38,125 nucleotides of DNA, from the IMG/VR virus record IMGVR_UViG_3300047170_000070, positions 1 to 38,125 of that record. The stretch is one strand, 5' to 3'. How positions within the stretch are numbered: position 1 is the stretch's first letter; every line of letters begins with the position of its first letter. Below, in pieces: positions 1 through 38,125 of this stretch. This stretch comes from a virus. The translations under genes and the position numbers were made by a program. The notes under the pieces were generated by a model. The model had not been told where the DNA came from, searched no databases, and saw only the letters and a program-made list of their open reading frames with translations.

Positions 1-2
1 GC

Positions 3-428
3 CTGCTGCTGGCGATCGCCGGCCAGGAATCCGGATGGTCGCAACGGCTGCAAGAGCCGGTGCCGGACGGGCGCGGCTTCTGGCAGTGCGAACGGCTTGG
101 TGCGACGTTCGCCGTGGTGACCGGCGAAGTCACCCGTCCGCTGATCTACGGGATCTGCGACAGTCTCTGCATCCCGAAAGGTCTGGATCAGATCAGCGAG
201 GCGCTGGCCTGGAACGATACGCTGGCGTACTGGGTGGCGCGACTGTTCCTGTGGATGGACCCCCCGGCGCTCCCGGCGCTGGGCGACGCCGACGCGGCCT
301 GGGCCACATATTTGAGGGTGTGGAGGCCAGGCAAGCCGCGTCCCGAGACCTGGGCCGGACGCTACGCGTCGTCGGTGGCGCTGTTTTCCGCGCCTGTGAA
401 ACCGGCCGCGGACACGCCGGCGGCATGA
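3..428 (+). CDS. Endolysin / lysozyme-like hydrolase (5' end cut by window)
   Basis: The reading frame is open from the first bases, so the N-terminus lies outside the window; at least 141 residues remain. It begins LLLAIAGQESGW, in which the glutamate after GQ sits where lysozyme/transglycosylase-fold enzymes carry the catalytic acid. GFWQCE follows, then a helical C-terminal half rich in Trp and Leu ending in a RPGKPRPE segment. This layout is common in small phage peptidoglycan hydrolases of alphaproteobacterial phages. It most likely cleaves the cell-wall glycan at lysis. A holin-like gene and a lipoprotein gene follow on the same strand, which supports a lysis cassette. The fold call is family inference; the substrate bond cannot be read from the sequence. 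Confidence 0.7.
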   Translation: MLLAIAGQESGWSQRLQEPVPDGRGFWQCERLGATFAVVTGEVTRPLIYGICDSLCIPKGLDQISEALAWNDTLAYWVARLFLWMDPPALPALGDADAAWATYLRVWRPGKPRPETWAGRYASSVALFSAPVKPAADTPAA

Positions 429-495
429 ACACACGCATAGATGGTAATTCAACGCGAGCGGGCGCATACGCACGCCCACATCACAGGAGCATCCC

Positions 496-1089
496 ATGAC
501 GCGTTTATTGACGCTCGGCGCGACTTTGATGATTGCCGCCGCGCCGCTGTTCGCGCAGGCGGCGGATTTCGCCGCCGCTGTGCCTGACACCACGCTCGAC
601 CTCTCCGCAGTTCTCGTCGCCATTGTTAGCACGGCTGGGGCGCTCATCCTCGGCATCGCGACCGCTCTGATAAACCGGCACATGACAAACTCCGCGGCGC
701 GGGCGAACCTGCTGCACACCCTCGGCGATGCGGTGGGGTACGCGCAGCAGTCCGCGACCACGGCCATCGGGATTCTCGATCCGAGGATCAGTGCGCTCAA
801 CCTGCCGCCGACAGTAGCGGCCGGCGTGCAGTACACGCTCGATCACGCGGGGGCCGACGCGGCGCGGTTCGGTGTGACCGTGCCGCTGCTGACCCAGAAA
901 ATGGTGGCGCGGATCGGCCTCGCTAACGTCGCGACCAACCAGGCGACGGCCGCCAGTGACGCGCCATCCCCGTCACCGCTGGCGCCGCTGGTGCCAGTTG
1001 CCGTCCAGGCTGCCGCCCAGACTATGACCGGGTCGTTCGCGTCATCGCTCGCCATACCGGTCGCACCGTCCGTTCCCCGCGCCGGATGA
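496..1089 (+). CDS. Holin-like secreted/membrane protein
   Basis: This 197-aa protein starts with a signal-like stretch (residues 1-22, hydrophobic, ending AQA-A). A second hydrophobic segment follows at about residues 35-60 (VLVAIVSTAGALILGIATAL), then an amphipathic Ala-rich body and a Pro/Ser/Ala tail. An N-terminal membrane segment followed by a soluble helical body resembles the LL-H type of phage holins. It lies 67 nt downstream of the endolysin and 15 nt upstream of a lipoprotein gene, as expected for a lysis cassette. CAGGAG lies 5 nt before the ATG. The holin role rests on topology and position, not on a diagnostic motif. Confidence 0.55.
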   Translation: MTRLLTLGATLMIAAAPLFAQAADFAAAVPDTTLDLSAVLVAIVSTAGALILGIATALINRHMTNSAARANLLHTLGDAVGYAQQSATTAIGILDPRISALNLPPTVAAGVQYTLDHAGADAARFGVTVPLLTQKMVARIGLANVATNQATAASDAPSPSPLAPLVPVAVQAAAQTMTGSFASSLAIPVAPSVPRAG

Positions 1090-1104
1090 ACAGGAGTCCA
1101 CCAC

Positions 1105-1461
1105 ATGCTCAACGCACGCGTTATCGCCGTGGGCCTCTTGCCGCTGCTGCTGGGGGGCTGTCCCAGCAGTTCGACGGTCACGCCGGCCACGAGCGTCGCG
1201 TCGGCGGAAACCGCGCTGACCGCCGCTGACCAGCTCGCGCTGGTGTATGTGACGTTGCCGCAGTGTCCAACGACGGGCGGCACCGACGGCGTGACGTGCA
1301 GCCGGGCGGCGACAGTGACCAAGGTCAAGGGCGCGGCGCAGACCGCGTACACCGCGGTCAAGGCGGCCGAAGCCACGGCCGCGGCCGGTGGCAGTGTCGA
1401 CATGACCCTGGCGACAGCCGCAATCGCCGCGCTGACCGCTTCCGTTCCCGCCAGCAAGTAG
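1105..1461 (+). CDS. Small lipoprotein of the lysis region
   Basis: The 118-aa product has a short signal peptide and a clear lipobox, LLGGC, with the lipidated cysteine at residue 19. Ser/Thr-rich sequence follows, then an Ala/Thr-rich helical body (KVKGAAQTAYTAVKAAEATAAA). It should be anchored in a membrane by the modified cysteine. Its place after a holin-like gene suggests an outer-membrane spanin-like part or another envelope protein. However, it is longer than a typical Rz1 and no inner-membrane spanin partner is visible. An AGGAG site precedes the ATG. The lipoprotein call is firm; the spanin role is speculative. Confidence 0.6.
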   Translation: MLNARVIAVGLLPLLLGGCPSSSTVTPATSVASAETALTAADQLALVYVTLPQCPTTGGTDGVTCSRAATVTKVKGAAQTAYTAVKAAEATAAAGGSVDMTLATAAIAALTASVPASK

Positions 1462-1471
1462 GAGAGTCCCG

Positions 1472-1669
1472 ATGCTAACACTGGTTCCCATGGTGCTCCA
1501 GCTACTCGCAACTGGCTGGACACCCGTGATGGATATCGTCGCGGCGGCGCAGACCGAATACGACCTGTTCACCATCGGCACGGCGCCGACTGCGGCGCAG
1601 CAGGCGCAGATCGACGCCGCGCTGGACGCCGCGAACACCGCGCTACAGGCGGCGACGCAGGCCGCTTAG
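1472..1669 (+). CDS. Small hypothetical protein, end of lysis operon
   Basis: This is a 65-aa protein with GTAGGAGAG a few bases before the ATG. The first 25 residues are hydrophobic (MLTLVPMVLQLLATGWTPVMDIVAAA); the rest is an Ala/Gln-rich helix. Family not recognised. It starts 10 nt after the lipoprotein stop and is the last plus-strand gene of this block. Its stop overlaps by 4 nt the stop of the minus-strand HU-like gene, so the two converge tail to tail. Confidence 0.6.
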   Translation: MLTLVPMVLQLLATGWTPVMDIVAAAQTEYDLFTIGTAPTAAQQAQIDAALDAANTALQAATQAA

Positions 1670-2100
1670 GCGGCGGCCTGGGCCCCGTTGCCAGCGGCGG
1701 ACGCGCGGCCACGGCGCTTCGGCTGCGCGGCTGGTGCCGGTGCCGGTGCTGGTGCCGGCGGGGCGGCAGCCTTGCGCTGTTTGGCTGGCGACGCGGTTTT
1801 GACGGCCGGCGGCTTGGCGGGATTCGCCAGCGCGATTTCCTCGCGGAGCATCGCGGACGGCTTGAACCGGACGGTGCGGCCGGCGGCGATCGCGATTTTG
1901 GCACCGGTTTTCGGATTGACGCCGGATCGAGCCGCCGTGCTCCTGACGGTGAATGTGCCGAAGCCAGGCAACGCGAATTCGTCGGACGCTTTCAGTTCGG
2001 CGGTGATGGCGGCGAGCAATGCGTCGGCGATCGTGGTCGGCTTGGCACCGACGATGGCGGCCGCCTCAACGATAAACGTGCCGAGGGTCGTTTTGGACAT
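1666..2100 (-). CDS. HU/IHF-family DNA-binding protein with basic Pro/Ala tail
   Basis: Residues 1-90 match the HU fold. An N-terminal helical pair is followed by the hallmark GFGTF turn (46-50), the DNA-gripping arm RSGVNPKTG (58-66) with its intercalating proline, and a closing FKPS helix start. Beyond about residue 95 a long tail rich in Lys, Pro and Ala (APAPAPAPAA, KRRGR) makes the protein 144 aa against about 90 for plain HU; such tails occur in some HU variants. It bends DNA and may help replication, integration or packaging. GCAGGAGCC precedes the ATG. The gene stands alone between the lysis genes and the leftward operon. Confidence 0.9.
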   Translation of the reverse strand: MSKTTLGTFIVEAAAIVGAKPTTIADALLAAITAELKASDEFALPGFGTFTVRSTAARSGVNPKTGAKIAIAAGRTVRFKPSAMLREEIALANPAKPPAVKTASPAKQRKAAAPPAPAPAPAPAAQPKRRGRASAAGNGAQAAA

Positions 2101-2183
2101 GGTGGCTCCTGCGTTTAGGGCTGCGATGTTTGGACTTTTCCCGGCTCGGTTGTAAAGACTGGCCTTTCACCCCGAACAAACTC

Positions 2184-2221
2184 CGCCGGCCGCTCCCGTC
2201 ACTGGGGCGGCCGGCGTTTTT
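2184..2221 (+). terminator. Rho-independent terminator
   Basis: A 13-bp G+C-rich stem (2184-2196 with 2204-2216, one G-U pair) has a 7-nt loop and is followed by TTTTT at 2217-2221. The T-tract is on the plus side, so it should stop plus-strand transcripts reading out of the lysis genes through the HU region. On the minus strand the stem is followed only by a weakly T-rich GTTTGTTC, so it may also slow leftward transcription from the early operon. Confidence 0.75.
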
Positions 2222-2286
2222 GCGTTTTGGGAGTGGCGAATTGGGCGCGCGGCACCGGTTCCGCTTGTCGGAAACTTAGCGCCAAA

Positions 2287-2379
2287 TCAGCGGAGTGCGA
2301 TGATCCGCGCGAAGATGTCCGGCCGCAGCGAGAGATACGCCGCGGCGGCCGTGAGATCGAGCCAGCGCGGTTCGGCCAT
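2287..2379 (-). CDS. 30-aa excisionase/AlpA-like mini-ORF, possibly truncated
   Basis: Found by hand translation. The ATG at 2379 overlaps the TGA of the upstream zinc-finger gene as ATGA, the same junction used along this operon. The peptide contains WLDLTAAAAYLSL, closely resembling the first helix and turn of MerR/AlpA/excisionase-type helix-turn-helix proteins (WLTLKEAAAYLSL style). It then stops after 30 residues, before a complete domain could form. It is either a genuine mini-protein or a gene cut by a nonsense change. It is the last gene of the leftward operon. Confidence 0.45.
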   Translation of the reverse strand: MAEPRWLDLTAAAAYLSLRPDIFARIIALR

Positions 2380-2597
2380 CAATGCCCCTTCATCGCGCGG
2401 TGCTGCGCCAGGCTGTGCTCATCGCGGAACGTCCGCGCACAGGCCGGGCAGCGCACGTGCCGCGTGCGTGCCCGCTCCGGCTGCGGGAAGCACCGCCCGC
2501 AGTAGCGCGGGAGGCCGTCGGCGGCGTTGTCGTGGAAGACCTCGCCGCACTCCACGCAAGCGTGCCCGTCCAGCCTCAGATCGGCGTATTCGCCCAT
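2379..2597 (-). CDS. Zinc-finger mini-protein: Cys4 knuckle plus classical C2H2 finger
   Basis: This 72-aa protein has two metal-binding modules. The first is CVECGEVF...YCGRCF (about residues 14-38), a CxxC...CxxC ribbon. The second, at the C-terminus, is CPACARTF...SLAQH....H, which fits C-x2-C-x3-F-x5-L-x2-H-x5-H, the classical C2H2 pattern with its hydrophobic core Phe and Leu. It probably binds nucleic acid or protein. The start at 2597 is chosen because ATG overlaps the previous stop as ATGA. A longer in-frame extension to 2834 exists but would run through the upstream gene. The biological role is unknown. Confidence 0.75.
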   Translation of the reverse strand: MGEYADLRLDGHACVECGEVFHDNAADGLPRYCGRCFPQPERARTRHVRCPACARTFRDEHSLAQHRAMKGH

Positions 2598-2800
2598 CAC
2601 GCGGCCTCCGCCGCTGCAATGGCATCGTCCCTCGCGGCGGTTGCGCGGGTGCAACCCGGGCAACGCCACGATGGCATCACGGCTTCCCAGGCACGCCGGC
2701 CGTGCCGGACCCGCATGGCGCCGCCGACGATCTTGCTGCACGCGGTCATGGTCTCGCCGGCCAGATGGACCCGGCGAAGGTGTGGGTTCCTCGCCATCAC
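2597..2800 (-). CDS. Small hypothetical protein with one CxxC
   Basis: The 67-aa product is basic at the N-terminus (MMARNPHLRRVHL), has a CPGC pair near residue 48, and ends in an acidic/Ala-rich helix. Family not recognised. It overlaps both neighbours by 4 nt, starting inside the stop of the upstream 77-aa gene and ending in the start of the zinc-finger gene, so translation is probably coupled. A single CxxC suggests metal binding only as part of a dimer, if at all. Confidence 0.55.
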   Translation of the reverse strand: MMARNPHLRRVHLAGETMTACSKIVGGAMRVRHGRRAWEAVMPSWRCPGCTRATAARDDAIAAAEAA

Positions 2801-3030
2801 GAGTCCTCCCCATCGGCCGCGTCGTCATCGTCACCGTGGTCGGCGACCGGGCAGTTGGCGGGGCCGGGGCATGACCCTGGCCAGCCCTCGCCGCCGCACT
2901 GGCAGCGATCCGCGTTGCGGGCGTGAAGCGCCTCGTACTCGTCCTCGGCGTATTCGTGCCGCAGTTCGTCCTCGCGCTCCCACCGCGCTTCGTCGCGCGC
3001 GGTCCAGTCGTCGGGATCGTGTGCCATCAC
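2797..3030 (-). CDS. Acidic Cys-rich small protein
   Basis: The 77-aa product has an acidic helical first half (DEARWEREDELRHEYAEDEYEAL). A compact cluster CQCGGEGWPGSCPGPANC follows (four Cys plus a nearby His), then an Asp-rich tail. The cluster looks like a small zinc-binding knot. It overlaps the next and previous genes by 4 nt (ATGA). No family recognised. The strong negative charge would suit a protein that binds a host protein rather than DNA, but that is inference. Confidence 0.6.
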   Translation of the reverse strand: MMAHDPDDWTARDEARWEREDELRHEYAEDEYEALHARNADRCQCGGEGWPGSCPGPANCPVADHGDDDDAADGEDS

Positions 3031-3326
3031 GCGGCCTCCACCGCTTCCGCCCCGACATCGCTGGGCGGCAGTGCGAAGATGGACGAGCGCGGCGCGGCGA
3101 GTGCCGCTTCCGTTGCGCTGGGTGCCGCTTCGGTCACCGCGCGCGGCTTGCGCAGGCGCGGCTTCTTGCTCAACGTGGCGATCAGGTCGAGCAGTTCGTC
3201 GCGCCGCGCGCTGGCGATCTCAAGCTGGCGGGTGTGGTTCTGGATTTCGCCGTCCAGTTCGCGCTCGCGCTCGCGCAGCACCACAATCGCGGCGTCCATC
3301 GGGTTGGTGGGGATGATGTCGGACAT
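3027..3326 (-). CDS. Coiled-coil small protein
   Basis: A 99-aa protein. Residues about 15-55 form a charged coiled coil (VLRERERELDGEIQNHTRQL, then RRDELLDLIATL). A basic patch KKPRLRKPR and an Ala/Thr/Ser-rich tail follow. It starts 2 nt after the exonuclease stop and its TGA overlaps the next start. Position beside the recombination pair suggests an accessory in DNA metabolism, but no family is recognised. Confidence 0.6.
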   Translation of the reverse strand: MSDIIPTNPMDAAIVVLRERERELDGEIQNHTRQLEIASARRDELLDLIATLSKKPRLRKPRAVTEAAPSATEAALAAPRSSIFALPPSDVGAEAVEAA

Positions 3327-3328
3327 GG

Positions 3329-3991
3329 TTATGCGGCCTCTTTGGTTGTGTTGAGGTTGGCGGCTTGTTCGGCGAAGAAGCCGGAGGCGCGGGCTTTGAC
3401 GAGCATCGCGTCGCGCATGTCGAGGAATGCCGCGAGGGCGGCGGACATCCTGGCGATGTAAGGCTCATCGCGGTGCGTGCGGATTTGCACCGGCGGCAGC
3501 GTCGGGTGGAACGCATACAGGTCGACGAAGTCGAGTTCGGCGATGGCAAGCTGACCCTGCACTTGCGGCTTGTAGTCATCGCCCGGGCCGTCCACCAGGA
3601 AGCCGACATGGGTTTGCGGCGCGGTGCATTTGATCTCGACGCCGCCGCGCTGGCCGATCACCAGACGGTCGGGGCTGCATCCCAGCCGGCCGCAGTCGGT
3701 GGTGACAAAGCCCACCGCGCTGGTCTCGGTGTCGGTGCTGAATTCGTACTGCTGCACCGCCTGCGGTTCAAGGAGCTTGCCGCGCATGATCCAGTCGAGG
3801 TTGCCGATCGAGGACTCGAGCGGCTGGCCCAGCAGGATCTCGGCGACCAGCGCGTACGCGTATTTGTTCGCCTGCTTGGACAGTTCACCCTTGGCCGGGG
3901 TGATGATACGATGGAATTCCGACGATGTCGGAATGCCGAGCCGCGCGGCCAGCCATTCGGGCGAACCTTGTGCGCAATCGATGATCTTCAT
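3329..3991 (-). CDS. YqaJ/lambda-type recombination exonuclease
   Basis: This 220-aa enzyme carries the family's motifs in order: GSPEWLAARLGIPTSS (9-24), E75 in GKLLEP, the catalytic D108 in GCSPDRL, E119 and K121 in GVEIKC, and QVQGQ (143-147), the Q-box helix typical of viral exonucleases. Members digest one strand of double-stranded DNA 5' to 3', and the exposed strand is used by an annealing protein. Its partner here is the adjacent ERF-type gene, whose TGA overlaps this ATG by 4 nt. GGAGCAGC precedes the start. A longer in-frame extension to 4492 is rejected because it would read through the annealing gene. Confidence 0.9.
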   Translation of the reverse strand: MKIIDCAQGSPEWLAARLGIPTSSEFHRIITPAKGELSKQANKYAYALVAEILLGQPLESSIGNLDWIMRGKLLEPQAVQQYEFSTDTETSAVGFVTTDCGRLGCSPDRLVIGQRGGVEIKCTAPQTHVGFLVDGPGDDYKPQVQGQLAIAELDFVDLYAFHPTLPPVQIRTHRDEPYIARMSAALAAFLDMRDAMLVKARASGFFAEQAANLNTTKEAA

Positions 3992-4803
3992 GCTGCTGCT
4001 CCATTGGTTAAGGGTCGGCGTGCCGTCGCGGCACGTTCGGCCGCGGTGCGCTGGGCCAGGACGTTCGCCTTGGTCAGCAGCGCGTTGCGCAGGCGGCCGA
4101 AGTCGGCGGCCGGCGCCTGGGTGATCGAGCGCAGGCCCGCGCACATAGCGGCGAGGAATTTCCCTTCGCTGGTGTTGGTCCGCTCCATCAGTGTCCACAG
4201 TTCCTCGGCCTGGGCCTTGGTGATGCGGCCGTCGTGAGTGCGCGGAGCGGTGCGGTTGCCGTCGTTGTCGTCGTTCGCCAGCACGATGTTGAACACCATG
4301 CAGGTGAGGTAACGGCGAAGGTAGGACACCATCGAACCAAGTCCGTGCAGCGGCGTCTTGTTGGCCTTTCCTTGCGGTCCGGCGGTGTCCAGCCCGGCGT
4401 CGAGCTGGAACAGCTTGGTGTGGCCAGCGGTGTGCGAGACCTCGCAGACGATGCGTTCGTTCGGCCCCTCGATCGGGATGCTGTTGAAACACAGCAGGAA
4501 GCCGTTGCCGGTGTAGATCGGGCGGATCGCGGCATCGATCGTTTCGAGGCGGGCGTATTTGCTGTTGGTCTGATCGTTCCTCGCGTCACGCACGACGGGC
4601 AGCATCTCGCCCTGCGCTTTGACCATGGCGCGGTTGAACTGAAGGCGCGCGTCGTCGGCGACGATCTCGCGCTGCATGCGCAGCAGCACTTCGAGCTTGC
4701 CGACCTCGATCGTCGGATCGGCCATGGCGCGGGCGACAAAGTTGAGCAGCGAGTCCGCGAGGACGGGTTCGGCCACGGGGGCGATGGGGGTGATGGCGTT
4801 CAT
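3988..4803 (-). CDS. ERF-family single-strand annealing protein
   Basis: A 271-aa protein with ERF signature blocks: an N-terminal helical region with QFNRAMVKAQGEM, then SKYARLETIDAAIRPIY (KYAxLxxID) and HTAGHTKLF. GLGSMVSYLRRYLTCMVFNI follows, ending in ANDDNDGN, the acidic motif typical of ERF proteins. It should bind single-stranded DNA and promote annealing during phage recombination, acting with the exonuclease just downstream. The start at 4803 is chosen because ATG overlaps the upstream stop as ATGA and a GGAG lies before it; the longer frame to 4893 lacks a site. The C-terminal 60 residues are Ala-rich and variable. Confidence 0.85.
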   Translation of the reverse strand: MNAITPIAPVAEPVLADSLLNFVARAMADPTIEVGKLEVLLRMQREIVADDARLQFNRAMVKAQGEMLPVVRDARNDQTNSKYARLETIDAAIRPIYTGNGFLLCFNSIPIEGPNERIVCEVSHTAGHTKLFQLDAGLDTAGPQGKANKTPLHGLGSMVSYLRRYLTCMVFNIVLANDDNDGNRTAPRTHDGRITKAQAEELWTLMERTNTSEGKFLAAMCAGLRSITQAPAADFGRLRNALLTKANVLAQRTAAERAATARRPLTNGAAA

Positions 4804-4988
4804 GCCGCGAGCTCCAGTTCGACTTCGATGTCGGTGATCGCGGCGTCCAGCAGTTGTTCGCGCGCCATGCGGAGGTTCCAGGACGCGTGGCACTCCAGGG
4901 CCGGGCCGTCGGACTTGCGGGTTTCTGCCAGCGCGCGGTCGAGGTAGTTGAGGATGCTGAGCACCGCGTATTTGCTGAGCGTTGCCAT
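4800..4988 (-). CDS. Small helical hypothetical protein
   Basis: A 62-aa product, almost wholly helical by composition (LSKYAVLSILNYLDRALAET, later AREQLLDAAITDIEVELEL). No family recognised. The ATG at 4988 overlaps the upstream TGA as ATGA, and its own stop overlaps the ERF gene start likewise, so it is embedded in the coupled early operon. Longer upstream extensions would run through the neighbouring gene and were rejected. Confidence 0.55.
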   Translation of the reverse strand: MATLSKYAVLSILNYLDRALAETRKSDGPALECHASWNLRMAREQLLDAAITDIEVELELAA

Positions 4989-5269
4989 CACGCGGCCTCC
5001 ATCATCGCGCCGCTGGCACGGTCGTCCGCGATGTATTCCAGGACCTCCGCATCCAGCGGCGCCAGCCAGTCCGCCAGCGTGCCGAGCACGTCCTTCACGT
5101 CGTAGCCGGGGGCCGGGCAGCACAGCGGAAAGTCGAGTGCCGCAATCGCCGCGATGGCGCCGCGGACGATCGAATGGAACGCCGCCGTGGTGCTCGCCTG
5201 CTCTGCCATCAGCCGGTCGGCGGCGGCTTCGGCGCGTAGCTGGCGGCGGGTGGGATAGGGGTTGTTCAT
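4988..5269 (-). CDS. Small hypothetical protein following the operator region
   Basis: A 93-aa protein with a basic start (MNNPYPTRRQLRAEAAADRL), a hydrophobic helix (SIVRGAIAAIAALDFPLCCPA) and an acidic Ala-rich end. Family not recognised. The ATG at 5269 is preferred to the longer frame beginning at 5344, because the extension would run into operator O1 and a GGAG is present about 10 nt upstream of 5269. It is the first gene of the main coupled operon, so it should be expressed early after derepression. Confidence 0.55.
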   Translation of the reverse strand: MNNPYPTRRQLRAEAAADRLMAEQASTTAAFHSIVRGAIAAIAALDFPLCCPAPGYDVKDVLGTLADWLAPLDAEVLEYIADDRASGAMMEAA

Positions 5270-5310
5270 CCTGTGGTGCTCCGTCGGGGCCGGGGTGGCT
5301 CGATGGGGGA

Positions 5311-5329
5311 GTGTCGGACATTCCGACAC
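5311..5329. promoter_or_regulatory. Operator O1 (19-bp perfect palindrome)
   Basis: GTGTCGGA-CAT-TCCGACAC has perfect 8-bp arms around a 3-bp centre. It lies in the gap upstream of the leftward operon and shares the core GTCGG-N5-CCGAC with O2 and O3. A repeated dyad of this size next to a small repressor gene is the usual layout of phage operators. Confidence 0.75.
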
Positions 5330-5347
5330 ATGACGCAAGCACAAATT

Positions 5348-5362
5348 GTCGGATTATCCGAC
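5348..5362. promoter_or_regulatory. Operator O2 (15-bp palindrome)
   Basis: GTCGGA-TTA-TCCGAC has perfect 6-bp arms. On the minus strand its centre reads GATAAT, a near-consensus -10 box, so repressor bound here could block a leftward promoter; no good -35 is seen about 17 nt upstream. O2 sits 18 bp from O1, close enough for cooperative binding. Confidence 0.7.
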
Positions 5363-5383
5363 TATCTTGATTGGCTCACTCTG

Positions 5384-5518
5384 CTACGATGGTGTGATGG
5401 ATGGCGAGGCGAGCCGGTTCTCATAGCCTGCCAGTTCCTCGGCCGCTTTATCCGCCTTCTCAGGCTTGGCGCCCGCGTCGATCAGCGCGTCCCTTAGAGC
5501 CCCTAGCTGTAATGCCAT
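5384..5518 (-). CDS. 44-aa helical mini-protein in the immunity region
   Basis: Found by hand translation between operators O2 and O3. The start is supported by GGGAGG about 5 nt before the ATG, one of the best ribosome sites in this region. The peptide reads as an amphipathic helix with alternating charge (LRDALIDAGAKPEKADKAAE, then a tail). This resembles the N-terminal part of small coiled-coil proteins of the DUF1640 style that are common on phages and plasmids. It would be the first leftward gene after O3. Its role is unknown; a small antirepressor or membrane-associated peptide is possible. Confidence 0.6.
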   Translation of the reverse strand: MALQLGALRDALIDAGAKPEKADKAAEELAGYENRLASPSITPS

Positions 5519-5539
5519 CCGCGCCTCCCGACATCGCTC

Positions 5540-5572
5540 TTGACAGGTAACGTCGGAATACCCGACGTTACC
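5540..5572. promoter_or_regulatory. Operator O3 with consensus -35 of the repressor promoter
   Basis: GGTAACGTCGG (5546-5556) and CCGACGTTACC (5562-5572) form a perfect 11-bp inverted repeat with a 5-bp centre, the longest of the three operators. A consensus -35, TTGACA, ends at 5545, right at its edge on the plus strand. The repressor ATG follows at 5575 with no ribosome site, so its message may be leaderless or nearly so. No clear -10 is visible. Repressor bound here should block its own gene and possibly the leftward 44-aa gene. Confidence 0.75.
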
Positions 5573-5574
5573 TC

Positions 5575-5850
5575 ATGGACATCCAGACCCTTTTCGACAA
5601 AGCGGGAGGAGCGACCCGGCTCGGGCTGCTCATTGGCGTCGCTCGGACCACCGTAATCGGTTGGAAGCAGACCGGGATTCCTGGAAATCGGGTGGTGCAA
5701 ATCGGCTCGGCACTGAATATCCCAAGTGATGAGCTTTTGAAATTGGTCCAGCCCCCGAGGAAGCGCAGTAAGCGCCTTCTATCATCAGAGGCCACGCCCG
5801 ACGCCGCGCCCGAGTCCTCACCGCCGCCGTCACGGGACAAGGCCGCATGA
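5575..5850 (+). CDS. Cro/YdaS-like phage repressor
   Basis: A 91-aa DNA-binding protein. Residues 10-33 (AGGATRLGLLIGVARTTVIGWKQ) form a helix-turn-helix of the Cro/YdaS type; the following helices (NRVVQIGSALNIPSDELLKL) complete the fold. A basic KRSKR stretch and a disordered Pro/Ser/Ala tail end it. It has no peptidase domain, so it is not a self-cleaving CI. It lies immediately after operator O3, and O1-O3 are its likely sites, giving autoregulation and control of the leftward operon. No plus-strand Shine-Dalgarno is present. Confidence 0.85.
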   Translation: MDIQTLFDKAGGATRLGLLIGVARTTVIGWKQTGIPGNRVVQIGSALNIPSDELLKLVQPPRKRSKRLLSSEATPDAAPESSPPPSRDKAA

Positions 5851-5864
5851 TGGCCATGCAAGGG

Positions 5865-6122
5865 TCACCTCGCCGGCGCGGGGCTGGGCGGCGCTGCGGC
5901 CTGGCGCATCTCCATGACGGTCGCGCGGATAATGTCGCGGCTGCTGATGCCGATGCCGAACCAGGTCTGACCGTAGGCGAGCACGCCGATCACGATCGCC
6001 ACGACCGCGATGCCGGTGCCGACGACGGTCGTTTTGATGCCGGCGGTGGACGTCTCAACGGCTTCCAGCCGAGCTCCGAACGCGGCGAACTGACCCCGTA
6101 TCTCGGCGAAGCCCTCGCGCAT
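5865..6122 (-). CDS. Small membrane protein with coiled-coil N-terminus
   Basis: An 85-aa protein with an amphipathic N-terminal helix (MREGFAEIRGQFAAFGARLE), then one strong membrane segment (VGTGIAVVAIVIGVLAYG, about 34-51) and a short Pro/Ala tail. This coiled coil plus single membrane helix is typical of small phage and prophage membrane proteins of the XhlA style. The ATG at 6122 has no strong ribosome site, and the frame stays open further upstream, so the true start is uncertain. It converges with the repressor gene, ending 14 nt beyond its stop. Confidence 0.5.
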   Translation of the reverse strand: MREGFAEIRGQFAAFGARLEAVETSTAGIKTTVVGTGIAVVAIVIGVLAYGQTWFGIGISSRDIIRATVMEMRQAAAPPSPAPAR

Positions 6123-6186
6123 TTCGCCACGCAGCCCGGCAAGGCTCTGGCAGCAATCAAAGCGAGGCTCGATGTGGCGGATCAGG

Positions 6187-6264
6187 ATGAAGCTGGCCCG
6201 TCTGCTGCTGTGGCTCGCCGAGAAGCTGGCGGCGGCGGCGCGGCGGCTGGAGGGGGGCGGCTGA
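6187..6264 (+). CDS. 25-aa leucine-rich mini-ORF
   Basis: An ATG preceded by ATCAGG opens a 25-codon frame whose product is a single amphipathic Leu/Ala/Arg helix (MKLARLLLWLAEKL and on) ending EGGG. The shape is what small membrane-associating phage peptides look like. It lies on the strand opposite the coding part of its neighbour and does not overlap it. There is no independent evidence, so the call is tentative. Confidence 0.3.
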   Translation: MKLARLLLWLAEKLAAAARRLEGGG

Positions 6265-6289
6265 CGCCGGACGATGCGAGGCGGGAGCC

Positions 6290-6523
6290 ATGACCGCGAA
6301 AGCCACCCCGGTCTCCGGCCTGATCCGCGACCCGGCGCAACCGTATTTGCCGTTCGATCCGCCGTTCGCGAAACTACAGTCCAGTACCAAACGAGGTTGC
6401 AATGGACCCATGACAGTATGCCAGGCATCGCCGCAGGTTGTATCCCGCGGCCGATTCGCACCACGATTGGCCCCGCGGGCGATCGTTGCGCAACTGCCGG
6501 GAGCTTCTGCTCGAATGACTTAA
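6290..6523 (+). CDS. Doubtful 77-aa ORF in the low-coding stretch before the replication gene
   Basis: CGGGAG stands just before the ATG. The first 30 codons have phage-like G/C-ending codons (MTAKATPVSGLIRDPAQPYL). After about 6375 codon choice becomes random and the protein reads as noise. The real coding part may end early, or the gene may be decayed. If it is discounted, 6265-6665 holds no gene, only a leftward terminator and presumably the promoter for the replication gene; I see no clear -35/-10 there. Confidence 0.3.
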   Translation: MTAKATPVSGLIRDPAQPYLPFDPPFAKLQSSTKRGCNGPMTVCQASPQVVSRGRFAPRLAPRAIVAQLPGASARMT

Positions 6524-6526
6524 CGC

Positions 6527-6564
6527 AAAAAAGAGTCCCCAAGTCGATTGCAGTCGACTTGGGG
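6527..6564 (-). terminator. Rho-independent terminator for leftward transcription
   Basis: A perfect 11-bp inverted repeat CCCCAAGTCGA / TCGACTTGGGG (6537-6547, 6554-6564) has a 6-nt loop. On the minus strand it is followed by ACTC and TTTTTT (complement of A6 at 6527-6532). This is a textbook terminator facing left. No minus-strand gene is seen to its right for several kb, so it would stop antisense transcripts coming from the replication region. Confidence 0.7.
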
Positions 6565-6665
6565 CAGGGGGTCGCTTCAATTACTATGCTCTTATCGCAA
6601 ATCGCATCGAAACTGTCCACCGGCAAGTGCCACCGCAGCAATAAATTTGCTGTAAGGCGGGCGCG

Positions 6666-8159
6666 ATGAGCGGCGACGCACCGCAACGCGAGCGCACCCA
6701 GCCGTCGGAACCAACCGATGCTGACCGCGCAGCGCGGGCGCGCCGCTTCCTCGAGCTCAAGCTATATGGGGTGTCTCCGGACACGATCGCGGAACGCGAA
6801 GGGCTGTCGCGCGCGATCGTCTACCGGATGATCGGCGAGGCCGCGCGTGAAGCCGATGCAAGGGCCGCGGCGGTGACGGCGGCTGCGGTGCCCGGAGCCG
6901 GCCCGGTGGCGATGCCCAAGAAGCTGGGCGAGGCGGCACTGCTGCGCCGGGCCTGGTACACCATGCACCTGCATGGCGGCCTGGCGGCGTCGGGTGCCGT
7001 GGCGCAACTGTTCTGGCTGAAGGCGGTGATGGCGATCCGCGCCGAGGGGGACGGCGTGGCGCTGCTGTTCGATGAAGCCGGCTATCTCGATGCGGCCGAT
7101 TTCGCCGCGTGCTTCGGCGGCACCCCGGACGCCTTCGCGCTGTTGACCCGCCGCCGGGTGCTGCTCGATCTCGACGGCGCCGGGATCGCTCTGCCGCCGC
7201 GCCTTGGGCTGCTGCCGCGCGAGAGGCTCGGCGGCGGCCTGGTTCCTTCGCGCTCAACCATCGCCCCTGACCGGCGCCAGTCCGAGATGCTGCACATCGT
7301 TCCCGGCGGTCGTTCTGATACAGGAACCGAGTCTACAGGAAGGGTGCATTCCGTAGACTCCGAGTCTACGAAACCGGCGGATTTCGGCCGTTTCGAGTCT
7401 ACGCAAAGCCACGATTCCGTAGACTCGCTTGGCCTCGTGCGCACGGCTGCTGCTGCTGCTAAAGCTAGTGAATCTACCACTTCAAGCAGCAGCAGCAGCC
7501 AGCAAGGCCGCGAGCGCGAGTCTACGAAAACCGCCGCTTCCGTAGACTCCGAGTCTACGGGAATGCCGAACGCCGTAGACTCCGCGCTGTCCGAAATGCT
7601 CGCCGAGGTTCGCGCCTTGGCCGGCATCAGCACGTCGACGAACGCCGGCAGCGACCTCGGCACCGTCGAGCGGTGGATGATGCACCACTCGCCGGACGCC
7701 ATCCGGGCGCTGGTGGCGGAGAAGACCAAGGCGGCCGGGAAGGCTGTCAGGTCGCTGAAGTACTTCGATCCGGCGTTCGATGAGACACTGGAGGCGCGGA
7801 CCAGGCCGGCGCGGGCCTGTGACCCGAAGGCCGCGCCCCCAGCCCGGGCCCCTGCGCCAGCCCTGTCCGCTGCCGACCAGGCGCTTCTGGACCGGCTGAA
7901 AGCACCGGCCGCGGCCTGGCATAAGGATCTGCACGGCTGCCCGTCACCGCCATCGATGGCGGCTTTCAAGGACGTGGCGACCGCCGTCGAGGCGGAACGC
8001 TGGCTGACCGTCTGGGAGGCCTGGAACGAGCGCGGCCGTCCGCACGGGCTAAAGCCGCCAAGCTTCGCCAATCGCGGCGTGCAGCGCGCCGAGTACGACG
8101 CCGACATGGCGGAGATCGAAGAAGAACTGACAGGCCCCGATCCGCCCGGGACCGGGTGA
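6666..8159 (+). CDS. Putative replication initiator carrying an origin in its gene
   Basis: A 497-aa protein. Residues 25-60 (FLELKLYGVSPDTIAEREGL, then SRAIVYRMIGEA) form a helix-turn-helix. About 85-210 is a helical domain. Residues 222-306 are a low-complexity linker made of repeated EST and VDS tripeptides and Ser runs. Two helical blocks follow (from WMMHHSPDAIRALV; from FKDVATAVEAERWL). The linker repeats are dictated by DNA: each EST or VDS is the translation of a GAGTCTAC or GTAGACTC half-site. This arrangement, iterons in the middle of the initiator gene, is that of lambda O and relatives. I infer that the product binds the origin; homology itself is not recognised. A weak AAGGCGGG precedes the ATG. 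Confidence 0.6.
   Translation: MSGDAPQRERTQPSEPTDADRAARARRFLELKLYGVSPDTIAEREGLSRAIVYRMIGEAAREADARAAAVTAAAVPGAGPVAMPKKLGEAALLRRAWYTMHLHGGLAASGAVAQLFWLKAVMAIRAEGDGVALLFDEAGYLDAADFAACFGGTPDAFALLTRRRVLLDLDGAGIALPPRLGLLPRERLGGGLVPSRSTIAPDRRQSEMLHIVPGGRSDTGTESTGRVHSVDSESTKPADFGRFESTQSHDSVDSLGLVRTAAAAAKASESTTSSSSSSQQGRERESTKTAASVDSESTGMPNAVDSALSEMLAEVRALAGISTSTNAGSDLGTVERWMMHHSPDAIRALVAEKTKAAGKAVRSLKYFDPAFDETLEARTRPARACDPKAAPPARAPAPALSAADQALLDRLKAPAAAWHKDLHGCPSPPSMAAFKDVATAVEAERWLTVWEAWNERGRPHGLKPPSFANRGVQRAEYDADMAEIEEELTGPDPPGTG
7329..7582. other. Candidate replication origin: ten half-sites in inverted pairs
   Basis: Half-sites GAGTCTAC start at 7329, 7362, 7395, 7470 (one mismatch, GAATCTAC), 7518 and 7551. 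The reverse form GTAGACTC starts at 7353, 7419, 7542 and 7575. Four pairs make the same 32-bp unit, GAGTCTAC-N16-GTAGACTC (7329-7360, 7395-7426, 7518-7549, 7551-7582), with the inner 16 bp differing. Adjacent units are 1 bp apart, which also creates compact dyads at 7353-7369 and 7542-7558. All spacings are multiples of 3, as the region is translated. The array is split by an A+T-richer loop flanked by a 15-bp inverted repeat. Confidence 0.7.
7446..7499. repeat. 15-bp perfect inverted repeat inside the origin array
   Basis: Five GCT units (7446-7460) face five AGC units (7485-7499) across a 24-nt loop that is A+T-richer than its surroundings and carries the degenerate half-site at 7470. It can form a long hairpin or cruciform in the centre of the half-site array. 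In protein terms it encodes an Ala run and a Ser run. Confidence 0.8.
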
Positions 8160-8165
8160 CGTCAT

Positions 8166-8417
8166 GTGCCGCGCGTCGACCTCGGCACCGCGGTTCGCTT
8201 CTCTGTCGCCCCCGGCGGCCAACCGGTGCCGCTGGGATGCACCGGGACGCGCCAGGTCGAGGGCGTCGTGATCGAGGTGGTGCCCAAGGGCCGCGAACCG
8301 TCAGCGATCGGCGCCCTGCGCACCAGCTCCCTGGCCCGATCGCCGCGCTACGTCGTGTTCACCTGGGGCGGTCTCTACCTGCTGCGTAACCGCGAGTTCG
8401 AAGTGGTGGCATGGTGA
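8166..8417 (+). CDS. Small beta-rich hypothetical protein
   Basis: An 83-aa protein starting at GTG 8166, six bases after the initiator stop and in the same frame. The sequence alternates hydrophobic and polar residues (AVRFSVAPGGQPVPLGC, VEGVVIEVVPKGREP, RYVVFTWGGLYLL), as in a small beta barrel. Family not recognised. It overlaps the next gene by 7 nt. Position suggests a role linked to replication. A read-through fusion of the two products is formally possible, since only TGA CGT CAT separates them. Confidence 0.55.
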   Translation: MPRVDLGTAVRFSVAPGGQPVPLGCTGTRQVEGVVIEVVPKGREPSAIGALRTSSLARSPRYVVFTWGGLYLLRNREFEVVAW

Positions 8418-8728
8418 ACGCGGCCGCGCACGGCCAATGGATCATGCGGCTGTGGAAGGCGGCACCGCAGACACCCCGGCCGCTGCTGCGGATACTCGCC
8501 ACGCTGCTGCTGGCCACGGGGAGCAGCGTCGACGCGCTGCTGATCGTGGGCGATGCGCTGGCCGAGGCCGGGCGCGATTGCGTGCTCAACGGCGATGCGC
8601 GCGGCGCCAGCGGCTATGCCGCGCTGGCCGCCATCGTGCGCCAGCAGGCGGCATTGACGCGCTGTAGAAAAAAAGAGCACATTGCAACTTCAGATTGTGG
8701 TTATCAGGAACCCTCCATGCCAGCGTGA
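8411..8728 (+). CDS. Helical hypothetical protein
   Basis: A 105-aa product with a hydrophobic helical core (LLRILATLLLATGSSVDALL, then IVGDALAEAGRDC) and Ala-rich helices. The last 20 codons fall in a patch of lower G+C and read less like the rest. The ATG overlaps the previous stop (ATGGTGA) and its own TGA overlaps a GTG start of the next gene. No family recognised. Confidence 0.5.
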   Translation: MVNAAAHGQWIMRLWKAAPQTPRPLLRILATLLLATGSSVDALLIVGDALAEAGRDCVLNGDARGASGYAALAAIVRQQAALTRCRKKEHIATSDCGYQEPSMPA

Positions 8729-9267
8729 GCCTGCACCGGCGGCGGACGGCCGCGATGGTCGCGAGCCGTATCCACACAGCGCCATCGGAACGCTGGCAGC
8801 ACGGTCAGGACTGTTCCGGCCCTATCGCACCCCGAATGCCAACCTCCGTCGCCTCCGGCGTCCAGACCCTGCGCAGGGCCAAGTGTATCGATGATGCCGA
8901 GGTCACAGCCGCCGAGCGGTTCAGCAAAGATTGGCTGTTCGCGATCGAGGGCGTGCGCGATCCGCTGCAGTCTCCCGGCGGCGGCGCCGGCAACCCGCAC
9001 GATGTCCAGATCGCCCGCGCCGCCGCAATGACATGCCACCGCGTGATCGCCGATGCGATCGGCGCCGCGATGACCGAGCGCCTGGTGAAGTTCGTGGTGC
9101 TGGATTTCACGTTCGTCGCGATGGCTGCGCTGTTCACGCCCGGCCGCGCGAACGGGCGCATCGAAATGCGCGGCTCGATGGCGACGCTGTTGGTGTTGCT
9201 GTCGCGTCAGTATGCCGCGCTCGATCAGTTATCGCGCGAAAAATCACGACGCGTCTTGAAGCGCTGA
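8725..9267 (+). CDS. Helical protein, DUF6456-like by eye
   Basis: A 180-aa protein from GTG 8725, which overlaps the upstream TGA as GTGA; this start is preferred to the longer TTG frame at 8695. The first 50 residues are basic and unstructured. From about residue 58 it is helical: AAERFSKDWLFAIEGV, QIARAAAMTCHRVIADAIGA, KFVVLDFTFVAMAALF, and a C-terminal LLVLLSRQYAALDQL. This order of helices recalls DUF6456-type alphaproteobacterial regulators, but I cannot confirm it without a profile search. A rho-independent terminator follows at 9306, so it is the last gene of the replication block. Confidence 0.55.
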   Translation: MSLHRRRTAAMVASRIHTAPSERWQHGQDCSGPIAPRMPTSVASGVQTLRRAKCIDDAEVTAAERFSKDWLFAIEGVRDPLQSPGGGAGNPHDVQIARAAAMTCHRVIADAIGAAMTERLVKFVVLDFTFVAMAALFTPGRANGRIEMRGSMATLLVLLSRQYAALDQLSREKSRRVLKR

Positions 9268-9305
9268 GTCAGCGAACGCACGTGTAATCCGTTCTGGATA
9301 GTCGA

Positions 9306-9328
9306 GCCCGCATCGCTGCGGGCGTTTT
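9306..9328 (+). terminator. Rho-independent terminator after the replication block
   Basis: The 7-bp stem GCCCGCA / TGCGGGC (9306-9312 with 9317-9323) has a 4-nt loop and is followed by GTTTTGCGTTT. It lies 38 nt after the stop at 9267 on the same strand. Confidence 0.75.
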
Positions 9329-9474
9329 GCGTTTCAGGGCACTCCCCAAGCAGTTCGCCGCGCGGTGCCACGTCCAACGGCGCTGACGCGCACCCGCGTC
9401 GTGCCGCGCGGCGCGCTGTCTCGCGCATATCCCATATCCGCAATCATCGAGGCCATGCCATCCGCAGGGGAACC

Positions 9475-9756
9475 GTGGACGAGCGCGAGATCGCCATCTG
9501 GTCGAGCCTTTCGGCCGAGCCCGACATCGAAGCCGTTGCTCACGCCGGGCACGTTGCGCGCGGCGCGTGGTTGCGCCTCATCTTCAACCCCATCGAGCTA
9601 CGGGAGTTGGAGATGGTGAACCGTCATCGCCCCTACGAGATGACCGCGTGGGGGGCGGGCGAGGCCGCCGCCAACGTCGCCATCGAGGTCGCGATCATTC
9701 TCGACCTGTGGCCGCTGACGGTGGATGAGGCGCTGCGGCGTCCCAGGCTCGCGTAG
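9475..9756 (+). CDS. Small hypothetical protein
   Basis: A 93-aa product starting at GTG 9475, supported by CAGGGGA four bases upstream. It is mixed alpha/beta by composition, with an acidic start (MDEREIAIWSSLSAEPDIEA), a middle rich in Glu and Leu, and VAIEVAIILDLWPLTVDEAL near the end. Family not recognised. It stands alone between the terminator at 9306 and the repeats upstream of the 65-aa gene. The 207 bases before it hold only the terminator. Confidence 0.55.
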   Translation: MDEREIAIWSSLSAEPDIEAVAHAGHVARGAWLRLIFNPIELRELEMVNRHRPYEMTAWGAGEAAANVAIEVAIILDLWPLTVDEALRRPRLA

Positions 9757-9800
9757 CCTGCCCATCTCGCCGGGCCCGCTCCCTACCTCCGAGTGCCCGG

Positions 9801-9841
9801 GAAACCTACTGGCCCGGAAACCTACCGGCGCTGAAAGCTAG
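9801..9841. repeat. Three 9-bp direct repeats with a 16-bp period
   Basis: GAAACCTAC starts at 9801 and 9817, and GAAAGCTAG at 9833: three copies exactly 16 bp apart, ending just before the ATG of the 65-aa gene. The flanks of the first two are also alike (CCCGG before, YGG after). This looks like a set of protein-binding sites on nearly the same DNA face, perhaps for a regulator or recombination accessory protein. Confidence 0.5.
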
Positions 9842-9842
9842 C

Positions 9843-10040
9843 ATGGTCATTCGCACCCCGCCCACGTCGGCGTCGGCCGCCAACCTGATGGCAGCCGCGG
9901 CCAACCTGAAGGCTGAGATCGTCCGGCGCATAGGCGATCCGACCCGGCGCCGCGATATGCTGGCGGCGCTGGATCTCGTCCTGGAGTTCACGCTCGACGT
10001 CATGAATGATCCCGCGCCGGCTGACCGGCGCATCCATTGA
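9843..10040 (+). CDS. Small helical protein upstream of integrase
   Basis: A 65-aa protein, helical throughout, with a charged second half (AEIVRRIGDPTRRRDMLAAL, then DLVLEFTLDVMND). No clear helix-turn-helix. There is no ribosome site; the ATG immediately follows the third 16-bp-spaced repeat. Its place just before the integrase suggests a recombination directionality factor, but the sequence does not prove it. A minus-strand frame covering the same bases reads as a shadow. Confidence 0.45.
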   Translation: MVIRTPPTSASAANLMAAAANLKAEIVRRIGDPTRRRDMLAALDLVLEFTLDVMNDPAPADRRIH

Positions 10041-10047
10041 GCCGGCG

Positions 10048-10129
10048 AAGTAGACTAAACCGGCAATCCTGACGTCCAGACAAGTCCCATTATCTTGCGG
10101 CCGGAAGTAGACCGCCGAACGGAGTAGAC
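10048..10129. repeat. Three AGTAGAC sites upstream of integrase
   Basis: AAGTAGAC at 10048-10055 and 10105-10112, and GAGTAGAC at 10122-10129, with CGG or CGCC nearby in each case. The last two are 17 bp apart and lie within 30 bp of the integrase start. They match the repeats inside the integrase gene and are candidate arm-type sites or an operator. Confidence 0.5.
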
Positions 10130-10133
10130 CGCC

Positions 10134-11084
10134 ATGGACGTGACCGTCATCGGCGCCGCTCCAGGTGTCGCCCAGCAGGCCGGCAGCGACGATGAGATGG
10201 TCGCCTTGTGGCTCGGCCTTTACCGCTCCCCGCACACCAGGCGCGGCTACGCGATCGACGTCGCCGCGTTCCGCACGTTCGCCGACCGGCCGCTCACCCA
10301 GGTCACGGTGCGCGACATCCAGGGCTTCGCCGCCACGCTCGGCCACCTCGCGCCGGCCACCGCCGCGCGCCGGCTGTCGGCGGTCAAATCGCTGATCGCC
10401 CTGGCGCACCGGCTGGGCTACCTGACGTACGACGTCGGCGCCCCGATTCAGTTGCCGGCGATCCAGGATCGCCTGGCCGAGCGCATCATGTCCGAGTGGG
10501 AGATGCAGCGGATGCTGGGGCTGGAGAAGCGCCCGCGCAACGCGGCGCTGCTGCGCCTGCTCTACTCCGCGGGCCTGCGCATCTCCGAGGCGTGCGGGCT
10601 GCGTTGGCGCGACCTGACCGAGCGCGGCGGCGGCGGCACGGGCGAGCAAGCACGCGAGCGAGGGGTCAAAGTAGATGGCGGCGCGAAAGTAGACCCCGGC
10701 TCGAAAGTAGATAGCGGCCAGATTTCGGTGTTCGGCAAGGGCGGCAAGACGCGCTCTATTTTGCTGCCGTCGCCGATATGGGCGCGGCTCTCTACTTTAC
10801 GGCGCGACGCAGGGCCGGACGATCCGGTGTTCCGCTCGCGCCAGGGCGGCGCGCTCAATCCGTCGCAGGTTCATCGCATCGTCAAGGCCGCCGCGAAGCG
10901 CGCGAAGCTCTCCGTGTTGGTGTCCGCGCACTGGATGCGCCACGCCCACGCCAGCCACGCGCTCGATCGCGGCGCACCAGTCCATGTCGTTCAGGCAACG
11001 TTGGGTCATGCCAGCCTCGCAACCACAACTCGTTACTCGCACGCGCGGCCGGGCGACAGCAGCGCGCGGTATTTGAACGCCTGA
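10134..11084 (+). CDS. int: Tyrosine recombinase (phage integrase, XerC/D-like)
   Basis: A 316-aa protein with an N-terminal SAM-like core-binding domain (about 22-95) and a C-terminal catalytic domain. All catalytic residues are visible: R149 in SAGLRISEACGLRW, K202 in FGKGGKTR, H266 and R269 in HWMRH, H292 in TLGHASLATTTRY and the nucleophile Y301. It should integrate and excise the phage by strand exchange at att sites. An insertion of roughly 25-30 residues (about 163-195) between R149 and K202 contains three repeats (VKVDGG, AKVDPG, SKVDSG) encoded by 18-bp DNA repeats; XerC/D enzymes usually have only a short turn there. CGGAG lies about 10 nt before the ATG. Confidence 0.9.
   Translation: MDVTVIGAAPGVAQQAGSDDEMVALWLGLYRSPHTRRGYAIDVAAFRTFADRPLTQVTVRDIQGFAATLGHLAPATAARRLSAVKSLIALAHRLGYLTYDVGAPIQLPAIQDRLAERIMSEWEMQRMLGLEKRPRNAALLRLLYSAGLRISEACGLRWRDLTERGGGGTGEQARERGVKVDGGAKVDPGSKVDSGQISVFGKGGKTRSILLPSPIWARLSTLRRDAGPDDPVFRSRQGGALNPSQVHRIVKAAAKRAKLSVLVSAHWMRHAHASHALDRGAPVHVVQATLGHASLATTTRYSHARPGDSSARYLNA
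10666..10719. repeat. Three 18-bp direct repeats inside the integrase gene
   Basis: Units start at 10666, 10684 and 10702 and share AAAGTAGAYNNCGG (AAAGTAGA at 10668, 10686, 10704). A reverse copy, TCTACTTT, is at 10791-10798. The motif is the one found before the gene at 10048-10129. It is in frame and encodes the insert repeats of the recombinase. Confidence 0.75.
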
Positions 11085-11115
11085 AGACTGCCAGATTAAC
11101 GCAGGTGACAGTATA

Positions 11116-11805
11116 GTGGCGGCAGGAATTAAGACGGGCGGCCGAACGAAAGGCACGGCGAATAAGCCGAAAGCCGCGCCCGGTGTAACTACAGACGTAG
11201 CGGCGCGCGTAGCCACGCCGCCCGCGGCGGCGGCGGCGGCCGCAGTATGCGAGCATCCGCGCGCGCGCCCGCGCGCGAAGCCGGCGCCGGACGTCGCGCG
11301 GGAGCAAGGCCCGAAACTGCCTAGATACCGGCTGACGCCAGTAGACCAGCTTGTGCCGTATGCCACCAACGCGCGCACCCATTCGGCCGAACAAGTCGAC
11401 AAGCTGGCCGCCTCGATCGCCGAATTCGGCTTCACCAATCCGGTGCTCACCGACGGCCGCCGCGGCGTCATCGCCGGCCACGGGCGGCTGCTGGCGGCAC
11501 GGAAGCTGGGCATGGCCGAGGTGCCGACGATCGAGCTCGCGCACCTGTCGGCGGCGCAGCGGCGGGCGTACGTGATCGCGGACAACCGCCTGGCGCTCGA
11601 TGCCGGCTGGGACGACGAACTGCTGACGATGGAACTGGGCGCGCTGCGCGATGGCGGCTTTGACCTGGCGCTCACCGGGTTCGACCCGGGCGAGCTGGAC
11701 GCACTGCTTGGACCTGACCCGGATGACCTGCCCGGACCCGAGCTGGAGACGCGCACGGCCGCGCGGGTCGTCTGTCCCAAATGCGGCCACGGCTTCTTGC
11801 CCTAA
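11116..11805 (+). CDS. ParB/sulfiredoxin-domain protein
   Basis: A 229-aa protein from GTG. After a basic, Ala-rich tail (1-65) comes a ParB-like N-terminal domain: LTPVDQLVPYATNARTHS, VDKLAASIAEFGFTNPVLTD, and the signature GHGRLLAARKLGM (121-133), followed by VPTIEL and YVIADNRLAL. Near the C-terminus is a CPKCG half-knuckle. Such stand-alone ParB-domain proteins are common next to phage packaging genes, where they are predicted NTP-binding or nuclease-like proteins. Many relatives are fused to a DNA methyltransferase; no methyltransferase follows here. A partition role is unlikely without ParA. CAGGTGA lies upstream of the start. Confidence 0.8.
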   Translation: MAAGIKTGGRTKGTANKPKAAPGVTTDVAARVATPPAAAAAAAVCEHPRARPRAKPAPDVAREQGPKLPRYRLTPVDQLVPYATNARTHSAEQVDKLAASIAEFGFTNPVLTDGRRGVIAGHGRLLAARKLGMAEVPTIELAHLSAAQRRAYVIADNRLALDAGWDDELLTMELGALRDGGFDLALTGFDPGELDALLGPDPDDLPGPELETRTAARVVCPKCGHGFLP

Positions 11806-11843
11806 GATCAAGGTCGGCTCGGTCCAAAGTCCAGACCCCGCCA

Positions 11844-12011
11844 GTGCCCCGCGTGCTGGCGTGGCTGCTGCTGTGCCTGTCGCCGCTGCTGCTGTCGCTG
11901 CCAACCGGACGATCACACAGGGCAATGATTCGGGCGCTTCTTCCGCCGCGCAAGCTGCCACGGCTGCCACCCGACGCGCCGGAGATGACGGTACCTGGTC
12001 GGCTTCTGTGA
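11844..12011 (+). CDS. Doubtful 55-aa ORF with hydrophobic start
   Basis: A GTG-started frame gives a 55-aa peptide whose first 20 residues are Leu-rich (VLAWLLLCLSPLLLSLPTG), like a signal or membrane segment, followed by a Pro/Arg/Leu tail. No ribosome site is seen. Another frame through the same bases reads as an Ala-rich stretch, so coding is not certain. It lies between the ParB-like gene and the lower-G+C insert. Confidence 0.25.
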   Translation: MPRVLAWLLLCLSPLLLSLPTGRSHRAMIRALLPPRKLPRLPPDAPEMTVPGRLL

Positions 12012-12047
12012 GTTTAACTCATACTGGAATTGGGAGCATTTGTCATC

Positions 12048-12266
12048 ATGTCTGAATGCGATTTATCACACGATGATCTGGCCTTCGTGGATGCGCGGAT
12101 CACAGAGCGTCTTGTGGAATTTCACCGCGCCCTTGTGGAGCGCGGTCAAATTCAACCAATAGGCGAAGTGAGCGGCGTTACTGCCGATTGCACGGAGCGT
12201 TCTGAGAGCCTCGCAAATCAGTCTCGGCAGCAAGGCGTATCTCTCGCTTTCCTCCGATATACATGA
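12048..12266 (+). CDS. Small protein of the lower-G+C insert
   Basis: A 72-aa product, rich in Glu and Asp early (LSHDDLAFVDARITERLVEF), then hydrophilic. GGGAG stands 11 nt upstream of the ATG; an alternative TTG at 12030 would add six residues. Base composition is about 50% G+C, clearly below its neighbours, and codon choice differs, which suggests recent arrival. Minus-strand frames over the same bases (12066-12290, 12178-12426) also look partly protein-like, so the coding strand is not certain. No family recognised. Confidence 0.4.
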   Translation: MSECDLSHDDLAFVDARITERLVEFHRALVERGQIQPIGEVSGVTADCTERSESLANQSRQQGVSLAFLRYT

Positions 12267-12332
12267 CACAAACATGCGTTGCGCCTTCACGCTTGATGCA
12301 ATCCCAGCGGTGGTGATTTGCTAGGTTTGTGT

Positions 12333-12461
12333 TTAGGCGGTCGTTAAAATCTTCGGTTTCACCCACGACACGGCCGTCCAGTTGAAATCCGCGGTGGGGC
12401 GCATCGGGTTGGCGGGAAAATGGCATTCAGCGAGGATCACTGAGTGCATCACGTGCGACAT
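12333..12461 (-). CDS. 42-aa truncated copy of the 12859-13104 gene family
   Basis: Found by hand translation. A very good ribosome site (AAGGGAG, 6-nt spacing) precedes the ATG at 12461. Residues 21-33 (RPTADFNWTAVSW) are identical to residues 8-20 of the zinc-ribbon protein at 12859-13104, because the two share a 42-bp exact DNA repeat. Just past the repeat the frame enters lower-G+C sequence and stops after nine unrelated residues. It therefore looks like a gene whose 3' part was replaced by the insert. It may still be translated. Confidence 0.55.
   Translation of the reverse strand: MSHVMHSVILAECHFPANPMRPTADFNWTAVSWVKPKILTTA
12362..12403. repeat. 42-bp exact direct repeat, copy 1
   Basis: Identical over 42 bp to 13044-13085. 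This copy lies at the right-hand edge of the lower-G+C insert, and identity ends exactly where that insert begins (12361). Confidence 0.9.
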
Positions 12462-12515
12462 GACGGTCTCCCTTGGTTGGCGGCGGTATCCTAGCACACC
12501 GGAGAGAACGTGGCA

Positions 12516-12875
12516 TCACCGGTCGGCCTCGACACACCCCGGGCTGCAATAGACCGACGGGCCACGATAGCGGGTGCCGCAATGGTCGCAGGCCCGCTCC
12601 GCAAAGTCCGAGTCGATGTAACCACCGGCCGGCCGGCCAAGCACCGCCTTAGCCCACCGCGCCGCGTCGCTATGGTCAGGCGGCGGAATAGAAATCAGCC
12701 CCGACTCGGCCTCGAATGTCGCAACCCCGCTTCCCGCGCCGGTCATCACCGCCGCGACGAGTGCCACGGCTCCCTGTTCCAGCCCGTCCGGCCCGATGAT
12801 GCTGCCCTGCCACATCCGCACCATGACCTCGCCGGCCATGAAGAAGTGCTCGGTCGGCTCAAGGGTCAGCTTCAT
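12516..12875 (-). CDS. Small protein with C-terminal zinc knuckle
   Basis: A 119-aa product. The first 85 residues are beta-rich (MKLTLEPTEHFFMAGEVMVR, then GAVALVAAVMTGAG). The end carries CDHCGTRYRGPSVYCSPGC, a four-cysteine zinc ribbon. The ATG at 12875 overlaps the end of the upstream gene by 17 nt; longer upstream frames were rejected as shadow. Family not recognised. It belongs to a minus-strand cluster opposite to the main direction here. Confidence 0.6.
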   Translation of the reverse strand: MKLTLEPTEHFFMAGEVMVRMWQGSIIGPDGLEQGAVALVAAVMTGAGSGVATFEAESGLISIPPPDHSDAARWAKAVLGRPAGGYIDSDFAERACDHCGTRYRGPSVYCSPGCVEADR

Positions 12876-13104
12876 TGGTTGCCCCGTCGTCCAAGCCTTG
12901 CAGGCCCCAGTAGCGCGTCTGGCAGGCGTTGCAGAACGTCGCGCACCAGCTTTCCGGGTTCCACAGCAGCAGCGCCACGGCGCCCTCCGGGATCGGCGCA
13001 TCGCAATACGAGCACTGGTTGGGGGGCGGCTCGTCGGGGCCGCCCCACGACACGGCCGTCCAGTTGAAATCCGCGGTGGGGCGCAGCGGGGGCGGGTCAG
13101 GCAT
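12859..13104 (-). CDS. Four-cysteine zinc-ribbon small protein
   Basis: An 81-aa product with a Pro-rich start that includes RPTADFNWTAVSW, then CSYCDAPIPEGAVALLLWNP, and a second pair CNACQTRYWG: CxxC...CxxC about 33 residues apart, a treble-clef-like zinc ribbon. Its start codon overlaps the upstream stop (ATGA). Its 5' portion is duplicated at 12362-12403. The role is unknown; binding nucleic acid or a protein partner are both possible. Confidence 0.65.
   Translation of the reverse strand: MPDPPPLRPTADFNWTAVSWGGPDEPPPNQCSYCDAPIPEGAVALLLWNPESWCATFCNACQTRYWGLQGLDDGATNEADP
13044..13085. repeat. 42-bp exact direct repeat, copy 2
   Basis: This is the copy inside the intact zinc-ribbon gene, 682 bp from copy 1 and in the same orientation. 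Confidence 0.9.
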
Positions 13105-13523
13105 CAGCGCGCACCCATGGAGAGGGGCTGCACACAGTTGACTGCCTTATCACCGCCGCCGATGTCTTCGAGCCAGACCGCGCAGTGCCCGAGGTCGCCG
13201 GTAAAGCCCAACAGTTCCGCGACCATCCAGACAGCGTGTTCGTTTGGCGAGCGGCCCTTCCGGGCGATGCTCATGCTCATATGCCGGCAGGGGCCGATCG
13301 GGTGTCCGGTTTCGATCGAGTATGTGACGTAAAAGGGCCAGGGGCCGGGAATCAGCTCGGTCAGTTTGGCCATGCGCTTCCGGTGTTGCTCCAGGCCAAC
13401 CGCCGTCTTGACCGTCTCCATGACCTCCAGGACGTCCGCCGGAGAGGCGGCGGCGCGGCTCCGGAGTTCTGCAAGCGCTTCGCGCTCGGCCGGGCCGATG
13501 ATCAGGGGTGCGCCAACGGTCAC
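13104..13523 (-). CDS. Conserved-looking hypothetical protein (139 aa)
   Basis: GTG at 13523 overlaps the upstream TGA as GTGA, which fixes the start; the longer frame to 13757 is a shadow of the upstream gene. The N-terminal half is helical (AEREALAELRSRAA, VLEVMETVKTAVGL). The C-terminal half is an ordered domain with PGPWPFYVTYSIETGHPIG, CRHMSMSIARKGR and VWMVAELLGF. Its rich mix of aromatic, Pro, His and Cys residues indicates a real fold. Family not identified. Confidence 0.6.
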   Translation of the reverse strand: MTVGAPLIIGPAEREALAELRSRAAASPADVLEVMETVKTAVGLEQHRKRMAKLTELIPGPWPFYVTYSIETGHPIGPCRHMSMSIARKGRSPNEHAVWMVAELLGFTGDLGHCAVWLEDIGGGDKAVNCVQPLSMGAR

Positions 13524-13810
13524 AGCGGATCGACCCCCGCATCCATCGCGCGGTTGAGCCAGCGGTCCACATCGCGCCGCGTCCCGATCTCGCCGATCTG
13601 GGTGCGCAGCACGTCGAGCATGGGCGTCTGCCAGTCGGCCGCCATCCATTGCCGCAGATAGGCACGCATCGCGGCAAGGTCCTCGGGGGTCATCTCGGCG
13701 CCAAACAGATAGGCCAGCACGGCGCGGCGCAGCACGCCGGATGTCTCGTTCATCCAATAGCCGGGCACATAGCCGGCACGCTGGTTCAACGCCACTATCG
13801 CCTCGATCAT
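13520..13810 (-). CDS. Small helical hypothetical protein
   Basis: A 96-aa helical protein (MIEAIVALNQRAGYVPGYWM, LRRAVLAYLFGAEMTPEDLA, VDRWLNRAMDAGV). A CGGGGA site lies about 9 nt before the ATG. It is coupled to the next gene through a GTGA overlap. No family recognised. Confidence 0.6.
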   Translation of the reverse strand: MIEAIVALNQRAGYVPGYWMNETSGVLRRAVLAYLFGAEMTPEDLAAMRAYLRQWMAADWQTPMLDVLRTQIGEIGTRRDVDRWLNRAMDAGVDPL

Positions 13811-13826
13811 GTTGTGGATCCCCGTT

Positions 13827-14102
13827 TCACAGCGAACCGCCCAGGTGTTGCCGAATTGGTTCAGGAGGCGGTCGGGCCGGTATCTCGATCGACATCACAC
13901 ACGACTGGCCGGGCATTAGTTTCATGCCCTGCGTGCAGATGATCGGCGCTGCCGCTATCAGTTTGGAGAGTTGCCAGTGGTTGTAGAAAGTCGCCGCAAC
14001 CAACGCGCAATTGATCACTGTCAGAATCAGAGCAACGCGAAGCGCGATCCCCTTCAAGCCGAAGACCCGCCGCAGGTTTGGCCCATTACCATCTGAGATC
14101 AT
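13827..14102 (-). CDS. Small single-pass membrane protein
   Basis: A 91-aa protein with a strong membrane segment at about residues 20-42 (IALRVALILTVINCALVAAT), preceded by a basic FGLKG region and followed by a soluble part with two cysteines (ICTQG, SCVMS) and a Pro-rich end. The basic side should face the cytoplasm, putting the cysteines outside where they could form a disulfide. ATG 14102 is used; GTG 14108 would add two residues. It diverges from the next plus-strand gene with only about 20 bp between, leaving little room for promoters. Confidence 0.6.
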   Translation of the reverse strand: MISDGNGPNLRRVFGLKGIALRVALILTVINCALVAATFYNHWQLSKLIAAAPIICTQGMKLMPGQSCVMSIEIPARPPPEPIRQHLGGSL

Positions 14103-14123
14103 CCGCACCGGAGCACCACCACT

Positions 14124-14573
14124 ATGCCATTGAAGGCCGCTCGTGGGAACGACCGGACCGGCGCCGTCACCGCCGCGTTCGCCGATATCGGCCGCGCCGG
14201 CGACACCCTGCTGCCCCGATCACGCACAACCTTGGACAGACTGGCCGAGGAATTCTGGCGCTCGCAGGTGCTCAACCGGCTGGCCGAGAAGCGCAAGGAC
14301 GAGTCCAAAGCCGCCGCCGTCGCCGGCGGCGTGCTGCCCGACTACAAGGCCGAGCCGTCTCCGGTCGGAACCGCCGAGACGGTCTACTCCGGCGCCACGG
14401 TGGCAATCACGCTGCGGGTCAACGCCCAGGCTGACCATGTGGACGTGCCCGGATTGGTCGCCGATCTGGAAAAGGCCGGGGTCAAGCCGGCGGTGCTAAG
14501 ACGTCTGGTGCGGAAGCACACCACGTCGTTCGGCGGCGCGCACGTGTTCACCGCGAGTCTGGTGACGGGGTAG
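14124..14573 (+). CDS. Hypothetical protein (149 aa)
   Basis: The N-terminal half is charged and helical (TTLDRLAEEFWRSQVLNRLA, then EKRKDESKAA); the C-terminal half is mixed alpha/beta (TVAITLRVNAQADHVDVPGL, VADLEKAGVKPAVL). Codon use is typical of the phage. Family not recognised. The ATG at 14124 has a GGAG about 9 nt upstream. It overlaps the 3' end of the minus-strand 105-aa gene by 26 nt, tail to tail. Confidence 0.55.
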   Translation: MPLKAARGNDRTGAVTAAFADIGRAGDTLLPRSRTTLDRLAEEFWRSQVLNRLAEKRKDESKAAAVAGGVLPDYKAEPSPVGTAETVYSGATVAITLRVNAQADHVDVPGLVADLEKAGVKPAVLRRLVRKHTTSFGGAHVFTASLVTG

Positions 14574-14865
14574 CGAAAGCTTCCCTGACGGCGGCTTGCT
14601 CGGCTTCGCACTGCCTGAGCGGGGCTTCGGCCTCGGACATCGAATCGTACCGGGTGCGTTCAACCTCATAATTCCAGCTTGTGCTGGGAGCCAGGCACAG
14701 CCCGCACCACGGATTGATCTCGCCCGAGTGAAGCATCGTGTCCAAGCGCTCGCGGAGTGGGGGCAGAAGGACGGCCTCGGCGTGCGCCAGATCGTCCGCT
14801 TCCTTTAGCGCTGCGATGATGCAGTGGCGTGCGGGGCAAAGGCACTGGGCGATCCAAACGCTCAT
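14548..14865 (-). CDS. Cys-rich small protein with zinc-binding layout
   Basis: A 105-aa product with CLCPARHC near the N-terminus and WCGLC after residue 50: two cysteine pairs placed as in small treble-clef proteins seen on many phages. A charged C-terminal helix follows (SEAEAPLRQCEAEQAAVREA). It is weakly spaced from the upstream 66-aa gene (9 nt) and probably co-transcribed with it. Family resemblance is from memory of phage mini-proteins, not from a named domain. Confidence 0.6.
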   Translation of the reverse strand: MSVWIAQCLCPARHCIIAALKEADDLAHAEAVLLPPLRERLDTMLHSGEINPWCGLCLAPSTSWNYEVERTRYDSMSEAEAPLRQCEAEQAAVREAFATPSPDSR

Positions 14866-14874
14866 GACACCGCT

Positions 14875-15075
14875 TCACACCGTCTCTGGTAGCGGGGTGA
14901 ACGGATAAATCCGATCGGCGACCATCTTCGCCGTGTTGGCCGTCAGCATGATCGCGCCGCAGCAGTGGCAGCGGTCCACGGTCGGACTCCCCGGCCGGAC
15001 GATCTCGTAGGCACCGTCGCTGAGCATTTGCCTGACCACGACACCATCGTCGCGGTCGTTTCCGGTCCAAACCAC
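14875..15075 (-). CDS. 66-aa protein with CHCC motif
   Basis: The start is GTG at 15075, fixed by TGGAGG six bases upstream; longer frames lack a site. The product is beta-rich (VVWTGNDRDDGVVVRQML) with CHCCGAIML in the middle and a Pro/Thr end. A single cysteine cluster suggests metal binding. It diverges from the Gly-rich gene at 15099, and the two genes' ribosome sites come from the same palindrome, CTCCAGGAG. Confidence 0.6.
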   Translation of the reverse strand: MVWTGNDRDDGVVVRQMLSDGAYEIVRPGSPTVDRCHCCGAIMLTANTAKMVADRIYPFTPLPETV

Positions 15076-15098
15076 TTGCAGCCTCCAGGAGCCTAACA

Positions 15099-15635
15099 AT
15101 GGCAAGATCACCCGCAGCCGCCGCTTTGTCCACGCCACCCCCTGCTGGCGGCGCCACCGGTGGCATGGGCGGTGCCGGCGCACTCGGCGCCGACCCCACG
15201 GCTGGCGGCGATGCCGCGGGCGATGCCGGCGGCGACATGGACAGCGGCGGCGATTGCCTTGTCAGCATCTGTTCCGATGGTCAGGGCGGCTACATGGTCT
15301 ATCCAGGCGAAGCGCCGGACTCCGGCGGCGGCGGCGGCGGTGACGACACGTCAGAGGACGATGCCGACGCGATGGGCGCGGCCGGCGCTGCTCCCGCGGG
15401 CGGCGCTGGCGGTGGCATGGGCGGTGCCGGCATGGCGGGCGGCATGGGCGGCGGTGGCATGGGCGGCGGGCAGCCGGCTGACAGCATCGGCGCGGCTTTG
15501 AAGCTGGCGCTCGATATCCTCAAGAGCGCAGCGTCATCGGCTGGAGCGCCGGGCGATGCCGACTCGCAATTTGCCTCGGGCTTCAGCGCATCGAAGTCGC
15601 CGACCCCCGCCACGGGCCCGGCCCAAAAGTATTAA
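15099..15635 (+). CDS. Gly/Ala/Met-rich low-complexity protein
   Basis: A 178-aa protein dominated by Gly, Ala, Asp and Met-Gly repeats (GGGMGGAGMAGGMGGGGMGG). Short ordered parts are CLVSICSDGQGGYMVYPGEA (52-71) and a helix near the end (IGAALKLALDILKSAASSA). AGGAG is close to the ATG. It sits just before the small-terminase candidate. Such Gly-rich proteins occur near phage packaging genes but have no known general function. Confidence 0.6.
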   Translation: MARSPAAAALSTPPPAGGATGGMGGAGALGADPTAGGDAAGDAGGDMDSGGDCLVSICSDGQGGYMVYPGEAPDSGGGGGGDDTSEDDADAMGAAGAAPAGGAGGGMGGAGMAGGMGGGGMGGGQPADSIGAALKLALDILKSAASSAGAPGDADSQFASGFSASKSPTPATGPAQKY

Positions 15636-15638
15636 CCC

Positions 15639-16115
15639 GTGGCTGTCCGCCGGCTGGCCGCCGCCCCGCCGCCCCCGCCTCCGGCACGCAAGCCCGAGGG
15701 CAAGCCGCCGCACGTTCCGACGGACCTGGACCGGCAGGCTGTCTCGCTGATGGTGGGCGGCGGCATCGCCCAGGTCGACATTGCACGCACGCGCAACATC
15801 GGGCTGACCACGCTGCGCAAACATTACCGCCAGGAGATCGAGACCGGCGCGACCGCGATCGCCACCATGGTGATCCTCGCGCACGTCAAGCGGATCAAGG
15901 CGGGCGACTTCCAGGCCATCAAGTGGTGGGAACAGGCCAGGCTCGGCTGGTCCGAGCATGTCGTGGTCGATGAGGGCAAGCGGTCGGACACGCCGATGCG
16001 CGTCATCGTCGAGCTTGTCGGCGAGGCCGCGCCGTCCAGGGCCGAGCCATCCGCGCTGGCAGACGTGTCGCGAATGCCGGACGTCCTGCGCAAGACCGTG
16101 CAGCTAGTCGGCTAA
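15639..16115 (+). CDS. Terminase small subunit-like helix-turn-helix protein
   Basis: A 158-aa protein from GTG, three bases after the upstream stop and without its own ribosome site. After a Pro-rich start comes a helix-turn-helix (DLDRQAVSLMVGGGIAQVDI, ARTRNIGLTTLRKHYRQEIE; about 29-68). This is the LRKHYR-type domain that commonly precedes phage terminase genes. Then AIKWWEQARLGWSEH and a C-terminal tail. It should recognise packaging DNA and present it to the large subunit. An unrelated coiled-coil gene lies between it and the large terminase gene. Confidence 0.7.
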   Translation: MAVRRLAAAPPPPPPARKPEGKPPHVPTDLDRQAVSLMVGGGIAQVDIARTRNIGLTTLRKHYRQEIETGATAIATMVILAHVKRIKAGDFQAIKWWEQARLGWSEHVVVDEGKRSDTPMRVIVELVGEAAPSRAEPSALADVSRMPDVLRKTVQLVG

Positions 16116-16133
16116 AACGGAAGGAACCCCACC

Positions 16134-16748
16134 ATGACCAACCTGCAAGCCATCACCGCGATCCTCGCCGCCCACCGCGAGGCCCGCAGATGGACCGACG
16201 ACGCTGTTGCGGCCGACCTGGTGGCGCAGCTCGGGCTTGACCCGGCGGCCGACGCGAAGAACGCCGCGCCGGTGATCCAGCCCGGCATCACCGAGGCCGA
16301 GGTTGTGGCGCATGAGCACGCGGCGATGGATGCGGTGGACAAGGCCATGGGTGCCCGCGCCGCATTGACGATCCAAGCCGAGGTTGCGGCCAAGGCTGAC
16401 GCCGACGCCAAGGATAAAGCTGACGTCACGGCCAAGATCGAGGCCGAATCCAAAGCCAAGGCCGATGCTCAAGCCAAGGCCAAGGCTGACGTCGCCGCGG
16501 ATCAGGCGAAGCTCGCGGCCGACGAAGCGAAAGCCGCCGCCGCCGAACGCCAGGCCGCGCTGGAAACGCCGGCAACCGCGCCGATCGGGCCGAGTGAGAT
16601 CGGGTCGAGTGAGAAAGGGCCGAGTGCCGCACCGTTCGCCTCGCCGGAGCCGCCGCCGTTCGTGCCGCCCGTGCCGTCGGCGCCGTTCGCCTCGACGCCG
16701 GAGCCACGGCCTCTGCTGCCGGCCGAGCCGGTGCCGCCGCACGCGTGA
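16134..16748 (+). CDS. Ala/Lys coiled-coil protein with Pro-rich tail
   Basis: A 204-aa protein. Residues 1-80 are helical. Residues about 80-145 form a long Ala/Lys/Asp coiled coil with repeated KADA and KAKAD units. The last 55 are Pro/Ser-rich (PSAAPFASPEPPPFVPPVP). AAGGAA lies upstream of the ATG. It overlaps the large-terminase start as GTGA, so it is expressed with packaging genes. It may be an accessory to the terminase; family not recognised. Confidence 0.65.
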   Translation: MTNLQAITAILAAHREARRWTDDAVAADLVAQLGLDPAADAKNAAPVIQPGITEAEVVAHEHAAMDAVDKAMGARAALTIQAEVAAKADADAKDKADVTAKIEAESKAKADAQAKAKADVAADQAKLAADEAKAAAAERQAALETPATAPIGPSEIGSSEKGPSAAPFASPEPPPFVPPVPSAPFASTPEPRPLLPAEPVPPHA

Positions 16749-18121
16749 GCGCAGCACTCAAACGCCAGCCCGCGAAGGCCGCCGAAAAGCTCGTCCGGTT
16801 GCAGCTTCCGCGCAAACTGGCGTTCCTGCTGGAGCAACACCCGTACAAAGTCGCGTTCGGGGGCCGAAACAGCCTGAAGTCCTGGTCGTTTGCCCGCGCG
16901 CTGCTGACGCTGGGCGTCCACCAGTCCCTCCGCATCCTGTGCGCCCGCGAGGTCCAGAAATCGATCTTGCAGAGCGTGCATCAGTTGCTGCGGGATCAGA
17001 TCGCCGCGCTCGACTACGCCGATGAGTACGACATCACCGAGAACGCCATACGGGGCAGGCGCCAGAACACGCTGTTCCGGTTCACCGGCTTGTCGGATCA
17101 GACAGTGGACAGCATCAAGTCCTACGAAGGCTTCGACGTGTGCTGGGTCGAGGAAGCGCACAGCGTTCGCAAGCGGTCATGGCAAATCCTGCTGCCGACC
17201 ATCTTCCGCACCGTCGGCGCCGAGGTCTGGGTTTCGTTCAACCCCGACATGGACTCCGACGAAGCCTGGGACCGCTTCGTGGTCAACACTCCGCCGGGTG
17301 CTGTCGTGGTCGAGATGAACTGGCGCGACGCGGTCTCGTGCGGCTGGTGGTCGCCGGAGCAGGAGAAGCTGCGGCAATACGACCTGGTCCACTCAAAGGA
17401 TGACTACGCCAACATCTGGGACGGCAAGCCCCGCGTCGTGGTCGCCGGCGCCATCTACGCCCGCGAGGTGGTGGACATGATCGCGGAAAAGCGGTTCCGC
17501 CCGCTCCCCTACGATCCAAGGCTCCCCGTGCATCGCATCTGGGATTTGGGCTGGAACGACCTCATGACTGTCATCATGATACAGAAGCCGCACCCGTCGG
17601 CGCTCAACGTGGTCAACTACATCGAGGACAGCCACATCACCTACGCGGAGCTGCTCGCCGCGATGGACCAGCTCCGCTACGTGTGGGGGACCGACTGGAT
17701 GCCGCACGATGCCGAGCAGCACGATCCGAAGTCGGGCACCAACGCGCGCAAGCTGCTGGTGGGGCACGGTCGCAAGGTGCAGATCATCCCAAAGTCGGAC
17801 GCCGAGGCCCGCATCCGCGCCGCCCGCATGATGTTCCCGCGCGTCTACTTAGACAACAGCAAGCACGCGACGCCGCCCGATCGGCCGGATCGGCTGCTGG
17901 GCGGCGCCTATCTGATGGAACGGCTGAAGCGGTATAAACGGAACGTGCCGAAGACGACGCAGGAGCCCACCGGGCCGATGCACGACATCTCGAGTCACGC
18001 CGCCGACGCCTGGGGCGGGATGGCCGAGATCGTGGAGCGCATCCGCAACGAGGGCGACATGCCGATGCCGAACATCCGCCCGTTCGAGAACGTGGATCCT
18101 AGTCTGGGAATGTTGGGATGA
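16745..18121 (+). CDS. terL: Terminase large subunit
   Basis: A 458-aa packaging motor and nuclease. The ATPase domain has the Walker A-like GGRNSLKS (39-46) and Walker B DVCWVEEA (131-138) with its catalytic glutamates. The C-terminal nuclease domain has acidic residues D267 in IWDLGWND and D414/D421 in HDISSHAADAWG. The order and length match the PBSX/Terminase_3-type large subunits. It drives DNA into the prohead and cuts the concatemer. The start is GTG, overlapping the upstream stop by 4 nt. Confidence 0.93.
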   Translation: MSAALKRQPAKAAEKLVRLQLPRKLAFLLEQHPYKVAFGGRNSLKSWSFARALLTLGVHQSLRILCAREVQKSILQSVHQLLRDQIAALDYADEYDITENAIRGRRQNTLFRFTGLSDQTVDSIKSYEGFDVCWVEEAHSVRKRSWQILLPTIFRTVGAEVWVSFNPDMDSDEAWDRFVVNTPPGAVVVEMNWRDAVSCGWWSPEQEKLRQYDLVHSKDDYANIWDGKPRVVVAGAIYAREVVDMIAEKRFRPLPYDPRLPVHRIWDLGWNDLMTVIMIQKPHPSALNVVNYIEDSHITYAELLAAMDQLRYVWGTDWMPHDAEQHDPKSGTNARKLLVGHGRKVQIIPKSDAEARIRAARMMFPRVYLDNSKHATPPDRPDRLLGGAYLMERLKRYKRNVPKTTQEPTGPMHDISSHAADAWGGMAEIVERIRNEGDMPMPNIRPFENVDPSLGMLG

Positions 18122-18184
18122 TGGCGCGCACCGTCACCGCCTGACCAAGCTGTCCCGCATCCGCTCTGCCTGCTGGGCTAGCGG

Positions 18185-18400
18185 TCAAGCCTTGCCGTCT
18201 TCAAGCTTTGTGACGCGGGCCTCCAGGTCGAGCCAGCGCCTCCCGGAAACCAGCGCGTCGCCGACCAGGAAGTCCTTGGTGTTCTGGAAGTCCCGTTCGA
18301 TGCTCGCCAGCCGGTTCAGGACGCGCTCATGCTGATCGTTCATGCGGGCGGTCAGCCGCCCTTCCATCGCCTCAAGGTATCCGCGCAGTTCTTCGTCCAT
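18185..18400 (-). CDS. Coiled-coil mini-protein
   Basis: A 71-aa, wholly helical product (MDEELRGYLEAMEGRLTARM, HERVLNRLASIERDF, LEARVTKLEDGKA). It looks like a small dimeric coiled coil of a type common in phages and plasmids. Its start overlaps the upstream minus-strand stop by one base (TAATG). It lies opposite to the late operon between terL and portal. Confidence 0.65.
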   Translation of the reverse strand: MDEELRGYLEAMEGRLTARMNDQHERVLNRLASIERDFQNTKDFLVGDALVSGRRWLDLEARVTKLEDGKA

Positions 18401-18624
18401 TAGCGGCTTTGCGTCCTTCGTTTCGTGGCTTCGAAGTCAGCCTTAGTCAGTGGCCGTCCGACTCTATAGCAGCACGATTTCATCGTCGCGTACTTAACGC
18501 CGTATTCCTGGCACACGGCAATGAGCGGGCGACGGTCACCGCTTATGGTCACGAACGTTGTGATGCGCGCCGACGCGTCCGGAGGCGGTTCCGCCGGATC
18601 ATCCAGCTTTGGCTGGAACGTCAC
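18400..18624 (-). CDS. Small DNA-binding-like protein
   Basis: A 74-aa frame starting at GTG 18624; the start is uncertain because no ribosome site is evident and the frame is open further upstream. The core, ISGDRRPLIAVCQEYGVKYA then TMKSCCYRVGRPL, reads like a short helix-turn-helix of the kind that recognises repeats in small phage proteins, followed by a basic end (KRRTQSR). It could regulate late genes, since it sits 23 bp from the portal start on the other strand; that is inference. Confidence 0.5.
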   Translation of the reverse strand: MTFQPKLDDPAEPPPDASARITTFVTISGDRRPLIAVCQEYGVKYATMKSCCYRVGRPLTKADFEATKRRTQSR

Positions 18625-18647
18625 CAGAAAGGTTGAGCGCAACTGAC

Positions 18648-21164
18648 ATGAGCGACGATCTTTCGGATCTTCCCGATGATGTTCGGCAAGCGCTCCAGCC
18701 GCACGTCGACCCGGGCGTCGCAGTTTTGGCCGCAATAGGAGTCCAACTGGCGAGCAAAAGGGAGGAGGCTAAAGGCGCGCGCGCCCTGTCTGGCATCGAG
18801 TCGACGTGGAACGAGTGCGAGGAAGCCTATCTCGGCATCGATGACGCGAACAGGCACGAGTTCATTGACTCGCGCTGGGCCAAGCCGATGTCGATGGACG
18901 GACCCGTCACCACCGGGCGCAAGGACAAATCCATCGATAACCGCTCGACCGTGTTCCTGCGCCTGACCTCGCGCTACGTCGACGCCGGCGTCGCCAAGCT
19001 GGGCGAAATCCTGCTGCCCGCCGACGATAGGGCGTTCTCGTTCTCCGAAATGCCGGTACCGGAACTGCTCGCAGCAAAGGAGGACGAAAGCCAGGTCGTG
19101 CATAGCGACCTCGGCATGCCGCTCACCCGGCCGCTCAACCCGGGCGAGGCAGCACCGGCCGCCGCACCCACGCCGCCGACGCCCGTGCCAGCCGGTGTGG
19201 CGCCGCAGACATCCGCCGCCGCACCCGCGCCGGCTGGAATGCCCGGCGCCCCGTCGGGTGCAGCAGCTCCGCCGGGCGCCCCAGGTGCCCCCGCCGTTCC
19301 GCCACGCGTGCCGCTGACCGTCAAGGATTTGGCGGTCGAGGCCATCGAGATGGCCCGCAAACAGGCCAAGGCGGCGGAGACGCGCATCTACAACTGGATG
19401 GTCGAGACGAAGTACCGGGCCGAAATCCGCAAGATCATCGCCGACGCCGCCCGGATCGGTGTCGGCGTGGTCAAAGCCCCGACGCCGGTCAGCAAGCGCG
19501 TCATGGCGATCACGAACGCCAAAGGCGGCGGCATCAATCTGGAGATCAAGGAAAAGATCATCCCGGCCGCGGAGTGGAAAGACCCGTGGAACATCTTTCC
19601 CGACCCGGCTTGCGGGGAGGACATCCACGACGGCGATTATTGCTTCGAGCGCGACTTCATGTCGGCGCGGCAGGTGCGCGGCCTGAAGAAGCTGCCCGGC
19701 TATATCGCGGCACAGATCGACAGGGTGCTGGCGGAAGGCCCCGAAAAGGCGAACACGGAAGCCGGCCGGGGCGACGGGACGAAGAACAAGGGCCGGTTCA
19801 CGGTCTGGTATTTCTACGGCGAGTTGACCAAGGACGAGGTCGCGGCAATCGATCAGGCGGCGGGCAAGCCGGCGCAACCTGACGATAGCTCGGACGAGGC
19901 GCATGTGATCGTCACGCTGATCAACGATAGCGTGGTCCGCTCGGTCATCAATCCGCTGGATAGCGGCTCGTTCCCGTATCACTCGCTGCCCTGGCAGCGA
20001 CGGGCGCAGCACTGGGCGGGCGTCGGCGTCGCCGAACAGATGCGGACGCCGCAGAAAGTCGCCAACGCCGCGCTGCGGGCGCTGCTCAACAACGCCGGCA
20101 AGTCGGCCGGCAGCCAGTTCATCATAGACCAAGCGGGGATCCGGCCGGCTGACGGCAGTTGGACGATCACCCCCGACAAGATTTGGTTCAAAACCAACGA
20201 GGGCGGGGCCGATGTCCGCCAGGCGTTCATGGCCGTCCAGATTCCGAACATGACCAACGAACTGCAAACGATCATCACCTTGGGCGAGCGGTTCGCCGAG
20301 GAAACCACATCGATTCCGCTCATCGCGCAGGGTCAGAGCGGCGCCACCACGCCGGACACGTTCGGCGCCGCGCAGTTGCAGAACAACAACGCCAACCAGT
20401 TGCTGCGCTCCATCGGCTACGCGTTTGACGACTACATCACCGAACCGGTGATCCGGCAGTACTACGAGTGGTTGCTGCTCGATCCTGAAGTGCCGAATGA
20501 AGAAAAAGGCGAGTTCACGATCGACGCGCATGGCTCGGCCGCGCTGGTCGAGCGTGCCATCCAGGACCAGTCGATCGCCCAGATGGGCAACATGGCGGCC
20601 AATCCGCTGTATGGCATCGATCCAAAGAAATGGGCCAAGCTATTCCTCAAATCCAAAAAGTTGTCGCCCGAAGCTGTGATGTACTCGGAGGAAGAACAGG
20701 CCAAGCTGGACGCAGCGCCGCCGGTCGAGGCGCCGGCCGTCACCGTGGCCAAGATCGGCCAGGACACCGCATTGAAGCTCGGCGTGATGAAGCAGACCGC
20801 CGATCAGCAGACCGCCCAGGCGGAGGGGCAGATCGCGGCGGCGGCGCACGTGCTGGAGGTGGGCAAGGTGCAAGTCGATCAGACCAAGGTTCACGGCGAT
20901 CTGACGCTGAAGGCGCACGGCTTGCAGATGCAGCATGATCAGGCGCTGATGGAATACGCCAACAGGATGAAGATCAGTCTGGATCAGGCCAAGGCGGCGC
21001 TCGCCAAGACGGCCATGCAGTTGCAGACCGAGCGCGACCTCAACGCGGCCAACAACGCGCACGAGATGCGCAAGCACCGCACGCCCCAGGCGCAAGCGCC
21101 CAAGCCGCCAGTGCAAGCGCCGGGCCGGGCTGCTAATGGTCACGCGTTCGATCAGTCAACATGA
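18648..21164 (+). CDS. Portal protein
   Basis: An 838-aa protein in the position and size range of podovirus portals. Recognisable parts are the SRYVDAGVAKLGEILLPAD wing region, WKDPWNIFPDPACGEDIHDG, the SLPWQRRAQHWAGVGVAEQM stem region with QKVANAALRALLNNAGKSAG, and the helical C-terminal barrel (QADGQ-type Ala/Gln helices, 690-800). Residues about 165-221 are a Pro/Ala/Gly-rich insert not expected in a portal core. It forms the dodecameric DNA channel at one capsid vertex. The ATG at 18648 is chosen over a TTG at 18609; no strong ribosome site is visible for either. Confidence 0.85.
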   Translation: MSDDLSDLPDDVRQALQPHVDPGVAVLAAIGVQLASKREEAKGARALSGIESTWNECEEAYLGIDDANRHEFIDSRWAKPMSMDGPVTTGRKDKSIDNRSTVFLRLTSRYVDAGVAKLGEILLPADDRAFSFSEMPVPELLAAKEDESQVVHSDLGMPLTRPLNPGEAAPAAAPTPPTPVPAGVAPQTSAAAPAPAGMPGAPSGAAAPPGAPGAPAVPPRVPLTVKDLAVEAIEMARKQAKAAETRIYNWMVETKYRAEIRKIIADAARIGVGVVKAPTPVSKRVMAITNAKGGGINLEIKEKIIPAAEWKDPWNIFPDPACGEDIHDGDYCFERDFMSARQVRGLKKLPGYIAAQIDRVLAEGPEKANTEAGRGDGTKNKGRFTVWYFYGELTKDEVAAIDQAAGKPAQPDDSSDEAHVIVTLINDSVVRSVINPLDSGSFPYHSLPWQRRAQHWAGVGVAEQMRTPQKVANAALRALLNNAGKSAGSQFIIDQAGIRPADGSWTITPDKIWFKTNEGGADVRQAFMAVQIPNMTNELQTIITLGERFAEETTSIPLIAQGQSGATTPDTFGAAQLQNNNANQLLRSIGYAFDDYITEPVIRQYYEWLLLDPEVPNEEKGEFTIDAHGSAALVERAIQDQSIAQMGNMAANPLYGIDPKKWAKLFLKSKKLSPEAVMYSEEEQAKLDAAPPVEAPAVTVAKIGQDTALKLGVMKQTADQQTAQAEGQIAAAAHVLEVGKVQVDQTKVHGDLTLKAHGLQMQHDQALMEYANRMKISLDQAKAALAKTAMQLQTERDLNAANNAHEMRKHRTPQAQAPKPPVQAPGRAANGHAFDQST

Positions 21165-21367
21165 AACTAACCCCGCGTCGCCGCAAGGCGCTCCCAGCCG
21201 GTGACTTCGCGGGGCCGGATCGCAGCTATCCCATTGCCGACGCCTCGCACGCCAGAAACGCCCTCTCCCGCGTCGCATCGAAATCACCGGTGTTGAAGGC
21301 ACGGGTCCGCGCGGCGGTGCATCGGGAGTATCCCGGCATCGGCAAGCCGGGGCTGATCAACCAGTGA
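21161..21367 (+). CDS. Small basic phage protein
   Basis: A 68-aa protein, basic and short (MKLTPRRRKALPAGDFAGPD, then RSYPIADASHARNALSRVAS). The FAGPDRSYPI...SHARNAL pattern occurs in many phages as a small domain of unknown function, often fused to or placed beside head genes. It overlaps the portal stop as ATGA and the next start as GTGA. Confidence 0.65.
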   Translation: MKLTPRRRKALPAGDFAGPDRSYPIADASHARNALSRVASKSPVLKARVRAAVHREYPGIGKPGLINQ

Positions 21368-21597
21368 CCGACTTCGCGCTCACCGAGCACGAGAAAGCGT
21401 CATCGCTTTGGCGCCGACTCCAGGCGCACCTGAACGACATGCTCGCTACGGCGCGTGTGCGCAACGACAACGAGACCCTATCGGAACAGCAGACCGCCGC
21501 ACTGCGCGGTCAAATTCGCTGCCTCAAGACGCTGCTCGCGCTTGCGGATGACCGGCCAATCGTGACCGGCGACACGGAGCAGCCACCGGTTTTCTAA
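21364..21597 (+). CDS. Small helical protein between portal and scaffold
   Basis: A 77-aa product from GTG 21364 (GTGA overlap with upstream). It is a continuous helix by composition (HEKASSLWRRLQAHLNDMLA, EQQTAALRGQIRCLKTLLAL). The role is unknown; position suggests head assembly. Confidence 0.6.
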   Translation: MTDFALTEHEKASSLWRRLQAHLNDMLATARVRNDNETLSEQQTAALRGQIRCLKTLLALADDRPIVTGDTEQPPVF

Positions 21598-21624
21598 CCG
21601 GCGCCTGCCAGGAGTTATACCAAG

Positions 21625-22479
21625 ATGGCTGACGAAGACACCAACGCAGCGGCGGTCGCCGAAGCCGAGTCCGATGCCGCGTTCGGCGCCGGATTCGACA
21701 GCGGCAACCCGGCGGAGAAACCGGCACCTGACAAGCCCGGCGCGGCAAAGCCCGAACCCGCGGCAACCCCACGGGTCGAGCCGAAACCGCAGCCCAAATA
21801 CGTCCAGGTGACGGCCTCGGAATGGGCCGAGGTCAGGGCGGCCGCCGCGAAGACGGCATCCTACGACCAACAGCTTGCCAAGGCCTTCGGCACGATCGGC
21901 AACCTGCAGAAGCTCGTCAACGGCTTTCAGCAGCAAACCCCGAGCGGGCGCCGCGTCGAGATACCCAAGGACGCGTTCGCCGCGATGGAACGCGACTTCC
22001 CGGAACTGGCGCAACAGACCCGGGCGGCACTCGAAGCGGCGTTGTCCGGCGTGTCCGGTACCGGCGGTGCTGACGCCGACCCCGGCAGGATCGAAAGCAT
22101 GCTGGCGACGCACACCGCCAAGCGCGAGATCGAGGCGCTCGAAGACGCTTATCCTTCGTGGCGGCAGATCGTCGGCGCGGTCGACGTGTCCAGACAGGCG
22201 CCGGATCCGAACAACCCGTTCCGACGCTGGCTCGCCAGCAAGGACACCGCTTACCAGGCGCGCATCAACGGCTCCGAGTCGGCCGCTGTCATCGGGCGCG
22301 CGATCCGGTCCTTCCAGAACGAGACGAAAAACGCGCCAGCCAGGGTGAACGGGACGCCAGGCGATACCACCCGTGCCGACCGGATCAGAGGCGCCGTGCA
22401 GCCGCGCGGCGACAACCACAACGCATCCTCCACCGCCGACCCTGATGCGGAGTTCGTTGCTGGGTTTAACTCTCGCTAA
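21625..22479 (+). CDS. Capsid scaffolding protein
   Basis: A 284-aa acidic, helical protein immediately before the major capsid gene. It starts with a disordered Ala/Pro region (1-60), has a helical middle (SEWAEVRAAAAKTASYDQQL, FGTIGNLQKLVNGFQQQ), a compact domain with DAYPSWRQIVGAV and NPFRRWLASKDTAYQARING, and a disordered tail ending in DAEFVAGFNSR. This size, charge and position fit the scaffold of the N4 gp56-type capsid group. It should guide capsid assembly and then leave. CAGGAG lies about 11 nt before the ATG. Confidence 0.7.
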   Translation: MADEDTNAAAVAEAESDAAFGAGFDSGNPAEKPAPDKPGAAKPEPAATPRVEPKPQPKYVQVTASEWAEVRAAAAKTASYDQQLAKAFGTIGNLQKLVNGFQQQTPSGRRVEIPKDAFAAMERDFPELAQQTRAALEAALSGVSGTGGADADPGRIESMLATHTAKREIEALEDAYPSWRQIVGAVDVSRQAPDPNNPFRRWLASKDTAYQARINGSESAAVIGRAIRSFQNETKNAPARVNGTPGDTTRADRIRGAVQPRGDNHNASSTADPDAEFVAGFNSR

Positions 22480-22487
22480 CGCAACGA

Positions 22488-22506
22488 CCACGCGCTGCGC
22501 GCGTGG
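22488..22506 (+). other. Hairpin between scaffold and capsid genes
   Basis: CCACGCGC / GCGCGTGG form a perfect 8-bp stem with a 3-nt loop, 8 nt after the scaffold stop. No T-tract follows, so it is not a classical terminator. It may protect a processed capsid mRNA end or act as an attenuator adjusting the capsid to scaffold ratio. Confidence 0.5.
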
Positions 22507-22584
22507 CCTGTGACCGACGCCCTGTGACGGCGGTTTCCAACATCAACGCAATGAAACCAGACCGCGACACAGGAGGCCATCACT

Positions 22585-23655
22585 ATGGCTATGCAAAACT
22601 TTACGCTCACTCCGGGACGGATAAACAAGTTCAAGGGCGAAATTCTCTCCCATGCCGTGCCACTTGAAGTCTTGGGCAAGACAGGCCGGCAGATTCCGAT
22701 GCCGCGCAACAACAGCGATACTTATGTTGCCCGGAAATGGCTGCCCTACGGCGCCACCGCGACATCCGCCAGTTCGCAGAACCAGTTCTTCCAGAACGGC
22801 ACCGGCGACCGCGGCAACGCCATCACCCAGGCGCATCAAATCCAGGAAGGTGTCACGCCCGCGCCGGACAGCATCGTGCCGCTGGATATTACCGTCGTGG
22901 TGCAGCAGTTTGGTTGCCTCTACGGGTTCACCGATAAGACGTACGACCTCTATGAAGACGACATCCCCAAGGCGATGATCGAGCAGATCGGCGAGCGCAT
23001 CACGTTCGTCAACGAAATGATCATCTGGGGCGCGCTGCGGGCTTGCACGAATGTCTATTACGGCGGCGCTGGCACTTCGATCGCCACCGTCGCGGGTGGC
23101 ATGACGCTCGGCATGGTCCGCAAGATCGTCAAAAACCTCATGGCGAACCACGGCAAGCCGGTTAACAAGATGCTCAAGGCCGGCCCGAACTTCGCCACCG
23201 ATCCCGTCGCCGAGGGCTACACGGTGTATTGCCACACCGACCTGGAGCCGGACATCCGCGACCTGCCGAACTTCATCCCGTGCGAGGCCTATGCGTCCGG
23301 CATGCCGATGGCGAATGAAATCGGCAAGTGCGAGCGGTTCCGCTTCATCACCTCGCCGGACCTTCCCTCGATCCAGGATGCGGGTGCCGCGATCGGCGCG
23401 ACCGGGATGTATTCCACGACCGGTGTCAGCATCGACGTCTATCCGTTCATCGTCACCGCGCAGGATGCGTGGGGCCAGATCGCGCTGCGCGGCAAGGACA
23501 GCCTGTCGCCGACGTTCCTGCCGCCGGGCGAGAAGTCGAAGTCCGATCCGCTCGGGCAGCGAGGATACGCGGGAAGTGCCTGGTGGAAGGCCGTGATGAT
23601 CGAGAATCAAGGCTGGATGGCCGTCGGCTATGTCGGCTCGATGGTTCTCGTCTGA
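22585..23655 (+). CDS. Major capsid protein, N4 gp56 family
   Basis: A 356-aa protein with the hallmarks of this family. The N-terminal arm contains ILSHAVPLEVLGKTGRQIPM and PRNNSDTYVARKWLPYGATA. QIQEGVTPAPDSIVPLDITV leads into an HK97-like core with VVQQFGCLYGFTDKTYDLYE. The C-terminal half has YTVYCHTDLEPDIRDL and EIGKCERFRFITSP, then AWGQIALRGKDSL. It builds the icosahedral shell. ACAGGAGG, the best ribosome site in the late operon, precedes the ATG, which suits the most abundant product. Confidence 0.9.
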   Translation: MAMQNFTLTPGRINKFKGEILSHAVPLEVLGKTGRQIPMPRNNSDTYVARKWLPYGATATSASSQNQFFQNGTGDRGNAITQAHQIQEGVTPAPDSIVPLDITVVVQQFGCLYGFTDKTYDLYEDDIPKAMIEQIGERITFVNEMIIWGALRACTNVYYGGAGTSIATVAGGMTLGMVRKIVKNLMANHGKPVNKMLKAGPNFATDPVAEGYTVYCHTDLEPDIRDLPNFIPCEAYASGMPMANEIGKCERFRFITSPDLPSIQDAGAAIGATGMYSTTGVSIDVYPFIVTAQDAWGQIALRGKDSLSPTFLPPGEKSKSDPLGQRGYAGSAWWKAVMIENQGWMAVGYVGSMVLV

Positions 23656-23680
23656 TCGGTAAACGCACAGGAAAACGTCC

Positions 23681-24181
23681 ATGCACGACACCATGACCCG
23701 ATACCTGGAAGGCGTAGACAGCTTCCAGACCCGACGCGCTCTCCGGGCAATCCACAAGCCCCTGATCGACCGCTATTCGTCCCAGGCGCTCACGTCCGCC
23801 GCGCTGGTGATCAACGGGGCCGGCGCCACCTTCGCCAAGATCGGCGCGGCACCGTTCTACGCCGTCGCCGCCGGCAGTCTGGTGATGCTGGCCGCCGGCG
23901 CGGCGATGCCGGCGCTGACGAACGTCCTGATCCCGGCCGGCAGCTACAACGTGGCGGCCTTCTACGTGAACAGTGCTGGCGTCATCACCGCGGCGCCGGG
24001 AACGGCATCGCTGACGCTCGGGGGCGTGGTGTTTCCCCAGGCTGTCGTCGGCGCGGCCTTGGTGGGCTTCCTGATCATCACCTATGCCGGCGCATTCGTG
24101 GGCGGGACCACGCCGCTCGATACCGCGACCACGGTCTACATCAGCCCGACCGGACCCATCGACCCGACCTGTCGGGTCTAG
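23681..24181 (+). CDS. Structural candidate (beta-rich, 166 aa)
   Basis: A 166-aa protein directly after the capsid gene. The N-terminus is helical and basic (MTRYLEGVDSFQTRRALRAI). From residue 40 on it is rich in Ala, Val, Gly and Thr in a beta pattern (SLVMLAAGAAMPALTNVLIP, VVGAALVGFLIITYAGAFVG), ending in TTVYISPTGP. The same general pattern is found in the next gene, so both may be decoration or fibre-anchoring proteins. CAGGAAA lies about 11 nt upstream. Confidence 0.55.
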   Translation: MHDTMTRYLEGVDSFQTRRALRAIHKPLIDRYSSQALTSAALVINGAGATFAKIGAAPFYAVAAGSLVMLAAGAAMPALTNVLIPAGSYNVAAFYVNSAGVITAAPGTASLTLGGVVFPQAVVGAALVGFLIITYAGAFVGGTTPLDTATTVYISPTGPIDPTCRV

Positions 24182-24238
24182 GTCCGCGGTTCGTCAACGC
24201 CCGTCATCACCGCCGGAACGCGGTCTAGGAGCAACATC

Positions 24239-24742
24239 ATGGCTTACGATACGGACTTCGATCCATCCGTCACGTTGGCGGTCAGCACCACCGGGGCGGT
24301 CGCCGGCACCGGCGCATCGTTCACCAGCACGGCCGCGACTCAGGCGGTCATCAACGGCAAATTCACGACGGCACTCGGGGTCCAGACCAATGCCGCGCTG
24401 CCGGCCACCGACGCCAACACCGGCCTGGCGTTCCCCGCACTTCTCCCGAACCAGACATGCGCGATCGTGTTCGGGGTGAACGCCGCCGGGGCGCTCCAGG
24501 TTGTGCAGGGTCCGATCATCCCGACGGCCGCGGGCGTCGGCGCGGTGCCGGGTGCGTTCATCAACCTGCCGCAGTTCCCGGACCTGCCGAACAACTTCTG
24601 CCCACTGGCCTACACCATCGTACGGACCGCGCCGTCCGCCGCACAGTGGATAGCTGGCGTCGGTGCCTGGGCGGCGACGGGCGTGGTCGCCACGGTGTTC
24701 CAGAACGTCGCGGAACTGCCGGCACGGCCGCAGGCGAGCTAA
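24239..24742 (+). CDS. Structural candidate (beta-rich, 167 aa)
   Basis: A 167-aa protein, Ala/Thr/Val-rich with a beta pattern (VTLAVSTTGAVAGTGASFTS, QTCAIVFGVNAAGALQVVQG) and a hydrophobic end (VGAWAATGVVATVFQNV). TAGGAGC precedes the ATG. Base composition and placement mark it as a virion protein; size and style suit a capsid decoration protein. Family not recognised. Confidence 0.55.
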   Translation: MAYDTDFDPSVTLAVSTTGAVAGTGASFTSTAATQAVINGKFTTALGVQTNAALPATDANTGLAFPALLPNQTCAIVFGVNAAGALQVVQGPIIPTAAGVGAVPGAFINLPQFPDLPNNFCPLAYTIVRTAPSAAQWIAGVGAWAATGVVATVFQNVAELPARPQAS

Positions 24743-24747
24743 CTCTT

Positions 24748-25239
24748 ATGGCACGCCAGGAATTGCACAGCAGCAAGCTCCCGGAGATCGAGCAACGCGC
24801 TCCGGTTGAAGCTCGGACGGCCTATGCGGGCGACGTCGTGACCGGCGAGCGCATCGAGAACGGCGATTATCTGGCCGATCTGGCGTTCATGGACGAGCCG
24901 GTCACGATCAGACTCGAGCCATCATCCGACAAGAACGCAGCGACCGCGTTTCCCGTCTGGGTGAACGGGCGCATGGCAGAGACGTGCTACGAAGGGCGCT
25001 GGATCGAGATCGGGTACTTGCCGGTCGGCCAAGTCATCGTTGTCAAGCGGAAAGTTCTCGAGGTCATCATCCGGGCCAAAATCGACACCATCCACACTAA
25101 AGTTCGGGAGATGGAAAGTGAACGGCCGAACAACGTAATCGAACGCTACACAAGTCCGCTGACGGGCTTCAGTATCCTGGAAGACGCAAACCCAAGAGGC
25201 GCGGCCTGGGTCAGCGAACTACGCCGCCGTAACCTCTGA
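24748..25239 (+). CDS. Head-completion candidate
   Basis: A 163-aa protein. The ATG at 24748 follows the previous stop by 5 nt; the longer frame starting at 24457 is a shadow. It has beta-rich segments (DEPVTIRLEPSSDKNAAT, YLPVGQVIVVKRKVLEVIIR) and a conserved-looking C-terminal helix-turn (AKIDTIHTKVREMESERPNN). It overlaps the next gene as TGATG. A virion or head-tail role is inferred from position only. Confidence 0.55.
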   Translation: MARQELHSSKLPEIEQRAPVEARTAYAGDVVTGERIENGDYLADLAFMDEPVTIRLEPSSDKNAATAFPVWVNGRMAETCYEGRWIEIGYLPVGQVIVVKRKVLEVIIRAKIDTIHTKVREMESERPNNVIERYTSPLTGFSILEDANPRGAAWVSELRRRNL

Positions 25240-25490
25240 TGAGCTTTTGCGCCCTCGACCTAGCCAAACTTGGATACGCGCGCCCGCGGTTCTGCGAAAT
25301 ATGCGGCCTCGGCCCATGTCGCATCGAGGCCGCCCCGTCGCCAGCGCGGCCTGTAACCGCCGATGACGTGGCCGCCCTGATCGCTGCCGCCGTGTTTCCG
25401 CTCACCCACGACGCGGAGCGCCGCGACAGCCTGGCGGCTCTGCTTGCGGCGTTCGCGGCGGAGATCAGGCGGAGCGCCATCGAGCCATGA
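25239..25490 (+). CDS. Small Cys-containing protein
   Basis: An 83-aa product with CEICGLGPC at residues 19-27, a likely single metal knuckle, then helical sequence (VTADDVAALIAAAVFPLT, SLAALLAAFAAEIRRSA). It overlaps both neighbours by a few bases (TGATG, ATGA). No family recognised. Confidence 0.55.
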   Translation: MSFCALDLAKLGYARPRFCEICGLGPCRIEAAPSPARPVTADDVAALIAAAVFPLTHDAERRDSLAALLAAFAAEIRRSAIEP

Positions 25491-26386
25491 ACCTCCTCCA
25501 GCTCGCTCAACGCGCGTGCGTGGAATGCGGCGTCGCCAGCAACACGGCGATCCAGACCGCGCTCCCTACCACCGCCGGCGCGACAGGCAGTCTCGGCCGC
25601 GTGGTGAACTGGGTCAACGATGCGTGGCTGGATGTCCAAGAATTCTCCGACGAATGGGACTGGATGCGGAGTTCCAACCTGCTCGGCCTCGGCGTGTCGT
25701 TCCCGACGGTGTTCGGCCAGCCGAGCTATCCGCTCGGCGTCTTTCCCAGCGGCGCGGGAACGGGCAGGGCCAGCGACTTCGGCGGCGACTTCGGGGGAGA
25801 CTTCGGCGGCGGCTCCGCCAGCGCGACGACTGTCACGGCGGGCACCAGCGACTTCGGCGGCGACTTCGGCGGCGATTTCAGTGCGGGCAGCACCACCGTT
25901 ACGACACCCCCTTCGGGCACCTGCGGCATCGCGGTGGACGCGTTCGGCAAATGGGATGTCGAAACCTTCAGATGCTACACGACGAGCTTCGGCACAGGGA
26001 ACGAGGAATTCCTGGACGAGATCCCGTACGACGCATGGCGCAACTGCTACATGCTCGGCGCGCAACGGCAGGTGCGGACGCGCCCCGTCGTCGTCGCTGT
26101 CGGCCCCGATCAGTCGCTGTGTCTCGGACCGCCGCCCAACGCGCTCTACACGGTGACCGGAGACTACTGGGTCGCGCCGTCGCTGATGCTGCTCGACACC
26201 GACATCCCGGTCGGTCTGCCGACGCGGTTTCATTTGCTCATCGTCTATTTGGCAATGTGCAAATACGCAGGTTATGAGAGCGCACCTGAAGTATATGCGC
26301 GCGGCAGCAGCGAAAGCGCGCGCATGTATGCCCGGCTGCTGGCGCTGCGCGCGCCCGCGGTCTGCTTCGGCGGTGCCCTCGCATGA
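25487..26386 (+). CDS. Head-tail adaptor-like protein with DFGG-repeat insert
   Basis: A 299-aa protein. The start (MNLLQLAQRACVECGV, then GRVVNWVNDAWLDVQEFSDE) is typical of phage adaptor proteins that dock on the portal. The C-terminal half has PYDAWRNCYMLGAQRQVRTR, the QSLCLGPPPNALYTVTGDYW strand and a helical LLIVYLAMCKYAGYE. Between them, about residues 97-131, is an insert with two blocks of DFGGDFGGDF and Ser/Thr spacers. The family usually runs near 200-230 aa without this insert. It should join portal and tail. Confidence 0.6.
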   Translation: MNLLQLAQRACVECGVASNTAIQTALPTTAGATGSLGRVVNWVNDAWLDVQEFSDEWDWMRSSNLLGLGVSFPTVFGQPSYPLGVFPSGAGTGRASDFGGDFGGDFGGGSASATTVTAGTSDFGGDFGGDFSAGSTTVTTPPSGTCGIAVDAFGKWDVETFRCYTTSFGTGNEEFLDEIPYDAWRNCYMLGAQRQVRTRPVVVAVGPDQSLCLGPPPNALYTVTGDYWVAPSLMLLDTDIPVGLPTRFHLLIVYLAMCKYAGYESAPEVYARGSSESARMYARLLALRAPAVCFGGALA

Positions 26387-28503
26387 ATGCCATGCCCAAG
26401 CAGCAATGGGCGAAAATCCAGTACACGCAAAATCAGCTAGGCGCCGGCGTATCGCCGCAAGGCGTGTCATTCGCCGGCGGGCTCGATCTCACGACGCCGA
26501 CGCTGCGGCTTCAACCTGGCGCGTTGCGCGACGGGCTGAATTTTGAGTGCGGACAATTTGGCGGTTATTCCAGGATTGAAGGATACGAGCGGGTTGACGG
26601 CCGCGCGGCGCCGAGTGCCGCGACGTTCGCCGTCGTGTCGATGGCGGCGTTCACGACAGTGCCCACGGTCGGGCAGGTCGTCACGCAAGCCGCCACCGGT
26701 GCCACCGGGACGATCATCGCCGTAGTGACCGCGCCCGCGCCTTACATCGCACTCACCCAGGTCGCTGGGCTTTTCGATCAAGCCAGCCCGCTGAGCACGC
26801 CAACCGGGCCAATCGGCAACGCGGCGAGGTCTTCGGGGCCGCTCGCGCCATTGACGACGGCGGTCTACACCGCCGCAGCGGCCGATGTTTACCGCGCGTT
26901 GATCGAGGCGGTGCCGGGCGCCGGCCCGGTCCTCGGTGTCGTGGCGATGGCCTTCCTCGGCGTCGATCAGCTCTACGCATTCCGCGGCAACGCCGACGGC
27001 ACGGCGGCGCTGCTCTACCGGGCCAGTCCGGCCGGGTGGGTGCCGGTGCAATACTTCAACCTCGCCAGCTTCACCGCCGGCGGCACCGCGATACCGCTGG
27101 ATGGCGACACCCTGACCCAAGGTGCGGTGTCGGCGACGATCATGCGGGTGATGTGGCAGTCGGGCGCGTGGTCCGCCACGGCGGGATCGGCCATCGGTCA
27201 GTTCGTCATCACCAATCCGGTTGGCGGCGCGTTCGCCGCCGGGGCGGCCACGACCACCAGCGGGGCCACGCTGACACTGTCTGGTCCGCAAGTGCCGATC
27301 GCCATGGCGGCCGGTGGCCGTTTCACCTTCGAGAAGTGCAACTTCTCGGGCCAGTTGATCACCCGCAGGATTTATGGCGTCGACGGGGTCAATCCGCCCT
27401 TCGAATTCGACGGCGTGACGCTGGCGCCGATCTCCACCGGCCTGTCTCCCAACCGGCCGTCGCACCTACGCTTCCACAAGAACTTCCTGTTCATCTCTCA
27501 GGAAGCGTCGCTGCTCTATTGCGCCGCCGGCACGCCGTACAAGTGGAATAGCATCGACGGCGGTGGCGAGATCGCGACCGGCGATACCGTCACCGGCATG
27601 ATCACCCTGCCCGGCTCGCAGACCACGGCAACGCTGGCCGTGTTCCTGCGCACCAACGCGGCGTTTCTGTACGGCACCGACCCCACGACGTTCAACTTCG
27701 TCACCTTCAACAGCGGCATCGGCGCGGTGCCGTCGTCTATCCAGAATCTGTTCGACACCTTCTTTTTGGATGATCTCGGTGTCGTAACTCTAAAAACCAC
27801 ATTGAATTGGGGCAACTTCCTGCCCAGCACGCTGACCAAGAACATCCTGCCGTTCATCGCGCGCGAACGCGGCAACCTGGCGGCATCGTCGGTCAACCGC
27901 GAGAAAAGTCAATACCGGCTGTTCTTCAACGACGGCTATGCGCTGTTCTGCACGATCCTCAACCAGCAATATCTGGGCGCGGCACTCGTGCTCACGCCGG
28001 GTGTCGCCACGTGCGTCGATACGACGAACCTCATCACCGATGTCGAAGCCACCTATGCCGGAACGAAGACTGGTTTCGTCGTGCAGTTCGACACGGGAAC
28101 AAGTTTCGATGGCGCCGCGATCCCGGCCTACCTCGTCATGGCGTGGGATGCCGTGAAATCACCTCGCATCCTGAAGCGGTTCCGGGCGGCCTCGATCGAG
28201 GTGAGCGGCGGCAGCTATGCCCAAATCGGATATGGCTACCAGCTCGGCTACGGCAGCAACCAGGTGCCGCAGCTCCCGGCGACGACCTTGCCCCTCAACC
28301 TCGGCGCCGTGGCCTACTGGGATAGTTTCATCTGGGACGCCTTCGTGTGGGACGGCGCTGGCCTCACTCCAACGGACGTGGACGAGACCGGCACCGCGGA
28401 GAATATCCAGGTCATCATCTCGTCGGGCACGAACTACACCGAGGCGTATAGTGTGAACAGTATTATCCATCACTACTCCATGCGGCGGGGAGTGCGGGTT
28501 TAA
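26383..28503 (+). CDS. Beta-propeller-like tail nozzle / stabilisation protein
   Basis: A 706-aa, beta-rich protein with many 40-60-residue strand repeats. Examples are LVRRASPAG-type turns in the middle, FTFEKCNFSGQLITRRIYGV, NRPSHLRFHKNFLFISQEAS, and TTATLAVFLRTNAAFLYG. It ends with NSIIHHYSMRRGVRV. Its size, position after the adaptor and fold style fit the tail nozzle/hub of podoviruses (gp12-like, P22 gp10-like). The start could be 26383 (ATGA overlap) or the second ATG at 26392. Confidence 0.65.
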   Translation: MNAMPKQQWAKIQYTQNQLGAGVSPQGVSFAGGLDLTTPTLRLQPGALRDGLNFECGQFGGYSRIEGYERVDGRAAPSAATFAVVSMAAFTTVPTVGQVVTQAATGATGTIIAVVTAPAPYIALTQVAGLFDQASPLSTPTGPIGNAARSSGPLAPLTTAVYTAAAADVYRALIEAVPGAGPVLGVVAMAFLGVDQLYAFRGNADGTAALLYRASPAGWVPVQYFNLASFTAGGTAIPLDGDTLTQGAVSATIMRVMWQSGAWSATAGSAIGQFVITNPVGGAFAAGAATTTSGATLTLSGPQVPIAMAAGGRFTFEKCNFSGQLITRRIYGVDGVNPPFEFDGVTLAPISTGLSPNRPSHLRFHKNFLFISQEASLLYCAAGTPYKWNSIDGGGEIATGDTVTGMITLPGSQTTATLAVFLRTNAAFLYGTDPTTFNFVTFNSGIGAVPSSIQNLFDTFFLDDLGVVTLKTTLNWGNFLPSTLTKNILPFIARERGNLAASSVNREKSQYRLFFNDGYALFCTILNQQYLGAALVLTPGVATCVDTTNLITDVEATYAGTKTGFVVQFDTGTSFDGAAIPAYLVMAWDAVKSPRILKRFRAASIEVSGGSYAQIGYGYQLGYGSNQVPQLPATTLPLNLGAVAYWDSFIWDAFVWDGAGLTPTDVDETGTAENIQVIISSGTNYTEAYSVNSIIHHYSMRRGVRV

Positions 28504-29555
28504 TGGCCAATCCGTTCTACACGCCGACCGGCAATCCGGTGACGGGATCGGAAGGCCTATCCTTGGTTATTCGCAACGAGTTCCTAGCGATCTCTGCGGC
28601 CTTCGATATGCTCCCCGCGTTCACCACGACCGGGTCGTTCGCCACCATCTTCAATCAGCAGGGGAATTACACGTTCACGCTGCCGGCGGAGGCCGGAACG
28701 CTGGCGATGCTGTCGGATGTCGCGACCGAGACGACGCGGGCGACCGCGGCGGAGGGCGCCAACGCGACGGCGATCACGACGGAACGGACGCGGGCGGAGG
28801 CGGCGGAGTCCCTGTTGGGCACGGTGACGGGCATCACCGCGCTCTCTACCGCGCTCACCACCGAGACGACGCGGGCGGAGGCGGCGGAGGGCGTCAACGC
28901 GACGGCGATTGCGGCCGAAGTCACGGCGCGGGGCACCGCGATCACGACGGAAGTCACGAACAGGAACACCGCCATCGCGGTCGAGGCGACGCGGGCGACA
29001 GCGGCGGAGGGCGCCAACGCGACGGCGATTGCGGCCGAAGTCACGGCGCGGGTCGCGGCGATCGGCACCGAGACGACGCGGGCGACAGCGGCGGAGGGCG
29101 TCAACGCCACCGCGATCACGGCCGAGGTGACGCGGGCGACAGCGGCGGAGTTGACCAGGGCCCCGAACGCCGGATCGGGCTCACAGGCGTTCGCCGTCGC
29201 AAACGCGGCGGCGGCGAACCAGGCCGTGGCGCTCGGGCAGTTTGTCAGGTATTTCTATTCTCAGGATAATTACTACACGAAAACGCCCGATGGCTCAGTT
29301 GACCTCACGTTTTCGGCCAGCGTGAGTTATACGGCGGGGCTTTATACGACCAATGTACCGCTTCCGTCTTTCTACACGGGGTTCCCGAACCAGATATGCG
29401 ACGCCTTCCCGTCGTTCGGAGGCTCGTCGCCGCCGATGGGTTTCGGATTGAGCGCTGAGCCTTTCTCAACGACCAGCGTCAATGTGACGCTGAACAACCC
29501 CAACTCAACATCTGGGAGCGGGGTGCTCGTTATTATCCGCTGCCGCGGCAACTAA
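28503..29555 (+). CDS. Tail fibre-like coiled-coil protein
   Basis: A 350-aa protein. The N-terminal 70 residues are beta-rich (NQQGNYTFTLPAEAGTLAML). Residues about 75-225 carry repeats of the type ETTRATAAEGANATAIT and EVTARGTAI, a trimeric-coiled-coil pattern common in phage tail fibres. The last 110 are beta-rich and Ser/Pro-rich (FTFSASVSYTAGL, SFGGSSPPMGF) and likely form the receptor-facing tip. The DNA repeats are near-identical, so the repeat number may vary between relatives. The start overlaps the upstream stop as TAATG. Confidence 0.7.
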   Translation: MANPFYTPTGNPVTGSEGLSLVIRNEFLAISAAFDMLPAFTTTGSFATIFNQQGNYTFTLPAEAGTLAMLSDVATETTRATAAEGANATAITTERTRAEAAESLLGTVTGITALSTALTTETTRAEAAEGVNATAIAAEVTARGTAITTEVTNRNTAIAVEATRATAAEGANATAIAAEVTARVAAIGTETTRATAAEGVNATAITAEVTRATAAELTRAPNAGSGSQAFAVANAAAANQAVALGQFVRYFYSQDNYYTKTPDGSVDLTFSASVSYTAGLYTTNVPLPSFYTGFPNQICDAFPSFGGSSPPMGFGLSAEPFSTTSVNVTLNNPNSTSGSGVLVIIRCRGN

Positions 29556-29595
29556 GGCATCGCTCTAGGAGCGCAGTTATTGCGATTGGAAGATA

Positions 29596-31146
29596 ATGTC
29601 CGGTTCCGTCACGCCCGGCGTCAACACGCCATCCATCCCGCCGCCGATCCCGCCGCCTGGCGTGCCCACGACGGGGAGTCCGGCCGCCGCGCCCGCGCCC
29701 GCCGGACTGATCAACAGCGCGCCATCCACAACGAGCCCGGCGCAGACCGTCGGCAGCGCCACGGTGGCACCCTACACCGCGCAAAACGCCAGCGCGACGA
29801 ACGCGGCTCCCGCCGCCGCGTCCACGCCCAACGCCTTCACGGTCACGCCCAACCAGACCGTGTCGGGGCAGATCAGCAACATCATCGCATCCGGCTCGCC
29901 GCTCATGCAGCAGGCCGAGGCGAACGCGCGCAACCTGATGAACGAGCGCGGGCTGATCAATTCGAGCCAGGGCATTACCGCCGATCAGTCCGCGCTCTAT
30001 ACCGCGGCAACGCCGATCGCGACCGCCGATGCCGGCACCTACAACCAGGCCGCCACCAACACCACCACGGCGCAGAACACCGCCCTGGCGGCGGAAGCGG
30101 CTGCGACGAACACCGCGGGCCTGCAAAACGCCGCTGCGACGAACACCGCCGCCCTGCAAAACGCCGCCGCCGCGAACACCGCCTCCGGCCAGGCTCAGTC
30201 GGTCGCATCCGCGCAATCGATCCAGGCCAGTTCCGCCCAGACCTCGACCATAATCGCCGGTATCCAGGCGAACACCAGCCTGACCAATCAGCAGAAGCAG
30301 GATCAGACGGCGCTGGCGGTTCAGGCCAGCGCCGCCGCCACATCGACCAACATCGCCGGTATCCAGGCGAACACCAGCCTGACCAATCAGGAACAGCAGG
30401 ATCAGACGAGCGTGGCAATCCAGGCCAGCGCCGCCGCCACATCGAGCAGCATCGCCAGCATCCAGGCGAACACCAGCATGACCAATCAGGAAAAGCAGGA
30501 CGCGACGAACCTGACGATCCAAGCCAGCGCCGCCGCCACATCGAGCAGCATCGCCAGCATCCAGGCGAACACCAGCCTGACCAATCAGCAGCAGCAAGAC
30601 CTGACGACGTTGGCGGTTCAGACGCAGCAGACCGGACTGCAAACCTACCTCGGGAATTTGAGTGCCAACACTCAGTTGACGGTGCAACAGCGGTCGGCGG
30701 ACGCTACGGCGGCGCTCGCGGCGGTGAACAACACCAGCGCCCAGGTGATCGCCGGCATTCAGGCGAACACTAGTCTGACGGTCGAGCAGCAGCAGACCCA
30801 GTCGGCCCAGGTGATCGCGGGCATGAACAACGCCAACGCAGTCACCGTGGCGAACTTGCAGAACGCCAGTTCGCTGGCGAACATCCAGGCGAACGGGGTG
30901 ATCAACACACAAATTCAGAACCTGACCGACAACAACAAGACGCTGCTGCAAAGCTCGGCCAGCGCGGCGACGCTGTACAATCAAATGCTCGCCAATCTGT
31001 CCGGGATCATCACCAGTCCGAACCTATCGACAGGACAACAAATCTCCGCGTTGGACGACGGGGTGGCGGAGCTCAACTCGGGCCTCAACGCGTTGAACCA
31101 GGTCGCAGCCAACCAGCAGGCGACCAACACCCTGGTTTTCAGTTGA
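29596..31146 (+). CDS. Internal virion protein with 33-residue coiled-coil repeats
   Basis: A 516-aa protein, Ala/Asn/Gln/Thr-rich. The N-terminus is Pro-rich (TPSIPPPIPPPGVP); a helical region follows (SGQISNIIASGSPLMQQAEA, NARNLMNERGLINSSQG). About residues 223-420 hold six units of a 33-residue repeat around IQANTSLTNQQ. The end is helical with ISALDDGVAELNSGL. Long Gln/Asn-rich helices beside the virion transglycosylase suggest an internal ejection protein, but fibre or scaffold roles are possible. The ATG at 29596 lies 40 nt after the upstream stop; GATAATG shows no clear ribosome site. Confidence 0.55.
   Translation: MSGSVTPGVNTPSIPPPIPPPGVPTTGSPAAAPAPAGLINSAPSTTSPAQTVGSATVAPYTAQNASATNAAPAAASTPNAFTVTPNQTVSGQISNIIASGSPLMQQAEANARNLMNERGLINSSQGITADQSALYTAATPIATADAGTYNQAATNTTTAQNTALAAEAAATNTAGLQNAAATNTAALQNAAAANTASGQAQSVASAQSIQASSAQTSTIIAGIQANTSLTNQQKQDQTALAVQASAAATSTNIAGIQANTSLTNQEQQDQTSVAIQASAAATSSSIASIQANTSMTNQEKQDATNLTIQASAAATSSSIASIQANTSLTNQQQQDLTTLAVQTQQTGLQTYLGNLSANTQLTVQQRSADATAALAAVNNTSAQVIAGIQANTSLTVEQQQTQSAQVIAGMNNANAVTVANLQNASSLANIQANGVINTQIQNLTDNNKTLLQSSASAATLYNQMLANLSGIITSPNLSTGQQISALDDGVAELNSGLNALNQVAANQQATNTLVFS
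30262..30855 (+). repeat. Six 99-bp repeat units
   Basis: Units start at 30262, 30361, 30460, 30559, 30658 (degenerate) and 30757, a 99-bp period equal to 33 codons, that is three 11-residue turns. The first four share ATCCAGGCGAACACCAG exactly; the fifth reads TTGAGTGCCAACACTCAG and the sixth ATTCAGGCGAACACTAG. Confidence 0.85.
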
Positions 31147-32231
31147 CCCACCCGCCGTTCGTGGTTTTCGCGCTGCCCCGCTCGCGCACGTTTTGGGCCT
31201 CACGATTCCTCACGTACGGGGGCTGGACATGCGCGCATGAGGAAGCCCGGCACGTGCGGAGCGTCGAGGACGTCACCGCATGGTTGAGCCAGGAGTACGT
31301 GGGATCGATCGAGACGGCCGCCGCGCCGTTCTGGCGGTTGTTGCTCGACGTGCGGCCCGACGCGCGGATTGCCGTCATCCGCCGGCCGGCGGCCGAGGTC
31401 ATCGCGAGCCTGCTAGCGACGGGTATACAGTTCGACCGGCCGGCACTCGGGCGGCTGCTGGCGAAAACCGACCGCAAGCTGGACCAGATCGAGCGGCACG
31501 CGCCCGGCGTGCTGTCCCTGTCCTATGCCGATCTGGCGCAGGAAAGCGTGTGCGCGCGTCTGTTCGAGCATTGCCTTGGTCTGCCGCACGAACCTGCCTG
31601 GTGGGCGCATCTGGCGCCGATGAACCTGCAAGCCGATCTTGGCGTGCTGTTCCGCTACTACAACGCCCACGCCGCCCGGCTCAAGGATGCCGAGGTCGCG
31701 TGCGTGCGGCGGATCCGGCACGCGCTGCTGGCCGGCAAGGTCCGCCATGGCGTTACTGACGCCCGCGGCGTGACCATTCAGGAGGAACGCCTGGATACGT
31801 TCTACCGGGACGGGGCCGACCTGTTCCGCGAGCACTGTCTGGCCGTTGGCGAGGCCGAGGATGAGTGGACACGCAAGAACCTGCCGATGATCTTCCAACT
31901 GGAGGGCGGCGGCTGCTGGCAGTTCATGACGGCCCGGTCGAATGGCCGGATGCTGGCGTATCTGATGACGCTGGTTGCGCCATCTCTGGAAGCGACCGGG
32001 CGGACGAGTGCCACGCAAACGCTGTTCTTCGCCTCCCGCGATGCCCGTGGCCTGAACCTTGGCGAGAGGCTGCAACGGGCCTCGATCGAGCGACTCGAAC
32101 CGGATGACGTGTACGAAGTCTTCATGCGCGCGGGGGTTCGCGGTTCGGGGCCGAAGCTGGGCGCCCTGTACCGCCGGCTCGGCGCGGAGCCGTGCGGCGA
32201 GCTTTACCGACTCCAGCTCGGGAGCGCCTGA
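31143..32231 (+). CDS. Sulfotransferase-like / GNAT acetyltransferase fusion
   Basis: A 362-aa, two-domain protein. The N-terminal part has PRSRTFWASRFLTYGG (12-27), which matches the P-loop-like 5'-phosphosulfate loop of sulfotransferases, and RIAVIRRPAAEVIASLLATG (75-94), which matches the 3'-phosphate motif. The C-terminal part (about 235-362) has acetyltransferase features: a GNAT-style acidic entrance, DARGLNLGERLQRASIERL as the acetyl-CoA loop, and YRRLGAEPCGELYRLQL at the end. TTG start overlaps the upstream stop (TTGA). Whether either activity is intact, and what is modified, cannot be read here. Confidence 0.65.
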   Translation: MTHPPFVVFALPRSRTFWASRFLTYGGWTCAHEEARHVRSVEDVTAWLSQEYVGSIETAAAPFWRLLLDVRPDARIAVIRRPAAEVIASLLATGIQFDRPALGRLLAKTDRKLDQIERHAPGVLSLSYADLAQESVCARLFEHCLGLPHEPAWWAHLAPMNLQADLGVLFRYYNAHAARLKDAEVACVRRIRHALLAGKVRHGVTDARGVTIQEERLDTFYRDGADLFREHCLAVGEAEDEWTRKNLPMIFQLEGGGCWQFMTARSNGRMLAYLMTLVAPSLEATGRTSATQTLFFASRDARGLNLGERLQRASIERLEPDDVYEVFMRAGVRGSGPKLGALYRRLGAEPCGELYRLQLGSA

Positions 32232-32233
32232 CC

Positions 32234-33445
32234 ATGGGCTTTGTCACAGCCGCCGTCACCATCGCCACCGCCATTGGCACGGCAGTCACGGGCGGAGGCT
32301 TTGCGGCGCTTGCGGCGATCAGCGCCACCACCGCATTCGAGGCCACCGCCGCCGTCGGTGCCGTGCTCAGCGTTGTCGGCACGGTCACGCACGATAAGAC
32401 GCTGTCGACGGTCGGGCTGGCGCTCGGTGCCGTTGGCGGGATTGGCGCTCTCGCGTCCAGCGCCGGGGTGCTCGGCGCCGACGCGGCGGGCGGCGGTTCC
32501 CTATTCGGCGCGACCTCCGCCCCGTCGACCGCCGATGCGGCCTCGGCCGGCACGATCGATACGATAGCCAGCGGCAGCGCGGCGGATGCGGCTGTGCCTG
32601 CGTTTGCCAGCGGCAGCGCGGCGGATGCGGCTGTGCCTGCGTTTGCCAGCGGCAGCGCGGCGGATGCGGCTGTGCCTGCGTTCGGTGCTAATTATGATGC
32701 CGCTGGCAACGTCATCACTTCGCCCGCGGGGGCGAACGTCGCGGCTGGGGTTCCGGCCGGGACCGAAATGGCGCCGCAGGACGCGACGGCAGTGCAAAAC
32801 AGCGTGGCGGCGGCACAGTCGGGCGGCACCAGCCAGAACGACGCGGTCATCGGTCAAACGCCGGTCGCCGCGCCAACGGGTGCGGTGGATACGTCGGCCG
32901 CTCCGCCTGGAGCGCCGGTAACAAACGCGCCGGGGCAGGCCGGTACGCCCACATCACCGGACCTTATTTCAACGCCGCCGCAGCCGCCGAACAATCTTGG
33001 CGCGACCGATCCGGTGACTGGGCAGACCATCACGCAAGCCGTTGATCAAGTGACCGGCAAGGTCGTCAGCCTGCCGGACAGTTCGAGCGGTACGCTCGGC
33101 GGCATCCTCAGCTTCGTCAAATCGAATCCCGTGGTCGCTTACGGCGTGCTGCAAGCTGGCGGCTCGCTGCTGACCGGCCTGACCAGCACGCTCACCCCCG
33201 CGCAGGTCGGCGCGTTGAATGCGCAGGCCAACGCCAACAACGCAGCGACAGCACTCCAGACGCAGCAGACGGCAAATCTGGCGATGCCAAAAGCGGTTGC
33301 GCATATCACGCCGGTCACCGGGGCGCCGCAGACGCTGGTGCCGGGCTACAGCGCGCAGTCGCAGGCGGCGGGTGCGGGCTTTATCAATCAGGCCCCGGTT
33401 CAACAGGCCCAGGTGACCGGCAAGCCGCTGGCCGCGGCGGCGTAA
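32234..33445 (+). CDS. Ala/Gly-rich internal virion protein candidate
   Basis: A 403-aa protein from ATG 32234, 2 nt after the upstream stop; the longer frame from 32192 lacks support. The first 75 residues hold two hydrophobic stretches (VTIATAIGTAVTGGGFAALA, TVGLALGAVGGIGALASSAG) that could insert into membranes. Residues 112-150 are three identical 13-residue repeats; the rest is Ala/Pro/Gln-rich with a helical end (LNAQANANNAATALQTQQTA). Membrane-seeking start and virion position suggest an ejection protein. No family recognised. Confidence 0.55.
   Translation: MGFVTAAVTIATAIGTAVTGGGFAALAAISATTAFEATAAVGAVLSVVGTVTHDKTLSTVGLALGAVGGIGALASSAGVLGADAAGGGSLFGATSAPSTADAASAGTIDTIASGSAADAAVPAFASGSAADAAVPAFASGSAADAAVPAFGANYDAAGNVITSPAGANVAAGVPAGTEMAPQDATAVQNSVAAAQSGGTSQNDAVIGQTPVAAPTGAVDTSAAPPGAPVTNAPGQAGTPTSPDLISTPPQPPNNLGATDPVTGQTITQAVDQVTGKVVSLPDSSSGTLGGILSFVKSNPVVAYGVLQAGGSLLTGLTSTLTPAQVGALNAQANANNAATALQTQQTANLAMPKAVAHITPVTGAPQTLVPGYSAQSQAAGAGFINQAPVQQAQVTGKPLAAAA
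32567..32683 (+). repeat. Three tandem 39-bp repeats
   Basis: Copies start at 32567, 32606 and 32645 and are identical except the last base of the third. Each encodes the 13-residue unit ASGSAADAAVPAF. Near identity points to a recent, slippage-type expansion. Confidence 0.9.
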
Positions 33446-33455
33446 GGAGACGGCA

Positions 33456-34019
33456 ATGCCGAACCAGCTCGCCAACCCCCTGCTCCAACAGGTCGAGGAC
33501 AAGATCGAAAGCGGGTTAACGCCGGAGAACCGCGCGAATTACATGAAGGTGGTCGTCGCCGGCTTGCATATCGCCCTCGCCAACGGGCCTTCAGGCTTCA
33601 TGGCGAAGCTGGCGAAAAGCGCGGACCCGATCGCCGACGCGGCCAAGGGCGCGGTGTCGCTGGTGATCATCATGCGCCATCAGGCACGCGGCATCATGCC
33701 GATCAAGGCGATGATCCCGGCGGCGCTGACACTGATGCTCAGGGCCCTGGACTTCGTTGATCGTTCGAAGATCGCTCCCGTAGGGCAGCCCGATCTGGTG
33801 CGGGCGACGCACATCTTCACCGATTTCCTGTTCGCCCGGTTCGGCATCTCCAAGGCCGGTTTGCAGAATGCCATGCAGCGGGTTCACGCCATCACGCAAG
33901 ACCCGCAGGCGATGGCGAAGATCAACCTCAAAGCGGGCTTCACGAGGCATCCCGACGCCGCGACGCCGACACCGCTGCCGGCTGGTCCGGCCGGAATGAT
34001 CAACACCAACGGTGCGTAG
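33456..34019 (+). CDS. Conserved helical virion-region protein
   Basis: A 187-aa protein with a strong ribosome site (AAGGAG, 6 nt before the ATG). It is helical with hydrophobic patches (VVVAGLHIALANGPSGFMAK, AVSLVIIMRHQARGIMPIKA, MIPAALTLMLRALDFVD). Sequence complexity is high and no repeats are present, in contrast to its neighbours, so it probably has a conserved fold. Role in the virion inferred from position. Its TAG overlaps the next start (TAGTG). Confidence 0.6.
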   Translation: MPNQLANPLLQQVEDKIESGLTPENRANYMKVVVAGLHIALANGPSGFMAKLAKSADPIADAAKGAVSLVIIMRHQARGIMPIKAMIPAALTLMLRALDFVDRSKIAPVGQPDLVRATHIFTDFLFARFGISKAGLQNAMQRVHAITQDPQAMAKINLKAGFTRHPDAATPTPLPAGPAGMINTNGA

Positions 34020-34612
34020 TGGGCTTGATCAACGGTCTGGGCGCGTTCGGCTCCAGCATTACAACCTTAGCCGCCAACGCCGCGCAGGACGCAGCGACGA
34101 CGCCGGCCCGCGCACCGCTGTTGAACACCCCGGCCGCCGCGCCACCAGAGTCCACACCGGCCGGTCCGGCACCGGCCGGGGCGGCGGCGCCCGCACTCGC
34201 GGGGCAAGCGGCGGCGGCTAGTGGCGGCTCGGCCACGGTGCCGCCCGACCTGCTGCCGATCTACCAGGCGACGTCAAAGCGCACAGGGATACCGATCGAT
34301 GTCTTGCTCGCGCAGGCCAAGCAGGAGAGCGGCTTCGACCCGACCATCGTCAGCAAGACCGGGGGCATCGGATTACATCAAATCCAGGCGGCAACCGCGC
34401 GTGATCCCGGCTATGGCCTGCGCGGGATTGATCCGGCGACTCTTACGGATCCCGCAACGAACATTAACTTCGCGGCGGACTACATGAAGGCCAAGGCCGG
34501 CAACCCGAATTTCGCTGACCCGAGATCGGTTGATGCCGCGGTGGCCGCATACAACGGCGGCGGCGATCCGAACTACGTCCAGAACGTCCGCAGACACATG
34601 GGAGCGGCCTGA
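34019..34612 (+). CDS. Virion lytic transglycosylase (SLT domain)
   Basis: A 197-aa protein from GTG. A hydrophobic N-terminus (MGLINGLGAFGSSITTLAAN) and an Ala/Pro linker precede an SLT-type domain at about 78-195. The catalytic glutamate is E103 in AQAKQESGFDP; GGIGLHQIQAATARDP, DPATNINFAADYMKAK and VAAYNGGGDP are the family motifs. In podoviruses this enzyme is carried in the virion and makes a small hole in the peptidoglycan as DNA enters. It is separate from the lysis endolysin at the left end. Confidence 0.85.
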   Translation: MGLINGLGAFGSSITTLAANAAQDAATTPARAPLLNTPAAAPPESTPAGPAPAGAAAPALAGQAAAASGGSATVPPDLLPIYQATSKRTGIPIDVLLAQAKQESGFDPTIVSKTGGIGLHQIQAATARDPGYGLRGIDPATLTDPATNINFAADYMKAKAGNPNFADPRSVDAAVAAYNGGGDPNYVQNVRRHMGAA

Positions 34613-35553
34613 TGGTGTCACTCATGAACGGACTGAGCATGTTGGGTTCGGGCGTTGCCCAGTTCGCCGGCCAGGCGGGCTTGGAGCAGCAGAAGTCCGA
34701 CCTCGCGAACCAAACCGCCGTGCTCGCCGACCAACTCGCGACCACGCGGGAATCGGCTGGCCGCACGCAAGCCGGGGAGATCGCGGCGACGGCCGCCGAG
34801 AAGGCGCAGGAGTTCGAGGCCGGGCAAGGCGCGCTGCAACGGAGCTCGGCGCAAGCCATCGCGGCGACCGGCGCCAGCGCCACGCTGGGCGCGGCCGGGA
34901 TCCAGGCAGCGGCGGAGAGATACCGGGCGGACGTGGCAAGCAAGGACGTCTACGCGACAATCGCCTCCGCCGAACCGGAGCAGCAGGCCCGAATCCTGGC
35001 GCAGACCCAGGCGACCGCACTGGCAGCGGTGCAGGTTCAGAACGCCAAAGACCTCACCGCCGCGCATACCGCGCTGCAAACCGAGACCGGGAAGCCCGAC
35101 GCCGATCCAAACAAGATCGCCGCGCTGAAAGCCCAGGTTACGACGTTGGAGACATCGGCCGGCACCGAGGCTGCCGTCACCACGGCGGCGGCGGCGATGT
35201 ACCGCACCGACATGGACTCCGTGCAGCATTACAACCAGCAGCTTGTCGCCGCGACGGCGGCGCTCAACGCACCGGAGATGAGCGACACCGACAAAACCGC
35301 GGCAAAGGGACTGGTCACGAACCTGAAGCTGCAACTGACCGGGGCGCAACGCGCGCTGCAATACTCGTCCGACCTGGTGCATGGCCGCGTCGCCACGCAG
35401 ACCGGCAACACGCCGCCCACGGTGAACACGGGCGATCGGCCGCCACTTGCCAGCTTCGGCGTCGGCCAGGCGCTGCCAAACCCCAACGCCGGCCCGCGCG
35501 CGGTGCCGCCGGCCGTGCTCCCTGGCCTGCTTAACAACGGAGCGTCCCCGTAA
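34612..35553 (+). CDS. Coiled-coil internal virion protein
   Basis: A 313-aa protein, helical and Ala/Gln/Thr-rich. Its start (MVSLMNGLSMLGSGVAQFAG) resembles that of the transglycosylase, and the middle contains long coiled coils (QQKSDLANQTAVLADQLATT, EKAQEFEAGQGALQRSSAQA). The tail is Pro-rich. ATG overlaps the upstream stop (TGATG), and its TAA overlaps the next start (TAATG). With the gene before and after, it looks like part of an ejection machine. Confidence 0.6.
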   Translation: MVSLMNGLSMLGSGVAQFAGQAGLEQQKSDLANQTAVLADQLATTRESAGRTQAGEIAATAAEKAQEFEAGQGALQRSSAQAIAATGASATLGAAGIQAAAERYRADVASKDVYATIASAEPEQQARILAQTQATALAAVQVQNAKDLTAAHTALQTETGKPDADPNKIAALKAQVTTLETSAGTEAAVTTAAAAMYRTDMDSVQHYNQQLVAATAALNAPEMSDTDKTAAKGLVTNLKLQLTGAQRALQYSSDLVHGRVATQTGNTPPTVNTGDRPPLASFGVGQALPNPNAGPRAVPPAVLPGLLNNGASP

Positions 35554-38125
35554 TGCCAGACGGCGGCGAACCAGCAGCATCGCCCGCAGCGGTCCCGTTC
35601 GATGTCGCGGGCGCCCGCGCGGCCGGCTATTCGGACGGCGAGATTGCCAGCTATGTCGGCGGTCTGACCAACTTCAACGTCGATGCGGCGCGCAAGGCTG
35701 GCTACCACGACGATGAGATCATCGGTCATCTGGCGGTGCAGCCCAAGGTGCCCGAACCGCCGGCGCCGCCATCCTCGACCTTGGGCGGCATCGGCAAGGC
35801 GCTGGCCCAGACGCCGACCGACTTTGCCGGCGGACTGGTCAAAGCCGGCGGCGAGATGGTCACGTCCGTCGGAACGGCTGCGCAGAGTGCCGCCTCTAAC
35901 GCCGAGGCTTTCACCCGCCAGCAAACCGGCATCATCAACCGGATCGACGCCGGCCAGACGGTGCCCGCAGCGGACGATCCGCTCGGCTATGGCGATGCGT
36001 CGGCCGCGCAGAAGACCGACATCCGCCAGTCGCTCGAACACGACATCGCGGCGCTGCCCGCGCCACAAGACACCGGGCTCGGCCAGGCTGGGCAGGCCGT
36101 CAAGACCGCAGGCGGAGCCGTCGCCGGCTTCGGCCAGGGCATCACCGATTACGGGGAGGCCGCGTTCCCGCTGTCTCCGGAGGACCAGCAGCGGCTTTCG
36201 GTGCGGGCGGTCAAGATGGTCGCGAGTTTCGCGCCGTATATGATGGCGGCGTTAGGCGGACCCGAAGCGGTAGCCGCGCTCGCCGGGGTGCAGGGATTCG
36301 GCGCGGACTACGACGCGGCGAAACAGGCCAAAGCGACGGACGAGCAGGCCGCGACCGCCGCACTGTTCGGCGGGGTTTCCAATGCCGCGCTGATGATGGT
36401 GCCAATCCACAAGGCGATGGACGTCGCCGCGACGTTGCCGAACATGCTGATGAAAGGACAGTTCCTCAAGGCCGTCGGCGATATGGCGAAGTCATCGGCG
36501 ACGCTTGTGACATTCAGCCAGCTCCAGACCGTCGCCGACAATGTAATCGCGCAACAAACCTATGCGCCCGACCGGCCGCTGACCCAGAACGTCGGCAAGG
36601 ACATCGCGCTCCAGGCCGCCGTGGGCGCGTTCCTTCCCGTTGCCGGCATGGGTGTCGGCGCGGGTGCAAGGCTGGCCGGTCGCGCGTTCCGTCCGAACGT
36701 GCAGCCGCGTCCGGCCGTGGCGGACGTGCTCGCCGCTCCGGACCTCAACACCGCGATCGACGCGGCACAGCAGGTTGCGTCGGGCACAGGCGATGCAGGC
36801 ACGCCGCCACCGCCGCCACCGGCAACGCCTGGCACGCCGGTCGATGTCGCGGCCGAAACCGCGCAACTCGCGACCGGCGACAGCGCCGACTTGCAGCAGG
36901 CAGCACTGCTCAAACTGTTCCACAACACTGGCGCCGGCACGGTCGAGGCGACGCCGGACGGCGGCTATCAGTTCCGCACCACGAACGCCGCCGGCAGCGA
37001 GATCACGCATCCGATCGACGTGTGGCAGCCGAGTGCCGCGCAGCCGGGCGACGCGAGTACCATTTCCGCCGACACCGCGGACGCGCTGCGGGCGCATTAC
37101 GGGCAGGCCGGCGTCGATGTCGTGTTCTACAAAGACGACGCCCGCGCAGTGCCGTTCGAGGGCGCGCACGATCCAAACCAACCCGATACGATCTTTCTCA
37201 GCAGCAACCCGACCCGCAACGTCGCTCAGGTGGCGGGGCACGAGTTTACCCATGTGCTCCAGACCACGACTCTGCCGGATGGCAGCAGTCTCAACGACCT
37301 GCTGAACCAGCAGATCGCGGCCGGCATCACCCCGGCGGGCCAGCGTTACGCGCAGGCAACATTCGGATCGACCGCACCGGGGCGGGCAGCGTTTCCGGAT
37401 GACGCCTCCCACGCGGCGGCGGTGCAGGCGCATCTGATCAATGAGCTTGGCACCGACATCGGCGGCGAGGCGCCCAAGTTCCAGTCGTTCATGCCTCGCG
37501 TGGTCGACGCCATCCAGCAGCGGTTCGGCGATAGTGTCGCCGGCGACGTGCTGGGCAAGCTGATCGATGGCCTGAAGTCGGCGATGGAGACGGTGCGCGG
37601 GCTGTTCGCCGACACCGGCACCCGTTCGCAGAACTGGGTCACCAACATCGGCGAGGTCCACGACACGCTGGCGCAGATGTACGCCGCCCGCTTCGGCACG
37701 CCGGTCGAGCGCGAACAGGCCGGGCTCGCGGCGATGCGCGACAAGGCGGCGCGCGATCGGTTCGTCGCGCCGGTAGCGGAAGGCACGCCGCCGCCGCCAA
37801 CGGAACCGCCAGCAACGCCACCAGCGGCCACGCCAGCAGCGCCCGCACCAGGCGCCGGCCGCGTCACGGCCAGCGACGTGCAGCGCCGCGATGGCGTGGG
37901 CTTCAACGAGGCCGCCCGCCGCGCCGACGCCGAGAACGCCGCCAGCGCCGCACCGGCGCCTGCGCAGGCCGAAACTGGCGCGGCGCCCGATTTCGGCGGC
38001 ATGCGCGATGCCACGACGGCAAAGGCCCTCCAGCTTCGCCGCTGGCTCGATGGCTTGGCGACAGACCGCGACGCCGCCGCCGCCGCGACGCCGCAGGCGC
38101 GGCTGCTGGCACAGACCGAGGCGGC
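35553..38125 (+). CDS. Very large virion protein with HExxH protease-like motif (3' end cut)
   Basis: An open frame from ATG 35553 runs to the window end without a stop: at least 857 residues. The N-terminus has two copies of a short motif, FDVAGARAAGYSDGEIASYV and FNVDAARKAGYHDDEIIGHL (about 16-58). Helical segments with possible membrane stretches follow. At residues 563-567 is HEFTH within QVAGHEFTHVLQT, the HExxH core of zinc metallopeptidases. Pro/Ala linkers separate blocks. Such multi-domain proteins are ejected with phage DNA and resemble polyvalent proteins. No third zinc ligand is assigned, so activity is not proven. Confidence 0.7.
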   Translation, partial: MPDGGEPAASPAAVPFDVAGARAAGYSDGEIASYVGGLTNFNVDAARKAGYHDDEIIGHLAVQPKVPEPPAPPSSTLGGIGKALAQTPTDFAGGLVKAGGEMVTSVGTAAQSAASNAEAFTRQQTGIINRIDAGQTVPAADDPLGYGDASAAQKTDIRQSLEHDIAALPAPQDTGLGQAGQAVKTAGGAVAGFGQGITDYGEAAFPLSPEDQQRLSVRAVKMVASFAPYMMAALGGPEAVAALAGVQGFGADYDAAKQAKATDEQAATAALFGGVSNAALMMVPIHKAMDVAATLPNMLMKGQFLKAVGDMAKSSATLVTFSQLQTVADNVIAQQTYAPDRPLTQNVGKDIALQAAVGAFLPVAGMGVGAGARLAGRAFRPNVQPRPAVADVLAAPDLNTAIDAAQQVASGTGDAGTPPPPPPATPGTPVDVAAETAQLATGDSADLQQAALLKLFHNTGAGTVEATPDGGYQFRTTNAAGSEITHPIDVWQPSAAQPGDASTISADTADALRAHYGQAGVDVVFYKDDARAVPFEGAHDPNQPDTIFLSSNPTRNVAQVAGHEFTHVLQTTTLPDGSSLNDLLNQQIAAGITPAGQRYAQATFGSTAPGRAAFPDDASHAAAVQAHLINELGTDIGGEAPKFQSFMPRVVDAIQQRFGDSVAGDVLGKLIDGLKSAMETVRGLFADTGTRSQNWVTNIGEVHDTLAQMYAARFGTPVEREQAGLAAMRDKAARDRFVAPVAEGTPPPPTEPPATPPAATPAAPAPGAGRVTASDVQRRDGVGFNEAARRADAENAASAAPAPAQAETGAAPDFGGMRDATTAKALQLRRWLDGLATDRDAAAAATPQARLLAQTEA

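Follow-up and report, generated by a model that had tools for sequence, protein, structure and literature searches.

A putative two-sided replication origin in the linker-coding stretch of a phage's proposed initiator gene

Gene neighbourhood and the proposed initiator

The window, by which we mean the whole stretch of DNA analysed, covers one IMG/VR record completely (38,125 bases). Its recognisable genes (Table 1) include a terminase large subunit, for which many relatives were found; the proteins scanned included no recognisable helicase or primase. Two inverted repeats precede genes in this part of the window. The first, a perfect repeat at 5545–5573 (AGGTAACGTCGG-AATAC-CCGACGTTACCT), lies immediately 5´ of the small DNA-binding ORF, is adjoined by a TTGACA hexamer at 5540, and is likely an early-control operator. 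The second, at 6537–6564 (CCCCAAGTCGA-TTGCAG-TCGACTTGGGG), lies 5´ of the proposed initiator gene and is possibly a terminator or a regulatory hairpin. In the structural region, ORF 25487–26386 contains a same-strand repeat at 25774–25861, a run of the GGDFGGDFGGDF type.

Table 1. Coordinates of features in the window
Feature	Position	Strand	Remark
YqaJ and ERF recombination genes	3329–4893	-	
Small DNA-binding gene	start 5575		
Proposed initiator gene containing the array (P0001, 497 aa)	6666–8159	+	open frame
Predicted helix-turn-helix region, residues 18–74	6717–6887	+	AlphaFold model
Exact half-sites	start 7329, 7362, 7395, 7518, 7551	+	
Exact half-sites	7353–7360, 7419–7426, 7542–7549, 7575–7582	-	
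Unit 1	7329–7360	.	GAGTCTAC-N16-GTAGACTC
Solo half-site	7362–7369	+	GAGTCTAC, expected partner position empty
Unit 2	7395–7426	.	GAGTCTAC-N16-GTAGACTC
Central hairpin	7445–7500	.	16-bp arms (7445–7460, 7485–7500), 24-nt loop
Variant half-site	7470–7477	+	GAATCTAC, one mismatch, within hairpin loop
Unit 3	7518–7549	.	GAGTCTAC-N16-GTAGACTC
Unit 4	7551–7582	.	GAGTCTAC-N16-GTAGACTC
Integrase (tyrosine recombinase) gene	10134–11084		
ParB_N match	11116–11805		under curated cut-off
Terminase large subunit gene	16745–18121		

We infer that P0001 is the replication initiator of the phage. Its PHROG matches are weak and confined to helix-turn-helix (HTH) and DNA-metabolism families; no significant match to named initiator families was obtained, nor an O-like family match in PHROG or Pfam. 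The initiator of phage lambda, O, consists of an N-terminal DNA-binding part and a C-terminal partner-binding part. In the AlphaFold model of P0001, the predicted HTH region has a pLDDT of about 64–85 and the model is poor elsewhere. Foldseek searches with this region returned mostly HTH regulators as best matches, all at E > 1 and thus not significant. The C-terminal part gave no family match and no recognised helicase-loader domain, and its structural model was discarded as too poor in quality to be usable. Of the short ORFs immediately downstream, the place of the helicase-loader gene P in lambda, 8156–8389 matched no Pfam family and 8411–8728 no PHROG. Whole-protein searches with P0001 against phages, plasmids, and viral and genome contigs returned no matches, and the single homologue found is a protein of 30% identity on contig G001. 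When 395 genomes from a single phylum were searched with alignment A1, the sole match was L097, which contains no replication gene and was rejected as spurious.

A half-site array selected at the DNA level

The array occupies the linker-coding stretch of the P0001 gene, which separates the predicted DNA-binding part from the C-terminal one. The original prediction counted ten half-sites in 254 bp; nine of these are exact copies of GAGTCTAC or GTAGACTC, on either strand, and the tenth carries a mismatch. All nine lie within 7329–7582, and no exact copy occurs outside this interval in the whole 38 kb window. The confinement of the motif to the array, as opposed to a genome-wide distribution, is compatible with the suggestion that it is origin-like. 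The four units described earlier are exact, as are the 33-bp steps and the in-frame spacing. These 32-bp units with 16-bp centres are interspersed with solo half-sites, and when all nine exact sites are read beyond the 8-mer the half-site reaches about GAGTCTACGRAA. The inner 16-mers had been called unrelated, which is not entirely correct: they have diverged and the centres differ between units, but the half-site extends beyond the 8-mer, and the inner sequences that follow 7362 and 7518 agree at 13 of 16 positions in inverted orientation. The palindrome GTAGACTC-N-GAGTCTAC was found on no viral contig other than that of the window. One isolated, non-coding match to the unit in another phage (L005) was set aside as probably due to chance; by our own estimate, a 16-base pattern would presumably occur several times by chance in the collection concerned.

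In the reading frame of the gene, all + sites encode EST and all - sites VDS, and the exact sites use only GAG TCT or GTA GAC TC. In this phage TCT makes up 3.8% of Ser codons and GTA 4.0% of Val codons. Under protein-only constraint and phage codon usage, choosing GAG-TCT five times and GTA-GAC-TC four times has a log10 P of -15.2. The P0001 gene has four GTA codons, every one of them inside the array. Nine copies of one 8-mer in 254 bp were observed, as against a maximum of six for any 8-mer in synonymous shuffles of the gene (n = 300) and four in codon-order shuffles. As none of the exact sites departs from these rare codons, the sites are selected as DNA. Recent duplication could also have kept the rare codons in place, except that the inner sequences have diverged and the arms have not. 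The earlier proposal that a DNA constraint shapes the linker is thus borne out by codon use, and for the most part the protein sequence of the linker follows from the DNA sites.

The array is centred on a hairpin, noted previously, which is the longest perfect inverted repeat in the window (loops of 3–80 nt). Its loop has 37.5% GC, and only 0.7% of windows of the same length are equally AT-rich. Folded as single-stranded DNA, the array has a z-score of -8.65. The hairpin arms are runs of GCT/AGC codons, which weakens the argument from the window phage alone; when the codon order of the gene was shuffled 200 times, a 15-bp hairpin arose once, compared with the 16 bp observed. Over the whole window, cumulative GC skew has its maximum near 7–9 kb, at the same place as the switch in coding strand. 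Because of this coincidence GC skew cannot locate an origin here; origin mapping by skew, as suggested with the original prediction, is confounded, and independent support from skew for the array as an origin is absent.

The same layout in other phages

The homologue of P0001 is encoded on a 55-kb contig (G001) with a terminase 77% identical to that of the window. From the ATG chosen here, the protein (P0002) has 514 aa, and its C-terminal region matches DnaA_N (E 3e-5), just below the curated cut-off; searches with P0002 returned nothing new. Its linker contains nine copies of TGTCCGGAGAAAGT, arranged on the gene's strand as one forward, four reverse, a hairpin and four forward, the four per side being spaced 24-21-24. 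The hairpin has 14 bp and an AT-rich loop of 25 nt. The halves of the array form 88-nt arms that are 91% complementary, and the folding z-score of the region is -17.9. In an ungapped dyad scan this array, with 76% complementarity across 127 bp and a z-score of 11.6, ranked highest in its stretch; the arrays of the window, L112 and L017 were not ranked first. Paired G001 sites were found only on the G001 contig itself. Both the EST/VDS peptides and GAGTCTAC are absent from the G001 protein and array. Relative to the window, the site sequence has changed, and the layout and the linker position have been kept. What relatives conserve is not the inverted 32-bp unit but the arrangement of sites on both sides of an AT-rich hairpin.

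The homologue bears on two other explanations. One holds that the array arose from protein-driven EST/VDS repeats, or from an in-frame mobile palindromic repeat or element copying. All sites are in frame and the linker is of low complexity, as this would predict, yet rare codons are fixed at the sites, the homologue has an array without the peptides, and no exact copies are present elsewhere in the phage; we consider it most improbable, and the protein-driven pattern raised with the original prediction is not upheld. The other takes the sites as lox-like targets of the phage tyrosine recombinase, each unit being readable as 12-bp arms around an 8-bp spacer. Such an enzyme is indeed encoded by the phage, but its gene lies about 2.5 kb from the array, the spacers do not match between units, and the G001 sites are 14-bp sites, mostly of the same orientation within each cluster, rather than arms paired across a spacer, so that recombination targets are equally hard to credit.

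The layout also recurs with other initiators. In two contigs (L033/L112 and L008), with terminases 79% identical, a P0001-type gene is replaced by a replication gene that has the same sequence in both. It matches DUF1376 and DnaT just below curated cut-offs, and also a primosomal-protein PHROG. The N-terminal family of this gene and that of P0001 are unrelated at the thresholds used. Its linker has 16 ATGCG/CGCAT half-sites to the left and 10 to the right of a 14-bp hairpin. The protein of locus L124 is 34% identical to this initiator and matches DnaA_N (E 3e-13); its array places 19 half-sites to the left and 11 to the right of an 11-bp hairpin, the 47-nt loop of which is the most AT-rich stretch of such length in the 4-kb locus. 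Arrays of this DUF1376/DnaT type use CGCATGCG-type sites. They are like that of the window in being intragenic and two-sided, with a central AT-rich hairpin and a linker position, and differ in their sites and in the N-terminal family of the initiator. For the four intragenic cases the fold z-scores are -8.7, -17.9, -6.9 and -6.6, to which the inverted sites themselves partly contribute, and 0.7%, 2.6%, 4.7% and 0.025% of same-length windows equal the AT-richness of the loop.

In locus L017 (5180–5450), mixed-strand CATGACGC sites occur on both sides of a 12-bp hairpin directly 3´ of a Prim-Pol/AAA_25 gene. The region is without a long open frame and the hairpin loop is not AT-rich; the array is probably the origin of a related phage. 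The specificity of the layout was assessed by a scan of 1.53 Mb of phage and host-contig DNA, partly redundant and not counting L124, which contained 46 inverted repeats of at least 12 bp with loops of 8–80 nt, some of them overlapping. Repetition of one 8-mer, at least twice per side, was confined to the window, G001, L017 and the DUF1376 gene, which counts as a single sequence at three loci. All scanned hairpins with two-sided repeats are thus at replication loci.

This distribution has to be set against two further readings of the sites. They could be operators, bound by the HTH protein encoded here or by a different regulator of the phage to control transcription across the P0001 gene. A dimeric regulator could well use inverted half-sites, and regulators predominate among the non-significant fold matches of the HTH region. 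The array is, however, in the middle of a gene and not at a promoter, ten sites flanking an AT-rich hairpin are unlike an ordinary operator, and the layout recurs in DUF1376/DnaT-type replication genes, with the L017 array adjoining a primase-helicase gene; control of transcription is therefore an unlikely function. A parS-like partition centromere, or another segregation or packaging signal, is very unlikely. Repeated inverted sites are known in centromeres and the phage has the sub-threshold ParB_N match, but the window proteins scanned included no ParA, the ParB-like and terminase genes lie at distances of about 4 kb and about 9 kb from the array, and the arrays of relatives are located in replication genes.

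Other repeats were observed at related loci. A contig with a related terminase carries a dense mixed-strand GTGACCAC array (L034, 2822–3091). At L053 (880–1090), an O-like initiator gene (HTH_36) has direct CCCGCAG repeats in its linker, and these resemble one-sided lambda-type iterons. DUF1376-like genes are present in Acetobacter phage phiAX1 (L119, 2956–3807) and Komagataeibacter phage phiKX1 (L120, 2944–3825). Direct repeats similar to TGCAAA or TACAAA are visible by eye in their linkers, the detector finds no array in these genes, and we regard the linkers as candidate unannotated intragenic origins.

Relation to known origins and a model for initiation

Intragenic origins are already known from model phages (lambda, SPP1). 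OriLambda is situated midway along gene O, where its iterons, inverted repeats of 18–19 bp, flank an AT-rich tract on one side only (PMC7466680; PMC6022878). The window resembles lambda in having an origin-like array amid the proposed initiator gene, repeated putative initiator sites and an AT-rich element. Inversion, put forward as the novelty relative to lambda, does not distinguish the two, as the lambda iterons are themselves inverted repeats (PMC6022878; PMC7466680). The differences are instead that lambda has four tandem iterons, each an imperfect inverted repeat, on one side, whereas facing clusters lie to either side of the AT-rich hairpin in the window, and that the window has 8–12 bp half-sites at 16-bp spacing and no O homology. 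The AT-rich element beside the sites is the hairpin loop, short and central compared with the 39-bp flanking tract of lambda. With the same detector, the lambda O region gave three direct iteron copies and no perfect inverted repeat of at least 10 bp (loop 4–90 nt); folding revealed an imperfect hairpin to the right of the AT-rich tract, and the z-score of the lambda ori stretch is -5.25. By location and selection, the array of the window is thus of the general lambda-O kind; it does not share the features specific to oriLambda, that is, the iteron form and O homology.

Two other origins offer partial parallels. SPP1 oriL is situated inside gene 38 and contains repeats and an AT-rich unwinding element (PMC6316719). 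It is like the array of the window in being within the presumed initiator's gene, and unlike it in having direct repeats, with no two-sided dyad described in the parts of the source consulted (PMC6316719). In herpes simplex virus OriS, oppositely oriented initiator boxes surround an AT-rich spacer and a hairpin forms upon unwinding (PMC12543377). The two layouts may work alike. OriS has three boxes only, and its origin-binding protein is itself a helicase, unlike the window; no relation between that protein and the initiator of the window is known, and the parallel is one of analogy only. A two-sided intragenic layout was not found in the literature searched, the scope of which was thin on subscription journals.

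Taken together, the array is very probably a replication origin that, like that of lambda in O, lies inside the gene of its own initiator, here in the part encoding the linker. The best reading is a two-sided form of the lambda-O-type intragenic origin, predicted to be bound by its own initiator. The N-terminal HTH domain, as the presumed binder, would bind the half-sites, and binding on both flanks would strain or bend the centre. The AT-rich loop could then open or extrude as a cruciform, and the C-terminal part would recruit the host replicative helicase to the two exposed strands, one per side. A helicase on each side would lead to bidirectional replication. The DnaA_N and DnaT matches in relatives would fit helicase recruitment, although the C-terminal part of P0001 itself matches no family. 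A more far-reaching possibility, which we put forward tentatively and hold to be somewhat doubtful, is that these loci represent a distinct class of phage origin, with facing clusters of initiator sites around a cruciform-forming hairpin with an AT-rich loop, all within the linker-coding part of an initiator gene. Such a class would have arisen or been exchanged independently in two or more unrelated families of initiators. The hairpin might then be a working part that aids helicase loading on each strand, for a symmetric bidirectional start unlike that of the one-sided lambda origin.

In summary, the array sites of this phage are under DNA-level selection, and the locus provides a clear example of DNA sites dictating a protein linker. 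The layout of facing repeats, AT-rich hairpin and open frame is recognisable from sequence even without a protein family match, and hence provides a way to find the origins and initiators of uncultured phages. It also offers a testable model in which one origin would load two helicases symmetrically.
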